NCBI GenBank assembly: GCA_903813345.2
Contig: CAIIXF020000010.1
Location: 24,099,740-24,163,739, forward strand
From: Owenia fusiformis
Lineage: Eukaryota > Annelida > Polychaeta > Sabellida > Oweniidae
DNA length: 64,000 nt
Direction of reading: 5' to 3'
Below, piece by piece: positions 1-64,000 of this stretch. Made by a program: the position numbers and the translations under genes. Position 1 is the stretch's first letter. The number at the start of each line of letters is the position of its first letter. The notes beneath the pieces are model-generated. The model searched no databases. It saw only the letters and a list, made by a program, of their open reading frames with translations, and was not told where the DNA came from.

Positions 1-612
1 TGACTTATCTTAGCATCATTGGAATGGGTGGAACTCAGTGTTCCTCTTTCTTATGACCTACTTTCCCATGACATATTTTAATGTCAATGGAATCCTTCAT
101 AGTGAGCCAGGGAAATAAATCCTTGAAACATAATTGATGCAAAATTGAGAATGTGGAATAAAAGATTCATCATGTGTTCTATGAAAATAAAGTTTGCTGA
201 GGAAAATATGTATCAGATAGGTAATGAAGATTCACAATGCACAATAATTTTGTAAAGCAGTTACCTGAAAATATTAAGTATTGAAAACAGTTTCAGAAAT
301 AAAGGACTTCACAAACTTCCATGTAGATAATTCATTTTTGATTGGACTCGAGTCTGGAAATTAGAGTTTGAAATAAAGGCAAGACGAGACTTGATTGTTT
401 AAACATTTGAAACAAGAGACACTTCGGGGTTTCAGATAAGGCAGCCTTAAAGACAGTATAAGTTAAACAAAGGTGTGTCAAAATAAAGCAAATTTCCATA
501 AAGTTCAAACCACATGTTTCACGAATGATTTCAAGGCAAAGATGTATTGATGAGAATGAAAACTACTCTATGCAACTAGAAATAACTTTCTTTTAAAGGA
601 CCACAGACGGTA

Positions 613-1262
613 TCGCAACAGATTTCAGTCATATATTGGATTTTGGCTATTTTCTGAGGATTTGAACAGGTGCATATGTTAGGCCAATGCATAAACTCCA
701 GGACAAGCAATCATAGAGATTATAAAATAATTTGGACTTTAAGTCAGGGAAGGTGCAAATTTGCACCCCATCAACATGTTTTTTCTGTAATGTTGTCCTG
801 ATTTCCAGCCCTTTCCACACCTGTTTTTCAATGTTTGTTGCATCGATCACTCTGTTGCGTTTTAAATGAAAATATGATTCATGCAGGGGTTTTAAAGATA
901 TCAATTTTGAATTACCAAAATTTAGCTGAAAACAATGGGTCACATGAGTTTTCCCTATGGGAAATTAACATGGGAAATACATGTACTGTTTTCCACTTTA
1001 TCCCAAATAAATCATATTTTAGAGATTAACTGTGTCTCAAAACTGTGTCTCAAAGTGCAACATATTGGTGCATCAAACATTGAAAAAACATATGTGGAAA
1101 GAGCTAAAAATCAGGACAACATTTCAGAAAAACCTTCCCTGTCTCAAAGTCAAAATTATTTTATTACCTCGATGAGTGCTTGATCTGGAGGTAATGCATT
1201 GGCTTAACATATGCACCTGTTCAAATCCCCAATAAAAAGCCGAAATCCAACATATGACAGTT
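613..1262. mobile_element. Foldback (inverted-repeat) element, about 650 bp
   Basis: The left arm (about 613-860) and right arm (about 1030-1262) are imperfect reverse complements. Both contain GATTTGAACAGGTGCATATG and its complement, and AGGACAACAT or its complement. Together they form one long hairpin typical of a foldback MITE. Small open frames here arise from the arms. Confidence 0.75.
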
Positions 1263-2640
1263 TGAAGACCAAATAAAAACCTTTTGCTATATTATGCTAT
1301 ATTAGCATTGTGATGCTTGTATTAAAACATGCGCTGTATGAACACTTTATACTCAAATATTTTAATGATTTATCCCACATACCCCGAAACACGAGTAGCC
1401 ATAGTGACCATATTTTTCATCAAAGTTAAGATGAGTCAATGTCGCCAACGTGCAAATGCCAATGTTTTTGCTATAAATCAAGCAACAATGGTCTGTACGA
1501 CCTGTAATAAATATATAAGCAACGTTTTTATCACAAAATTCTTTGCCGGTTTTTTAAAATAATTTTCCAAATGATAGATAAAAAATAATCGAATAATTGA
1601 ACGGAGGGTTGGAGTGAATGGAGGGGGGTGGAGTAATATGTCTTTAAGGTGGAAGAAATTTCCACAAATTCGTGTACTTGAAAAATGAACTCACTTACTC
1701 AGTAACTTGATGTTACAACTCTGAAAAGTGAAAAATGGGGACATAGGGAGTTAATGGAAGTTTTCATATGTCTTATAGACACATTACTCACCCCTCCGTT
1801 CAATTTTAATAACGTTCGATTACTTTTTATATAACGTATGGTAACATGTTTTACAAAACCAATGATGACAATAGTTTTGTGATAATTACTTCACTTACAA
1901 GTATTTATTACAGGTCGTGTAAAGCCCTGTTGGTTGATTTATAGCAAAAAATTGGCATTTGCACGTTGTCGACGCTGCACTTTTTTAATAGATCTTTTAT
2001 TTTAGAACTCCACAGTTCAAAAAAATCCAAGAAGACCTAACATATTCCACCGTCCACTGCGTCTATTCATTTAGCCATTCAGTTGTAAACTTTCTCTTGA
2101 AAAAATAAATCTTCAAGATTTGTTGAATTTTCTACCAAAAATCAGCTAGATCTACCCCCCTCCGTTCATTTCTTCTGATCATCCGGCGTGATTCTTATTT
2201 GAGACTATATTTAACACCTCCTGTGAAAATTTGAATGAAAAGGGCACAAAACTCTTAGTTTGAGAAGGATTTTTTCTAAACTTACAGTATTGATTGACCT
2301 GGAATGTGGAACCAATTAGAGAGACTACTTTTCCATGTTTTTCCAACACGGTTTCCAGTAAGAGAGTTGGCACAATGGGGAACTTTAGGGTGCACTTTCT
2401 TCATAATTAGCCTTTTTTAATTCTAGATACCATATACCATATATTTTCTTTTATACCATATACCATATTTTTTACACCTCTTATACCAAATACGATAAAT
2501 TTTGCCCCCTCTTATACAATATACAATAAATTTTCAGCCTCTTATACGATATACAATATCTCTATACACCCCCCCCCTCTAGGAGGTATATACACCAGGT
2601 TTACTAAATTTGCACATAGCCATCTTTTAGATATCTCAGG
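1263..2640. repeat. Second foldback element (1436-1985) and low-complexity ATACCATATACC tract (about 2425-2570)
   Basis: Sequences near 1436-1630 and 1790-1985 are reverse complements (shared CAACGTGCAAATGCCAAT, TTGCTATAAATCAA, CGACCTGTAATAAATA, TTGAACGGAGGG). The tract 2425-2570 is a degenerate ATACCATATACC/ATACAATATACA repeat followed by a run of C. No gene is recognised. Confidence 0.65.
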
Positions 2641-3289
2641 AGATAGGTTTGTGTAAACTAAGTAACACCAGGTTATGCTGCTAAAAATTAAAAAAATATG
2701 AAAAAAATATGGTCACCTGTCCTCTAGATTCAATTTTTGAATGAATCGTAGCATAATGTACAGATTATTTGATATCATGCTATTCTTGAAACATTTATAC
2801 GCAAAAGTAACTGGGTCGCTCACCTCTTATGCCTATATGTGTTCAGTAATCATCAATTCTCGTGAGTAAAATTTCTCCAGGCCATTGAAAGGTCCGCTCA
2901 GTAAATTGACAATTTCTACTGCGCATGTGTCATGGGTTGTGAAACACTGGACAAAATGGTTTGGTAAATTTCAAGCTATTTGATTGGTCGAAAAAATCAC
3001 GCGCCTTTGCATGATTTGCTTTATTCTCGCGAGATAAGACGCTCCGTCCCCTTAAATTTTTATTTTGAACAACCATTATGATTTGGTGCATTATCTGACC
3101 AATAAAGCAGATTTGGAGGTATGAATATTTTTTTTATTTTTCTGTTTAGTGTTTTCTACAGGCCCTATGTGTCTCAGGATATTTGTTTTACGAAAACTAG
3201 ACAAATAATTTATTTTAAAAATACATATTTTTTATTTTGGATGGAAGCTGCGTAACCTGACAAATAATATAAGTAATATATGGAGGACT

Positions 3290-3840
3290 TCCCATAACCG
3301 TGGTTGTAAGCTTCAACACCAATCCCTAAAGCCACACATCCAAGAAAGCGTCTGTTGATAAAAGCATGAAATAAGCGAGCGTATATTTAATGGAGCGCTT
3401 CGGCTATCTCCGTTGTTCAAATGATTATTCTTGAAGTCAAATGCCTTTTCTGAGAATGTGATGCCACTCCGGATGATGTCACATCAGAGATTACCGAGAA
3501 GTCCAATGACGTCTCTTTAAACTCCTGTCGAAACAATAACAACGGTTTGTTAGGCTACGCGATTCTTTACTTTCATTGGCTGTTTGTTGCGATGTGACGT
3601 AATTTGAGAGACGAACAACATCGGACACTGCCAGAAATTACCGAAGCGCTCCATTATCTTTACGCTCTGAAAATTTGAAATAAATGTCCCGGGAAAAGTC
3701 GAATTACAGCGTCAGTAATGGATATCATGCAACCATTCAAACTTACACATAAAGAAGAGATTACAGGGTAAATATTGATCAATCAATGTCTGACAAATGG
3801 AAAAAAAAAAGGTCAGTACTAGGGTCATATTTTTGGGTGG
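3290..3840. repeat. Dispersed repeat, inverted partner at 17160-18010
   Basis: This copy shares long stretches in reverse complement with 17160-18010, for example GGTTTGTTAGGCTAC, TCATTGGCTGTTTGTTG, ATTATCTTTACGCTCTGAAA and TTGATCAATCAATGTCTGA. The partner carries a SINE insertion that is absent here, so this copy preserves the empty site. 2640-3290 shows nothing recognisable. Confidence 0.75.
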
Positions 3841-3857
3841 TCATTTTTTTGATGTGC

Positions 3858-5376
3858 CATTTTTGGCTCGTGTCTTATCTTCCCATTTATCCTTTGAGCC
3901 TACAACCAATAGGGGCTGGATCTTGCTCCGAATCTGTGGTAAGGCCTAGGGGCACTGTTCAGTACCGGGTTAACCCAACCAATTGTTATAACATGCGTAT
4001 TCCCATACAAACGATCTGTCTTCCAGAGAAAACTAAGATTTGTGGAGATGTTTTGCTATCATTCCATCATACCCCAGTATGTCCTAGACTTAACCAATCT
4101 CGTCTGACCCAGTTATCTACTCCTGACGTCGTAGATCTGGGCCAGATGAGGTCCAATGCAAAAAAGGGGGGATATTTTTGCTTCTAGTTTAAGATGAACA
4201 TCTCTTCAACATATTCACCAATTTTCAAGGTGAACATTCTTGTAATAAACGAGAAATTTATGTGCACAAAATATCGCCGCGATTTACATGCCAAGGGTAT
4301 CAATCATAACAGACCGAATATTATATTCGGTCTGTTGGATACATACTACAGTATGTCCTCTGTCAGTCAAAAAAGTTTGAATCAAATCTCCCCACGAAAA
4401 TCAAAAGATCTCACCTGTTGAAGACGCCATCTATAGAAAATGTCAAAAATGTCATTCTGATTTTGACAGATGGAGGCAGGTCAAAAAGGTCAAATTTTTT
4501 AAAGAAAATGCACCTTAATCACATCAAATCAGGTCTCAGAGTTGGTCCTTACATACACTTTTTATCGTACCTAATAAAGGTACGATATTGTAGTCAGCTT
4601 GACGGGCGGGCGGCGTCTCACTTTTCAGCTTGTCTACAGGTTTCCAGCCAAACCATTTGACAGATTCATCTGAAATTTTCAGGAATGTTTCTACGTATCA
4701 AAGTTAAGAACTGATTAGTTTTTGGGCATTCTGGGTAAATTTTAAGGTGGCCATTTTGGATTTTCCATCCTAAAATCTTCACTTTCAAGACTTGTCTACA
4801 GGTTTCCAGCCAAACCATTTGACGGATTCATCTGAAATTTTCAGGGATGTTTCTACATATCAAAGTTAACAACTGATTAGTTTTTGGGCATTCTGGGTTA
4901 ATGTTAAGGTGGCCATTTTGGATTTTCTGTCCTAAAATCGTCACTTTCAAGACTTGTCTACAGGTTTCCAGCCAAACCATTTGATGGATTCATCTGAAAT
5001 TTTCAGGGATGTTTCTACGTATCAAAGTTAAGAACTGATTAGTTTTTGGGCATTCTGGGTAAATTTGAAGGTGGCCATTTTGGATTTTCCGTCCTAAATT
5101 CTTCACTGTCACACTGCTGTGTTTTAGGTACGATATTGTTCACGTCTGTGCCTTGTTCATTCATGTACTTGCCAAAATCCAACCACTGGTTATGCTAATG
5201 TAATTACAATAATTGGACTATATTTTTGTTTTTATAATGCCATCTATTCGTCTTCCCACTCGGCGGAATGATCTAATGGTTGAGTGTCTCCACCACAGAT
5301 CCGGAGCCAGATCCAGCCCCTATTGGTAGTAGGGTCAAAGGATAAATGGGAAGATAAGACACAAGCCAAAAATGCT
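3858..5376. mobile_element. 1.5 kb inverted-repeat element hosting a Helitron-like insertion
   Basis: About 85 bp at 3862-3945 recur as reverse complement at 5293-5372 (shared GTGTCTTATCTTCCCATTTA and CCAATAGGGGCTGGATC). Between the arms lie a near-perfect short palindrome around 4308-4336 (ACAGACCGAATAT and its complement) and a family-3 Helitron-like element (4562-5157). Open frames starting at 3786, 4194 and 4418 show no protein-family resemblance and are read as chance. Confidence 0.65.
4562..5157 (+). mobile_element. Helitron-like element, family 3, copy A
   Basis: The 5' subterminal ATCGTACCTAA (4564-4574) recurs inverted as TTAGGTACGAT (5124-5134). The 5' end forms a hairpin (GTACCT..AGGTAC) followed by a short GGGCGGGCGG run. 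The core is three tandem units of about 163 bp, each with GTCTACAGGTTTCCAGCC and GGTGGCCATTTTGGATTTT. The 3' end has CACGTCTGTG (small hairpin) then CCTTGTT. It is non-coding. Confidence 0.75.
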
Positions 5377-6139
5377 ACATCTAAAGATAAAACACTTATT
5401 CTAGTGAGAAGTTCATATGGTAAAATAACGAATTAATGAAATGTTACCATGTATCTACTTAGCAGTTTGTTCTATGTCATCCCTCCTGCTAGGTTACATT
5501 GTGGAACTCAGCCAAACACGACACTGAAGGCAGTATTCTGAGGTTATAAAATCTAAATATAAAAAATTTCCCATTTGCAGCCCCTTGGAGATTTCCGGAA
5601 TTCAACAAAGTAGCGAACGTTGCGATCTTTCAACTTTAGTTCGTTGTTTTTCACCACTTTATGTGTAGTATTTTTTCATTTAGGAGGCCGTCTTATTTGA
5701 ATGCATCATTTCAGGTCTTTATGAATCAATAAGCAGACTATAAATACGATTTAGCAGTTTCTTTCGTTGCGTACTGGGCCTGTTAGGCACGAAATACAAT
5801 TTAGCAGTTTCGTTCGTTGCGTAATTGGGCCTTCTATAATCAGTAGCAAATGCTCGCAAAACATTTTCCAAAATATTTACTACCGTTTTCCTTGAAGATA
5901 TGGTTGGGTGACACGTCATTAAGTTACATGATCAATACAGTTACTAGTCACGTGATCAGACATGTGTCACATGATCAGTCATGTGAGCTTGCAGAATGGA
6001 CGATCTAAAGGAGTGGTATCGATATGAAGAACTGAATTCAACAATGTTTTTCTCTTAAACCAATCATTAAAAACATTCTGTAAAAAACATGGTATTTTAT
6101 GTAATGTTGACTGATTAAGGATATACCAGTGTAACCTCC

Positions 6140-7658
6140 GAAAAAATCGACCATTTTCAATCTCAAAATTAGATTTTTATTATAGACCTAGATGTTGCTA
6201 TTCGAAAAATGTAATAAAAAGGGTAGGTCAACGGATTAGTTTTTTCATAAGAAGCTTCTGAAAATAGGTATGACGTTATCATCATTTGAACATTTGAGGC
6301 GCCATTGATTTCGATAAAATGATGATTTAGAGAGTATTGACGATTTTTGTCGAGCCTAGATAAACTTCCTTTATACATAATTACGTTGGTTCGAATATTG
6401 GTACACTTGGGAAATTTTTCCTTACTTTTTCACTTAAAGTGTTACCCCTACCCCAAAAATATTTGTGAAATTTTGTAACGTTTTTACATTAAAAATATAC
6501 CTTTTTCATTTTCGCATTTTGACACGTTTTGAATCGAAAATTACGCAAATTTCCAATGGATTGTGGTATTTTTTTTATTTGCTTATTCTAAAAAAGGTGT
6601 TCTCATGTTTATTTTCATATAAAAAAAACATAGGGTCAATGGTCTGTTTTACGCTTGAAAATGCCATTAAAGATTGGTGTGCTTTAACAATGATACAAAA
6701 GCCACTGGTCAATTCGCGTCATAATTTAACTAAATATTTGACGTCTTTCTCAAGAATTAACAAAATCGACTGCTCACAAAAACGTGAGCTAGCTAAGTCC
6801 ACATGATAAACATCATTCTAAATTATTATAAATTATGGATAAATTGAGGGCTAGATGCCCCAGTTAGACATTCATTCCATAAACGATGATTTAGAATGGC
6901 TAATAAAAGCCATATTTGACTCCTATTCTAATATGCTAATATTTCTGTTCATTTTTCTGGAAAGGATACGTTACATTTGAGGATAACAATTGTGAATATT
7001 TAACATGTCCTGTCTTAATGAACTGCCTTCACAAGTATAACCTTACAGTCCAGGCATGAATGATTTCACTCGTGATATATAGCATGCGTGGTTTTTGATG
7101 ATTTTCGGGTGAGGTTGTACATTCCCTGTGTATTCCTCACCCCGAGGTCCCCACTTATGTAAAGCTGTCAGATTTGAGCAAGATACGTCTACTGCATGTA
7201 GTATAATCAATGTCTTTTCAATGGCTTGTTTGACATGTTTGATGGTATTTGTTTTGACAGAATGGGAAAACGAAACAAAGTATAATGCTTTCAATAGAAA
7301 TACATTATAAATGAATGTTCATGCACGGACTTTAACCGTGGTTCATGTAATAAGTGTATACATGAATTATAGAAATTCCAAATAGAATACTGTATTTTGC
7401 TATTGCCTTTTAATATTAAACCCTCGTCAATAAGCTTATTTAATGAAAACTCATGCAGACTGCTCATACTAGACATTTAGCGAAATAAGAAGCAAATTTC
7501 AAATTAGGTTTGTCGTGTTTGTAATACATGGGTACATACACATAAACTGCTGAGATATCACGATAGAAACAGACACGAAACTGGAATGAAATAAGAATTT
7601 ACAAAAAATGCAGAATTATTTGGAAGAATTGATGACGTATAGTTCATTTGTTTGTTTA
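6140..7658. other. No recognisable gene inside the 6.2 kb element
   Basis: AT-rich sequence. Open frames at 6169-6378, 6465-6806 and 7043-7294 have no protein-family resemblance, no repeats and no splice context that I can support. They may be remnants of a transposase body, but nothing shows it. Confidence 0.4.
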
Positions 7659-9065
7659 TTATCCCATCGAACGAAGTTCGGAGGGATATAGGGAACGCCT
7701 CCGTCCGTCCGTCCGTCCGTCCGTCCGTCCGTCCGTCCGTCCGTCCGTCCGTCCGTCCGTCCGTACGTACGTCTGTACGTACGTCTGTACGTACGTCCGT
7801 CCGTCTGTCTGTCCGTCCGTCCGTCCGGGCAATAACTCAAATACCGTTGGCCCGATTTTGTTCATATTTTGTACACATATACCCTATGGGAGTAGAAGTT
7901 CTGCTCGAAAGCCGATTTTCAAAATGGCAGCTCATTTAAAAATGGCGGCCATTTTAGTGCCGATTTTACTGTAATTTAGGTGCAATATGTAAAACTGTAA
8001 TAGCAATATGTTTTAAATGTAAAAAAATTATATAGGACAATGATAAAGCTAGAAATGTAGATATTAAAGAAGCACATGGCAGCCATCTTGAAAAATGGCG
8101 GCCTTTACTCGTTATTTTACGATTTTTGCTGTAACTCAAGAAGTAGTGGAGCGATTTTGTTCATATTTGGTATGTGAATACTATAAGCATGGCTCACTGT
8201 CTAGGACACTTTTGGTAGGAGGCGGCCATTTTGAAAAATGGCCACCATTTTGAAAAATGGCCGCCATTTTAACATATTTTACTATAACTCAAAAAGTAGT
8301 GGAGCGATTTTGTTCATATTTGGTTTGTGAATACAATAAGCATGGCACACTGTCTAATAACACTTTTGGTAGAAGGCGGCCATTTTGAAAAATGGCTGCC
8401 ATTTTAACGTATTTTACTTTAACTCGAAAAGTAGTGGAGCGATTTTGTTCATATTTGGTATGTGAATAATATAAGCATGGCACACTGTCTAATGACACTT
8501 TTGGTAGAAGGTGGCCATTTTAACGTATTTTACTATAACTTGAAAAGTGGTGGAGCGATTTTGTTCATATTTGGTATGTGAATATTATAAGCATGGTACA
8601 CTGTATTATGACACTTTTTGTAGATGGTGACCATTTTAAAAAATGGCCGCCATTTAAACGTATTTTACTCGGCCTTTACTTGTTATTTTACAATTTTTGC
8701 TGTAACTTGAAAAGTAGTGGAGCGATTTTGTTCATATTTGGTATGTGAATACTATAAGCATGGCACACTGTCTATTGACACTTTTGGTAGAAGGCGGCCA
8801 TTTTGAAAAATGGCCACCATTTTAAAGTATTTTACTATAACTCGAAAAGTAGTGGAGCGATTTTGTTCATATTTGGTTGTGAATGCTAGAAAAAAAAGCA
8901 TATTACTTCTGATGACAACTTGGCTAGTGAGCAACCATTTTTAAAATGGTGGCCTTTCTTATGTATGTTATTTTATGATATTTGCTATATATTTCATTTG
9001 TAAAAATGCCAGCCATTTTTGTTCGATGGGATTCGCTACGCTTTGGCGTTGCCGTTGTTCTGGTT
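7659..9065 (+). mobile_element. Helitron-like element, family 1, copy A
   Basis: The 5' ATCCCATCGAAC (7661-7672) recurs inverted as GTTCGATGGGAT (9021-9032). A 5' hairpin (CGAAC-GAA-GTTCG) is followed by a (CCGT)n/(ACGT)n tract (about 7700-7826), then ATAACTCAAATACCGTTGG. The core has about six units of 131-150 bp, each with GTAGTGGAGCGATTTTGTTC and CCATTTTGAAAAATGG. The 3' end has hairpin ACGC-TTTG-GCGT (9038-9049), a short spacer and CTGG. Frames rich in Arg-Pro-Ser-Val are microsatellite translations. Confidence 0.8.
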
Positions 9066-9318
9066 TGTTGATGGGGCAATGTGTCACTGACATCACAGAT
9101 AATGGTATCATATTCCGAGAATTCATTAACAAAAGTGTAATATGACGTCATGATAAAACAACATTGAAAATGGGGAGGTCTTAGTTGCTATGGATTACTA
9201 TGTCGTAAAGCGTCATATATCGTCATTCGGCGTCATTGATATTTAATACAGAACACTTGTCAAACGTGAAGTTAACAAACAAGCTTCTCCTAGAGGTGTT
9301 TATTTTCTATATCTGTAA

Positions 9319-10751
9319 TTATCCCATCGAACGAAGTTCGGAGGGATATAGGGAACGCCTCCGTCCGTCCGTCCGTACGTACGTCCGTCCGTCCGGGCAA
9401 TAACTCAAATATCGTTGGCCCGATTTTATTCATATTTTGTACACATATACCCTATGGGGGTAGAAGTTCTGCTCGAAAGCCAATTTTCAAAATGGCCGCT
9501 CATTTAAAAATGGCGGCCATTTTAGTGCCGATTTTACAGTAATTTAGGTGCAATATGTAAAATTGTTATAGCAATATGTTTTAAATGTAAAAAAAATTAT
9601 ATAGGACATTAATAAAGCTAGAAATGTAGATATTAAAAAAGCACATGGCAGCCATCTTGAAAAATGGCGGCCTTTACTCGTTATTTTACGATTTTTTGCT
9701 GTAACTCGAAAAGTAGTGGAGCGATTTTGTTCATATTTGGTATGTGAATACTACAGGGCATCCACAAAAAAAGTATACCCAACTTCAAAACCAAATTACT
9801 AGAATCCTGAGCAATCTTTTTGAAATCTAAAGGCAACAGCAAAAAGCCTTATTTGTCCTCCATCAAATGGTACCAAGATCATTATGTATCAGTTACGTAT
9901 GACTGAGCAATCATGACCATTCTGATAGGTGGTAAATTTAGCACTGTGCCAAGTTATCTTCATGTGTGGCAATCGATGTGTAATTGGCTTAGTATTCTTT
10001 TTCTGTTACATTATGTTAGATGACAGGACTTTCATAATGAACTAAAAATGAACTAAAACTCGAAAAGTAGTGGAGCGATTTTGTTCATATTTGGTATGTG
10101 AATATGTATAAGCATGGCATACTGTCTAATGACACTTTTGGTAGAGATCGGTCATTTTTCAAAATGGCCGCCATTTTAACGTATTTTACTATAACTCGAA
10201 AAGTAGTGGAGCGATTTTGTTCATATTCGGTATGTGAATACTCTAAGCAGGGCACACTGTCTAATGACACTTTTGGTAGAAGGTGGCCATTTTGAAAAAT
10301 GGCTGCCATTTTAACTTATTTTACTATAACTCGAAAAGTAGTGGAGCGATTTTGTTCATATTTGGTACGTGAATACTTATAAGCATGGCACACTGTCTAA
10401 TGACACTTTTGGTAGAAGGTGGCCATTTTTCAAAATGGCCGCCATTTTAACGTATTTTACCATAACTCGAAAAGTAGTGGAGCGATTTTGTTCATATTTG
10501 GTATGTGAATACTATAAGCATGGCACACTGTCTAATGATACTTTTGGTTGAAGGCGGCCATTTTTCAAAATGGCCACCATTTTAACGTATTTTACTATAA
10601 CTCGAAAAGTAGTTGAGCGATTTTGTTCATATTTGGTATGTGAATATTATAAGCATGGCACACTGTCTAATGACACTTTTGGTAGAAGGTGCCCCTTTTG
10701 AAAAATGTTCGATGGGATTCGCTACGCTTTGGCGTTGCCGTTGTTCTGGTT
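9319..10751 (+). mobile_element. Helitron-like element, family 1, copy B
   Basis: It has the same ends and order as copy A: ATCCCATCGAAC at 9321-9332, a short CCGT tract, core units, GTTCGATGGGAT at 10707-10718, ACGCTTTGGCGT hairpin, CTGG at 10746-10749. The core is interrupted at about 9756-10055 by an unrelated insert. Confidence 0.8.
9756..10055. mobile_element. Insert of about 300 bp in the family-1 core, possibly a mariner-type relic
   Basis: The tandem core unit breaks off after GTGAATACTA and resumes with AACTCGAAAAGTAG at about 10058. The insert starts CAGGGCATCCACAAAAAAAG, like the ends of some mariner/Tc1 elements, next to a TA. A matching inverted end was not found, so the class is tentative. 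Confidence 0.4.
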
Positions 10752-10904
10752 TAAAAATATATCATCATTGTCGTAAGGGTTACACTGGTATATCCTTAAC
10801 AACAATTTAATGCGAAAATTATTTAGAAATATTTTATATAACTGTTTTTTTAAACTTTTTTTGTTTTTCTAGTGCAATTGTTTATGCTCCTTTCTACCAA
10901 TTCT

Positions 10905-11215
10905 TGAGAATGAGATAAAATGTCTTTCCGGACCTTGTTGGAACAAAATAGCATATACAACATGTTTTTAGACCTCTCAATATTATAGTTATACAAAGGA
11001 AGTTTTGGTTGATTTTAAAAAAGTATTCAAAAAATTAAAACAAAATCCCCCAAAATAGATAAAAATCAATATAAACCTTTTATTTCATTAACAAGATACT
11101 TTTTTAAAATCAACCAAAATCTCCTTTGTACAATTACAATATTGAGAGGCCTAAACATGTAGTGTTTATGTCGTTTTGTTCTAATGAGGTTTGGAAAGAT
11201 GTTTCATTTCACTCT
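10905..11215. mobile_element. Small foldback element of about 310 bp
   Basis: Left and right halves are reverse complements, sharing ACAAAGGA, TTTTGGTTGATTTTAAAAAAGTA and its complement, CAATATT and GTTTTTAGACCTCTC-like flanks. It sits inside the right arm of the 6.2 kb element. Confidence 0.65.
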
Positions 11216-11840
11216 GGAAACATGATATCAAGAACAAAACAAGTGTTTGATGTGTTTTCTAAAACAATATAGATGAAATTATATATATATATTTCCAATT
11301 ATATTGTTACCATTCAAAAGATGACCATGAAATTGACAATGTGTAAAATTTTCAGAATTATTTGATGACTGGTTTAAGAGAAATGTGTGTTCAAAAAGTT
11401 CGCCATATCGATACCCATCTTTTCCAAAAATTCTGCTAAGATCAAGATTGATATGTTGTTGCCATCAGTGTCGTGTTTGGCTGCGTTCCACAATGTAACC
11501 TAGCAGGATGCATGACATAGAACAAACTGCTAAGTAGACACATGGTAACATTTTATTATTTTAACCATATGAACTTCTCACTAGAATAAGTGTTTTATCT
11601 TTAGCAATGACCAACCATTTTTTCAAACTGAAAAAATATCATCAAAATGCACATTTTTGAAAAGCTTAGAGTGTATGTAAAAAGATGCAAAAACAATCAA
11701 TCTTCTACATTATTGCACTTAATAGTTATAAGGCTCTAAAGAAGGAACCCGTCAAAACCCTTAGATTTTTTTTCTCAAAAATGGCCAAAATGACCCCAAC
11801 TTGTATAAGCTACAGTGTCATCACTATTCCAGCTAGACTG

Positions 11841-14800
11841 TTGTTAAACAGCTTATTCAATAGAGCATTGTCATCCCTTAACTCCACTTTTTATATTTTT
11901 GGGAGTGGTGACTTGTTAAACAGCTTATTCAATAGAGCATTGTCATCCCTTAACTCCACTTTTTATATTTTTGGGAGTGGTGACTTAGACCATGTCTGGA
12001 CAACCACTCAGTATATTCCATCAATACAACGATCAGACACATTTTTGTAGTAGAAGGGCTGAATCATCTCACCACACTTGGTGTTTCGAACATATTTCAT
12101 CAGCCAGCCGCCACAACCCCCCCCCCCCTCCTGCCGACACGGCCTCAGACACAAGAACACAAACTAAACTGAACACATCCTTATTTATTGCCTTCGGAAA
12201 ACCACCCGAACGAACCAGGCACAACTTACACGTATATTCCTACACTGAATATATTTATCTTAACCAACGTGTAAACAAGTACAGAAAATTTAACTAGCGC
12301 AAAATCTAGCGCAACTGATTACATTGATCACAAACAAATCACCACTACATCAAACAAAGTCGAGGAGCCAAGAACAACATTGAGACAATCACGACAGACC
12401 AGTCTCCGAATTTTATTTCAGATTTACTGGCTGCTTACCATTTGAACATTAATTATAGGAACAGTGATGGAGAACAATACAGGCGATCTCATCCACAAGA
12501 TGATTAATGGGAAGCCACCATGGAACATTGCAGTATTCTTATTTTAGGTTTACTAAAGACTACAGATACAGAGACCAGACTCCAACGGATAGGAACGCGT
12601 TAAGGAATGATATAATTTTGTACTTCAGGATCCATCAATTACGTACCTCAATGCTATAACCCACGGCACCAAACTGTGTTTGTTTATCAACCAAAACATT
12701 CGCATACACCACCAAATGCAAATCAAAACATATAAAACTATACATCAAAATGTAGCCACAAACCACCGCTACAAAATGAAACCATTTACAATGTTACCTG
12801 ACAAGGAACATTGTCAACAGAAACAATAATTGCACGAAATCACAGTTCGAAGACACCAAAAATAGAACATTATCGTCAAATTCGTGTTCTTTCCAACAAA
12901 CTTCAGCACTAAAAACACGAACGAAATGTTCTACAAAGCCTAACTAATAAGATGAAATAAACTTCATCTTAATTGACTCACCACAACAGAAACTATAAAG
13001 GATACAAGACAGGCAAGAAACACAAATTTCCGAGCAAATCGTTCACTTTACAGGCATTTCCAAAAACCGGAAGCTTGTTCTCTAACGTCCGCGCAATATT
13101 ATATAAAGAGGAGCGCCGAACTAAACCGCCACATCCTGAGATTCAATGAACAACAACGCAAGGGTGACGCCCATCATACCAGGTGCACGTCTCACACTAG
13201 AGATCTCACTATGTATGAATAGGTACCAAACCTATCGCATATACTAATAATGTACACAAATACATTAGACTATTGACTCCACCAAGAATTAACGAATATA
13301 CCTACACTATAATACCCCAAACCACTAACTTGTATCTGAACTCCACGATACACCTAACACAATTCGGCATAACCTGCTACTTAATACATAACCTATCACA
13401 ACCAACCATTACAACCAAGCACAACCCATAAGATCACCAACAACGCAACACAACCAGTGTCTGAAGAATTAGAACGCAACTTAACTCACAATTAACAAGA
13501 AAACAACCCACTGACAAATCAGCGCAACACAATTTGGCACAACCACACAACAAAACCAAACCATCAAAGCACAATCAGGAACAACCAAACTTAAATCCCA
13601 ACACACACAACAAACTTTCTCGAACTAGAGATTACAACAGTTACACAACACAACCGAACACAACCAAATACCTCACCCGACCAGGCACAACCAACCACCT
13701 ATCATAACACAATAGGGCGCAACCCGCCACCACCCATCATTTAACGATCAGGCACAACCAACCACACAACACAATCGAACTCAACCAGATACCTTACCCG
13801 ACTGGGCACAACCTGCCCCCCGACCAGCATAGCACAATCACAACACAACACGACGCATTTTAAAATTAACATAACACAATTGTAAAATATACGCAACACA
13901 ATTTGGCACAACCAAATAATAAAACAACAAAACCAAAACACAACCCATTGTTGATGAAGCAAAATACAATTTTACACAAAACAATCAAAAAACAATCAGG
14001 TACAACCAAACTGGAATACCAAAACACCCAACCAACGCTCTCCGAAAACCACACCAATCACGCAACACAATCTGACACAACCAGATACTTCATCCTACTG
14101 GGCACAACCCGCTACCCGACCAGCACAACACAATCACAACATAACACAACCACTTTGAAATTAACATAACTTAATAAAACACAACCCGATACCAAACCTA
14201 TACAACACAACCAGGCTCAACCAAACAAACAACCACCAAAACACAATCGACTATCAAACTAACACAATCGAGCATAACCAAACAACAAACCAACACAATA
14301 CAGCATAGCCAACTAGATCAATTTGAAATCAACCCATTGTTGAATCATCACAACACAACCTGACACCAACCACCGCAACAAAGTCAGTCACAACCCAATA
14401 CTGAATCAATTAAAATACAATATTAAATACAATCAGGCACAATCTGCAAACACAACCAAACTATGATACCAATTTACTTAGTACCCAACTAACTGTCTCC
14501 AACTGGAAACAATCCCAAAACAAAACAAAATCGGGGACAACCCATCCACCCTCCCCCTCCCCCTCATTAGGCTGCTGATGAAGAACATATCATGGACCAC
14601 CAACCATGAGTTCGAAACATCTTGGGCCCTTACTGTGACTCACAAGTAAGGGAGAAGATCCACTACTGGATCGGGATGTCCGGCCTTTCTCTACAAAAAT
14701 GACAATAGGAGTGACACCACCAATGTCATCATCCTAGGATCAATTAAATATACTCTACCTGTCACATAATCACTGACGGTGGTTCGGGGACACTAGACTA

Positions 14801-14918
14801 TGTCTCCCAGGTCCCCTAAATGAGACCACTCACCATTTGACACAGATTGCATGACTTATGCGTGTTCACAACGGGTGATGTCTCAAGACATGGTCTAAGT
14901 CACCACTCCCAAAAATAT
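11841..14918. mobile_element. 3 kb element with perfect 33-bp inverted ends and an A/C-rich interior
   Basis: Positions 11965-11997 and 14886-14918 are exact reverse complements over 33 bp (core GGGAGTGGTGACTTAGACC). A 72-bp unit ending in the same motif is tandemly duplicated at 11841-11984. From about 12100 to 14560 the plus strand is strikingly poor in G and built of imperfect ACAACACAATC/GGCACAACCAAAC phrases. Near both ends, in opposite orientation, is CTGATGA followed by TTCGAAAC (14575-14618 plus; 12083-12103 minus). No protein is recognised. Confidence 0.65.
14575..14618 (+). ncRNA. Hammerhead-ribozyme-like core motif (tentative)
   Basis: CTGATGA (14575-14581) and GAAAC (14614-14618) are separated by a segment that can fold: GAAC (14583-14586) with GTTC (14610-14613) and TCATGG (14590-14595) with CCATGA (14604-14609). 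This is the order of the conserved core and stem II of hammerhead ribozymes. A one-base A excess beside CTGATGA, an ATA bulge and no clear stems I and III weaken it. The opposite-end copy lacks stem II. Confidence 0.3.
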
Positions 14919-14977
14919 GGGGTTTCAACTAGAAATTGAAAGCCCATGGTAAGGGCCGAAAAGAAGAACAAACTTAA

Positions 14978-15991
14978 TCACGATGTTATAGCATGACGGT
15001 TACAACACCTTTGAAAACGAGATTAGACGACTACGATCACTGATTTATCCAATAAAATGGCCGCAATGGAACAGAAAACTAAGGTTGGTGCAGTATTTTC
15101 TTCTACTGTGTATCAATGAAAGGATGAACGATTTTTGTAGACATCGCATTCGGTGATGCATTTAGTAATGTATATTTTGAACGTATTCTTTGCAAATTGA
15201 TGCCCGGGGATAACATGAAATAAGCGAAAAACTGTGGAGTTTGAAATTCAAAACTACACAAAATTTAGTAATTTGTTTATTTTTGTCGTTAGGGCATGGT
15301 CTAGATTGCCTAACGACCTCGGGGTATATAGATGTAACCTACATACAATCATAAAAAGCCAATTGAGCATTGGAAACCACCTAATATGTTCTACTTAAGC
15401 CATAATATTGTATTTTTAATTTGCGGTTACGCCAAAAATTGATTGACGGTTACGCGAACCTCGTTCAAATATGTATCCCAGATTCATTGTTATTTATTTT
15501 GTCATATTTATCAGTTCTTGATGCTAATTCTTCTTTTGCCTCTTCATTGCTATCTTTTTGACTTGAATTGGTTTCATTAATAAAGCAAGACACAATTTTT
15601 TCCTTGTGCTAAAGAGGCTCAAACAAGAGCGTCTCTTGCGAGTCCTGAAAACAAATATAAGCAATTCAATATTCCATTTCTTAACCATTATAACAATTAC
15701 ATGGAAAAAGGCTATCAGAACTAGCAACCTTAACTTGAAAGATGTACATGCATGTAAGTTTACAGCTTATATTCCGCTTCTAGTAAACCACCTGGCAGAT
15801 TTGACCCAGTCTTTATAACCATCCATATATACGTCACCGAATGGAACTAGTTAAGAAGGAAATCTTATCTGTGAATCTTGCCTACAGGCAAGAAAGAGGA
15901 CATGCTGTCTTTCCCATCCGCCATTTTTTGTTATCGTTACCGCAAAATTTTGCAAATCGCCTTGTTGTAACCATCATGCTATAACACCGTG
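14978..15991. mobile_element. TTAA-flanked inverted-repeat element, about 1 kb
   Basis: TTAA occurs directly outside both ends (14974-14977 and 15992-15995). The ends are inverted repeats of roughly 27 bp (GATGTTATAGCATGACGGTT versus GGTGTTATAGCATGATGGTT in complement). TTAA target duplication is characteristic of piggyBac and Kolobok transposons. No transposase frame is seen, so it is probably non-autonomous. Confidence 0.6.
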
Positions 15992-15995
15992 TTAA

Positions 15996-17159
15996 TGGCT
16001 AAACAGATACCTTGATATGTAATAAATATAGAGTATACATCTATACATGTAAATCTGAATTTCTATACGCATTCTATCAAGAGATCCTTCCTGAAATATG
16101 TCTATATTTTGTCAATATTTTTCATGTATTTATAATTTAAATCTGAAAATCGTAAAAGATGCGAAAACCCTACAAAGGAAGTAAGAGACTGCATGAAGAA
16201 AAATCTAGCTAAAACAAAAAAATAAAGATTAGTATAAATAAATTGTTAATCCATATACTAGTATTAATCTAAATCCAAATCAATAGCAATAATAATGTGA
16301 AACACTTCAATTACATAGCCAGTGGGGGGGGGGGGGCAGAGGGTTCGAGCAAACCCCCTCCCCCTGGTCAAAAAAATAAATAAGTAATTTTGATGTGATT
16401 TTTGTAAAGATATAAGACATATAAACATAAAAACATTGAACAAAAACTATGGTGTTACATAAAACAAGAATATCTTACCTAAATCTGCAACATTATTGAA
16501 CTTGCAAATCAGATATTTTATGTTGATGTCAGTCACAGAATTCCCTTCGGCAATGGGGGATTCCCTTACTTCAAATGTTTAAAAGCAAATTTTCACCATA
16601 AAAGGAAGACATATCAACAAAATATTATATCAAAATACAAAAGATTACTCATAGATTGATATTATTGTTATCATATGTTAACTTTCTCAATGAAATAATA
16701 AATATGCTTAAAAACGATCTGAAATTTTTACATTGGAAAATTTTCTGCGCCATTTTGGATATAAACTTGGCGAAAATTGATGTGGTCATTTGGGTCTGGA
16801 TTTCTCCATTTTTGATTCATATTATGCACAAATAAACTAGCCATGCATGATAAGAACACAAGGAACCCGATTCGGAGGATATATTTAATCGGAAGCCGCA
16901 GCCAGAAATGGAAATTAATAATGAATGAAAACTTACCAGTCAGTTTACAGATTTATCCATGTAAATTTGACCTTTGACCTCATTTGGAGCACCTTTTACC
17001 TCTTTACTAACAGTCCATCACATAAAATGAGGGATCTGTCATTTTTATCTGGGAGAAAAATGACGAGCCAAACCATGTATTTTTACGGGGTCACTTTTCT
17101 GACCAACTTATTTTTCCCGCCAAAACGCGCCACCTATTCATTGGTCATTGCTACTGCAT
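15996..17159. other. No recognisable gene or element
   Basis: AT-rich intergenic or intronic sequence with a poly-G run near 16324. Two foreshortened open frames (around 16925) have no family resemblance. Confidence 0.4.
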
Positions 17160-18010
17160 CCATAAAATGACCACACAAAAATATGACTCTCGTACTGACC
17201 TTTATTTTTTCCATCTGTCAGACATTGATTGATCAATATTTACCCTTTTTTTTTATTATTATATCTTGGTTACCGCCATATTTGGCGAGCAATACCTCAT
17301 TGGTATATTCCGTATTTTACGTATTTTACACTCGAAGATAGAGCCAGAAACCCCTCCTTGGAGGAACCCTGTTTTCTTTTATGTGCACAGGTACACAGAC
17401 GTACAGGTACACACCACAGCCTTTTATACGAGTAGTGAACCACTCAGTCAAACACCCAGAATTACATAACGCACAAACAAACTTGTCTGAACCGGGAATC
17501 GAACCCGGGGCCAAGCGATATTGGTAACCTTGACTCTCTCTGCCACTGAGCCATAGCGGGTGGAATCTCTTCTTTATGTTTTAGTTCGAATGGTTGCATG
17601 ATATCAATTATTGACACTGTAAATCAAATTTTCCGGGTACATTTCTTTCAAATTTTCAGAGCGTAAAGATAATGGAGTGTTTTGGTAATTTCCGGCAATG
17701 TCCGATGTTGTTTGTCTCTCAAATTATGTCACATCACAACAAACAGCCAATGAAAGTAAAGATTGTGTAGCCTAACAAACCGTTGTTATTGTTTCTACAG
17801 GATTTTAAAGATACGTCATGGGGTTTCTCGGTAATCTCTGATGTGACATCATCCAGAGTGGCGTCATATTGTCAGAAAAGCCATTTGACTTCAGGACAAA
17901 AATGATACGATTAAATAAACATTTGAACAACGGAAATTGCTGAAGCACTCCATTAAATATATACTCGCTTATTTTATGCTTTTATCAACAGACGTTTTCT
18001 TGAATGTGTG
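17160..18010. repeat. Dispersed repeat, inverted partner of 3290-3840, split by a SINE
   Basis: Reverse-complement match to 3290-3840 continues on both sides of 17246-17562. The left flank ends in GATCAATATTTACCC and the right flank resumes AATCTCTTCTTTATG. In the partner these stretches are separated by only about four bases. Confidence 0.75.
17246..17562 (-). mobile_element. tRNA-derived SINE, minus orientation
   Basis: On the minus strand the head reads GCTATGGCTCAGTGGCAGAG (pol III A box) and then GGGTTCGATTCCCGG (B box), a tRNA-like promoter. The element ends in an ATAATA/A-rich tail, seen as T9-ATTATTATA at 17246. The 3' acceptor strand does not pair with the 5' side, so it is not a functional tRNA. 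The inverted partner repeat at 3290-3840 shows the uninterrupted site. Confidence 0.75.
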
Positions 18011-18449
18011 GCTTTAGTGATTGGACATGAAGTTAACAATAGTACGCACCGTTTGAGGTATGACATGTGATATTTATTGATTAACTGACTCCAAAATCAA
18101 GGAAATATAAATTTTCCAAAGATTTCGTGTCTTGTCCTTGAGTATATTTATTGAGCCTAGACACCACTGAAGAAGAGGTAATCTGGCAGAGGTCCGTGTT
18201 CAGTACCAAGCAAAGGTAATGGCTGTAACCTTGGGACTATGTAGATAATAATCATGTTTTTATTTTTGAGTTATTTTAAACTGTCCATCAAAAGTGCAAA
18301 ATAAGATTTTCTTGGAATGTGTACATTCTCCAATTATGAAAACCCAAAGACAATGCTTATGTATGAAATAAGGGGAGTTGCTACCCTTCTAGTTGAAAAC
18401 CCATGGTGCTTCCTACTGATTAAATTCACCATATTTTATGAGATGTTAA

Positions 18450-19342
18450 TTATCCCATCGAACGAAGTTCGGAGGGATATAGGGAACGCCTCCGTCCGTC
18501 CGTCCGTACGTCCGTCCGTCCATCCGTCCGTACGTACGTACGTCCGTCCGTCCGTCCGTCCGTCCGGGCAATAACTCAAATACCATTGGCCCGATTTTGT
18601 TCATATTTTGTACACATATACCCTATGGGGGTAGAAGTTCTGCTCGAAAGCCGATTTTCAAAATGGCCGCTCATTTCAAAATGGCGGCCATTTTAGTGCC
18701 GAATTTACAGTAATTTAGGTGCAATATGTAAAACTGTAATAGCAATATGTTTGAGATGTAAAAAAATTATATAGGACATTAATAAAGCTAGAAATGTAGA
18801 TATTAAAGAAGCACATAGCAGCCATCTTGAAAAATGGCGGCCTTTACTCGTTATTTTACGATTTTTGCTGTAACTTGTAAAGTAGTGGAGCGATTTTGTT
18901 CATATTTGGTATGTGAATACTATAAACATTGCACACTGCTTAAAGACACTTTTGGTAGAAGGCGGCCATTTTGAAAAATGGCCGCCATTTTGAAAAATGG
19001 CCACCATTCTAACATATTTTACTATAACTCGAAAAGTAGTGGAGTGATTTTGTTCATATTTGGTATGTGAATACTATAAGCATGACACACTGTCCTATGA
19101 CACTTTTGGTAGAAGGCCGCCATTTTAACGTATTTTACTATAACTCGAAAAGTAGTGAAGCGATTTTGTTCATATTTGGTACTAATACTATAAGCATGGC
19201 ACATGGTCTAATGACACTTTTGGTAGAAGGCGGCTATTTTGAAAAATGGCTGCCATTTTTGCTATATACTTTCTTTGTAAAAATGCCATCCATGGCTGTT
19301 CGATGGGATTCGCTACGCTTTGGCGTTGCCGTTGTTCTGGTT
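18450..19342 (+). mobile_element. Helitron-like element, family 1, copy C
   Basis: ATCCCATCGAAC (18452-18463), CCGT/ACGT tract, the shared ATAACTCAAATACC leader, about three core units, GTTCGATGGGAT (19298-19309), ACGCTTTGGCGT hairpin and CTGG (19337-19340). It sits just 100 bp upstream of a family-2 element. Confidence 0.8.
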
Positions 19343-19442
19343 TCTAATGATTTATTTTTCTCTATATTGTATTGTATTATATCCTTTATTACCACATTAT
19401 TTCTATGTGAGTACATATTTACATCAACAGGTTGCATTTTTA

Positions 19443-20203
19443 TTATCCCAACGAACTTCGTTCGTTAGGGATATAGTGAAGTCCTCCGTCCATCCGTCCG
19501 TCTGTCCGTCAGTCAGTCAGTCAGTCCGTCCGTCTGTCCGGAAGATAACTCAAATACTAGTTGACAGATTTTCTTCATATTTAGTGGAAAGATGTATATT
19601 GGTGAATTTTTTTCAAGATGGCCGCCGCTTTAAAAATGACGGGACTTTTTCGCAAAAATCATAAATTTTTCATTCTAAACCAAAGTAATTAATATTATTG
19701 TTTGAAATTTTGGTAGTGTATTCACAACATTTATCTATTTCACATATATTCCATGTTTTTCATCCTGACCCCCAGGGGCCATGTATGGGGGACAGGAAAA
19801 CAGAAATTTTCGCTAATTTTTAGATCTTTCTGAAGTATAGCTTTATTATACTCAAATGAAAGGCAATTAAGAGTAGATTGCAAATATTGTATCTTTTTTC
19901 TGATTCGAGCCTCGTAAAATTCAAAATGGCCGTCTAATGTACGATTTCGCAATAATTTTTCGATCCCTTCAAAGTATGGTTATATTATACTCAAATTGAA
20001 TTTTGGAGTAGATCACAATTATGGTATTATTTTTCAGATTTGTACCTCAGAAAATTCAAAATGGCTGCTTTGCAGGAATTCGCAATTCTAAAATCTAATT
20101 TTTTCATTTTCAACCAAAGTAATGAGTATAATTGATTGGAATTCGGTAATTGATATTTTGTTCGTTGGGATTTGCTACTCCGCGGAGTTGCCGTTATCTA
20201 GTT
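19443..20203 (+). mobile_element. Helitron-like element, family 2, copy A
   Basis: The 5' ATCCCAACGAAC (19445-19456) recurs inverted as GTTCGTTGGGAT (20160-20171). There is a 5' hairpin and a CCGT/CAGT tract. The core has repeats with CTTTATTATACTCAAAT and TTCAAAATGGC phrases. The perfect 3' palindrome ACTCCGCGGAGT (20177-20188) is followed nine bases later by CTAG. It is nearly identical to copy B (44299-45113), implying recent activity. It ends 250 bp before PERK exon a. Confidence 0.82.
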
Positions 20204-20453
20204 TGCCTTGGCCTTTAAAATCATCATCCTCTTAAAAATCTGGAGACATTATTGTGGCCATATGAAGAGGTGTTCACTTCCTTTCTTTGAATCGATATGT
20301 CCATGTAAATATCTGTAATTTTCCAAATGTTTCCAAACCTTAAACTATTTTATCATAAACAGTCACAGTGTGAGCCAATCGAATTGCCCATCAATGTTTA
20401 TATAAGTCCAAAATTCATCTCTGAATTCAACATATTAATGTCCATGATTTCAG

Positions 20454-20586
20454 ATTTAAACTGCTTGTCAGTACTCTTGATGGGAGAGTCTCTTCATTGG
20501 ATATAGCTAACTATGGAAATCTAGAGTGGAGTATTGAAGCAGATGCTGCTCCACTGTTATCATCAAGCATCAGTAAAAACTTAGAG
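20454..20586 (+). CDS. EIF2AK3: PERK luminal domain exon a (STLDGR motif)
   Basis: Acceptor TTTCAG and donor GTAATT bound 133 nt. The first base completes a split codon, then 44 codons follow. The product contains V-S-T-L-D-G-R followed by S-L-D and L-E-W-S-I, the N-terminal beta-strand repeat of the PERK luminal domain (vertebrate IISTLDGRIAALD). The exon ends in phase 0. A Helitron-like element ends about 250 bp upstream. No signal peptide is encoded here, so an upstream exon is required. Confidence 0.93.
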
Positions 20587-20867
20587 GTAATTTTTGTAGG
20601 TTATTTGCTTTTGTAGTATACATATGGGATATATAATTGTTGTTGTTGTTGTTTACATTGGTAGGAAAGCCAACCACTCTAATATGTAAATCAAGCCTCT
20701 TGAGCAAGTAAATTGACTCATGTTATGAATTTACCAAATCACCTCTTCATCTGTCCAGCTTAGCACTATAATGCACTAAATAGAGAAAAAAGAGGATGGA
20801 GATAGGAGAGTCCAAGTTCCCTACCTAAAAGTTCTACATGCAATAATGGAAAGTTTGTTTTTACTAG

Positions 20868-20992
20868 ATCAAACGTAATGGAATAAATGTCCGTCTTATC
20901 CCAGCGTTAGATGGTGGCCTTTATCAGTTTGATGGTGACAGTATAGAACCTGTTCCTTTCACTGCAGACACATTACTGAGCTCATCGTTCAG
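20868..20992 (+). CDS. EIF2AK3: PERK luminal domain exon b (PALDGGLYQFDG)
   Basis: Acceptor TTACTAG and donor GTAATA bound 125 nt: 41 codons plus two bases of an Arg codon. The product reads L-I-P-A-L-D-G-G-L-Y-Q-F-D-G and then E-P-V-P-F-T-A-D-T-L-L, matching the second luminal strand repeat of PERK (vertebrate IIPSLDGALFQWD and TVPFTVESLL). The preceding intron is only about 281 bp. Confidence 0.94.
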
Positions 20993-21998
20993 GTAATAAT
21001 CATACTCATGGTGTACAATCCAAACGCTCCTACATGCACGATGGAGCGTTTCATTCATGCAGAAATGCTTCGGAGCGAAATAAAATGGTGGTTTATGAGG
21101 ATCCCACAGTGGCCTTATGTATTGTTTCACTCTTTTCTCTTATGTGTCATATGTCATGGTGACATATTATGTACCATTCGATGAACAATACCCTGAGGAA
21201 AGATTTTATTAATTCAACTTCTGGTTGTAAACTGTTATTTGCTTGATCAGAGCTCCATAGTGTAAATCGAAGCAGTAGATCACAAACTCAAATATTCTCA
21301 TTTGCTAAAATTCCAGTCCAAATCAATCACTTGTTTTCAAGAAAACGTGACAAATACGTTTATGAATTTTGATAACTGCACTGCTTCGTTCACTTCTTCC
21401 AAATTGCTTCAAATATCAACAGCCAGCCAAGTAAAACATGAATATCACACTACTCGAATGGTATACACGAAATAAGTAACACATACCTCTTATTCCCATT
21501 ATCAGCAAAATTGTTGGATGGCTAATCATTTCCGCCCACCATTTTTCTACCTCTGGAGCGTTTCTCTGTTTAGATTCATAAATGAAACGCTTGGTCGTGC
21601 ATGTAGGAGTGAATGGGTTATATACAGTGATACTGTGCTGTGTTATCATTGACTTCACCTTTTTAAAATCAAATTATTGTTTTGAAAATCAAATCTGGAT
21701 ATTTTAATGCTTCAATAAAGACTCATTATAGCTCCACAACTTAATAATGGGTTCATTCAATTTTCATGCGATGAAAGAAATATATTATGAATATATTATG
21801 ATTTCTGATTGTGAAATAGATTGTCTCTTAAACTCTAAAGCTCTCTTTTTGTTGTATGAGTTGTATTTGACAGGGGGAAGTGTTGCATTGTTACAGAAAT
21901 GGCTTACAACAATATGTTCTCTGTTGTTCTCCTAAATAGGTGTAACTTACATCTCTAATACTGAACAGATTGAGCATAGCTTTGGATTTTGATTTCAG

Positions 21999-22071
21999 GT
22001 TCACCGATGAGTCCGTAATTGTTGGAAATAGAGAGACTCTAACATTTGGTATAGATGCAACTGATGGACAG
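21999..22071 (+). CDS. EIF2AK3: PERK luminal domain exon c
   Basis: Acceptor GATTTCAG and donor GTTTGT bound 73 nt: one base finishing the Arg codon, then 24 codons. The peptide F-T-D-E-S-V-I-V-G-N-R-E-T-L-T-F-G-I aligns with the vertebrate segment around DDVVLVGGKSLTTYGL. It ends at G-Q in phase 0 and is followed by a 10 kb intron. Confidence 0.9.
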
Positions 22072-22781
22072 GTTTGTATTCTAATTTTTTAACACATACA
22101 GTGAGACTCATGTTGTGCATCTGGGCCTATCAAACCAAACACTTCATAAACCTCTACCTACATTTAGTGAATACATACCCTACCAGATTAAAACTTTTGC
22201 TACATGAAGTTGACACAAAGGGACAAGTCAGGACATTCATTCTACACTGGCATGTAGCGGCCCTGATATCGATAAATTCTACACGCAATATAACCCGATT
22301 TTAGATGCTTGGTTAAAACTTTACACGAAAAAGCCTCGATATCCGGGCATTTACTCTTACACTGAACTGAAAATAGCATCATCTAAACGTGTATGTCTTG
22401 GCTTCCGGGTAAGTTTATCAACATTTATACTCAATTGAAAGAGCAGTCGTGCATATATCGTGTACCAGTTTGATTGTTTTATATGTGTGTGTATTTATAA
22501 TATGATAGTCTAGTAATACCGTGTCGTTAGAACAAGTGCTAGATATCGAACTGATGACCTGAAATTAGATTATTGGACTGATCGCGCATCTGATATTAGA
22601 TGATTAATTTGCATTGAATCTGATATTAACTTGCAACCCAATACTACAGTAAATACCATGATTTTACATTAGAATGATAACACGGCCTCATATTCTAATT
22701 CATTATACGTCCATTGCAGGGCAAAATGTTTCAATGGGGATATTGTAATGCACATGAGAATACATTCGATTCGTATATATT

Positions 22782-23945
22782 GACACCCCAGTTGTCCGAA
22801 ACCCAATTCCCCGAAACCCAGTTGTCCGAAACCCATTACTCCGAAAAATAAAGTCATAATTTACCAGAGAAAGGGGGGGGGGGGGGGGGCGTAGCTTACT
22901 TAAGCTTACGTCAGTTTCATGCCATGTATTTGGCCAAATTAATGGCATGGACGCATTCTGATATTCATAGATCTCTCTCTCACTTTGAATTGCATCCATT
23001 GCATGGCGTTACCAGAATGGCAGGAACGGGAGATTTATTTTACATTGTGATTCTAAAAAAGGTTATTAAAACACAATATATATTACGGAACAGTTTATCT
23101 TATCTTCTTCAATCTCTTTTATATAGGCAAAATAAAATGAAACATTTTGAAACAGATAAAATAAGGTATAGAACTTTAAGAATAAAACAGTATACAAATT
23201 ACGTTGTCAAAATATTTCGTCGCATTTAATTTCTTAGTCTCAGTCTCTTATCAAATCGTAAAAGAATAAAACATTCTAAACTTAATCACTTGGGATTTAT
23301 GTTTCGGCATTCGTTTCAGGCATTTGTTTTTTATGTTCTTCTCCTGAAATGTATTTGTTTGACAATAATCAGAGAAAGTGCGTATACGTATAAATATGCC
23401 ACGCAAACAAACGGGTGTGACTTCAATTTCTTGTCTGTCTGAGGACGTATTGGGAACGAGGTAGAATTAAAGAATTCTTATGAACAAATGTATTGGATAA
23501 GTTAATTTCTGATGGATCTGGATAAAATATATTTCAAAACTTTGTCAACACTAGATAACTTCATTTAGGCAGATATAGTTTCTTGATATATTTGGCTATC
23601 ATGCGTTTAAAATACGTTCCTAAAACTATGAAGACGTTGGGTGAGAAATATTGCTATTGTACGTTCGAAAAGTATTTGGTTGTATTTTGTAGTTCTCAAG
23701 TTACCCATGAACTTTCGTGGGGTAATTAACGTCTTGACTCAGCATATTTAGCCTAATTTTGCAATGATGTCAACGTGATTCAAATGTTATGCTGTCGTGA
23801 TTCGCAGAGGTTGCGACAAGATTCGTTTTAAGAAATTGTATTTTTTGATAAGATCCCCTAATTTTCGGAGAACTTGGTTTCAGACAACTGGGTTTCGGAG
23901 AATTGAGTTTCGGACAACTGGGTTTCGGACAACTGGATTGACCCC
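22782..23945. mobile_element. Inverted-repeat element with GTTGTCCGAAACCC short repeats at both ends
   Basis: At 22785-22848 the phrase GTTGTCCGAAACCCA alternates with TTCCCCGAAACCCA. At 23863-23940 the same alternation appears as reverse complement. A poly-G run (about 22866-22889) lies inside. The interior frames show no recognisable protein. It lies in the 10 kb PERK intron. Confidence 0.55.
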
Positions 23946-24669
23946 TATGAGGGTTGATCATACATCAATTGAACATTGAGATTTTCCTGTACACTTTTCC
24001 CAAACATGTGGAATAGACTAGATGCGAGTAGAAATTATCTTGATTTATCCTATGCCAAGTAGGGTTTTAGGGAGATAAGTTGGTAAGATATATCCCGTAT
24101 CCTGATTTTGAGGTTTCCATATCAAGAACCTCCATATCTCCCGTTATATCTCCCGCTTCGGTGCATATCTTCCCGCTTCGGGTCGTATCTTCCCGCTTCC
24201 AAAAAAGTGGAAATGCAATAAAATGACTTTGCATATGAATGATTTGTTTATTTTTTACACCTTGTGCTACTGAAAACTCTACTTGGTATAGGATAAAGCA
24301 GTTATGTACGGTCGGTTTGGATATTGGGTTCATCCCTCGTGAGATATGCACATCTACTTTCTGTCCCTACGGTCCCTCAGGTAGATATGCATATCTCCCT
24401 CTGGCAAAACCCCGCATCCAAAACCTCCCAGTACATAACCCATATTTATCCCATGGTTACAAGGATATAGATCGAATATCACGTGAAGATATAATTGATA
24501 CGTGGATGAAGATATCATATTTTAGCAAACAATTCCCAAATCATCGAATATCACTTTTGAAACCATCGAATAGCACTTTTTGAAAGGTGATATTCGATGG
24601 TTTCAAATTGATATTCGATGGTTTCAAAAGTGATATTCGATGGTTTTGATTTTTTCAATTTTTTTTATT

Positions 24670-26530
24670 AATTCAGCAAAACGATTGTTTATGAATACCT
24701 AGCAAGAGCTCAAAAAGTTCAATCATCTATTTATCTCAAAAAGACCTCAAAAACTGAGCTTGAATTAGAAATATGTCTTCTAAAATCTTCCTCGCCTGGA
24801 CCTGATGGGATTCTACCATCACTTATTAAGTCTGTAAGACAGTTTTTAATTGATCCGCTCTTGTATATATTTAACTTATCTTTTAAATCTGGTATTTTCC
24901 CAGACGCCCTCAAATTGGCCAAAGTAACACCTGTATTTAAAAAAGGAGTCACTACAAATCCTTTGAACTATAGACCAATTTCAGTTTTATCGGTATTTTC
25001 TAAATTGTTAGAAAAGCTCATGCACGCCAAACTCAATGGTTTTTTAGAACGTTTTGAAATTATTTTTACTTATCAATTTGGATTTCAGAAATTCAACTCT
25101 ACCTACATGGCCATTTTATATTTCATTGAACAAATTCGAAAATCAACTGATTTGGGGAAAACGAGCATTGGCATAACATTAGATTTTTCCAAGGCATTGG
25201 ACACTATTAATCATGACATTTTGATACAAAAACTTGAATATTATGGCATCAGAGGAATAGCTAAGTCCTGGTTTGAAAGGTATTTAAAAGACTGCAAACA
25301 ATATGTCACCATTAACAATTATGAATCTAAACAATCATCTCTAAATTGTGGTGTTCCGCAGGGCTCGGTACTTGGACCACTATTATTTATTCTTTACATA
25401 AATGATCTGCCTTTTGTTGACCCTAATCTAAAATTTATTATGTTTGCTGATGACACCAATCTTCTTGATAGTGATTATGATTTAAATGAACTTATGACTA
25501 GAACTAATGCAAACTTGAATTAAATAGATGACTGGATAAAAGCAAACAAACTTTCACTTAATATTGGCAAAACCAATGCTATTCTATTTGGACCCCAGAA
25601 AAAATCAAAAAAATCTGAATCTCAAAATACGCAATGAGAACATAAATTTCCGGGATAAAATTGACTTTCTTGGAATTATTATTGATAAAAACTTGAAATT
25701 TAAAGAGCACATAAAATCTATTGAAACAAAGATTTCTCGCGTCATTGGTTCTCTTTATCACATTAAACATCTACTTCAAATAGACAGTTTCAAAACAATT
25801 TACTACTCATTGATACACTCTCAATTAAATTATTGCAACATAATCTGGGGTAACACATTTAAATCATTTTATGATCGTCTACATAAACTGCAGAAACAAT
25901 TCTTAAGGCTAGCTTTAAATAAGGATAGACCTTCTCACTCCGCTCCCTTATTTGAAGATCTTAACATATTAAATATTTTTGATGTCAACAGATATTGTAC
26001 TGGTCAGTTCATGTACAAAATCTTTAATAAGCACCCCAGTCTTCCAAAAAATCTATTTCAAGACTTGTTTGATATCAACATTAATATTCATCATCATTAC
26101 ACAAGACAATTGCATTATTTTCATATCCCTAAATGCTCTTAACTTTCCCTTCGCTATCTAGGTCCTAATCTTTGGAATGCTCTACCACATGATATTAAAA
26201 AATGCTCCACTCTAAATATTTTCAAATCTTCATATAAAAAACTACTCATCTATCGATAATGTATAATACCAATATCATACTATACTGTTGATTTTATACT
26301 GATACCTGATTTTTGTAACATTTTTACATTGTACATCCTTAGATTAATTGTTAATACCATTTTTATATACCTACATGTAACATAATATAAGTGTTTTCTT
26401 TTATATGTAGTCTAGATGTCATTTTAATGATTTCTGTTAGACCGCAACATATACCCACTAGGGTGTCTAGCGGCTTGTTTTTATAGTGTATATTATATAA
26501 GAATTATGAAATAAATTGAATTGAATTGAA
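24670..26530 (+). pseudogene. Broken non-LTR (LINE) reverse transcriptase, CR1/jockey-like
   Basis: The translation shows the ordered RT motifs of LINEs: S-S-S-P-G-P-D-G (about 24775), N-Y-R-P-I-S-V-L, L-D-F-S-K-A-L-D with the first catalytic Asp, G-V-P-Q-G-S-V-L-G-P-L-L-F, and F-A-D-D with the catalytic pair. Downstream are F-L-G-I-I-I-D and N-L-W-N-A-L-P-H, typical of the C-terminal part. It is 5'-truncated with no endonuclease. It is interrupted by TAA at 25521-25523, a frameshift in an A-rich run near 25605 and TAA at 26140-26142. The 3' end has a TTGAA repeat (about 26510-26530). It is inserted in the sense direction of PERK. Confidence 0.88.
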
Positions 26531-26749
26531 TTATATATTTATTATATATTTTTATTTTTTGGGATCCTGTTTTTACGGCGTTCGCATTAAATACAAACCA
26601 CTCTGTTACGTCACGTATATGACGTTCGTTGAATTATCGCAATCAAAATGTCAGACGAAATGGAATTTCCATTACAATTTATCTGACTATTCAATGTTCG
26701 CTGGATAATAATTCCCAATGGGATAAACGGACAATCCTATAGTTTTTCA

Positions 26750-27300
26750 AAAATATCACTTATATCCACTCATGGATATCAGTATCTTCACTCATTCGCT
26801 GCGCTCACTCGCGAAGATATCAATATCCACTCATGGATATAAGTGATATTTCAGAGCCATAGGATATTCCTATATTATTCCATAGTTAGCATGATATCCA
26901 TAGAATAACATGTCAAAATAAAAACGGTATTTTTGAAATCAGTGGTAAAATATGATATTTTTGGCAAATTTTCACCCATAGCATACGGTGTTTTAGCCAT
27001 GACATGCGGCGCCATATGTCATGGTTTGTGGATTTTTGCTACTTCAGGCTCAAAACGAGGCTAAGTGTCAATATCGCCGTATCGTTTGGAAAATTCGTTT
27101 TAGATCACTTAATTCCCGAAGATTCTGATGATGACTTTAACTATGGAATATAAAGAACATCCTATGATTTACTCGTGATATGATTTTAATCCACTCATGG
27201 ATGTTGATACATGTATCTGCACTCTCTCGCTACGCTCACTCGTGCAGATATCATATCCATTCGTGGATAAAAATCATATCACTCATAAATCATAGGATAT
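26750..27300. repeat. Two long palindromes with a shared CGCTCACTCG centre
   Basis: About 26752-26865 folds on itself: ATCACTTATATCCACTCATGG on the left and its complement on the right, with CATTCGCTGCGCTCACTCGC in the centre. About 27160-27300 does the same with TCCTATGATTTA at the outside and TCGCTACGCTCACTCG in the centre. They look like the hairpin modules of a foldback element. Confidence 0.65.
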
Positions 27301-27990
27301 CCTCTATTTAAGATGTGATATTCGATAGTTTAAAAGTGATATTCGATGGTTTGTAAATTGTTTGATAAAATATGATATCTTGATCCACATATCAAATATA
27401 TCATCATGTGATATTCGATCTATATCCTCCTTGCAACCATGGGATAAAGCTTTACGTCCCGCTCCAAGCGGGCAGATGTAGTATATCTGCCCGCTACGTC
27501 ATAATCGCCGCTTGCATATTTGTTCATAATTTGTAACGTTCGCGGAATGACTGTAAACGGCAATGGAGAAAACACAGACAATCAGGGTCTGTTTGATAGT
27601 TAAAAAAAGGGAAAGGGCATCCACTTTATCAATAAAAAATTCGAGAAAATAAATATGGGATTATTTGAGAGAACATGAAAATCCGCCCACGGCCAAGAAA
27701 ACAAAACTGGACATGAATATTCTAAAATATTTCCACGATTTAACAATGTGAACCAGATGACCAAGATTGGTATGGGATAAACATATTATCCTATAGTCAG
27801 GATATTGGGATTATCCCTTGGCCAATATATAGGGGTTATGCAATTGGAGGTTTTGGATACAGGGAATATCCCGAGGGATATACAATATATCTTCCCGAGG
27901 GACCGAAGGGACCAAGGGAAGACATATTATATATCCCTCGGGATATTCCCTGTATCCAAAACCTCCAAGTGCATAACTGTTGTATATAGT

Positions 27991-29768
27991 TTAGCATGAT
28001 ATGTACTTCTTTCTGTAACTGGAATACGATTCTAATATACAAGCAGCACATACGTATTCCCGGGGAACCATAAATATTTTGTGTAGTGTGTGGACATTTT
28101 TCTTTTCATTTCTCTAAAATCAGATTATTCTCATAAAATTCATACAAAGTTGGGCCTAAGCCTCTATTTTCGTATTCTGCATGTTAAGATATTTATAATG
28201 TTAAACCTAAGAGATAAATTCAATGTCTTCAGTTGAGAATAAGTATAAGGTAAATGTGTGAATTCTGCTTGTTGTTGCACTATTTTTATAATAAACAAGG
28301 TTCGATACGCAACACTGAATAGACTGCAGTCATAGCTTAGTTGTAAAGAAAACAAAAGAAGTTGGGACGTGGTCATGCTTGAATACGATTTTAAATATAT
28401 CGCCGTTTACATTTGTTGAAATCGGCCTGTATTAATTTCAACAGGTGATCGGTGTACAAGGGCATATATTTGAGTTATTGGTTTAACGATAAGTATGACC
28501 TATGAGTGGGTAACGTTTTACAAATGCATGAAACAAATACTCGAATGGCCTAATCTCAATTTTCCTGCATAAACTATTACATTGAAATGATGGTCATTTG
28601 CTCTCTAACTTCCGCACCGCATACGTAACTTCGTAACAATTCAATAAGCCAAGACAGGACCGCTATAATCGCTACATGCCAGTGATTCTACATGTGTATA
28701 ATAAAATCTGTCTCAATGAATACCTCTCTCAAATAGAAATATTTTGTCAGAGGTAACCAAAGTTTTCAGAAAGGTCTAAGTTAAGCTAAACCTTTACCTC
28801 CTGTTTAATGACCTATTTCAAGGTTATGCCAACCAATTAAAAAAGAACAGTGGTTGATTAAGCCTCAACCAGTAGAAATATGTTACTGAGCATATCTAAA
28901 ACTGATCCCATTTGGTTAGAATAGGGGTCCTTAAAACAGGAGGTTTTGCATGGTTTTCAGAAATTTTGTTACCTTTATATGGCTTCCTCCTAAGCAGGTG
29001 CCTTCTTCCCCCTGCTATAACCAAATTGGAAGCGTGCGATTAAGCTGAATCACGTGATATAATTATGCGCCAATGACAAATACATGATTGCTGTCACAGT
29101 GTTACGACGGCAAATCAAATTGCGAGTTCTTAATCGGGAAAATGCTAACTGTTTATAGCAGGGGAAAAAAGAAAGAAGATATTCTGGATTTTGAAGCCCT
29201 GTGATCGGAGGATGTTATATGGAAGATGTAGGAATTCTGGGTGACAGAATTGACAAAATATTGCTTCTGGGATGAGATCAAACGACTCTGACATATATTT
29301 CACCCCACCTATTTTGCAATTTGACAATTAACACAAATATACATATCATTTACAATATAAATGTATAAGCAGATATCAGACAAATTCATAAACATATTTT
29401 TCATTGTTTATAAAACCTCAAGTTTTCATGTGTTTTAAATTTTGCGGTGGATTCGATTTTAAATGCTTCTAAATGATCTTTAGATGCTTACTATAAATTC
29501 TATTAGTAATGTTTTGACTTCCCTGCTTCATAAAAAGAACATTATCATTCATTTACTCAACTTGAAAATTTACTTCCGGTTTACCTTCTCAATTCTCAGC
29601 ATATATATGGCATTTCAAGGTTCAATAGCCGACTTTGAATGGACCATTATGCATAATTCGAAAATTGAATCATCAGAGAAGGTTTTAAACCATGAAATCG
29701 ACTCTAAAGACAGACATTTTTTGAACCATCTTATCTGCTCTGAAGCCCAATGTGCCTTGAAGTGCTTT
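27991..29768. other. PERK intron sequence, nothing recognised
   Basis: AT-rich intronic sequence. Scattered short open frames show no family motifs and no repeats beyond short low-complexity tracts. Confidence 0.45.
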
Positions 29769-31247
29769 TTATGTCCCCACCACATAGTGTGGGGCCATAT
29801 TGTCGTCCTAGGCGCGTCCGTCCGTCCGTCTGTCTGTCTGGTTGTCTGTCTGTCCGTCCGTACGTCCGGCAGTTTTCTCCAAAACCGCTACAGGTATCAC
29901 CGTCAAATTTTCAGGAATAACTTGTGAGTGCATACAGATGTGGATGAAAAAAAATTAACTCGATAGCTACTTCCTGTCGGCCATTTTGAGGTCAAATGCT
30001 AAAATCCTTGTCTGCAAACGGCTTCACAGTTGCTTTTAAAACTTTAACATCTTGTTCAGCTCACTTCATTCTACATCTGATTAGGTTTTGGACCTATTAG
30101 CCCAGTCTTGTCAGCCATTTTGAATGTCTGGAAAAAAGTTAGCGTGCGATAATACTTTGTATCATATTGAATGGTGTTTTTGAGTTTTCATACTTTAACT
30201 ATTTAGTAGCTTTATAAATAATTTCAGGTGTACTCTGTTGAAAAAGCCTATGTTATTGTTAACAGTAGTAATATGTGATAATTTTGTAAAAGAAAATCAG
30301 CAAAAACTCATAATCACTTTTTTATTGTCGGCCATTTTGTTTTTTTCCGTCCTAAAATCTTGTCTGTAAAGTCTTGTCTACACGTTTTCAGGTGAACCGT
30401 TTGGTGAATCAATTTCAAATTTTCAGGGATGAATCTTAGTATGAAAATCTAGATCTGATTAGTTTTTTGGCGTTCTGGGTAAATGTCAAGGCAGCCATTT
30501 TGGATTTTCCGTCCTAAAATCTTGTCTGTAAAGTCTTGTCTACGCATTTCCAGGTGAACCGTTTGGTAGATCAATTTCAAATTTTCAGGGATGATTCTTA
30601 GTATGAAAATCTAGATCTGATTAGTTTTTTTTGCGTTCTGGGTAAATGTCAAGGCAGCCATTTTGGATTTTCCGTCCTAAAATCTTGTCTGTAAAGTCTT
30701 GTCTACGCATTTCCAGGTGAACCGTTTGTTAGATCAATTTCAAATTTTTAGGGATGATTCTTAGTATGAAAACGTCGATCTGATTAGTTTTTTGGCATTA
30801 TGGGTAAATGTCAAGGCAGCCATTTTGGATTTTCTGTCCTAAAATCTTGTCTGTAAAGTCTTGTCTACGCGTTTTCAGGTGAACTGTTTGGTAGATCAAT
30901 TTCAACTTTTCAGGGATGATTCTTAGTATGAAAATCTAGAACTGATTAGTTTTTTGACATTCTGGGTAAATGTCAAGGCAGCCATTTTGGATTTTCCATC
31001 CTAAAATCTTGTCTGTAAAGTCTTGTTTAACTGTTTGACGGATCAATTCAAATTTTCAGGGGTGGTTCTTAGTATGAAAATCTAGAACTAGCTAAGTTTT
31101 GGGGATTCTGGGTAAATTTTAAGGCGGCCATTTTGGACTTTCCGTCCTCAAATTGTGTCAGTAAAGTCTTGTCTACTCATTTTCAGGATAACCATTTGAT
31201 GAGATCACCCCTTGGTGGGGACATTTTGTACACATTTGTGTTCTTGT
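29769..31247 (+). mobile_element. Helitron-like element, family 4
   Basis: The 5' ATGTCCCCACCA (29771-29782) recurs inverted as TGGTGGGGACAT (31213-31224). A 5' hairpin CCCCAC..GTGGGG is followed by a CCGT/CTGT tract (about 29815-29870). The core is about five tandem units of roughly 160 bp with GTCTTGTCTACGCATTTCCAG and GCAGCCATTTTGGATTTT, clearly homologous to family-3 units although the ends differ. The 3' hairpin ACAC-ATTT-GTGT (31230-31241) is followed by TCTTG. Confidence 0.78.
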
Positions 31248-32166
31248 ATTTTGTTCCAATTAAGTTCAAAGGAAGAAGTGCGCTCTCCATTATGACCTCC
31301 CCATGAAAAAAATTGTTCATCTGATTTTTCAAAATGAGTATACTGCTTTTATCATTACATTTATATGCACACTAGTATTTTGTGACCTATATTGAGCCAT
31401 GCATTGATGAATGGGTCACTTATAAGGGTCATAATTCAATCATGAAGTGTAGAGGTATAGATGCCAAACCAGGAAGTATTTTTGTGTCTGTCAAAAATCC
31501 ATTTGCATCCTTCATGTCCCTACATCTTATCCAAATATGTTATTAATTAATGAAACATAACAGTATAATCTTTGGATTTTAAGCATTTTTCTAAAGCCAT
31601 TTTGTTGGAAAAAATGATGAAAAAATGTATAATCTTTTAATTTGAAGTATGACCTGAATCGATTGCAAACTTCATATTTGCACATCTGATGTGATCTACC
31701 ATTTGTGTCATATTGTGAAATTATTTAACTGCAATCGATTCAGGTCATAGTGTATTTTAGGATTTTTGTGAAAATCAATAGAAACCAATGGCCTCCATTG
31801 GAATCTGATGGTATCCACATGTTAAGTCAATGGAGCACATCCAATGTCAAGTCAAAGTTCACCCTTGCTGAACTTAATGACCTCAACCTCTGCCCATGTG
31901 GGTCCAAATGCTTAAATATTTTCCAAAGTATTATGTTACATTATATTCTTTATGTTACTCCTTAAAATGATTCATTTTGTTTATGGGGAAATCATAATGG
32001 AGAGTGCATATCCCTGTTCAAATTGTAGCGATGCATCGATGATGTTTATAAGAAAAAAATGCACTAGATCCTTTCCAAATGTCAGGAATGTCAATCATAC
32101 TTGATAAATAAATCAGTTCGCTAAGATTTTAAATTCAATACAATGTATATGCTCATTGTGTTGTAG
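31248..32166. other. PERK intron sequence, nothing recognised
   Basis: AT-rich. The segments around 31640-31745 contain GACCTGAATCGATTGCA and its reverse complement, a small foldback. No exon-like frame is visible before the acceptor at 32166. Confidence 0.4.
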
Positions 32167-32300
32167 TTGCGCTATGTATGCAGCCCTAGTGGATGCCAGA
32201 CAGTGGGGAATGATATAGTGGAAGACAGTGATGATATACTTGTGATCAAACGTAACAGTCAGACAATACGTGCTGTGGAGATGAGGACAGGAGGAGAGAA
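32167..32300 (+). CDS. EIF2AK3: PERK luminal domain exon d (RYVCS..GC)
   Basis: Acceptor TTGTAG and donor GTAAGA bound 134 nt: 44 codons plus two bases. The product begins L-R-Y-V-C-S-P-S-G-C, equivalent to vertebrate VRYICSALGC with its conserved cysteine pair. It continues D-D-I-L-V-I-K-R and T-I-R-A-V-E, equivalent to EDILLLQR and TVRAV. The split lysine codon is completed by the next exon. Confidence 0.95.
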
Positions 32301-33181
32301 GTAAGACTATTTTTATTAGTTCTTTTTGGGTATTATTGTAGAAATGTTTCTATATGTTCTGTACTTTGAAATATAAGAGTTCTTTATGTGAAGCTGGGAA
32401 GCTATTTAAAATATGCAATTTTGTGAACTGTGTGGCACCGTATAGCTAAAATATAATCTGAACATTATAATTTGTCGAATGAAGACTTCAAACTGTAATC
32501 CGTTTTTAATTTGCCTCATTCATAACACCTGTAAATAAGTTTTTTTTTTATTTCCATACTGTGATACTCGTTCGTTCTTTCATTGGTCAATTAGATACCA
32601 TGTGACTAAAAATATATAGAGGTTCCATGTCCCCCTGCTTAGAAAACATGTAAAGAGTGTATTCATCGGCAGTGACATGAATACTACTACGTACATATTC
32701 AATTAAAATGATGTCATATCACTTAATACCTGGGAGTTTAGTTAAAAGTATTTTCATCCGATATGACAGATGGTGAAGTTATATCAGGAAGTCCCACCTC
32801 ATAAGAAAAGGTTCAAAACCTGTACGACAAACCTGGGAGAAAGATCAATTTTTTACAAATTCAAAAGTCAACTAATCAAAGCACGAAAACTACGGAATTT
32901 TACATGGAAGATCCGAATCTAGTGACTATCCATTATGGTGTGACTGCGTCCATTGACGTGTATGGTCGTGAATTATAACAGAATATTGGCAAACATTTGG
33001 AAATCATTGTTGAAACTAAAAGTCATATCATAACAATATTGTGTACTTCTAATCTTATACTACTTTAATGGGGAAATAATAAAACAAATATTGAATTCTG
33101 TGATCGTTGAATATCTGTATTTATTCCATACTTGGACGTGTTAAAGGAACATAAAGCCGGTTTGAAAAAACTTATATTTTC

Positions 33182-34690
33182 ATCAGCGGGCAGAAATAGC
33201 TTTACATCCCGCTCTGAGCGGGCAGATATACGAGGCCCGATCAGAAAGTTTCTTACCAAGTGCTCTCATTTTTTTGTTTCTTGAGATTTTAACTTGAAAT
33301 TTTCACAGGATATACATACAACATTGCTTGGATGATGACATAAATTATTTATTAATTGAATGAGATTGACAAAAAATACAGATGTTTCTGGATTTGAAAT
33401 TAGCTAGGGTGGAGCAGTTCTCACTGTCTGTTATAAGGGCGATTTCACGCCATTTCTTGATACTCGTATGGGTCATAATGGAGAGTCTTTACATGCCTCA
33501 CATGCCTTCAAAATAATCTTCCCCGAATGAGATACACTTCCTGCATCTGGTGACATGATCTTTGAATACATGAAGGAGATTTTCATTGGAATCAGATATT
33601 CCATAGAGGCTGCTATTAAAGGCTTCAATTATTGATTCATTGTCCTCAAATTTCAATCCGCGGAGAGGCTTTTTCGCCTCATGAAACAAGTAGTAATCAC
33701 ATGGTGCCAAATCCTATCATGCCACTCACAAACAGCAAGACAGGACATGGCCTCCTCTCCACGAGCATTCTGTATCTTTTGTAGTGTCTCCTGTTTGCTT
33801 AACCCCAATTTTATGCAAAATTGAATATTTGTACGCTGTTTAATTCTAATTGTTTCACTCATTTTAAAAATTAATCAATCATCCATCAACAAAATGGCTG
33901 CCAATCAAAGTAGGTGGGCATAACATACTATGACTAGAATATTATGACATCACATAAGCAGTGTTACCATAGCAACAATTTGGTTGTACACATCGGACAT
34001 TCAAAACTACAAAAAGTGATGATACACGTGTTTATGTGATTGCTAGAAGAGACAAAGTAGGTTAGGCTCAGCTACAAAATACAGCTGCTCCGTCCTTATT
34101 TGAATTTGGTTGCTATGGCAACCTCTTAGTCAACAGTAAACATCGATTACCCAAAATAATATGTGTAAACTAAAGGTAAATGGTGTATGTATATTCTGTA
34201 AAAAATTCAGGTTAAAATGTCAAGAAATAAAAATGACTCTGAGCATTTGGTAAGAAACTTTTTGAACGTGCCTTGTAGTTTACCTGCCCGCTATGTCATA
34301 ATTGTCGTTCGCATATTGGTTCATTCTTTGTTACATTCGCATAATAACTGTAAATGACAAAGGAGAAAAACGCAGACAACTGCAATCTGTTTGATGCTTT
34401 AAAGAAGGGGAGGAGCAGTAAGCAGTATGCCCTGTTAATAATCAAAGAACAGGAAGATCCGGCTATGGCCGAGAATACAAAACTGGACATGAATTTTCTG
34501 AACTATTTTAAAGCTGTGGCCAATAGAATAATGTGAACCAAATGACCAAGATTGGTATGTGATAAACAGATCATCCTACAGTCGTTTCAGGATATTTGGA
34601 TTATCCCATGGCCAATATAATAGATCTACCCTCGGGACCTACGACCCTGGGGCAGATATATTATATTCGCCTCGGGATACTCCCAATATC
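33182..34690. mobile_element. Second copy of the GCGGGCAGAT repeat, split by a mariner relic
   Basis: 33182-33230 plus 34276-34690 together match 27430-27990 (CCCGCTC..GCGGGCAGAT, TGCCCGCTAYGTCATAAT, ACTGTAAA, CAAAACTGGACATGAAT, TGAACCARATGACCAAGATTGG). In the other copy the palindrome GCGGGCAGATGTAGTATATCTGCCCGC is intact; here it is opened exactly at its central TA. Confidence 0.75.
33231..34275 (-). pseudogene. Mariner-like transposon relic with internally deleted transposase
   Basis: The terminal inverted repeats share AAAGTTTCTTACCAA (left 33231-33260, right 34246-34275), with TA on both outer sides (33229-33230, 34276-34277). The minus strand encodes a mariner-like N-terminus from 33862 (I-Q-F-C-I-K-L-G, E-A-M-S-C, V-C-E-W-H-D-R). 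In a shifted frame it encodes the C-terminal A-P-C-D-Y-Y-L-F with the third catalytic Asp. The central catalytic part between E-W-H and A-P-C-D is missing, so the element cannot be autonomous. It is about 1045 bp long. Confidence 0.85.
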
Positions 34691-36050
34691 CTGAACATAA
34701 TATAGAATAATCTCTATATATTTCTGAATTGAATTAAATATTTGTATAGTATTTGTTATCAAAATACATATAGTTAATTAAAAAGAATATTATGAATATA
34801 TATAAAAAAAGATGGAACTTCTGAGAAATCAAGTAGGCAATAATAGAATATTTACACTCAAATGCAATAAAAATTATGCATATTGCAATTCAATGCACCA
34901 TTCCGGATAATAATTGGGAATATCTACCTTCCACACCATTCTAAACTAATAATGTCTCAAAATAGTCCAAAATGTAAAAAGGAAATGTTCAGTAGAAACT
35001 TATCCATATAGCCAGAAGAAGTGAGTAGCTCCCACAATTCTTTCACATTCTATTGTATTTGGGGATTCCCCATTATATGACATCCAATCAAATTCAGGAT
35101 GTGATCACATGAACAATCATGAGCAAGTGCTCATTCAGTGCTGTGTATGCGTAAAGTAAAATTTGAAAATCGGGGAAATGGCGTTTATTTCAGTTAAACA
35201 TAATTTCAGCATCATCATTTCAAAACTACGAATGAAGTTACTCTATCCAAACTTGTGGAGAATACTCATAAAACAACAGCGAACATTGTGAGATCACTAA
35301 AAACTAACATTTTCTTCTATTTGATGGCATATTTGAATTCTGTTTGTAATTTTCTATGAAACCAACTTTGATTTGCACTGTTGCACTATATTCAAATTCT
35401 AGAGATTTTCAAGTTTTTTTAAAATGGTCAAGCTAAATTCCCATTGACACAATGTTGAAAAACCTTTAAAAGTTCATTTACTCTTATAAGGATCACAATT
35501 TTAATATGAAATCACAATCCACAGTTCAATTATATCATATACAATGTAGTTACATTCTAATGGTGTTTTAAGTTGATCCAAACGAAATTGCTTGTTAAAT
35601 CAAGAAATTGAGTGACTCTTGCTATTGAGTTGCCATGTTATTTAGCCCTACCAATACCCATGATGCCATCTATTTTTTTTATATGGAAAGGGTCAATAAC
35701 ATGTAATTAGGCTTGTACACATGAATGATGTGAACTTTGTGTGAACATCTTGTTTCTTTCTAACATTTCTCCTTATTCTAGCGACTTTTACATGAAAAAT
35801 GATGATCTACCATTAAACTTTTAATCATGAGGTATAATATTAGATCAATATCCAACAGCCTGTAGTTAAAATAATGAAGTTTATCAGGTGAAACAATTAC
35901 TTTAACTCATGGGGGCTCCATTGGGGATCTCTTCAATATTATTACCTTGGCCTTTTTGAAAGCCCAGTCTCTGTTGAATAATAATTGCCATGGATAGACC
36001 ATTCATAATAAGATAGTAATGCATGGGTTAACCAATACATATAATTATAA
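34691..36050. other. PERK intron sequence, nothing recognised
   Basis: AT-rich sequence without exon-like frames or clear repeats. Confidence 0.4.
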
Positions 36051-36101
36051 TTATCCCATCGAACGAATTTCGGAGGGATATAGGGAATGCCTCCATTCTG
36101 G
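36051..36101 (+). mobile_element. Family 1 Helitron-like fragment (5' end only)
   Basis: It contains ATCCCATCGAAC (36053-36064), the GGAGGGATATAGGGAA leader and CCTCC, then stops before any CCGT tract at a CTGG. It is either a truncated copy or an internal deletion joining the two ends. Confidence 0.6.
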
Positions 36102-36328
36102 AATACCGATAGGGATAAATCCAGCACCATATATGGTAAATTTATATCATTATGCATACGAGTATACTAATGTTTAAAGACTACAGAGAAGCAATGAGAT
36201 ATAATAAAACAGCCCTATTCATAGTTGACTTATGCAGTATAAATAATGATGATAAATTATAAAATGACAGGGGAACTATATATCCTCCTGAACTCAAACT
36301 AAACAAAGAAATTGCAAACAACAATGAC

Positions 36329-38082
36329 CCCTGTTACACAGGCCAGTTGAAATGCTTCGTTACGAAGCAATTTGGCAAAAAGCTTCGTAACGAAGCAATT
36401 TTGGGCCAGTGTAACACCCCCGCCTTCGTTAGAAAAGCTTAGTTGATATCGAAGCAATTGAGTAGAAAATTCAACGAAAGTTAGCTCCCAACGAAGCTTT
36501 TTTTGCCAGTGTAACAGGTAGCTTTGTTAGAAAATGCTTAGTTGGGGGTTTGCGCGTGCGTGTATATCTCCAGCTTCCTGTCTTCTGATCATTGAACCTA
36601 ATCATGCCTCCAAAGAAACATGCGGAAAATATTCCTAACCAAATAAAGGAAGAAAGGGTAACATGGTCTACTGGACATTTCTGTCTTTCACTACTAATTC
36701 CCGTTTTTTCTTTCTAAATTACACGTAGGATTTGTCCAGTTGAACTATAATATAAAACCGCATCGGCTTCAAGTAACGGCAATAAATATGTACTTTCCTC
36801 GGACAACGATGAACGAACACCCCCCCCCCCCTTCTCTATTCAAACACAACACACCATGTATATTTTCATAAGTTCTCCGATCCAGGAAGTTTAGTACAGC
36901 ATATACTTATTTCATTTAAGCTAGATTAAATAATTCTCTGTCAGCTTGCATTTCTGATTGTTGATACCCCGTCGACTGAGCTCAGAAAGCAGAGTGAATG
37001 TACAATATTGTTTTCCCCATTTCTTGCTTTTGCCAAAATTCCATTTAAATAACACGACCCGATCATTTCATAAAAGCCAGCTAATTAAATCTCAATTGCT
37101 TCATACATGATTATAATATTTATAATATTCAAGTGTAGTTAAAGTCCATGATATAATTTGGAATGGCATAATGTATAAGTTACATGACAGATGGGCTATT
37201 AGATATCAGGAGGGGACAGACTTTTCATATGTATGCTAAGCTTGTATTTTGTACTTTACATTTGGATTTACTCTTTTATATCACAATTTAACATTTTTAT
37301 AAATTGTTTTAGTAGTTTTCATTATTTTATATTATTTGAAATTAGTGTGAGACAAACATTTGTTTCCTTACATGAACTATTATTCCCATGTCAGAGTGTT
37401 TTATGGTACACCCCTCTCACTCGACGGTAAAATGATTAGATGACAAAAAGCAAGCAAGGAGAGGAAATACCCCATAATTCATTGATTGATCCGTGAATCT
37501 ATCAGCATCTACGCGTAAGTTCATGAAAACATACCTCTAGAATTATGGGGTAGTCCCGCTCTTAAAAGTAGCTGAATACATGCTGAACTTTTAATTACCT
37601 CAATACAAGTCGATCGAAAAAGTCCCCTGTTCTCTTTTTTGCCCATACTCTCCTATCTCGCATGGTATTCAATATCATAACCGATCAAATAAGACTGAGA
37701 AAGTGGTACATTTTCCTTTTTGATTTCTTTATGTTATGATTATAACATCTCAATTGGTAACGCCTGTTTGCTTTCTTGAGAATATCTTTCAATAAGACAC
37801 CAGACTGGTGAAACAATCGAAATCTTTGCAAAAGAGTAGAGATAAGAAGGTTGACTTTGCGTCCGCGTTCCTCCATGTTGGTTATACTGAATTGGAAGAC
37901 AGTGTTGGGGGGCTGATAATGCAATGCGCATGCGCAACTAAGCATTTTAAGTGCAGTGTAACACCAAATAATTGCTTCGTCAGGGAATTGCTTCGTTGGA
38001 TAAAGCCAGTGTGGACACAATTTTTTCGTCAACCTTCGTTACAAAAATGCTTCGTTAGACTCAACCCAGCAGTGTAACAGGT
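36329..38082. mobile_element. 1.75 kb inverted-repeat transposon with CTTCGTTACGAAG subterminal repeats
   Basis: The ends carry CCTGTTACAC (36330-36339) and GTGTAACAGG (38072-38081). Both ends are dense in TGCTTCGTT or AACGAAGCA motifs, several palindromic, with GCCAGTGTAACA repeated. Such subterminal repeats are typical transposase-binding sites of DNA transposons. No transposase is recognised. A poly-C run lies near 36820. Confidence 0.6.
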
Positions 38083-38584
38083 ACCAATGAAGCAACATTT
38101 GTTGACATGAAACTCACAATAGAACACAAGAAAATTACTACACAAATATATGGTAAAAGAGACGATTTTAATTTCAATAAATTCCTATCCAGATCTTTCA
38201 GGAAACATTCCAAGAAAGCAATCATATGGAGTCTATGTGTCACAGATAATGAGAATATCAAGAGTCTGCAGTGATGAAAAAATTGCTTCCAAAAGAATCA
38301 AGTCCTTGGGAAAAAAATAATATCTCAAGGATATAAGAAAGAAACACTGTCAGCATATATCAAAAAGACAATTCTAAAAATAAATGGATGAAATAAAATA
38401 CCAAAAGCCAAAAAATCAAATATTAAATATATCTCAGAGTTCTAAGACTAATAAGGAAATGGGAAAAACAACAATAATGAACAGAATTTAGATACCAGTC
38501 TCCGATATGAGGGTAAATTATAGAAGGAAAATAGCAACAAAAACAAACATAGATAAAAGGGGAAGGGGAGTGTTACCGATAATA

Positions 38585-39604
38585 CTGAACTCAAATACCG
38601 TTTGCCCGATTTTGTTCATATTTTGTACACATATGCTCTATGGGGTAGAAGTTCTGCTCAAGCAGATTTTCAAAATGGCTGCTCCTTTCAAAATGGTGGC
38701 CATTTTAGTGCCGATTGTACAGTAATTTAGGTGCAATATATTTATACTAAAAAGATTTTATAGAACATTAATAAGGCTAGAAATGTAGATATTAAAGAAG
38801 CACATGGCAGCCATCTTGAAAAATGAGGTTTTGTAAAATGGCCACCATTTTTACTACTCGAAAAGTAGTGGAGTGATTTCGTTAATATTATATTTGATAT
38901 GTAAATAATATTAGCATGGCACACTGTCTAATGACACTTTGGGCAGTAGGCTGCCATTATGTAAAATGACTTCCATTTTTATGTTTTTTACTGTAACTTG
39001 AAAAGTAGTTGAGCGATTTTGTTCATATTTGATATATGAATACTATAAGCATGGCACACTGTCTAATGACACTTTGGGGAGTGAATACTATAAGCATGGC
39101 ACACTGTCTAATGACACTATGGGGAGTGAATACTATAAGGATGGCACACTGTCTAATGACACTTTGGGGGAGTGAATACTATAAGCGTGGCACAGTGTCT
39201 AATGACACTTTGGGGAGTAGGTGGCCACCATTTTTATGTGTGTTATTTTACTATTTTTACAATAACTCAAAAAGTAATAGAGCGATTTTGTTCATATTTG
39301 ATATGTGAATACTCATAAGCATGGCACAGTGTCTTATGACATTTTGGCAAGTAGGTAGCCATTTTGAAAAATAGCCGCCATTTACATGTACGTGTGTGCA
39401 ATTTTGTTGAAATTTTATATGTGCCTACTTGGAAGCATATTACACTTTCTGATGACAATTTGGCCAGTGAGCAACCATTTTGAAAATGGTGGCCATTTAT
39501 TATATGCTATTTTACGATTTTTGTTATATACTTCGTTTGTAAATAATGCCAGCCATGGCTGTTTGATGGGATTTGCTACGCTTTGGCATTGCTGTTGTCT
39601 AGTT
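38585..39604 (+). mobile_element. Helitron-like element, family 1, copy E, 5'-truncated
   Basis: It begins within the ACTCAAATACCGTTTGCCC leader, lacking the 5' end and microsatellite. It has diverged core units and a short ATAAGCATGGCACACTGTC amplification (39040-39220), then GTTTGATGGGAT (39561-39572) and CTAG (39599-39602). It ends 46 bp before the acceptor of PERK exon e. Confidence 0.75.
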
Positions 39605-39648
39605 ATCTCAGCGAGCACACCATTTATTTTTGTATCACTTTGCTATAG

Positions 39649-39920
39649 ATGGAACTTCAGTGTTGGTGAACATGAGGTGTCATTTTTACCTGGATCCTTT
39701 GAACCAGTTCATTCCTACAGCTCCAAAACCCAAACTTCTGGTATCATAGATGCAGGGGTTAAGGTCACAACTCAAGAGGCCGCAACCTCATCATCGGATG
39801 TGAAACCTGCAGTTCCAAATGTTGAAGAGGTGAAAGTTAACAAGGTGTTAGGAAACTCCAGAGAAGTTATCGAAAGTGAAGATGATGATGCTACAATTAT
39901 ATCATGCACTGCGGAAATAA
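39649..39920 (+). CDS. EIF2AK3: PERK luminal domain exon e (KWNFSVGEHEV)
   Basis: Acceptor TTGCTATAG lies at 39648. The proposed donor is GTAGGG at 39921, leaving a one-base overhang. The product starts W-N-F-S-V-G-E-H-E-V, matching the vertebrate WNFSVGHFEL strand. It then runs into a Ser/Thr/Glu-rich low-conservation loop with E-S-E-D-D-D, as the family has here. The 272-nt length and phase fit the next exon. A Helitron-like element ends only about 46 bp upstream of the acceptor. Confidence 0.9.
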
Positions 39921-40638
39921 GTAGGGTTTTTATTAATTTTACTCATACACAATTTTTAAAAAACTGGGGTATGCCTAGTCTGTATCTGACAGACTGACTA
40001 GAAGTCAACCTTATGTTCTGTCCTGTAGGATATGCAAAGATTTTTTTTGCACAAAATTATCAATTTTTGGAAGCTTTACATTCCAAAAAACAAGCATTAT
40101 AACAATTCAGTTAAGTAGTAAGGTACAATTAGATGCTGTAAAAAGTAACACAGCATATTGTTAAGACGAAATAAAGCTAGGGGAAGTAACAAATATATAA
40201 AGTAATTTACTCCATCATCGGCCACTTTGAGTGAACATGGTGAAAACTAAGTGAGGACTAAGCACTGGTCTGTAAGACGATGTTCGGTGAATTTTACTTT
40301 GGGGTGTGGAAAGGACAACTGAAATAGCGATTTAAACCTAAAGGAATCAATTTAATTCATATTCTAATATGATACTTGACGTCACAATTGCTAGAACAAT
40401 CTAGTCTATATTGGAGTATGTATGACCGCTAAAATCTGAACCATATACCCTGGCTGACATTTCATCCAATGCCAGCCAGGGTATAATTGGTTTAATTACT
40501 TTGATTAATTTTTTATATTATAAGATTATTTATATTTTATAGAATTCATGGTAATATCCATTCAGATAAAATGGTAAAGTCAACAAAAACATCAATAAAG
40601 ATCTTAGGAGTGAGGAACATTAACAGTGAATAATAAAA

Positions 40639-40735
40639 CAAATATCTCATTCTATTTTCGGTGAATACCTGTGCATATTTCACAAGATCAATGAAAGATG
40701 CACAGGTATTCACCTCAGTAGAATAAAATATTTGA
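40639..40735. repeat. Hairpin of about 100 nt just upstream of PERK exon f
   Basis: The arms 40639-40682 and 40692-40735 pair over about 45 positions with few mismatches (perfect core GGTGAATACCTGTGCAT). The loop is about 10 nt. It ends roughly 40 nt before the chosen acceptor of exon f. It could be a tiny MITE or a structured intronic RNA. A second hairpin (TACCCTGGCTG..CAGCCAGGGTA) lies at about 40443-40482. Confidence 0.7.
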
Positions 40736-40777
40736 ATAATGTTTCCAAATGCATAATAGCATCATTATTTGTTAAAG

Positions 40778-40935
40778 ATGATGATGATGATGATGACAGC
40801 AATGAGTCGGCCAAACCACATCCTGCACCTGAGCCATTGACTCCTAAGTCTGGAGTTATTAAGATCCTTGTACCCAAGGGACTGATTCTCTTTGTTAACA
40901 AAGACAACCCTCATGACATCATATGGCAACACACA
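40778..40935 (+). CDS. EIF2AK3: PERK luminal domain exon f, with poly-Asp start
   Basis: Donor GTAAGT at 40936 is clear. The acceptor is chosen at ..GTTAAAG (40777), which supplies the two bases needed to complete the split codon. An AG at 40759 also fits the phase and would add six residues. The exon opens with a GAT microsatellite giving an aspartate run. Then follow G-V-I-K-I-L-V-P-K-G-L-I-L-F-V-N-K and I-I-W-Q-H, equivalent to the vertebrate strand [20 protein letters not shown]. It ends in phase 0. Confidence 0.82.
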
Positions 40936-43448
40936 GTAAGTGAGATTCAAGGAAATACTTGCTTTAAATGATATACCTTGGCAGAGCATCTCTCCTAATA
41001 TGGTATGACATCACTTCCTGAATGAAATCTTAAAAGATGGCAGCTCTCTAGAAATAAGCATTACATTCTTATTTGATCAATATTGACCATATTGAAACAT
41101 TTCCCCTGTTGCGTTTAATTTGGAAACTATATATAGAGGTTATTTGATGAGAGGGATATACCCTGTATCAAAAATCGAGCATTCAATAACTGATTTATCC
41201 TATACTAAGTAGATTATGAGAATTAAATATGCATTGAATAATATAGAACCCTAATGTAGTAATTACAAACAATAATTACAATCAAAACATGAATATTTTA
41301 TCTTGTCTTGATTTAAAGTCCTCAACAATTTTTGTTTTTTTAAAACTCAACAGCTTTTAACATTTAAATTTAAAAGCAAAATATTAAAATTTAGTATGAT
41401 TAAAGCGAAAGTTAAAAAATTATTTAGATTTTGACGTTGACCTTTGACACTTAAAATTTTGAGTTTTCCTTTTATATTGTTTTAACTTATTTTAAAGTTG
41501 AAACAAAGATTTTAAAATTTAGACTTTTCAACTTTAAAAGTTCATAGAAGGTCAACTGGAAGCCAGATCTCAATTTCGATTTCAGATTTGGAATCCCGAG
41601 AAAATTTCCTATTTAATTGATACCAATCTTGATAGATTCGAAACAGTTTGAAATCTACCCTTAATTAAAGATGCATTATGCCATAGGTTTCTCCCCCAGA
41701 CAATCAATGATGTCCTATTGTTATTGCTCATATAATATCTCACATACCATGGATATATCTTGAGAATAATTTTTGGGTATATAATTGCCGAAATATTGAA
41801 ATAATCAACAGAACAACCCAACTCCAGAATTAAACACAATCGATTCCTCGGCTAGCGAGGGGAATCCCCATTGAGTCACACAAGCGCCCGCAAGCGCCTT
41901 GAACTGGCAGCCAATCAGGTTCATGATAAACAAATTCAACGACCAATCAGATAACAGGAGGACTTTCCCGGTATATTCAAACTTCAGATTGAATTAATTT
42001 CTTCGAAAATAATTAGATCGGCCAGCACAATCGCAAAATTAACACTGAAAAAGGGGGATTTGGAACTTCTTCTTTGGTAAGTAGATGGGTGAATATGTGG
42101 CGAAACTCAATATGCAAAAAAGTCAAGAGGGGTCTTGATTGTGCTATCCTATGGCAAAGTGCCTCTTTAACTAATTAATTGAAAAATTAATTGGTAAAAT
42201 TTTCATCGAGATATAGAGTGAGGAAATTGTATGAAATACTTAGATAAACTTAGAAAATGATTTCTAGCAAGATATATTGAGAAGATATTTTCAGAAAGAA
42301 AATCGAAAATTCGTGAAAATTGAAAAGTTGATGGATTTTGACTTTGACCGAGATAAAAATTTGACCTAATTTCCGAGTAGCCCTGACACATATCCTAACT
42401 GATGATATAATTATATTTACTCAAAGTCTTATAGTTACTGAGAAAACTTGTAGATAATGATAAAAAGAATAAGAACTCAGGCAAAAAGTCTAATTAAAAA
42501 TTAAAACTTTTAAATCTTTTGATTTTTTAACCTTTCTAAATAAAAAAGTCCCGGGAGCGGGATGAATATATATTAAATCTGCCCGCATTTGGCAAAAGAC
42601 ACTTGTATGAGGAAAATATGAAAAATGCAGCCAGGGTAGACTGCAACCGCAAAAAACTAAATAACCATAGTGTTTTGGCTCTTCAAGTTTCGCACAAATC
42701 ATATTCGTGCAATGTATTGTAAATTTGTAGAGTGAAATCAAAATCACTTCATGGACTTTACAGTCATGGTCGAAAATGCTTTCTAATCGCAGTCAAGCGC
42801 CCTGGCTCAGGCAGATTTAAGAAGGCATTTTGACCATGACTGTAAAGTCCCTGGAGTGATTTTGATGAAACTCCACAAATTCACCACACATTGAATGAGA
42901 ATAATTTGTGCCAATCTGAAGTGCCAAAACACTATGGTTAGAAAGTTGTTTGGTTTTATTGCTGTGACATTCACCTCTGACTGTGTTTTTCATATTTTCC
43001 TAGTACAACTCTCCTTTGAGCAGGTGTCCAAGGCATCATGTTTTACAACTTACTAACAACAGGAGCTATACATACACAGTCTTTTCTTTCTTTCCTGAAA
43101 AAATGAGCATAATTCAATTAGTATTTTCCAAGATATAGGGATTTTTCATTCAAGTTTTTCGCATTTAATCAATACTAATGTCTTTTGAGCAGGTGTCCAA
43201 GACATCATGTTTTACAACTAACTAACAACAGGAGCTATACATACATAGTCTTTTCTTTCTTTCCTGAAAAAACCCAAAACCCACTCAACTATGAGTATCT
43301 AAGGTTATTTTTGGCCTCTGGATATACATCTCCTTAAATGGTATTTTATTTTTAAGAAATGAGATGCAAGATGCATTCAGTGAATAAAGCATCAAATGTA
43401 GAAACAGTGTTTAGTTGGGCTCATTCACTGTAAAGAACTCTATTTCAG
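40936..43448. repeat. PERK intron with a foldback (about 42630-42960) and a 90-bp direct duplication
   Basis: 42630-42960 is a foldback: GACTTTACAGTCATGGTC and GACCATGACTGTAAAGTC flank the centre, with matching arms outward to ACCATAGTGTTTTGG. 43014-43104 and 43185-43271 are a direct duplication (GCAGGTGTCCAAG, AACAACAGGAGCTATACATA). 41340-41560 is AT-rich with AAAATTT phrases. No exon is seen. Confidence 0.6.
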
Positions 43449-43593
43449 TTTGATAGCCCTATAGCCAATGCTTGGGCCCTAATAGGGAATGAATTAGAAG
43501 ATGTTAGTCTGTTTGATGATCGTCACATTCCTGCACTAACAACTGATGAGGATGAGCAAGAAGAGAGACATCCACCCCCTTTACTATATATAG
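43449..43593 (+). CDS. EIF2AK3: PERK luminal domain exon g (PIANAW..SLFDD)
   Basis: Acceptor ATTTCAG and donor GTGAGT bound 145 nt (48 codons plus G). The peptide contains S-P-I-A-N-A-W-A-L and V-S-L-F-D-D, diagnostic matches to vertebrate TPIASAWLL and ISLFDD, followed by an acidic loop (D-E-D-E-Q-E-E) and L-L-Y-I-G, equivalent to VYLG. Confidence 0.95.
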
Positions 43594-44095
43594 GTGAGTT
43601 GCTTTCCATCCTTCTCTAGAATTTCTTTATGTTTTTGTTTTTTTTTTCTTTTCAATATAGTTTATTTCAGTTTCTAAAGTATTTACAGATACAGTAGTAG
43701 TAAATCAATAACAATCTTATCATATTCCATTTGTTTTTAAAAAATACATTTTTCCATTGAACATACATGCTTCTCAGTTATATGAAGATTTAAAATGAAA
43801 ATAGTAATAACTGAATTTCTTCCTCGTTTTCTTTATTTTCTATAATGATTTCACTATATACCCAAAAAATACATATATACATACATGTATATATATGTTT
43901 AATTCGTTATTTTTAATAGTTTTTATAAATTAGAATTAAGTATTCTATAAAAGGCTGCCCCAAAAATACTTTATCATCTTAAACTTTATGTTTTGCTATT
44001 TTATTTGCTTCATGCAGTCATTAACACACCACTCCAGGACCATTCTTTCATACTACTCAATATGATAGTATTATACATTATATCAAAAAATACAT

Positions 44096-45709
44096 ATACC
44101 GTATTCGCCGTAATAAGCACCCAGGGTGCTTTTGAAATTGAAATTCCCATTGTAACATATTACAAAAAGCGCCCATATATGAGAGAAGTCAAGAATCCCC
44201 GAAAATTTCATGTACACTGTATGGGAATTTTTCTTGCCAAAAATGCCTTATTTGCAACGAAAGTAACAGCCTATTTGTACAATAATGTATGTATTGTTAT
44301 TATCCCAACGAACTTCTTATCCCAACGAACGAAGTTCGTTAGGGATATAGTGAAGCCCTCCGTCCGTCTGTCCGTCAGTCCGTCAGTCTGTCAGTCCGTC
44401 AGTCAGTCAGTCCGTCCGTCTGTCCGGAAAATAACTCAAATACTAGTTGACAGATTTTCTTCATATTTAGTGGAAAGATGTATATTGGTGAATAGTTTTA
44501 CGCAAAAAAAAGATTTTTCAAGATGGCCGCCGCTTTAAAAATGACGGGACTTTTTCGCAAAAATCATAAATTTTTCATTCTGAACCAAAGTAATTAATAT
44601 TATTGTTTGAAATTTTGGTAGTGTATTCACAACATTTATCTATTTCACATGTATTCCGTGTTTTTCATCCTGACCCCCAGGGGCCATGTATGGGGGGACA
44701 GGAAAACAGAAATTTTCGCTAATTTTTAGATCTTTCTGAAGTATAGCTTTATTATACTCAAATGAAAGGCAATTAAGAGTAGATTGCAAATATTGTATCT
44801 TTTTTCTGATTCGAGCCTCGTAAAATTCAAAATGGCCGTCTAATGTACGATTTCGCAATAATTTTTCGATCCCTTCAAAGTATGGCTATAGTATACTCAA
44901 ATTGAAGGAATTTTGGAGTAGATCACAATTATGGTATTATTTTTCAGATTTTTACCTCAGAAAATTCAAAATGGCTGCTTTGCAGGAATTCGCAATTCTA
45001 AAATCTAATTTTTTCATTTTCAACCAAAGTAATGAGTATAATTGATTGGAATTCGGTAATTGATATTTTGTTCGTTGGGATTTGCTACTCCGCGGAGTTG
45101 CCATTATCTAGTTGGAGAGAATACGGTAGAGATTGCTAAAATAAAGCAAGAATCTAACTATATTGACGGTGACTGAAGAGCTCCCGAGCAGAGCCCCTCG
45201 AGGTGAAGGAATTGTTTTCCGCGATTATCTTCAATATTTCCACCATAGATATCGATCTAAAGTTATACCTTTTTTTTTTAATTTAATGACAGATCATCAT
45301 TTTTCGTATAAAACTCATGTAAAAGTCGAGAAATCTTAAAAAGAAACAAGAAAGTTCACGCCTTGACGATCGCTAAGCTAGTAAACTGTTGAAACAAAAC
45401 TCTTGAACGTGATCATTTCATTCATTCATTTATATGGACTACTTTGAGATAATATTAGCTTAGTAGTATGTGGGAAGCATCCACTAGATATTCATCGGGA
45501 GGGTGCATCAATTTCCAAAATGCATCATGTTTTCTGCATTTTAGTATTAAGTACTCTATTATCGCCCACTATTTTTCTATGGAAATTTGATTTTTTTTTC
45601 CTGATATATTCGTTACTACTTGGTCATTCAGCGTTATTTCTTGAACTCTGTGAAGCGAGGTAGGCGCTTATTAGGGGTGGGCCCTTAATACGGTGATTAC
45701 GGTACATTA
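44096..45709. mobile_element. Inverted-repeat element with TACCGTA ends, hosting a family-2 Helitron-like copy
   Basis: The left end TACCGTATTCGCCGTAATAAGC recurs in diverged reverse complement at 45662-45709 (GCGCTTATTAGGGG, AATACGGTGATTACGGTA). The family-2 copy B lies inside. The open frame over 43993-44538 is explained by these two repeats. Confidence 0.55.
44299..45113 (+). mobile_element. Helitron-like element, family 2, copy B
   Basis: It is almost identical to copy A. Its 5' end is doubled: a partial ATCCCAACGAACTTC (about 44302-44316) is followed directly by a full start (44319-44330) whose hairpin loop reads GAA instead of TTC. The end has GTTCGTTGGGAT (45070-45081), palindrome ACTCCGCGGAGT and CTAG (45108-45111). 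Confidence 0.82.
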
Positions 45710-45735
45710 TAATACCTCCATGCCTGTTTTCCTAG

Positions 45736-45873
45736 GTAACCACCTCAACCAGTTATATGTACAACCTAGTGTGCAGTTTGAAAAAGAGGTTGCAACTGTT
45801 GCAGAGGCTGCTGCAAAACAGGGGAAACTTTTACAAATTCCTAGCATTAAGTGGAAGCCTTATATTGCAACAG
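45736..45873 (+). CDS. EIF2AK3: PERK luminal domain exon h (LYVQ..IKWKP)
   Basis: Acceptor TTTCCTAG and donor GTTATT bound 138 nt. The first two bases finish a glycine codon. The product reads N-Q-L-Y-V-Q-P-S-V, an alanine-rich stretch, then I-P-S-I-K-W-K-P, matching vertebrate GQLYLQSSV and LPTIKWKPL. The last base begins the next codon. The following intron is about 225 bp. Confidence 0.94.
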
Positions 45874-46098
45874 GTTATTATTTATTTTTGTATACTCTTT
45901 TTTATGTACATGTTGATACCTAATATTGCAAGGGCCTTTTACAGGAAGACAAGTACTAAGGGTTTTTTGTCCTTTATAAAGATATTTTTAAGATTTTCCT
46001 GCCAAACTGATCTGCTATTTCTGAAACATAAAAATTCTGTAAGTATATTGGCCTAAGCATAAGAAATTATGATTTATTGTGCAATCAATTGTTTTCAG

Positions 46099-46221
46099 CT
46101 CCCTCCAGGACACCCATTCTGAACACAAACAGTAGAGCTCTTATAGACTATGAGAAGGTAGAACGTGAGAACAAGACAGAAACAGCTCTCATCACACACA
46201 ATGAGATGGACTACCCATATG
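46099..46221 (+). CDS. EIF2AK3: PERK luminal domain exon i (SRTPIL..YPYG)
   Basis: Acceptor GTTTTCAG and donor GTAAAA bound 123 nt. The product begins A-P-S-R-T-P-I-L, matching vertebrate SPSRTPVL, and ends D-Y-P-Y followed by a codon completed in the next exon to give P-Y-D-N-G, a strongly conserved PERK motif just before the membrane-proximal region. Confidence 0.93.
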
Positions 46222-46909
46222 GTAAAAACATTTACATCAATTTCATTGAATTTAAATCCACATATTGTTCACCATGATGGGTGTGGGTTGTTCATTGTTA
46301 ATATGAATATTATGTTTGTTGTTACTTAGTGTTGATAATCTATTCATAAACGTTTCCACTTCAGGTGACAAATGAGAATTACTTCCAGTAATATCTCTTC
46401 CTGTAAGCCTCAACACAAGTTCTTCTTGAATTCAGTCCAATTCATTTTAAAGAATATTTCTTTACATTCTACTGCAATACAGGCTCTATAAGATCATTTC
46501 AGTCTTTACATCAACTACTCAACCTCCAGACTCATAACTAACACCAAGTTTCTATCTCTAGACCCTTATCTCCAGTCCCAGACTATGACCGGATCTACTC
46601 TTTCATAGTACTTCAATGCTGTACCTTCAGCATTAAAACAGAGCCAATATGACAACAGTGTCTTAAGTTGAGTGAAAGATACAGACTGGCACAAGATCTA
46701 TATATTTTATATATTCAAAACATACACTGAACAAAACAAATTTATTTTGATAAATAGCAGTCAATTTGAAAACTAAGCCTCTTATAATCCAATTGTGTAT
46801 TCCAAGGGATTGTACAGGCTGTAGATCTCACGATGACATTTACCTTCATGAGTAAATTCACCCCAGGGAGTATGTTCCATTACAGTTCATTAAATCCCTA
46901 ATATTTTAG

Positions 46910-47042
46910 ATAATGGGTGTTACTTGTTTGGAGACTTTACCCCAACAACTAGGCTTGATGAGATTGAGACCAAGGGAAATGACACAAGATATAATGGTGA
47001 CACATTTGACACTATTATAGCAGTAACACTGTGGAATTGGTG
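46910..47042 (+). CDS. EIF2AK3: PERK membrane-proximal luminal exon j (seed of the 65-bp array)
   Basis: Acceptor ATTTTAG and donor GTAAGT bound 133 nt. The product begins D-N-G-C-Y-L and ends R-Y-N-G-D-T-F-D-T-I-I-A-V-T-L-W-N-W-W, the segment entering the membrane (vertebrate HWWKEIV with the next exon). The final Trp codon is split two plus one with exon k. The last 58 nt of the exon plus the first 7 nt of the intron are the first unit of a tandem array that fills the following intron. If the donor were missed, the reading frame would hit TAA at 47044-47046, the first complete intronic codon. Confidence 0.93.
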
Positions 47043-49486
47043 GTAAGTACAAGATATGATGGTGACACATTTGACACTATTATAGCAGTAACACTGTGGA
47101 ATGGTGGTAAATACAAGATATGATGGTGACACATTTGACACTATTATAGCAGTAACACTGTAGAATTGGTGGTAAGTGCAAGATATGATGGTGACACATG
47201 TGACACTATTATAGCAGTAACACTGTAGAATTGGTGGTAAGTACAAGATATGATGGTGACACATTTGACACTATTATAGCAATAACACTGTAGAATTGGT
47301 GGTAAGTACAAGATATGATGGTGACACATTTGATACTATTATAGCAGTAACACTGTAGAATTGGTGGAAAGTACAAGATATAATGGTGACACATTTGACA
47401 CTATTATAGCAATAATACTGTAGAATTGGTTGTAAATACAAGATATAATGGTGACACATGTGACACTATTATAGCAGTAACACTGTGGAATTGGTGGTAA
47501 GTACAAGATATGATGGTGACACATTTGACACTATTATAGCAGTAACACTGTAGAATTGGTGGTAAGTGCAAGATATGATGGTGACACATGTGACACTATT
47601 ATAGCAGTAACACTGTAGAATTGGTGGTAAGTACAAGATATGATGGTGACACATTTGACACTATTATAGCAGTAACACTGTAGAATTGGTGGTAAGTACA
47701 AGATATGATGGTGACACATTTGACACTATTATAGCAGTAACTCTGTAGAATTGGTGGTAAATACAAGATATGATGGTGACACATTTGACAATATTATAGC
47801 AGTAACTCTGTAGAATTGGTGGTAAATACAAGATATGATGGTGACACATTTGACAATATTATAGCAGTAACACTGTGGAATTGGTTGTAAATACAAGATA
47901 TGATGGTGACACATTTGACACTATTACAGCAGTAACACTGTGGAATTGGTGGTAAATACAAGATATGATGGTGACACATTTGACAATATTATAGCAGTAA
48001 CACTGTAGAATTGGTTGTAAATACAAGATATGATGGTGACACATTTGACACTATTATAGCAGTAACACTGTAGAATTGGTTGTAAATACAAGATATGATG
48101 GTGACACATTTGACACTATTATAGCAGTAACACTGTAGAATTGGTTGTAAATACAAGATATGATGGTGACACATTTGACACTATTATAGCAGTAACACTG
48201 TAGAATTGGTTGTAAATACAAGATATGATGGTGACACATTTGACACTATTATAGCAATAACACTGTAGAATTGATGGTAAGTACAAGATATGATGGTGAC
48301 ACATTTGATACTATTATAGCAGTAACACTGTGGAATTGGTGGTAAATACAAGATATGATGGTGACACATTTGACACTATTATAGCAGTAACACTGTAGAA
48401 TTGGTTGTAAATACAAGATATGATGGTGACACATTTGACTATATTATAGCAGTAACTGTAGAATTTGTGGTTAATACAAGATATGATGGTGACACATTTG
48501 ACACTATTATAGCAGTAAGACTGTAGAATTGGTTGTAAATACAAGATATGATGGTGACACATTTGACACTATTATAGCAGTAACACTGTAGAAGTGGTTG
48601 TAAATACAAGATATGATGGTGACACATTTGACAATATTATAGCAGTAACACTGTAGAATTGGTTGTAAATACAAGATTTAATGGTGACACATTTGACACT
48701 ATTATAGCAGTAACACTGTAGAATTGGTGGTAAGTGCAAGATATGATGGTGACACATGTGACACTATTATAGCAGTAACACTGTAGAATTGGTTGTAAAT
48801 ACAAGATATGATGGTGACACATTTGACAATATTATAGCAGTAACACTGTAGAATTGGTTGTAAATACAAGATTTAATGGTGACACATTTGACACTATTAT
48901 AGCAGTAACACTGTAGAATTGGTGGTAAGTACAAGATATGATGGTGACACATGTGACACTATTATAGCAGTAACTCTGTAGAATTGGTTGTAAATACAAG
49001 ATATGATGGTGACACATTTGACAATTTTATAGCAGTAACTCTGTAGAATTGGTGGAAAGTACAAGATATAATGGTGACACATTTGACACTATTATAGTAG
49101 TAACACTGTGGAATTGGTGGTAAATACAAGATATGATGGTGACACATTTGACACTATTATAGCAATAACACTGTAGAATTGGTGGTAAGTACAAGATATG
49201 ATGGTGACACATGTGACACTATTATAGCAGTAACACTGTAGAATTGGTTGTAAATACAAGATATGATGGTGACACATTTGACACTATTATAGCAGTAACA
49301 CTGTGGAATTGGTGGTAAATACAAGATATAATGGTGACACATTTGACAATATTATAGCAGTAACACTGTAGAATTGGTGGTAAGTACAAGATATTATGGT
49401 GAGACATTTGACACTATTATAGCAATAACACTGTAGAATTGGTTGTAAATACAAGATATGATGGTGACACATGTGACACTATTATT
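46985..49486 (+). repeat. 65-bp minisatellite derived from PERK exon j and its splice donor, about 38 copies
   Basis: The unit is 65 bp with occasional 63- or 64-bp versions. Unit one is exonic sequence (46985-47042) plus the donor (47043-47049). Every later unit repeats the same exon end with small changes. The exonic TGG before AAT is TAG in most copies. The junction is GTAAGT in about a dozen intronic copies and TTGTAAATA, GGTAAATA or GGAAAGTA in the rest. The array stops mid-unit near 49486. There are no unique spacers. The unit length is not a multiple of three. On the minus strand the unit lacks stops over long stretches, which creates many spurious overlapping frames. Confidence 0.95.
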
Positions 49487-50110
49487 TGTATGGTTGTACA
49501 AATCCATGTCAATGTAAAGAGTAAATGTATGAAAAAATTTTGTTACAAAAAATCAGCAAAAAATTATATCCGTTTTTTTATATTTAGCCATTTTAGTTAA
49601 CATTGATTTGTCCATCTGTCTCGCGAAATCCACTTCTGGACCATTTGCATTAAAACCTCTGTCGATAGGATTCCCGTTTCAAGTTATTTTTGTTCAACAT
49701 TAATACAGAAAACTCCCACATGACTCCTGGTTCAAAAGCTCGCCTATTTTCAAAATGGTCGTTATTTTTCTCTCGAAATTCACTTTTGGCCCATTTTCTC
49801 ACTTTTGGCCCATTTTCTCCCTTTACAAATAATTTTAGGTGTCCAGTGGATTGTAAAAAGCTATGTCACTGTAAAGAGTAGTTGTTTGAATTGAAATAAT
49901 TTTGTTACAAAAATTCGGCAAAAATTATATCCATTTTCTGCCATTTTAGCCATCATTCACTTTTGAGCAACACCATGTGAGCCCAGTACCCACGGCACTA
50001 TTTATTTAAGATAACAATACAATACCTCTCTTTGAGGGCTCTAATTTAGTTTTGTTTGATACATTTCTAACTTTTGTTTCTGGATTTATGAGATGATCAT
50101 TTTATTCCAG
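49487..50110 (+). repeat. Intron remainder with a degenerate direct repeat related to the GGTGGGG-family core
   Basis: Two diverged copies of a roughly 350-bp sequence (about 49500-49600 and 49850-49955) share phrases such as TTTTGTTACAAAAA, TCGGCAAAAA and GCCATTTTAG. They resemble the core of the element at 29769-31247, so this is probably an old relic of that type. No coding exon is visible before the acceptor at 50110. Confidence 0.5.
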
Positions 50111-50219
50111 GAAAGAAGTGTTGGCCATCAGTCTGTGTTCTTCTATAGTTATGCACCTCTTTCTCACTAGAATCATGGTGAAATATAGAAGAGGTGTCTT
50201 GAAGAAACTTATATCAGAG
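50111..50219 (+). CDS. EIF2AK3: PERK transmembrane exon k
   Basis: Acceptor TTATTCCAG and donor GTAAGG bound 109 nt. One base completes the Trp codon, giving W-W-K-E-V-L. A hydrophobic stretch follows (A-I-S-L-C-S-S-I-V-M-H-L-F-L), then basic residues K-Y-R-R-G and K-K. This is the single transmembrane helix and positive stop-transfer flank expected between the PERK luminal and kinase domains. The exon ends in phase 0. Confidence 0.93.
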
Positions 50220-50625
50220 GTAAGGATGTGCCACTTGAAATACAAGTATCATTGGGTTTATACCCAATCAGGAAATTTGAAAAACAACATTTAAAACCTT
50301 TTTAAGTTGAACAGGAAAAAGATTATACATATTAAAAATGTATTCATGATAGTGATTAGTTAGCACAGTTGGCTGTACAGTTTTAAAATATACTACATGT
50401 ACTTCATTTTACCCAAAATTGTGGGCCAACAGAGTCAAGTAAATCTACTAATGTCAAAATGTGGATCGATATTTTATGTGGATTTAAGAAATCTTTTCAT
50501 ATGTTTGAATTTTACTATAACTTGTAGAAGCTTTTGATAGTCAGTTATACTGCGAGAGAACATTGGCAAAATTGTAATTTGGATTCAAAATTGTAAACCA
50601 TGCTTATATTACTCTGTATATTTAG

Positions 50626-50735
50626 GAAGAGTCTATGGAGCAAGAGGGAGTTAAAGTGTCAGAATTTGGTGACATGGTCCTGCGACAAACCAGCCTTAGT
50701 GAGGCATCTGAACCTGCCACCCCTTTCACATCCAG
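50626..50735 (+). CDS. EIF2AK3: PERK cytosolic juxtamembrane exon l
   Basis: Acceptor ATTTAG and donor GTAGTT bound 110 nt (36 codons plus AG). The peptide is Glu- and Ser-rich (E-E-S-M-E-Q-E-G, L-R-Q-T-S-L-S-E-A-S-E), the poorly conserved linker between membrane and kinase. Its placement rests on phase continuity: the AG overhang plus A of exon m gives the Arg of R-Y-E-T-D-F. An 11 kb intron follows. Confidence 0.85.
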
Positions 50736-50854
50736 GTAGTTAGAAATATAAAGCTATGCTTCAAATTGAAATGCCTTGTGGAGCATGTGACATGTACAAC
50801 AATTATAAATGGGTAACATATTATATTATACATGTACAATGGGACTTAATAATG

Positions 50855-51110
50855 ATTACCCCATTGAATGTAGTTGGTGAGGGATATAGAGAAGCCATCC
50901 AAATCTGTTCATCTGTCTGGACAATAACTCAAATACCAGTCAACAGATTTGGTTCAAATTTGTGTAGAAAATCTGTCTCAGAAAGAATTTTCAAGATGGC
51001 TGCCAAATTCAAAATAGCTGCCATTTTGGGGAAATAATGTAATATTTGGTGACTAAATTAAAGATTCTTTGAATTGATTCAAAATTAATAGGCCGATGTC
51101 TTTAAGTAGT
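50855..51110 (+). mobile_element. Diverged Helitron-like 5' half
   Basis: It reads CCCCATTGAATGTAGTTGG, GAGGGATATAGAGAAGCC, a short CATCTGTCTGG tract, ATAACTCAAATACCAGTCAAC and AAGATGGCTGCC, the leader order of families 1 and 2. The 3' half is missing here. A matching 3' end relic occurs at 61688-61723 in the same intron and orientation. Confidence 0.6.
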
Positions 51111-51125
51111 AGTAGTAGTATTTTT

Positions 51126-51910
51126 AGCGTACCTAATAAAGGTACGATATTGTCGTCAGGGCGGCGGGCGGGCGGCGGGCGGGCGGCGGGCGGGCGGCGG
51201 GCGGCGTCTCACTTTTCAGCTTGTCTACAGGTTTCCAGCCAAACCATTTGACGGATTCATCTGAAATTTTCAGGAATGTTTCTACGTATCAAAGTTAAGA
51301 ACTGATTAGTTTTTGGGCATTCTGGGTAAATTTTAAGGTGGCCATTTTGGATTTTCCGTCCTAAAATCGTCAATTTCAAGACTTGTCTACAGGTTTCCAG
51401 CCAAACCATTTGACGGATTCATCTGAAATTTTCAGGGATGTTTCTACGTATCAAAGTTAAGAACTGATTAGTTTTTTGGCATTCTGGGTAAAATTTAAGG
51501 TGGCCATTTTGGATTTTCCGTCCTAAAATCTTCACTTTAAAGACTTGTCTACAGGTTTCCAGCCAAACCATTTGACGGATTCATTTGAAATTTACAGGGA
51601 TGTTTCTACATATCAAAGTTAACAACTGATTAGTTTTTGGGCATTCTGGGTTAATTTTAAGGTGGCCATTTTGGATTTTCCGTCCTAAAATCTTCACTTT
51701 CAAGACTTGTCTACAGGTTTCCAGCCAAACCATTTGATGGATTCATCTGAAATTTTCAGGGATGTTTCTACGTATCAAAGTTAAGAACTGATTAGTTTTT
51801 GGGCATTCTGGGTAAATTTGAAGGTGGCCATTTTGGATTTTCCGTCCTAAATTCTTCACTGTCTTACTGCTGTGTTTTAGGTACGATATTGTTCACGTCT
51901 GTGCCTTGTT
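51126..51910 (+). mobile_element. Helitron-like element, family 3, copy B
   Basis: CGTACCTAA near the start recurs inverted as TTAGGTACG near 51878. It has a long GGGCGGC/GGGCGGGC tract (about 51156-51207), four core units of about 163 bp, and the CACGTCTGTGCCTTGTT end. It is one core unit longer than copy A. Confidence 0.75.
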
Positions 51911-52589
51911 ATTTATTTATGTCTCACACACTAACATAATATAACATAAAAACAATACATAAAAATTAAACAGTGCCTGGCCCATGCCAACCTCACTGGT
52001 ACTCACCTTGTTATAGACGTAACAAGATGGAAAAACTTCCGGGCTTTGTTTTTGTTAAGATATTTTTATTTCTCGATTTTACACCACTTGTAAGTCAAGT
52101 TGTGGACAATAATTTGGCTCAAAGATAAGGAAGATAGTCTAGTTTGAGAATATACATGCGGTTTTATGTTTGTTATATTAACGAAGATGCAATTCACATA
52201 TTTAGTCCCTCGCTTTTGTTACGTTGATGATCTGCATGAATATTGCCAATGTGACGTTGACGAAGACACTTTGTTACATTGACGAATGAAAAATGTTTAT
52301 CTTTGGAATGTCATGGGGTATTAAAGCTCCATAGATTAAGGCTCATTAAGGCTCATAGATTTGTGGCCTGTGTCTGGGGCATTTGTAAAGCTGAAGCTGA
52401 GATAATGAATCAAAATCTTGTAATTATTCTCATATATATTCTTATAATATGTGCATTCCATTCTAATATTGATACAAAACTGACATCCTATTTACAATTT
52501 AATTCATTAGAGGCTCTAATAACTGTGGATGATTCGAAACGCGGGGAAGCATTTTAATTTTTCATGAGATCCAATCATCAACAGTTGTG

Positions 52590-55500
52590 GAAATGCGAAG
52601 ATATTTTTAGTCTAGTAGGAAGGTATGGTCCCCATGCACCCGAAAGATGTATTTTTTTAATGTACATTTTTGTAATCCTAAAGGTCCATACTAAATATTT
52701 TTGCATGTTCCCAGAATGAAATATTGTCCCATGGTATCCATTGGCGGCCATCTTGTCGGCCATCTTGAATTTTTGAAAGAGTTGGTGTTAATTATCCCAA
52801 AGTACAATAACTTCCACAGTTTTGAGAATTGAAAGCTGTAAGTGGTACCAAAATGAAGCTTTTATAGTATCCTATATTATCAGATACAATAATTATGCAA
52901 ATTGCCTCATTTGCATAAAATGTGACATCATCAATCATAATTCTTGCCTCTTTACAACAGTATCGCATTATACCTTTCCGCCTGAGTGATCAGTGTTAGT
53001 CATTCATGAACATAAATGAATTTAAATATATAGGTACATTAATTTTGAACATATTTGCAATTGAAAGTTTTGGAAAAACATTGTCAGACACATGATTATG
53101 TAACTGAAAAGGGGCGTGGCACTTCTTGCAAAAGAATTGATGTTAATCATTTCAAAGTACAATAACTTCTACAGTTTTGAGAGTTGAAAGCTGTTAGTGG
53201 TACCAAACTGAAGCTATCACAATATCCTATATTATAAGATACAATAATTATGTTAATTACCATATTTGCATAAAATATGACATCATCAATCATTATTTTT
53301 GCCCTTTTTCAACGTAATGCATATTGCCTTTTCCTCTGAGTGACCAGTCTTGGTCTCTCATGAATAAAAAGATATTAAATATATACATTCATTTTAAACA
53401 TATTTGCAATTGAAAGTTTGAACATATTTGCATTGAAAGTTTTAGAAAAACATTGTCAGAAATTAAGGTATGACCTTTCAAATGATTATTGTTCTGAAAA
53501 GGGGCGTGGCACTTGTTGAAAATCTGTAATGTTATTATATAGTCAATGTATCATTTGTAAAATACCCAGGGGTTCACTGAATACACAATTTTATAGGGGT
53601 CCTAGGCTGAGCCCTCAGATATCATTATGTTCCCATACCAATCTGTCAAATTTCAATGTGTTCCCATACCAACCAAAATAATGCCCAAAAGCCATACCAA
53701 ATATAAGACCAATGCTATATCAAATGTCCAAATATAGGACTAATGCCATTCCAAATATCCCAAAAATATAAGACCAAGGGAATGCAAAATGTCTAAAGCC
53801 CCTGGAAGAAGGCAGAACTTTTAGGAAAATGATCCAAAACAACCTCAAATTAAGGACATTTGTAAAAACTAGACCAATCCCATACCACAATAGAGAGGTA
53901 ACCTATTCTCCATGATTATTCTTGTACCACAAAGTAGAAAAATCCGACCATTGTCATACCTCAAAAGTCATATTTTGGGGGCATTCTCATTCTAGATCCT
54001 AAAATTTGGATCCATTGCCATACCAAATGTAAAAAGAGGTACCCCTGTCAAGGTTTATATACAGTGAACCCCCCGGGTGTAAAATATAGCTTTTGACTTT
54101 TAGAAAGTAGCCCAGTGATGTCCCTTATTCCTAGCTTGTTCAGAAATTCTTGTTGGTCTGTTTGGCAGACATTTAAATTTCAGCCAAAGATATATAAGCT
54201 GTATCGCTTTTGAACTAAGTACTGTACAGATACGAATGACCACATATCCCCATATCATTTTAGGATAGGCAATGAACTGAAAAGGGTACCCACAGTATTT
54301 AGTTGTTAAAGCTATATAATTATTAACTCAATATGTATTAAGCCTGTTCCTCAGTCCAATGTTTTATCCAAGACATCCGACTGGACTCTCAACTGACCTC
54401 TTCCAAAAACTCAGTGCTGATGTCAAAACACAGTAGGACCATCATCTTCAATGAGCTCACGGTACCTTCAGAAGACCAATTTAACTAAAATATCTCATCA
54501 GTTTAAAAATCAAAGACCTATTTGATGACAAGAGGGTGGTATGCAGTTATGCAACCAATAGAAGTGGGATGCAGAGCCCAGCCTCTTCACTATGCTACCT
54601 CTTATCCAAGTTAGAACGATTTCCATCCCAGATGCGAGGACAAGGAGTGGAGGAAACATCTGTGAAACACCATTGTGTTGGGCCAAGTAGAAGACAAAAG
54701 CGGCAGTGTTAGTGGACGGCTTCATCACTGGCAAGAGAGCTCCAACAGATGCTTCTTAAGAGATTACTTCATCTTAGTCATCCAAAGATTCTTCTTCCAA
54801 AGATAGAAACACTCAGGAAAAGAGAAGCATAGGACCAGGAAGACATTCTTTGAAAATCTCTATAGGCTCACATCAAACTTTTTAGGGACCAGTCAGATTT
54901 CAAGCTTGATAAGGTAAGAACAATCATCAGGAAGGCTCAGCCTCAGGTCTAACAGGTGTGACATACAGGGTCTACAAGAACTGTGGAAAGCTGTTAATAC
55001 ATCTATGGCGATTGTTAACAAGCATCCAGAACAAAAAAATCTAGCAAGGACTTGGACTTAGGCAGAAAGGTGCTTCATTCCAAAGGAGCTAAAATTTGAG
55101 CGACTGAACCAGTTCAGGTACACATCATTATTGGATGCTGAGGGAAAGATCTTCTGGGCCATTATGGTCAAGCCTCAAAGTTGTTTCCTAGTGGCCTGCC
55201 AAGCATTCAGAAAAGTGGTCTCCCAAGACATCATGGGGTACATATAGCAGCATAAGCCAACTTGTGAAGGAAGCCAAGAAAGAGAATCAGTAGTTTGGCT
55301 GGACAGAAGGCCTACCTAGTGTCCCTCACCAACTGATACTAGAGGTACAAGTTCACTTTCAAGTACCAAAACCAACAGATGTAGTCAATCTGACAATGGG
55401 AAACACAAACTCCTTGAAGTTGCACAATACATTTTGCAATTATACCACTAATTAGCAGAGTTCAGAGAAAGGCATAGTGGCAGACTGCACTGTATCAGTA

Positions 55501-57830
55501 GTTCTCTTTGTAACATCCATGAACTTACTGCTAAATACAGGGATGATGCAGTGTAAGGTTCCACAAGCAAATGAAGGTGCAAAACACCTACCATACAGAG
55601 CTTTCATGGATGACATCACAGTTATGACCCGTTCAGTAGTGAGTACCAGATGGGTTCTATTAGCTATGGAAAGAATGGCGAACTGGACTTGCAAGTTAAA
55701 AGCCAACCAGGTCAAGAAGCATGGTTTTGGTTGATGGCAAGCTATCTCCAATGCAGTTCAAAATAAAGGGCAAGCAAATACCAACAGTGCATGATAAAAG
55801 AATCAAATGTCTAGAGAAGAACTATGACAAAACCTTGCGTGGTTTGAACAATACAGCTGAAGTCTCAAGGGACCTGGACAAGTGGCTTAAAGCCATTGAC
55901 TCAAGTCATATATCGGGGTGTTATGACATTACTCTCCAATTTCAGTGGCCTTTCCAGATTTACAACATTACCTGGGAACCCTCACTTCAGCAATTCTTGA
56001 AATGGAATGACCTTTGGTCCATGGACCGAGGGGAGTTCTATTTCCTATTAAGAGCTTTCCTTGACCTGGTCTCAACTCCATCAAACCTCAGACTTTGGGG
56101 CAAGGAAGAAACTGCCAACTGCCCCAAGTGCATGGCAACTGAATGACACGTACATTAAATCATATACTCAGTATTTGGGTTACAGCTCCCACTGATGGAC
56201 AATACAGATGGCGTCATGATTGAGGCTGAGGATGCCCATACTTTGATCTGGGCCTATCTTCAATATCTATCTTGCGTTTCTTTGATCTGGGCATTATTAA
56301 CCACTACCACTTCTAACATGTCTAATCAGATCGACTTTTGCATATGTGGCAATAAAATAGCCTGACTTGTATTGTGCTGTCATATTGGAATTACACTATC
56401 ATAATGAACACATCATGTACTCGTAAGTGGTGCACACAAGCTGCAAAATTTGGCCAACATTTCACCAATAAGCAACATTGAGCTCTATCTACATGACTCT
56501 GCTAGAGCAGCTTCAGCCTTTGAAGTTGACATTAGTGTTTAGAAGTTAACATTTTGAACAAGAGATGCCCCCCCCCCTTTTCAGTTACATAATCGTGTGA
56601 AGTGTCAACACTTAATTTCTTATAGTTTTTCCAACATTTCAATTGCAAATATGCTCAAAATTAATGCACCTATATATTCAAAATCATAAATGCTCATGAA
56701 TAACCAAGACTTTAACCCAGAGGGAGAGATATTGGTTGTTACCATTGAAAAAAGCCTAAAATGATAGAGCTTGTCACATATTATGCAAATGGGAAAGTTT
56801 GCATAATTATTGCATTTTCTATAAGTATATTATAAGAGCTCCATTTTGGTACCACTTACAGGTTTCAATTCTCAAAACTGTGGAAGTTATTGTACTTTCA
56901 AATGATTAACATCAACTCTTTCTCAAGAAATGCCACACCCCTTTTCAGTAGCATAATCATGTAAAGTGTTATAACTTAGTGTCTGACAATGTTTTTTCCA
57001 AAACTTTCAATTGCAAAATGTTCAAAATTAATGTACCTATATATTCAAATTCATTTATGTTCATGGATGACTAAGACTGGTCACTCAGGCAGCAAGGTAT
57101 TGTGCGATACCGTTGTAAAGAGGCAAAAATTACGATTAATGATGTCACATTTTATGCAAATGAGACTATTTGCATAATTATTAATCTCATAATATGGGAT
57201 ACTATAATAGCTTCATTTTGGTACCACTTACAGCTTTCAATTCTCAAAACTGTGGAAGTTATTGTACTTTGAAATGATTAACATCAATTCTTTCGCAAGA
57301 AGTGCCACGCCCCTTTTCAGTTACATAATCATGTGTCTAACAATGTTTTTCCAAAACTTTCAATTGCAAATATGTTCAAAATTAATGTACCTATATATTT
57401 AAATTCATTTATGTTCATGAATGACTAAGACTGATCACTTAGGCGGAAAGGTATAATGCGATACCGTTGTAAAGAGGCAAGAATTATGATTGATGATGTC
57501 ACATTTTATGCAAATGAGGCAATTTGCATAATCATTGCATCCGATAATATAGGATACTATAATAGCTTCATTTTGGTACCACTTACAGCTTTCAATTCTC
57601 AAAACTGTGGAAGTTATTGTACTTTGAGATAATTAACATCAACTCTTTCAAAAATTCAAGATGGCCGACAAGATGGCCGCTAATGGATACCATGGGACAA
57701 TATTTCATTCTGGGAACATGCAAAAATCTTTAGTTTGGACCTTTAGGATTACAAAAATGTACATTAAAAAAATACATCTTTCGGGTGCATGGGAACCCCT
57801 CCTTCCTACCCGTCTATTTCTTTATGGTCC
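52590..57830. repeat. Inner inverted arms made of about 360-bp tandem units
   Basis: 52590-53530 and 56560-57830 are reverse complements. The outer edges both encode the same chance frame (on minus at 52763, on plus at 57661). The left arm has two and the right arm three diverged units with TTTTGGTACCACTTACAG, GTGGAAGTTATTGTACTTT and GGGGCGTGGCACTTCTTG or complements. The tract 53560-54060 has short imperfect repeats of CCATACCAA. Non-coding. Confidence 0.65.
54800..56160 (+). pseudogene. Highly degenerate non-LTR reverse transcriptase relic
   Basis: Fragments in shifting frames resemble a widespread animal LINE polyprotein: G-V-T-Y-R-V-Y-K-N-C-G-K-L-L near 54955, D-C-T-V-S-V-V-L-F-V near 55485, Y-R-A-F-M-D-D-I-T-V-M near 55600 (the RT catalytic box as MDD), then W-T-C-K-L-K-A-N-Q-V-K and L-R-L-W-G. 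Stops and frameshifts are frequent. Family recognition is from memory of that protein type. Confidence 0.6.
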
Positions 57831-58319
57831 AATTTCTTCTCCCTCTCTCACATAACAAAAGTTAGAAAGTGTTGATTTGCTCTATGTAATTTATTGTTTA
57901 CAATAAATAGAAAGATTCACCCCCCTTCCCCGCTTATAAAATTATCTTATTGACTAAAAAATAATTCATGCATAGCTAGTCAAACCAGAACACTCACTCA
58001 TACTAGATAACATTGAACCTAATGAATGTTGCCTTTTTCGAAGTGATAAACGGATAATTTCATATTTGAGTAAACTTTCAGTATCATTCAGGGAATATTA
58101 ACAAGGTACATGCTATTGAACAGATATTAATTTTTAAGTGTTGTATTGTTGTAGGGGTGACAATCCATATTACCGACTGACACAAACAGAAGTGACCCTT
58201 GCAAAGGGTTCCATTGAAAATATATTATTAAGTGATATTGTATAAAACATTTTTCAATGTTTGAAAATTATAATCTTATAAATAACATTTTATGTAATAA
58301 AACTGTAACTGAAATGGTA

Positions 58320-58425
58320 AATACGGAATATGATGCAATACAATGCAGTGCAATATAATGCATTAAAATGCAGTGCAATATAATGCAACAAAATGCAGTG
58401 CAATATAATGCTATGCTATGACCAA
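58320..58425 (+). repeat. Short tandem repeat AATGCAGTGCAATAT
   Basis: Imperfect units of about 25 bp (AATGCAGTGCAATATAATGC) repeat three to four times. The rest of 57830-59270 shows no recognisable gene. Confidence 0.7.
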
Positions 58426-59695
58426 AATATTTTAAACATCGTCAACAAAAATGTGGAGCCTTCTTCTAATTCTCATTTTTAAGTTTAAAATAGTACTAAA
58501 ACCAATTTAAGAATCTCTTATTATCTTGTTTTTAGCACAAAAACATCCATTTTGTTATTTTTTTTACTACAAAGCTTGTGATATTTCCCCACAAAAAGAT
58601 TTTTTAAGACAAGACTGTCAACCTCTTTTTGAGGTCACATGACCATGACAGTTTTAATGTACCGTGTGCCAAGGTTATTCTGGCTGAATCGAAAAGTTGC
58701 TGTTGCAAACTATTACGAAGGCTGAACAAAAGTAGAAATATATTAGTTCAAAATTTGCAGGCATTTCAAGTGCCAAATTGTTAATTGATTGAACTTCACA
58801 AAAAGAATTTCTTGTGGAAAGAGCACTGCAATATCATTCATAACATATACAAGGAATTGATTAAAATGTTTCAACCAGGCACGTCATTGTCATGTGACGT
58901 AAAATTTCTGCTCTGAAAATGAAGACATGTGCTGACTTTATATCATCAATATCATGATGAAAGGAACTTTTGGAATTGTTGATGGTTCACTATCATAAAG
59001 CGCGGCCTTCATACGGTAAGATGGCATAACTAAATTGAGTAAAATGGTTTGAGTATAACTTTAAGTTCGAATCAATTTGTATCCGATGTCCCTCATTTTG
59101 CCAAGTTTTAACCTTACTGCATTTCACACAAAAATGATGGGATCTGTAAATATGGGATCCTCATTTTTCGTCGAGTACCTGTCTCTGAACACTCAGTGCC
59201 TCACCCTCGTGATTTTAGGACTTTCAGGACTCTCTGAAATAGTTGAACTATGTATTCATGCTTGTTGCCCAATATACGCCAAAGTTAATATGGTTCGTCA
59301 AAGTAACAACAGCTCCAAGTCACACGTTCGTCAATGTAACATTGATCTTACATCAACGTAACAAAAGCGAGGGACTAAATATGTGAATTGCATCTTTGTT
59401 AATATATCAAACATAGAACTGCCTGCATATTCTCAAACTAGACCATCTTCTTTAACTCTGAGCCAAATTATTGTCCACAACTCGAGTTATAAATGGTGTA
59501 AAATCGAGAAACAAAAATATCTTACCAAAAATGAAGCCCGGAAGTTCTTCCATCTTGTTACGCTGACGTATCGTCAGCGTAACCTATGAGAGACAGTGGA
59601 ATGTTACATTATGCTGCGCCGTTTGGCTTGCATTTTAATAATTGTGTTACCAAGTGTTCCTTGAACAGTCTGTTCATTCATTATCAAACAGTATT

Positions 59696-60240
59696 TCACC
59701 AAATTAACATTTCAAAGTCATTGTAATTTAACATTTTGGCAAACAGACTAGATCGTTCTTTTATATACAATTGACACTCAACTAAAAAGTGAATTTCGGT
59801 CGCAACTGACTGACCACATGGACACAACCTCTGGTCTTGGGGAGTTGCGGTGTATCTCCCAGTTTCAATGTTTATGGGCAGTGTGCCGTGACGGAGTTGA
59901 GCAATAACGCGTCTCTCATATCTGCTCATTAACTGCATAACGTAATGCTCTGGCCGCGCAATAACTTTATGTAGCCGATAAGTTTGTTTCCATTTGAGCA
60001 CCCGTTATCATTATGAATCATCCTATGCCCCTTGATATGATCATGTGATGCTAGAGTTTCTTTGATTTGGTTAATTTTAGCTCTGGTGTTGGGGATAAAT
60101 TATATGTCTATGATGTCCCCCACTCCTGCATGTACAAACGTTGCCTTTGTGTGAAATTCCCATGTTTTACGGTTTCCGGCCCTTGTTAAATTAATGTTTA
60201 TGCACTTGCTTAGGAAGTCTATCATTGGCCATGTTTGTCA
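59696..60240 (-). pseudogene. C-terminal fragment of a LINE polyprotein
   Basis: The minus-strand frame contains R-Y-E-R-R-V-I-A-Q-L-R-H-G, I-N-I-E-T-G-R-Y and a Cys/His knuckle C-P-C-G..E-I-H-F-L-V-E-C, the C-terminal pattern of several animal non-LTR retrotransposon polyproteins. Upstream on the minus strand (to about 60240) frames such as R-K-T-W-E-F-H-T-K-A-T-F appear related. There is no RT core, so it is a fragment. Confidence 0.6.
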
Positions 60241-60447
60241 GTTGACACCACAAGCGAAGAAAATTTAAGAAAATAATTATAATATGGCTGCAATTTTTGA
60301 TAAAAGAACATCTTTATTTTTCAAATACTGTTGGATCATGGATTTGGCTCAATTATATACTTATATCTTAGGTTCATAGGACCTATGCTGAAGAAAGAAT
60401 CGTCAAAATGGCCATCGTTTTTCATGAAAAAAGTAATTTCCATGAGA

Positions 60448-61285
60448 AAATTGAGAGATTTCACACATAAGTGAAAGTACAACTTATACGTCTACGTATA
60501 CTTTAAAGGGTCATGTAGAACTATTATATTTACTAAAATCAATTTTAAATTGTACTTAATGGAACATAACTATTCCCGAGACTGTGAATGCAGTGTCATC
60601 TGCACATGTAGATTATGCACATTATAATTAAATGCTTGCTTCCGTGTCTTAGTAGTTGTAGTGGATTATAAACACGATCCTTTAAAGTGAGTCATGATCC
60701 TTTAAAGTGAGTCATTACATAAACAAGTTGATTATTCTTAAGTTTTCATGATCATTATAAGTTCAATGAACTTACAAAACGGTATATATATGTAGATGAT
60801 AAACATATACATTTGGATCTCCGTATAAAGCTTTACCTACATGTGTCTGGAACAATTGACCGCAAGCATTTTTTAAAGTTAATTGGCTGAGTAGGAACAG
60901 TATCCAATCAAATACTTTAACCATCAATTTGAAACACCCAATCAAACCAGTAGGTTCTAGCAATTCCTGGAAACAACCCATTCAGTAGCTCAACAAATGA
61001 CATACAAATTTCATAACGAGCATCTCCAAAAAGTCAATTTGAGAAGAGATAGGTCTATAACATATGTACTATATATGAGCCTATTTTATTGTAGACAAAC
61101 ACATTTGGAACAACTTAAACATGCTACAATTCAAGAAAGTTGAAATGGCATCCCTTTGACCTTTATTTATTACAGTCCGAGAAGATCTTTCCTGACGAAA
61201 AGCTCACATTATGAAACACCTTGTACGTTTACTTATAAGTATACGTTATAAGTTGTACTTTCACGCCATGCGAAATCTCTCTAAT
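60448..61285. repeat. Inverted pair around GTGAAAGTACAACTTATA
   Basis: 60448-60510 and 61206-61285 are diverged reverse complements (GAGAGATTTC, GTGAAAGTACAACTTATA). A 24-bp direct repeat GATCCTTTAAAGTGAGTCAT occurs twice at 60677-60716. A GAAGTTTTGCGGCT phrase is duplicated at 61448-61504. Probably a diverged foldback element. Confidence 0.45.
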
Positions 61286-61687
61286 GGACTCAAAAATTGG
61301 CTATCAGATTTTCGAGGCCATTGTCTCATGGAAAAGAGACATGAACAAGGAATTTCCAATATGGCAACTCAAATTATAATGGCCACCATTTTTAGAAGAG
61401 ATACTGTACTCCAACTAATATTTGATGCTATCATATTTTGCGATTTTGAAGTTTTGCGGCTATTAATTTTCGCTAATTTTCAGTCTGTTGAAGTTTTGCG
61501 GCTCTTTAATTTTTGCAGATTTGTGACTTATCAAAAATTTTCCAGCTTCTTTTTCTAATTTCTTTGATTAAAATCTTTATATGGTGTCATGTCCTGTGTA
61601 TAGATTTTGCCAAAAGGAGACAATACTACTTTGTTATTTGTATTATGAAATGTTCAAAATGATAAGTGATTTGATAAATTATACATT

Positions 61688-61723
61688 CTGTGGAATCTGC
61701 TACTCCGTGGAGTTGCTGTTATT
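61688..61723 (+). mobile_element. Family-2-like Helitron 3' end relic
   Basis: TGTGGAATCTGCTACTCCGTGGAGTTGCTGTTATTCTTG matches position by position the 3' end of family 2 (ATTTGCTACTCCGCGGAGTT..), with the palindrome decayed. It lies about 40 bp before the acceptor of PERK exon m. Confidence 0.65.
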
Positions 61724-61762
61724 CTTGCGTAAAACTGACAGAAGCTTCCTTACTCCTTTTAG

Positions 61763-61885
61763 ATATGAGACAGATTTTCATCAGGTACATTGTTTAGGTA
61801 AGGGTGGCTTTGGCGTGGTCTATGAGGCCATCAATAAACTAGATGACTGTCGCTATGCTATAAAGAGAGTCCAGTTACCTGCAAG
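61763..61885 (+). CDS. EIF2AK3: PERK kinase N-lobe exon m (glycine loop and catalytic lysine)
   Basis: Acceptor CCTTTTAG and donor GTAAGT bound 123 nt. The product reads Y-E-T-D-F, then [13 protein letters not shown] (the ATP-binding glycine loop), then D-D-C-R-Y-A-I-K-R with the catalytic lysine, ending L-P-A-R. It matches vertebrate [26 protein letters not shown] closely. No key residue is missing. A degraded Helitron-like 3' end lies about 40 bp upstream of the acceptor. Confidence 0.97.
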
Positions 61886-62181
61886 GTAAGTAAGCACATC
61901 AAAATATGAGGACTAAATCATATGGAAATACCAATTGTCAGATTCTTTTTTGAAACTTGAAGATTTGAAATATTTTGAAAGATTAGATTTATATGAATTA
62001 TTACATTACCACACACAATAGAGAGAGTGTAGAAAAGTTTTGTGTCCATTCTACAATTATTATATACAAAAGCAAGAGCAGTCTAATTTACCCAAATAAA
62101 ATAATATTTAAACTCCTAAAATACAAATACATGCTGAATATTGATATCTGAACCTTTACAATATGATTCATAAAACTTCAG

Positions 62182-62325
62182 TAAAACTGCAGAGGAGAAA
62201 GTGAAGCGAGAAGTGAAAGCTCTGGCAAAGTTAGAACACATTGGCATTGTGCGCTACTACCAGGCATGGTTTGAGTCCCCACCACAGGGATGGCAGGAGG
62301 GGAGAGACAAGGATATGGAGGACAG
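62182..62325 (+). CDS. EIF2AK3: PERK kinase exon n (alpha-C helix, GIVRYYQAW)
   Basis: Acceptor ACTTCAG and donor GTGAGC bound 144 nt. The product contains [15 protein letters not shown], with the alpha-C glutamate that pairs with the catalytic lysine, then [14 protein letters not shown], the signature of eIF2-alpha kinases. The end ([12 protein letters not shown]) starts the kinase insert. Confidence 0.97.
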
Positions 62326-62586
62326 GTGAGCAAAATTCATGTAAAGGAGACACATAGAATCCCAGCATGTCTATGGACTCAATTGAAAGAAATATTGTTG
62401 TTGAAATTAGAATTCTTTCAAAAATGTTTGAATGATTGTATGAAAGATTGATTGATTCAGATGATTTCCAGGGTTCTCTCCTAAGATTTGAATCAGTGTG
62501 GTGCTGCAACCTGCTGAGAATTTGAAGCTCACCATGCACCCAATTGAGAATCTACACACACTCAGTAGAGAATGAGAAATGATAAT

Positions 62587-63303
62587 AATAGAGAGGTTAA
62601 GCTACACATATTTAACAAAACTTGAACGTGAACTTCAATGCGCGCGCAGATAAATGACGTCAGATTTGTTTATTTGCTGTGGGCCAGCGTGAAGTTAACA
62701 GGTTTTTACATGAGATTATCATATTGGTGCAATTTACAGACGCGTATTCAACAAAGCATGAACGTGTACTTCTATGCGCTTCTTCTTTTTAATTGTAAAT
62801 AAGAATACAATGAGTAAATGACAACTTAAAATGTGATTGTTTTCTTTTATTCCGTACAATATAAATAGGCAGGGTTAATTTGATACCAGGGGCTTAGTAC
62901 AATATGTATGCTAAACGAATTGACAACCAGGGCCTACGATTGCCTTATCACTACATTTGATTGGTGAATGAGGCATTTTTTGTATTACGTCTGCCCTTGA
63001 TATGAGCAAAAAGTGATACTAAAGTAATTGAATTGTGGTTGAATATGAAATAAAGCAAAAATAAAAAACAAAAAGACTAGATTTGAATCCAGGCCTAACG
63101 GATACGAGTCCTTAGTGCTAACCATTACACCATAGAGCCAATGACCCTTATATACAGTCACCACATAAATATAGATCCACGTCCACTGACATGGTTTCAG
63201 ACGTGTAGCTTAACAGAAAATTTTCTTAAACATGTACTTGAGCGTGGACTTACGCGTTCAGGTTCACGGTTTGCATTTGAACGTGTAGCTTAACCTCTCT
63301 ATT
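62587..63303. mobile_element. 717-bp MITE with AATAGAGAGGTTAAGCTACAC ends
   Basis: The left end (62587-62607) and right end (63283-63303) are inverted repeats over about 20 bp (core GAGAGGTTAAGCTACAC), and GAACGTG phrases recur near both ends. It sits in the PERK intron between exons n and o and contains a tRNA-like sequence. Confidence 0.75.
63068..63139 (-). pseudogene. tRNA-Gln-like pseudogene or SINE head
   Basis: The minus strand reads GGCTCTATGGTGTAATGGTTAGCAC (A box as in tRNA-Gln), a GGACTC anticodon-arm remnant and GGATTCAAATCTA (B box), then a T run. The acceptor strands do not pair and the anticodon loop is altered, so it is not a functional tRNA. Confidence 0.55.
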
Positions 63304-63451
63304 GATATTTTGACCAGTTTGCAACATTTATTAGTAGGATTAGGTGATTGAGATTTTTGCACCCAGTTTAAAAAAGGGACTGGGCACTTATATAGAACAA
63401 TGGTTATTTTAAGATTATAACTCATGATGCAATGTGATTTCTTTATTTCAG

Positions 63452-64000
63452 CGAGTGTCTCACACCCACTCCCTGTAACTCTATTCGGGATAACACGAGC
63501 TCTGTGGTTCCAAACTATCTAAACATGGACTTCAACCCACTAAAACCATTTGGTGGTCAAATGGACACCCAAGACCTGTTACAAGACACCTTAGATAAAC
63601 ATGAAAACTCAAGTTATGGATTTGTGCCTCATAAAAACTTACCTAGTGACGAGAGTGGCTCATTTAGCTTGGGGACCCCTGCTAACCAATGTCAATGTGA
63701 TAATGAAGACTCTTTGGACATACAGTTTACTAGTATTAATTCTGAATCACAGACCCAATCAGGGTCACCATTTAAGCAGTATAGGACACCTGCTAATGAT
63801 TGCAAATGTGAAAATGAGGACTCTTTTGATGTAGAATTCATAAACTCTAATTCACAGACACAGTCTGGAGGAAGTAAACCGTACATAAGACATTTAGCCT
63901 CTGATATATCTGAGTCATTCAATATTGTATTTGAAGACTCAGGATGTAAGGACAAGTCCAGAGATTCGCAACATTCCAATGATAAAGTGCACTTAGAATC
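63452..64000 (+). CDS. EIF2AK3: PERK kinase-insert exon o, runs off the window
   Basis: Acceptor TTATTTCAG at 63451. The frame stays open to the window end. The product is Ser-, Asn- and acid-rich, as the long insert loop of PERK is, and near its end carries F-N-I-V-F-E-D-S-G-C, matching the vertebrate insert motif SIVFEDSGCD. It contains two copies of an about 30-residue unit (63675-63767 and 63786-63872). The catalytic loop and DFG lie downstream of the window. Confidence 0.95.

Follow-up and report, generated by a model that had tools for sequence, protein, structure and literature searches.

An exon-edge minisatellite repeats a splice donor in the PERK gene of Owenia fusiformis and has counterparts in other genes of the same genome

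We found that the end of a juxtamembrane exon of PERK (EIF2AK3) in the annelid Owenia fusiformis, together with its splice donor, is repeated in a 65-bp tandem array that extends into the following intron. The array belongs to an already described kind, the junction-spanning minisatellites called 'mirages' in amphioxus, and what is new is its recurrence across genes of one genome. It most likely arose as a random tandem duplication, tolerated on condition that the first donor is the one used, and was then amplified. The DNA analyzed was a stretch of 64,000 nucleotides, hereafter the window (C10:24099740-24163739), of a chromosome-scale assembly of 498 Mb in 525 contigs.

PERK lies on the plus strand, with luminal exons from about position 20455 of the window and kinase exons from about 61763 to beyond the window end. 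A typed concatenation of the luminal exons matched the PERK structures 5v1d, 5sv7, 4yzs and 4yzy (E = 1.3e-40 to 8.6e-38), and the kinase exon just downstream (locus L009) matched PERK 4g31 at 7.7e-38, better than GCN2; these luminal and kinase matches bear out the gene identity proposed in a first-pass annotation of the sequence. Exon j is bounded by ...TTTTAG/ATAATG at its 5′ side and TTGGTG/GTAAGTAC at its 3′ side, continues the frame of the preceding exon (YPYDNGCYLFGDF...NGDTFDTIIAVTLWNWW) and is joined in phase 2 to exon k (K EVLAISL...), which encodes the membrane span. The acceptor for exon k had been placed at 50110, which is correct for the end of the AG, the exon itself beginning at 50111.

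46910 to 47042, plus strand: PERK exon j, 133 nt, juxtamembrane, ending ...TLWNWW in phase 2 (from splice borders, frame and neighbouring exons that match PERK structures)
50109 to 50110, plus strand: intron acceptor AG, outside the array (from sequence and frame)
50111 to 50219, plus strand: PERK exon k, encoding the membrane span KEVLAISLCSSIVMHLFLTRIM... (from frame and in silico splicing)
61763 to 61885, plus strand: first kinase-domain exon of PERK (borders inferred)

The window also holds other repetitive elements. A reverse transcriptase open reading frame (RVT_1, 1.5e-26) lies within a PERK intron at 24672-25520, and two arrays about 46 kb apart, at 4618-5111 and 51209-51860, have 162-bp consensus units that are alike as far as printed, with related-looking words in a third 162-bp array at 30331-31207.

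Tandem Repeats Finder (TRF) delimited the PERK array at 46984-49485, with a period of 65, 38.5 copies and 94% matches. Segmentation gave 39 unit starts, with 36 units of exactly 65 nt, unit 2 of 64 nt, unit 23 of 63 nt and a last unit cut at 35 nt that ends at 49486, so that both methods agree with the earlier description of about 38 units of 65 bp at 46985-49486. By segmentation and splice borders, the repeat unit consists of the 3′-terminal 58 nt of exon j and GTAAGTA, the first unit being the exon end, exactly as the first-pass annotation had read from the sequence. The comparison of exon j with the array that had been proposed there was carried out by BLAST, in which the window was searched with 11 PERK exons (borders approximate for some), and returned 39 copies of exon j; no other exon was repeated, the sole other extra match being 23 nt of exon A.

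46985 to 47049, plus strand: array unit 1, the last 58 nt of exon j plus GTAAGTA (from segmentation and sequence)
47050 to 49486, plus strand: 37 intronic units and one 35-nt partial unit (from TRF and segmentation)
47043 to 47048, plus strand: inferred authentic 5′ splice site GTAAGT (from borders and frame; the phase fits exon k, TG/G AAA)
47172 to 49385, plus strand: 12 downstream units with intact GTAAGT, at 47172, 47237, 47302, 47497, 47562, 47627, 47692, 48277, 48730, 48925, 49185 and 49380

Three array units searched against the whole assembly gave 16 matches, all of them within the PERK array (with the tool's proviso that a lack of matches does not prove absence), so the array is not a dispersed satellite; a Helitron- or transposon-borne repeat was rejected with it, as the unit matches at one locus only. 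GTAAGT occurred on the plus strand at 5.3 per kb in the array compared to 0.16 per kb in the remaining window, and the array donors are therefore not due to chance. A coding array was likewise rejected for both strands, since no open reading frame of at least 120 aa (stop to stop) was listed within it.

The donor region could be read in 38 units and was GTAAGT in 13 (unit 1 and 12 of the 37 downstream), GTAAAT in 22, GAAAGT in 2 and GTTAAT in 1, in line with the earlier claim that about a dozen downstream copies keep a perfect donor and that others vary. Eleven of the 12 intact downstream donors share the 9-nt context of the true donor and the twelfth differs at −3, with predicted U1 duplexes of about −10 to −10.5 kcal/mol for intact array donors, compared to −5.7 for GTG/GTAAAT and −4.2 for GTT/GTAAAT.

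Selection might have disarmed the decoy donors, and the diversity within the unit is striking in this respect: it peaks at positions 58 and 63 (H about 0.49), which are donor −1 and +5, and 15 of 36 full units are changed at both, carrying GTAAAT together with T for G as the last 'exonic' base. The excess disappears when events are counted, with 3 distinct variants in the 6 donor positions and 18 in the 59 others (Fisher p 0.38), and the donor 9-mer ranks fourth among the 65 circular windows of the unit. Two of nine inferred PERK donors moreover pair about as weakly (exon C, −4.5; exon h, −5.3), and an array in BLOC1S5 described below contains 29 intact GTAAGT in 32.8 copies, showing that many strong donor copies can persist without disarming. 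We rejected selective disarming on these grounds and consider it very unlikely.

The frame determines what use of a downstream donor would produce. Exon j ends in TG and the intron starts with GTAAGT, so that reading through the first donor gives TGG TAA.

47044 to 47046, plus strand: in-frame TAA reached if the first donor is unused (translation ...LWNWW*)

When each of the 12 intact downstream donors was joined in silico to exon k, the product had the same end, ...AVTLWNWW followed by the stop, in every case, with the stop 125-2333 nt upstream of the new junction. The predicted product would retain the luminal domain of PERK but lack both membrane span and kinase. An mRNA with such an early stop is expected to be removed by nonsense-mediated decay (NMD).

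These outcomes, along with the preserved context and U1 pairing of the downstream donors, speak for a regulated poison device, in which low or regulated downstream use would yield unstable mRNA or soluble luminal PERK, and array length would tune the level of PERK. That unrelated genes (tetraspanin, MRPL52, mTOR; see below) show this anatomy too argues against a device specific to PERK, and exon definition should favor the first donor of a 133-nt exon. We therefore regard regulated poison donors as unlikely. Competition between identical donors in classical tests tends to be won by the donor nearer the acceptor, which runs against use of the first donor.

Other consequences for the transcript were also considered. 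Pseudo-exons made from single units were judged to have too weak an acceptor, the pyrimidine fraction before their AG being 0.35-0.55 compared to 0.60-0.65 at three inferred PERK acceptors, and intronic polyadenylation was rejected, as the plus strand of the array intron has no AATAAA and a single ATTAAA (49649). Five units (46985-47308) folded as RNA were stabler than all 100 shuffles (z −2.88), which could simply stem from base pairing among the repeats, since tandem copies pair by construction.

The array has a history of turnover. We found 30 distinct types among the 39 units, with identical or near-identical runs at lags 1, 3, 6 and 7, indicating duplication and turnover in blocks. Downstream units no longer make coding sense, as TAG replaces the TGG codon of the exon in 29 of 36 full units; unit 1 keeps TGG and ranks 21st of 36 in mean distance, and unit 8 is one base from the exon unit. 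The exon peptide across the junction aligned with human PERK with a score that none of 2000 shuffles attained, mostly through YPYDNG and WWKE, suggesting that the coding exon predates the array. None of the solved PERK chains matched exon j, so that its ancestral state rests on the human sequence. The converse possibilities, that a repeat already present in the intron supplied the exon end or that the array is an assembly artefact, are both at odds with the continuity of the exon and the homology seen across the junction, with the 30 unit types and the two units bearing small deletions, and with independent similar arrays elsewhere in the assembly, and they appear extremely improbable.

The array breaks off in the middle of a unit at its 3′ end, about 620 nt before the acceptor at 50110, which is in unrelated sequence.

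49494 to 50008, plus strand: truncated member of a dispersed repeat family, separated from the array end by 7 nt (at least 234 matches, including itself)

In four of five fetched loci of this family the alignment starts exactly at 49494 and is preceded by other repeat sequence, so the copy in the window looks truncated at the array, and we infer that a rearrangement may have removed the original 3′ border of the array. The family consists of tandem monomers of about 340-360 bp, preceded by a TCCG-rich stretch in three of the five loci. An intron gained by tandem duplication was rejected: the duplicated copies do not contain both splice sites, and since the acceptor lies beyond the dispersed repeat, the intron was not created by the duplication.

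The order of events in the mirage-type origin that we favor would be as follows. A tandem duplication would have copied the terminal 58 nt of the PERK exon along with the 7 intronic nt that follow, and unequal exchange or slippage would then have raised it to 38.5 units. The outermost copy still links the exon body to a complete donor, and use of this first donor would give normal mRNA; on our proposal, it is because of this copy that the array was tolerated and is presumably neutral. The remaining copies would have become intronic filler that lost its coding sense and turned over in small blocks, and a rearrangement would have cut the 3′ edge and joined the array to the dispersed repeat.

We also assessed whether such arrays recur by searching the assembly for three tandem donors at set gaps, using the reversed pattern as control. 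Three GTAAGT at 44-74 nt gaps were no more frequent than their reverse (8311 vs. 8358) and at 15-44 nt gaps gave 6859 compared to 6393, while AG/GTAAGT at 30-60 nt gaps gave 568 compared to 328 and CAG/GTAAGT 133 compared to 53; as a single 8-mer, AG/GTAAGT occurs 19,109 times and its reverse 33,902 times. Among the matches listed, we delimited 18 arrays, eight from AG/GTAAGT (C1, C2 and the first on C3) and ten further ones from CAG/GTAAGT, the latter search giving 11 arrays of which one was shared with the AG/GTAAGT set. TRF on the flanks found an array containing the donor at all 18 loci, and at 11 of the 18 the exon peptide running into the first unit had a Pfam match at E<1e-3 (9/18 above the gathering score).

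L018: tetraspanin exon array, 54 bp x 18.2 (Pfam 6.5e-11)
L040: Muted/BLOC1S5 exon array, 52 bp x 32.8 (Pfam 5.9e-15)
L042: NIF phosphatase exon array (Pfam NIF 4.3e-6)
L044: Cys-loop channel exon array (Pfam Neur_chan_LBD 2.4e-15)
L045: UGDH exon array (Pfam UDPG_MGDP_dh_N 1.5e-10)
L046: MRPL52 exon array (Pfam 6.1e-7)
L057: Caprin exon array (Pfam Caprin-1_C 3.4e-7)
L058: Kringle exon array (Pfam 6.6e-6, below gathering score)
L060: Il2rg-family exon array (Pfam 6.1e-8)
L063: kinase exon array (Pfam Pkinase 1.3e-4, below gathering score)
L064: B56 exon array (Pfam 4.7e-11)
L049: mTOR exon array, outside the set of 18 (PDB 3.9e-16; no Pfam match above the cut-off)

For UGDH and B56, a solved-structure match reached the last codon given. 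No Pfam match at E<1e-3 was found for the other seven of the 18 (L041, L043, L056, L059, L061, L062 and L065), several of which show an acceptor-like AG followed by an open frame, and nothing was found for L047 and L048, also outside the set, for which one frame each was compared with Pfam. These two and the mTOR array came from the search for three GTAAGT at 44-74 nt gaps. In 13 other exons (the 11 with Pfam matches, L043 and mTOR) the first unit starts 15-50 nt inside the exon and takes 2-29 nt of the intron, compared to 58 and 7 nt in PERK. Thus the array, which the first-pass annotation called unusual, is not singular: 12 other exons with homology at E<1e-3 share the arrangement, whose kind is already in print. 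Judged from exon homology at the array edge, and with two related donor motifs as probes, arrays at junctions were recognized in at least 13 genes, namely mTOR, PERK and the 11 with Pfam matches.

Two of these exons appear to carry repeats on both sides. The tetraspanin exon (C1:441248-444361, at 1234-2440) has 120 bp x 2 at its acceptor and 54 bp x 18.2 at its donor; the 54-bp unit keeps the frame, without an in-frame stop in the approximately 600 nt read, and the downstream donors, if used, would add hydrophobic 18-residue repeats. In UGDH (C2:33702800-33704700, at 168-1694), 130 bp x 7 seemingly spans the acceptor side and 45 bp x 12.7 the donor side.

Among the 14 exon-edge arrays, PERK included, seven interrupt introns of phase 2, where reading into GTAAGT terminates translation directly, and in 11 of the 14 a stop is reached within 21 nt. 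About 22% of introns are in phase 2 as a general background. The difference from this value gives p about 0.02, with the LRR-like L043, which is below threshold, counted among the 14. A phase-2 excess could reflect selection for harmless mis-splicing, which the small sample and approximate background make a possible lead only.

For control, we took the reversed 8-mer, which gave 11 loci on C1 and C2 among the matches listed, and fetched six of them; in five of the six, TRF detected an array that includes the motif (none in L051). Of 34 open segments of at least 30 aa that touch the array edges, one (at one of the six loci) had a Pfam match below 1e-3, an SNF transporter exon (L054). There, a 52-bp array (C2:24841300-24842900, at 643-884) begins about 25 nt past the donor of the exon and is wholly intronic by TRF. 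An exon edge within the repeat was thus found at 0 of the 6 control loci compared to 11 of 18 donor arrays (Fisher p 0.016; p 0.15 if 1/6 is used), a loose comparison, as a donor motif by its nature picks out junctions, and reading frames were chosen by eye for the donor arrays and not for the controls.

Splice-donor DNA might itself be a hot spot for the birth of tandem repeats, for example through transcription-linked breaks, so that exon-end arrays are actively generated. The triple AG/GTAAGT counts favor this, with a 3.1-fold per-site excess despite the rarer 8-mer, except that triple matches inside one array are not independent. Counted as distinct loci on C1 and C2, there were seven donor loci, all TRF-confirmed arrays, and 11 control loci, five of them confirmed among the six fetched, giving close rates per genome-wide site (3.7e-4 vs. 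3.2e-4), and GTAAGT alone showed no excess at 44-74 nt gaps. Donors are thus not evidently the cause of the arrays, and we think a hot spot quite improbable. We read the pattern as random minisatellite birth, not driven by donors, in which some arrays cross junctions and survive, leaving room for a modest excess of array birth at donors. If C1 and C2 (20% of the assembly) are typical, the genome would contain about 36 AG/GTAAGT arrays at 30-60 nt spacing, the majority at exon ends, and other donor sequences and spacings would add further arrays.

The closest relatives that we found are in amphioxus, where 'mirages', minisatellite-like tandem copies of exon-intron boundaries, are described in Adh3 and the globins BflGb6 and BflGb9 (PMC3087553). 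They are reported to leave regular splicing undisturbed and to be unstable in length, with splice signals in many but not all units, cluster boundaries that escape homogenization and either exon edge affected. The PERK array is alike: its unit spans the exon-intron boundary (58 exonic and 7 intronic nt), GTAAGT is present in 13 of 38 units, and by sequence, frame and phase the outermost unit is the authentic exon edge and the rest are intronic. The amphioxus cases, as far as described there, concern few genes and few units (6 and 3 in BflGb6; units of 10-72 bp in Adh3), whereas the PERK array has 38.5 units and other genes are affected too.

In human CBS, a 31-bp VNTR of 16-21 copies, c.1444_1467+7(16_21), lies at the exon 13/intron 13 boundary (PMC2630376), and on our reading of the notation its unit combines the terminal 24 exonic nt with 7 intronic nt, resembling PERK (24 + 7 vs. 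58 + 7) at half the unit length. CBS further differs in that its array is polymorphic in human with a reported effect on activity: more units are reported to be associated with lower enzyme activity (PMC5188458), so such arrays need not be neutral, which speaks for poison donors. For a 68-bp junction duplication of CBS, a strong preference for the more distal site is reported (PMC2630376), a point against our favored reading. The minisatellite of human IFI6 (G1P3, 6-16) also multiplies splice donors in a transcript, and two downstream repeat units are said to serve as donors and give isoforms (PMC4526556; title of Turri et al. 1995), again in favor of poison donors, whereas downstream donors in PERK would meet an immediate stop if used. 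In the literature covered (titles and the starts of abstracts, with few subscription papers), neither an exon-edge array in PERK nor recurrence at this genome-wide scale was found among the matches listed.

These results shift the surprise from the single gene PERK to the whole genome, and exon-edge arrays illustrate one route by which introns lengthen. Gene conversion from the arrays could also bring stop codons into the exon, given that 29 of the 36 full units in PERK contain TAG. How identical 5′ splice sites compete has mostly been addressed with artificial constructs. Here, a natural series of identical sites, from few to 38 copies, occurs in several genes of one animal, such that the genome is a natural test of how cells choose the right splice site among identical ones. 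More speculatively, and with considerable doubt on our part, exon-edge minisatellites may be present in dozens to hundreds of genes of this annelid, with the exon-proximal donor reliably picked out from up to 37 intron-proximal copies, and array length that varies between individuals might tune the share of poison transcripts from core genes such as PERK and mTOR.
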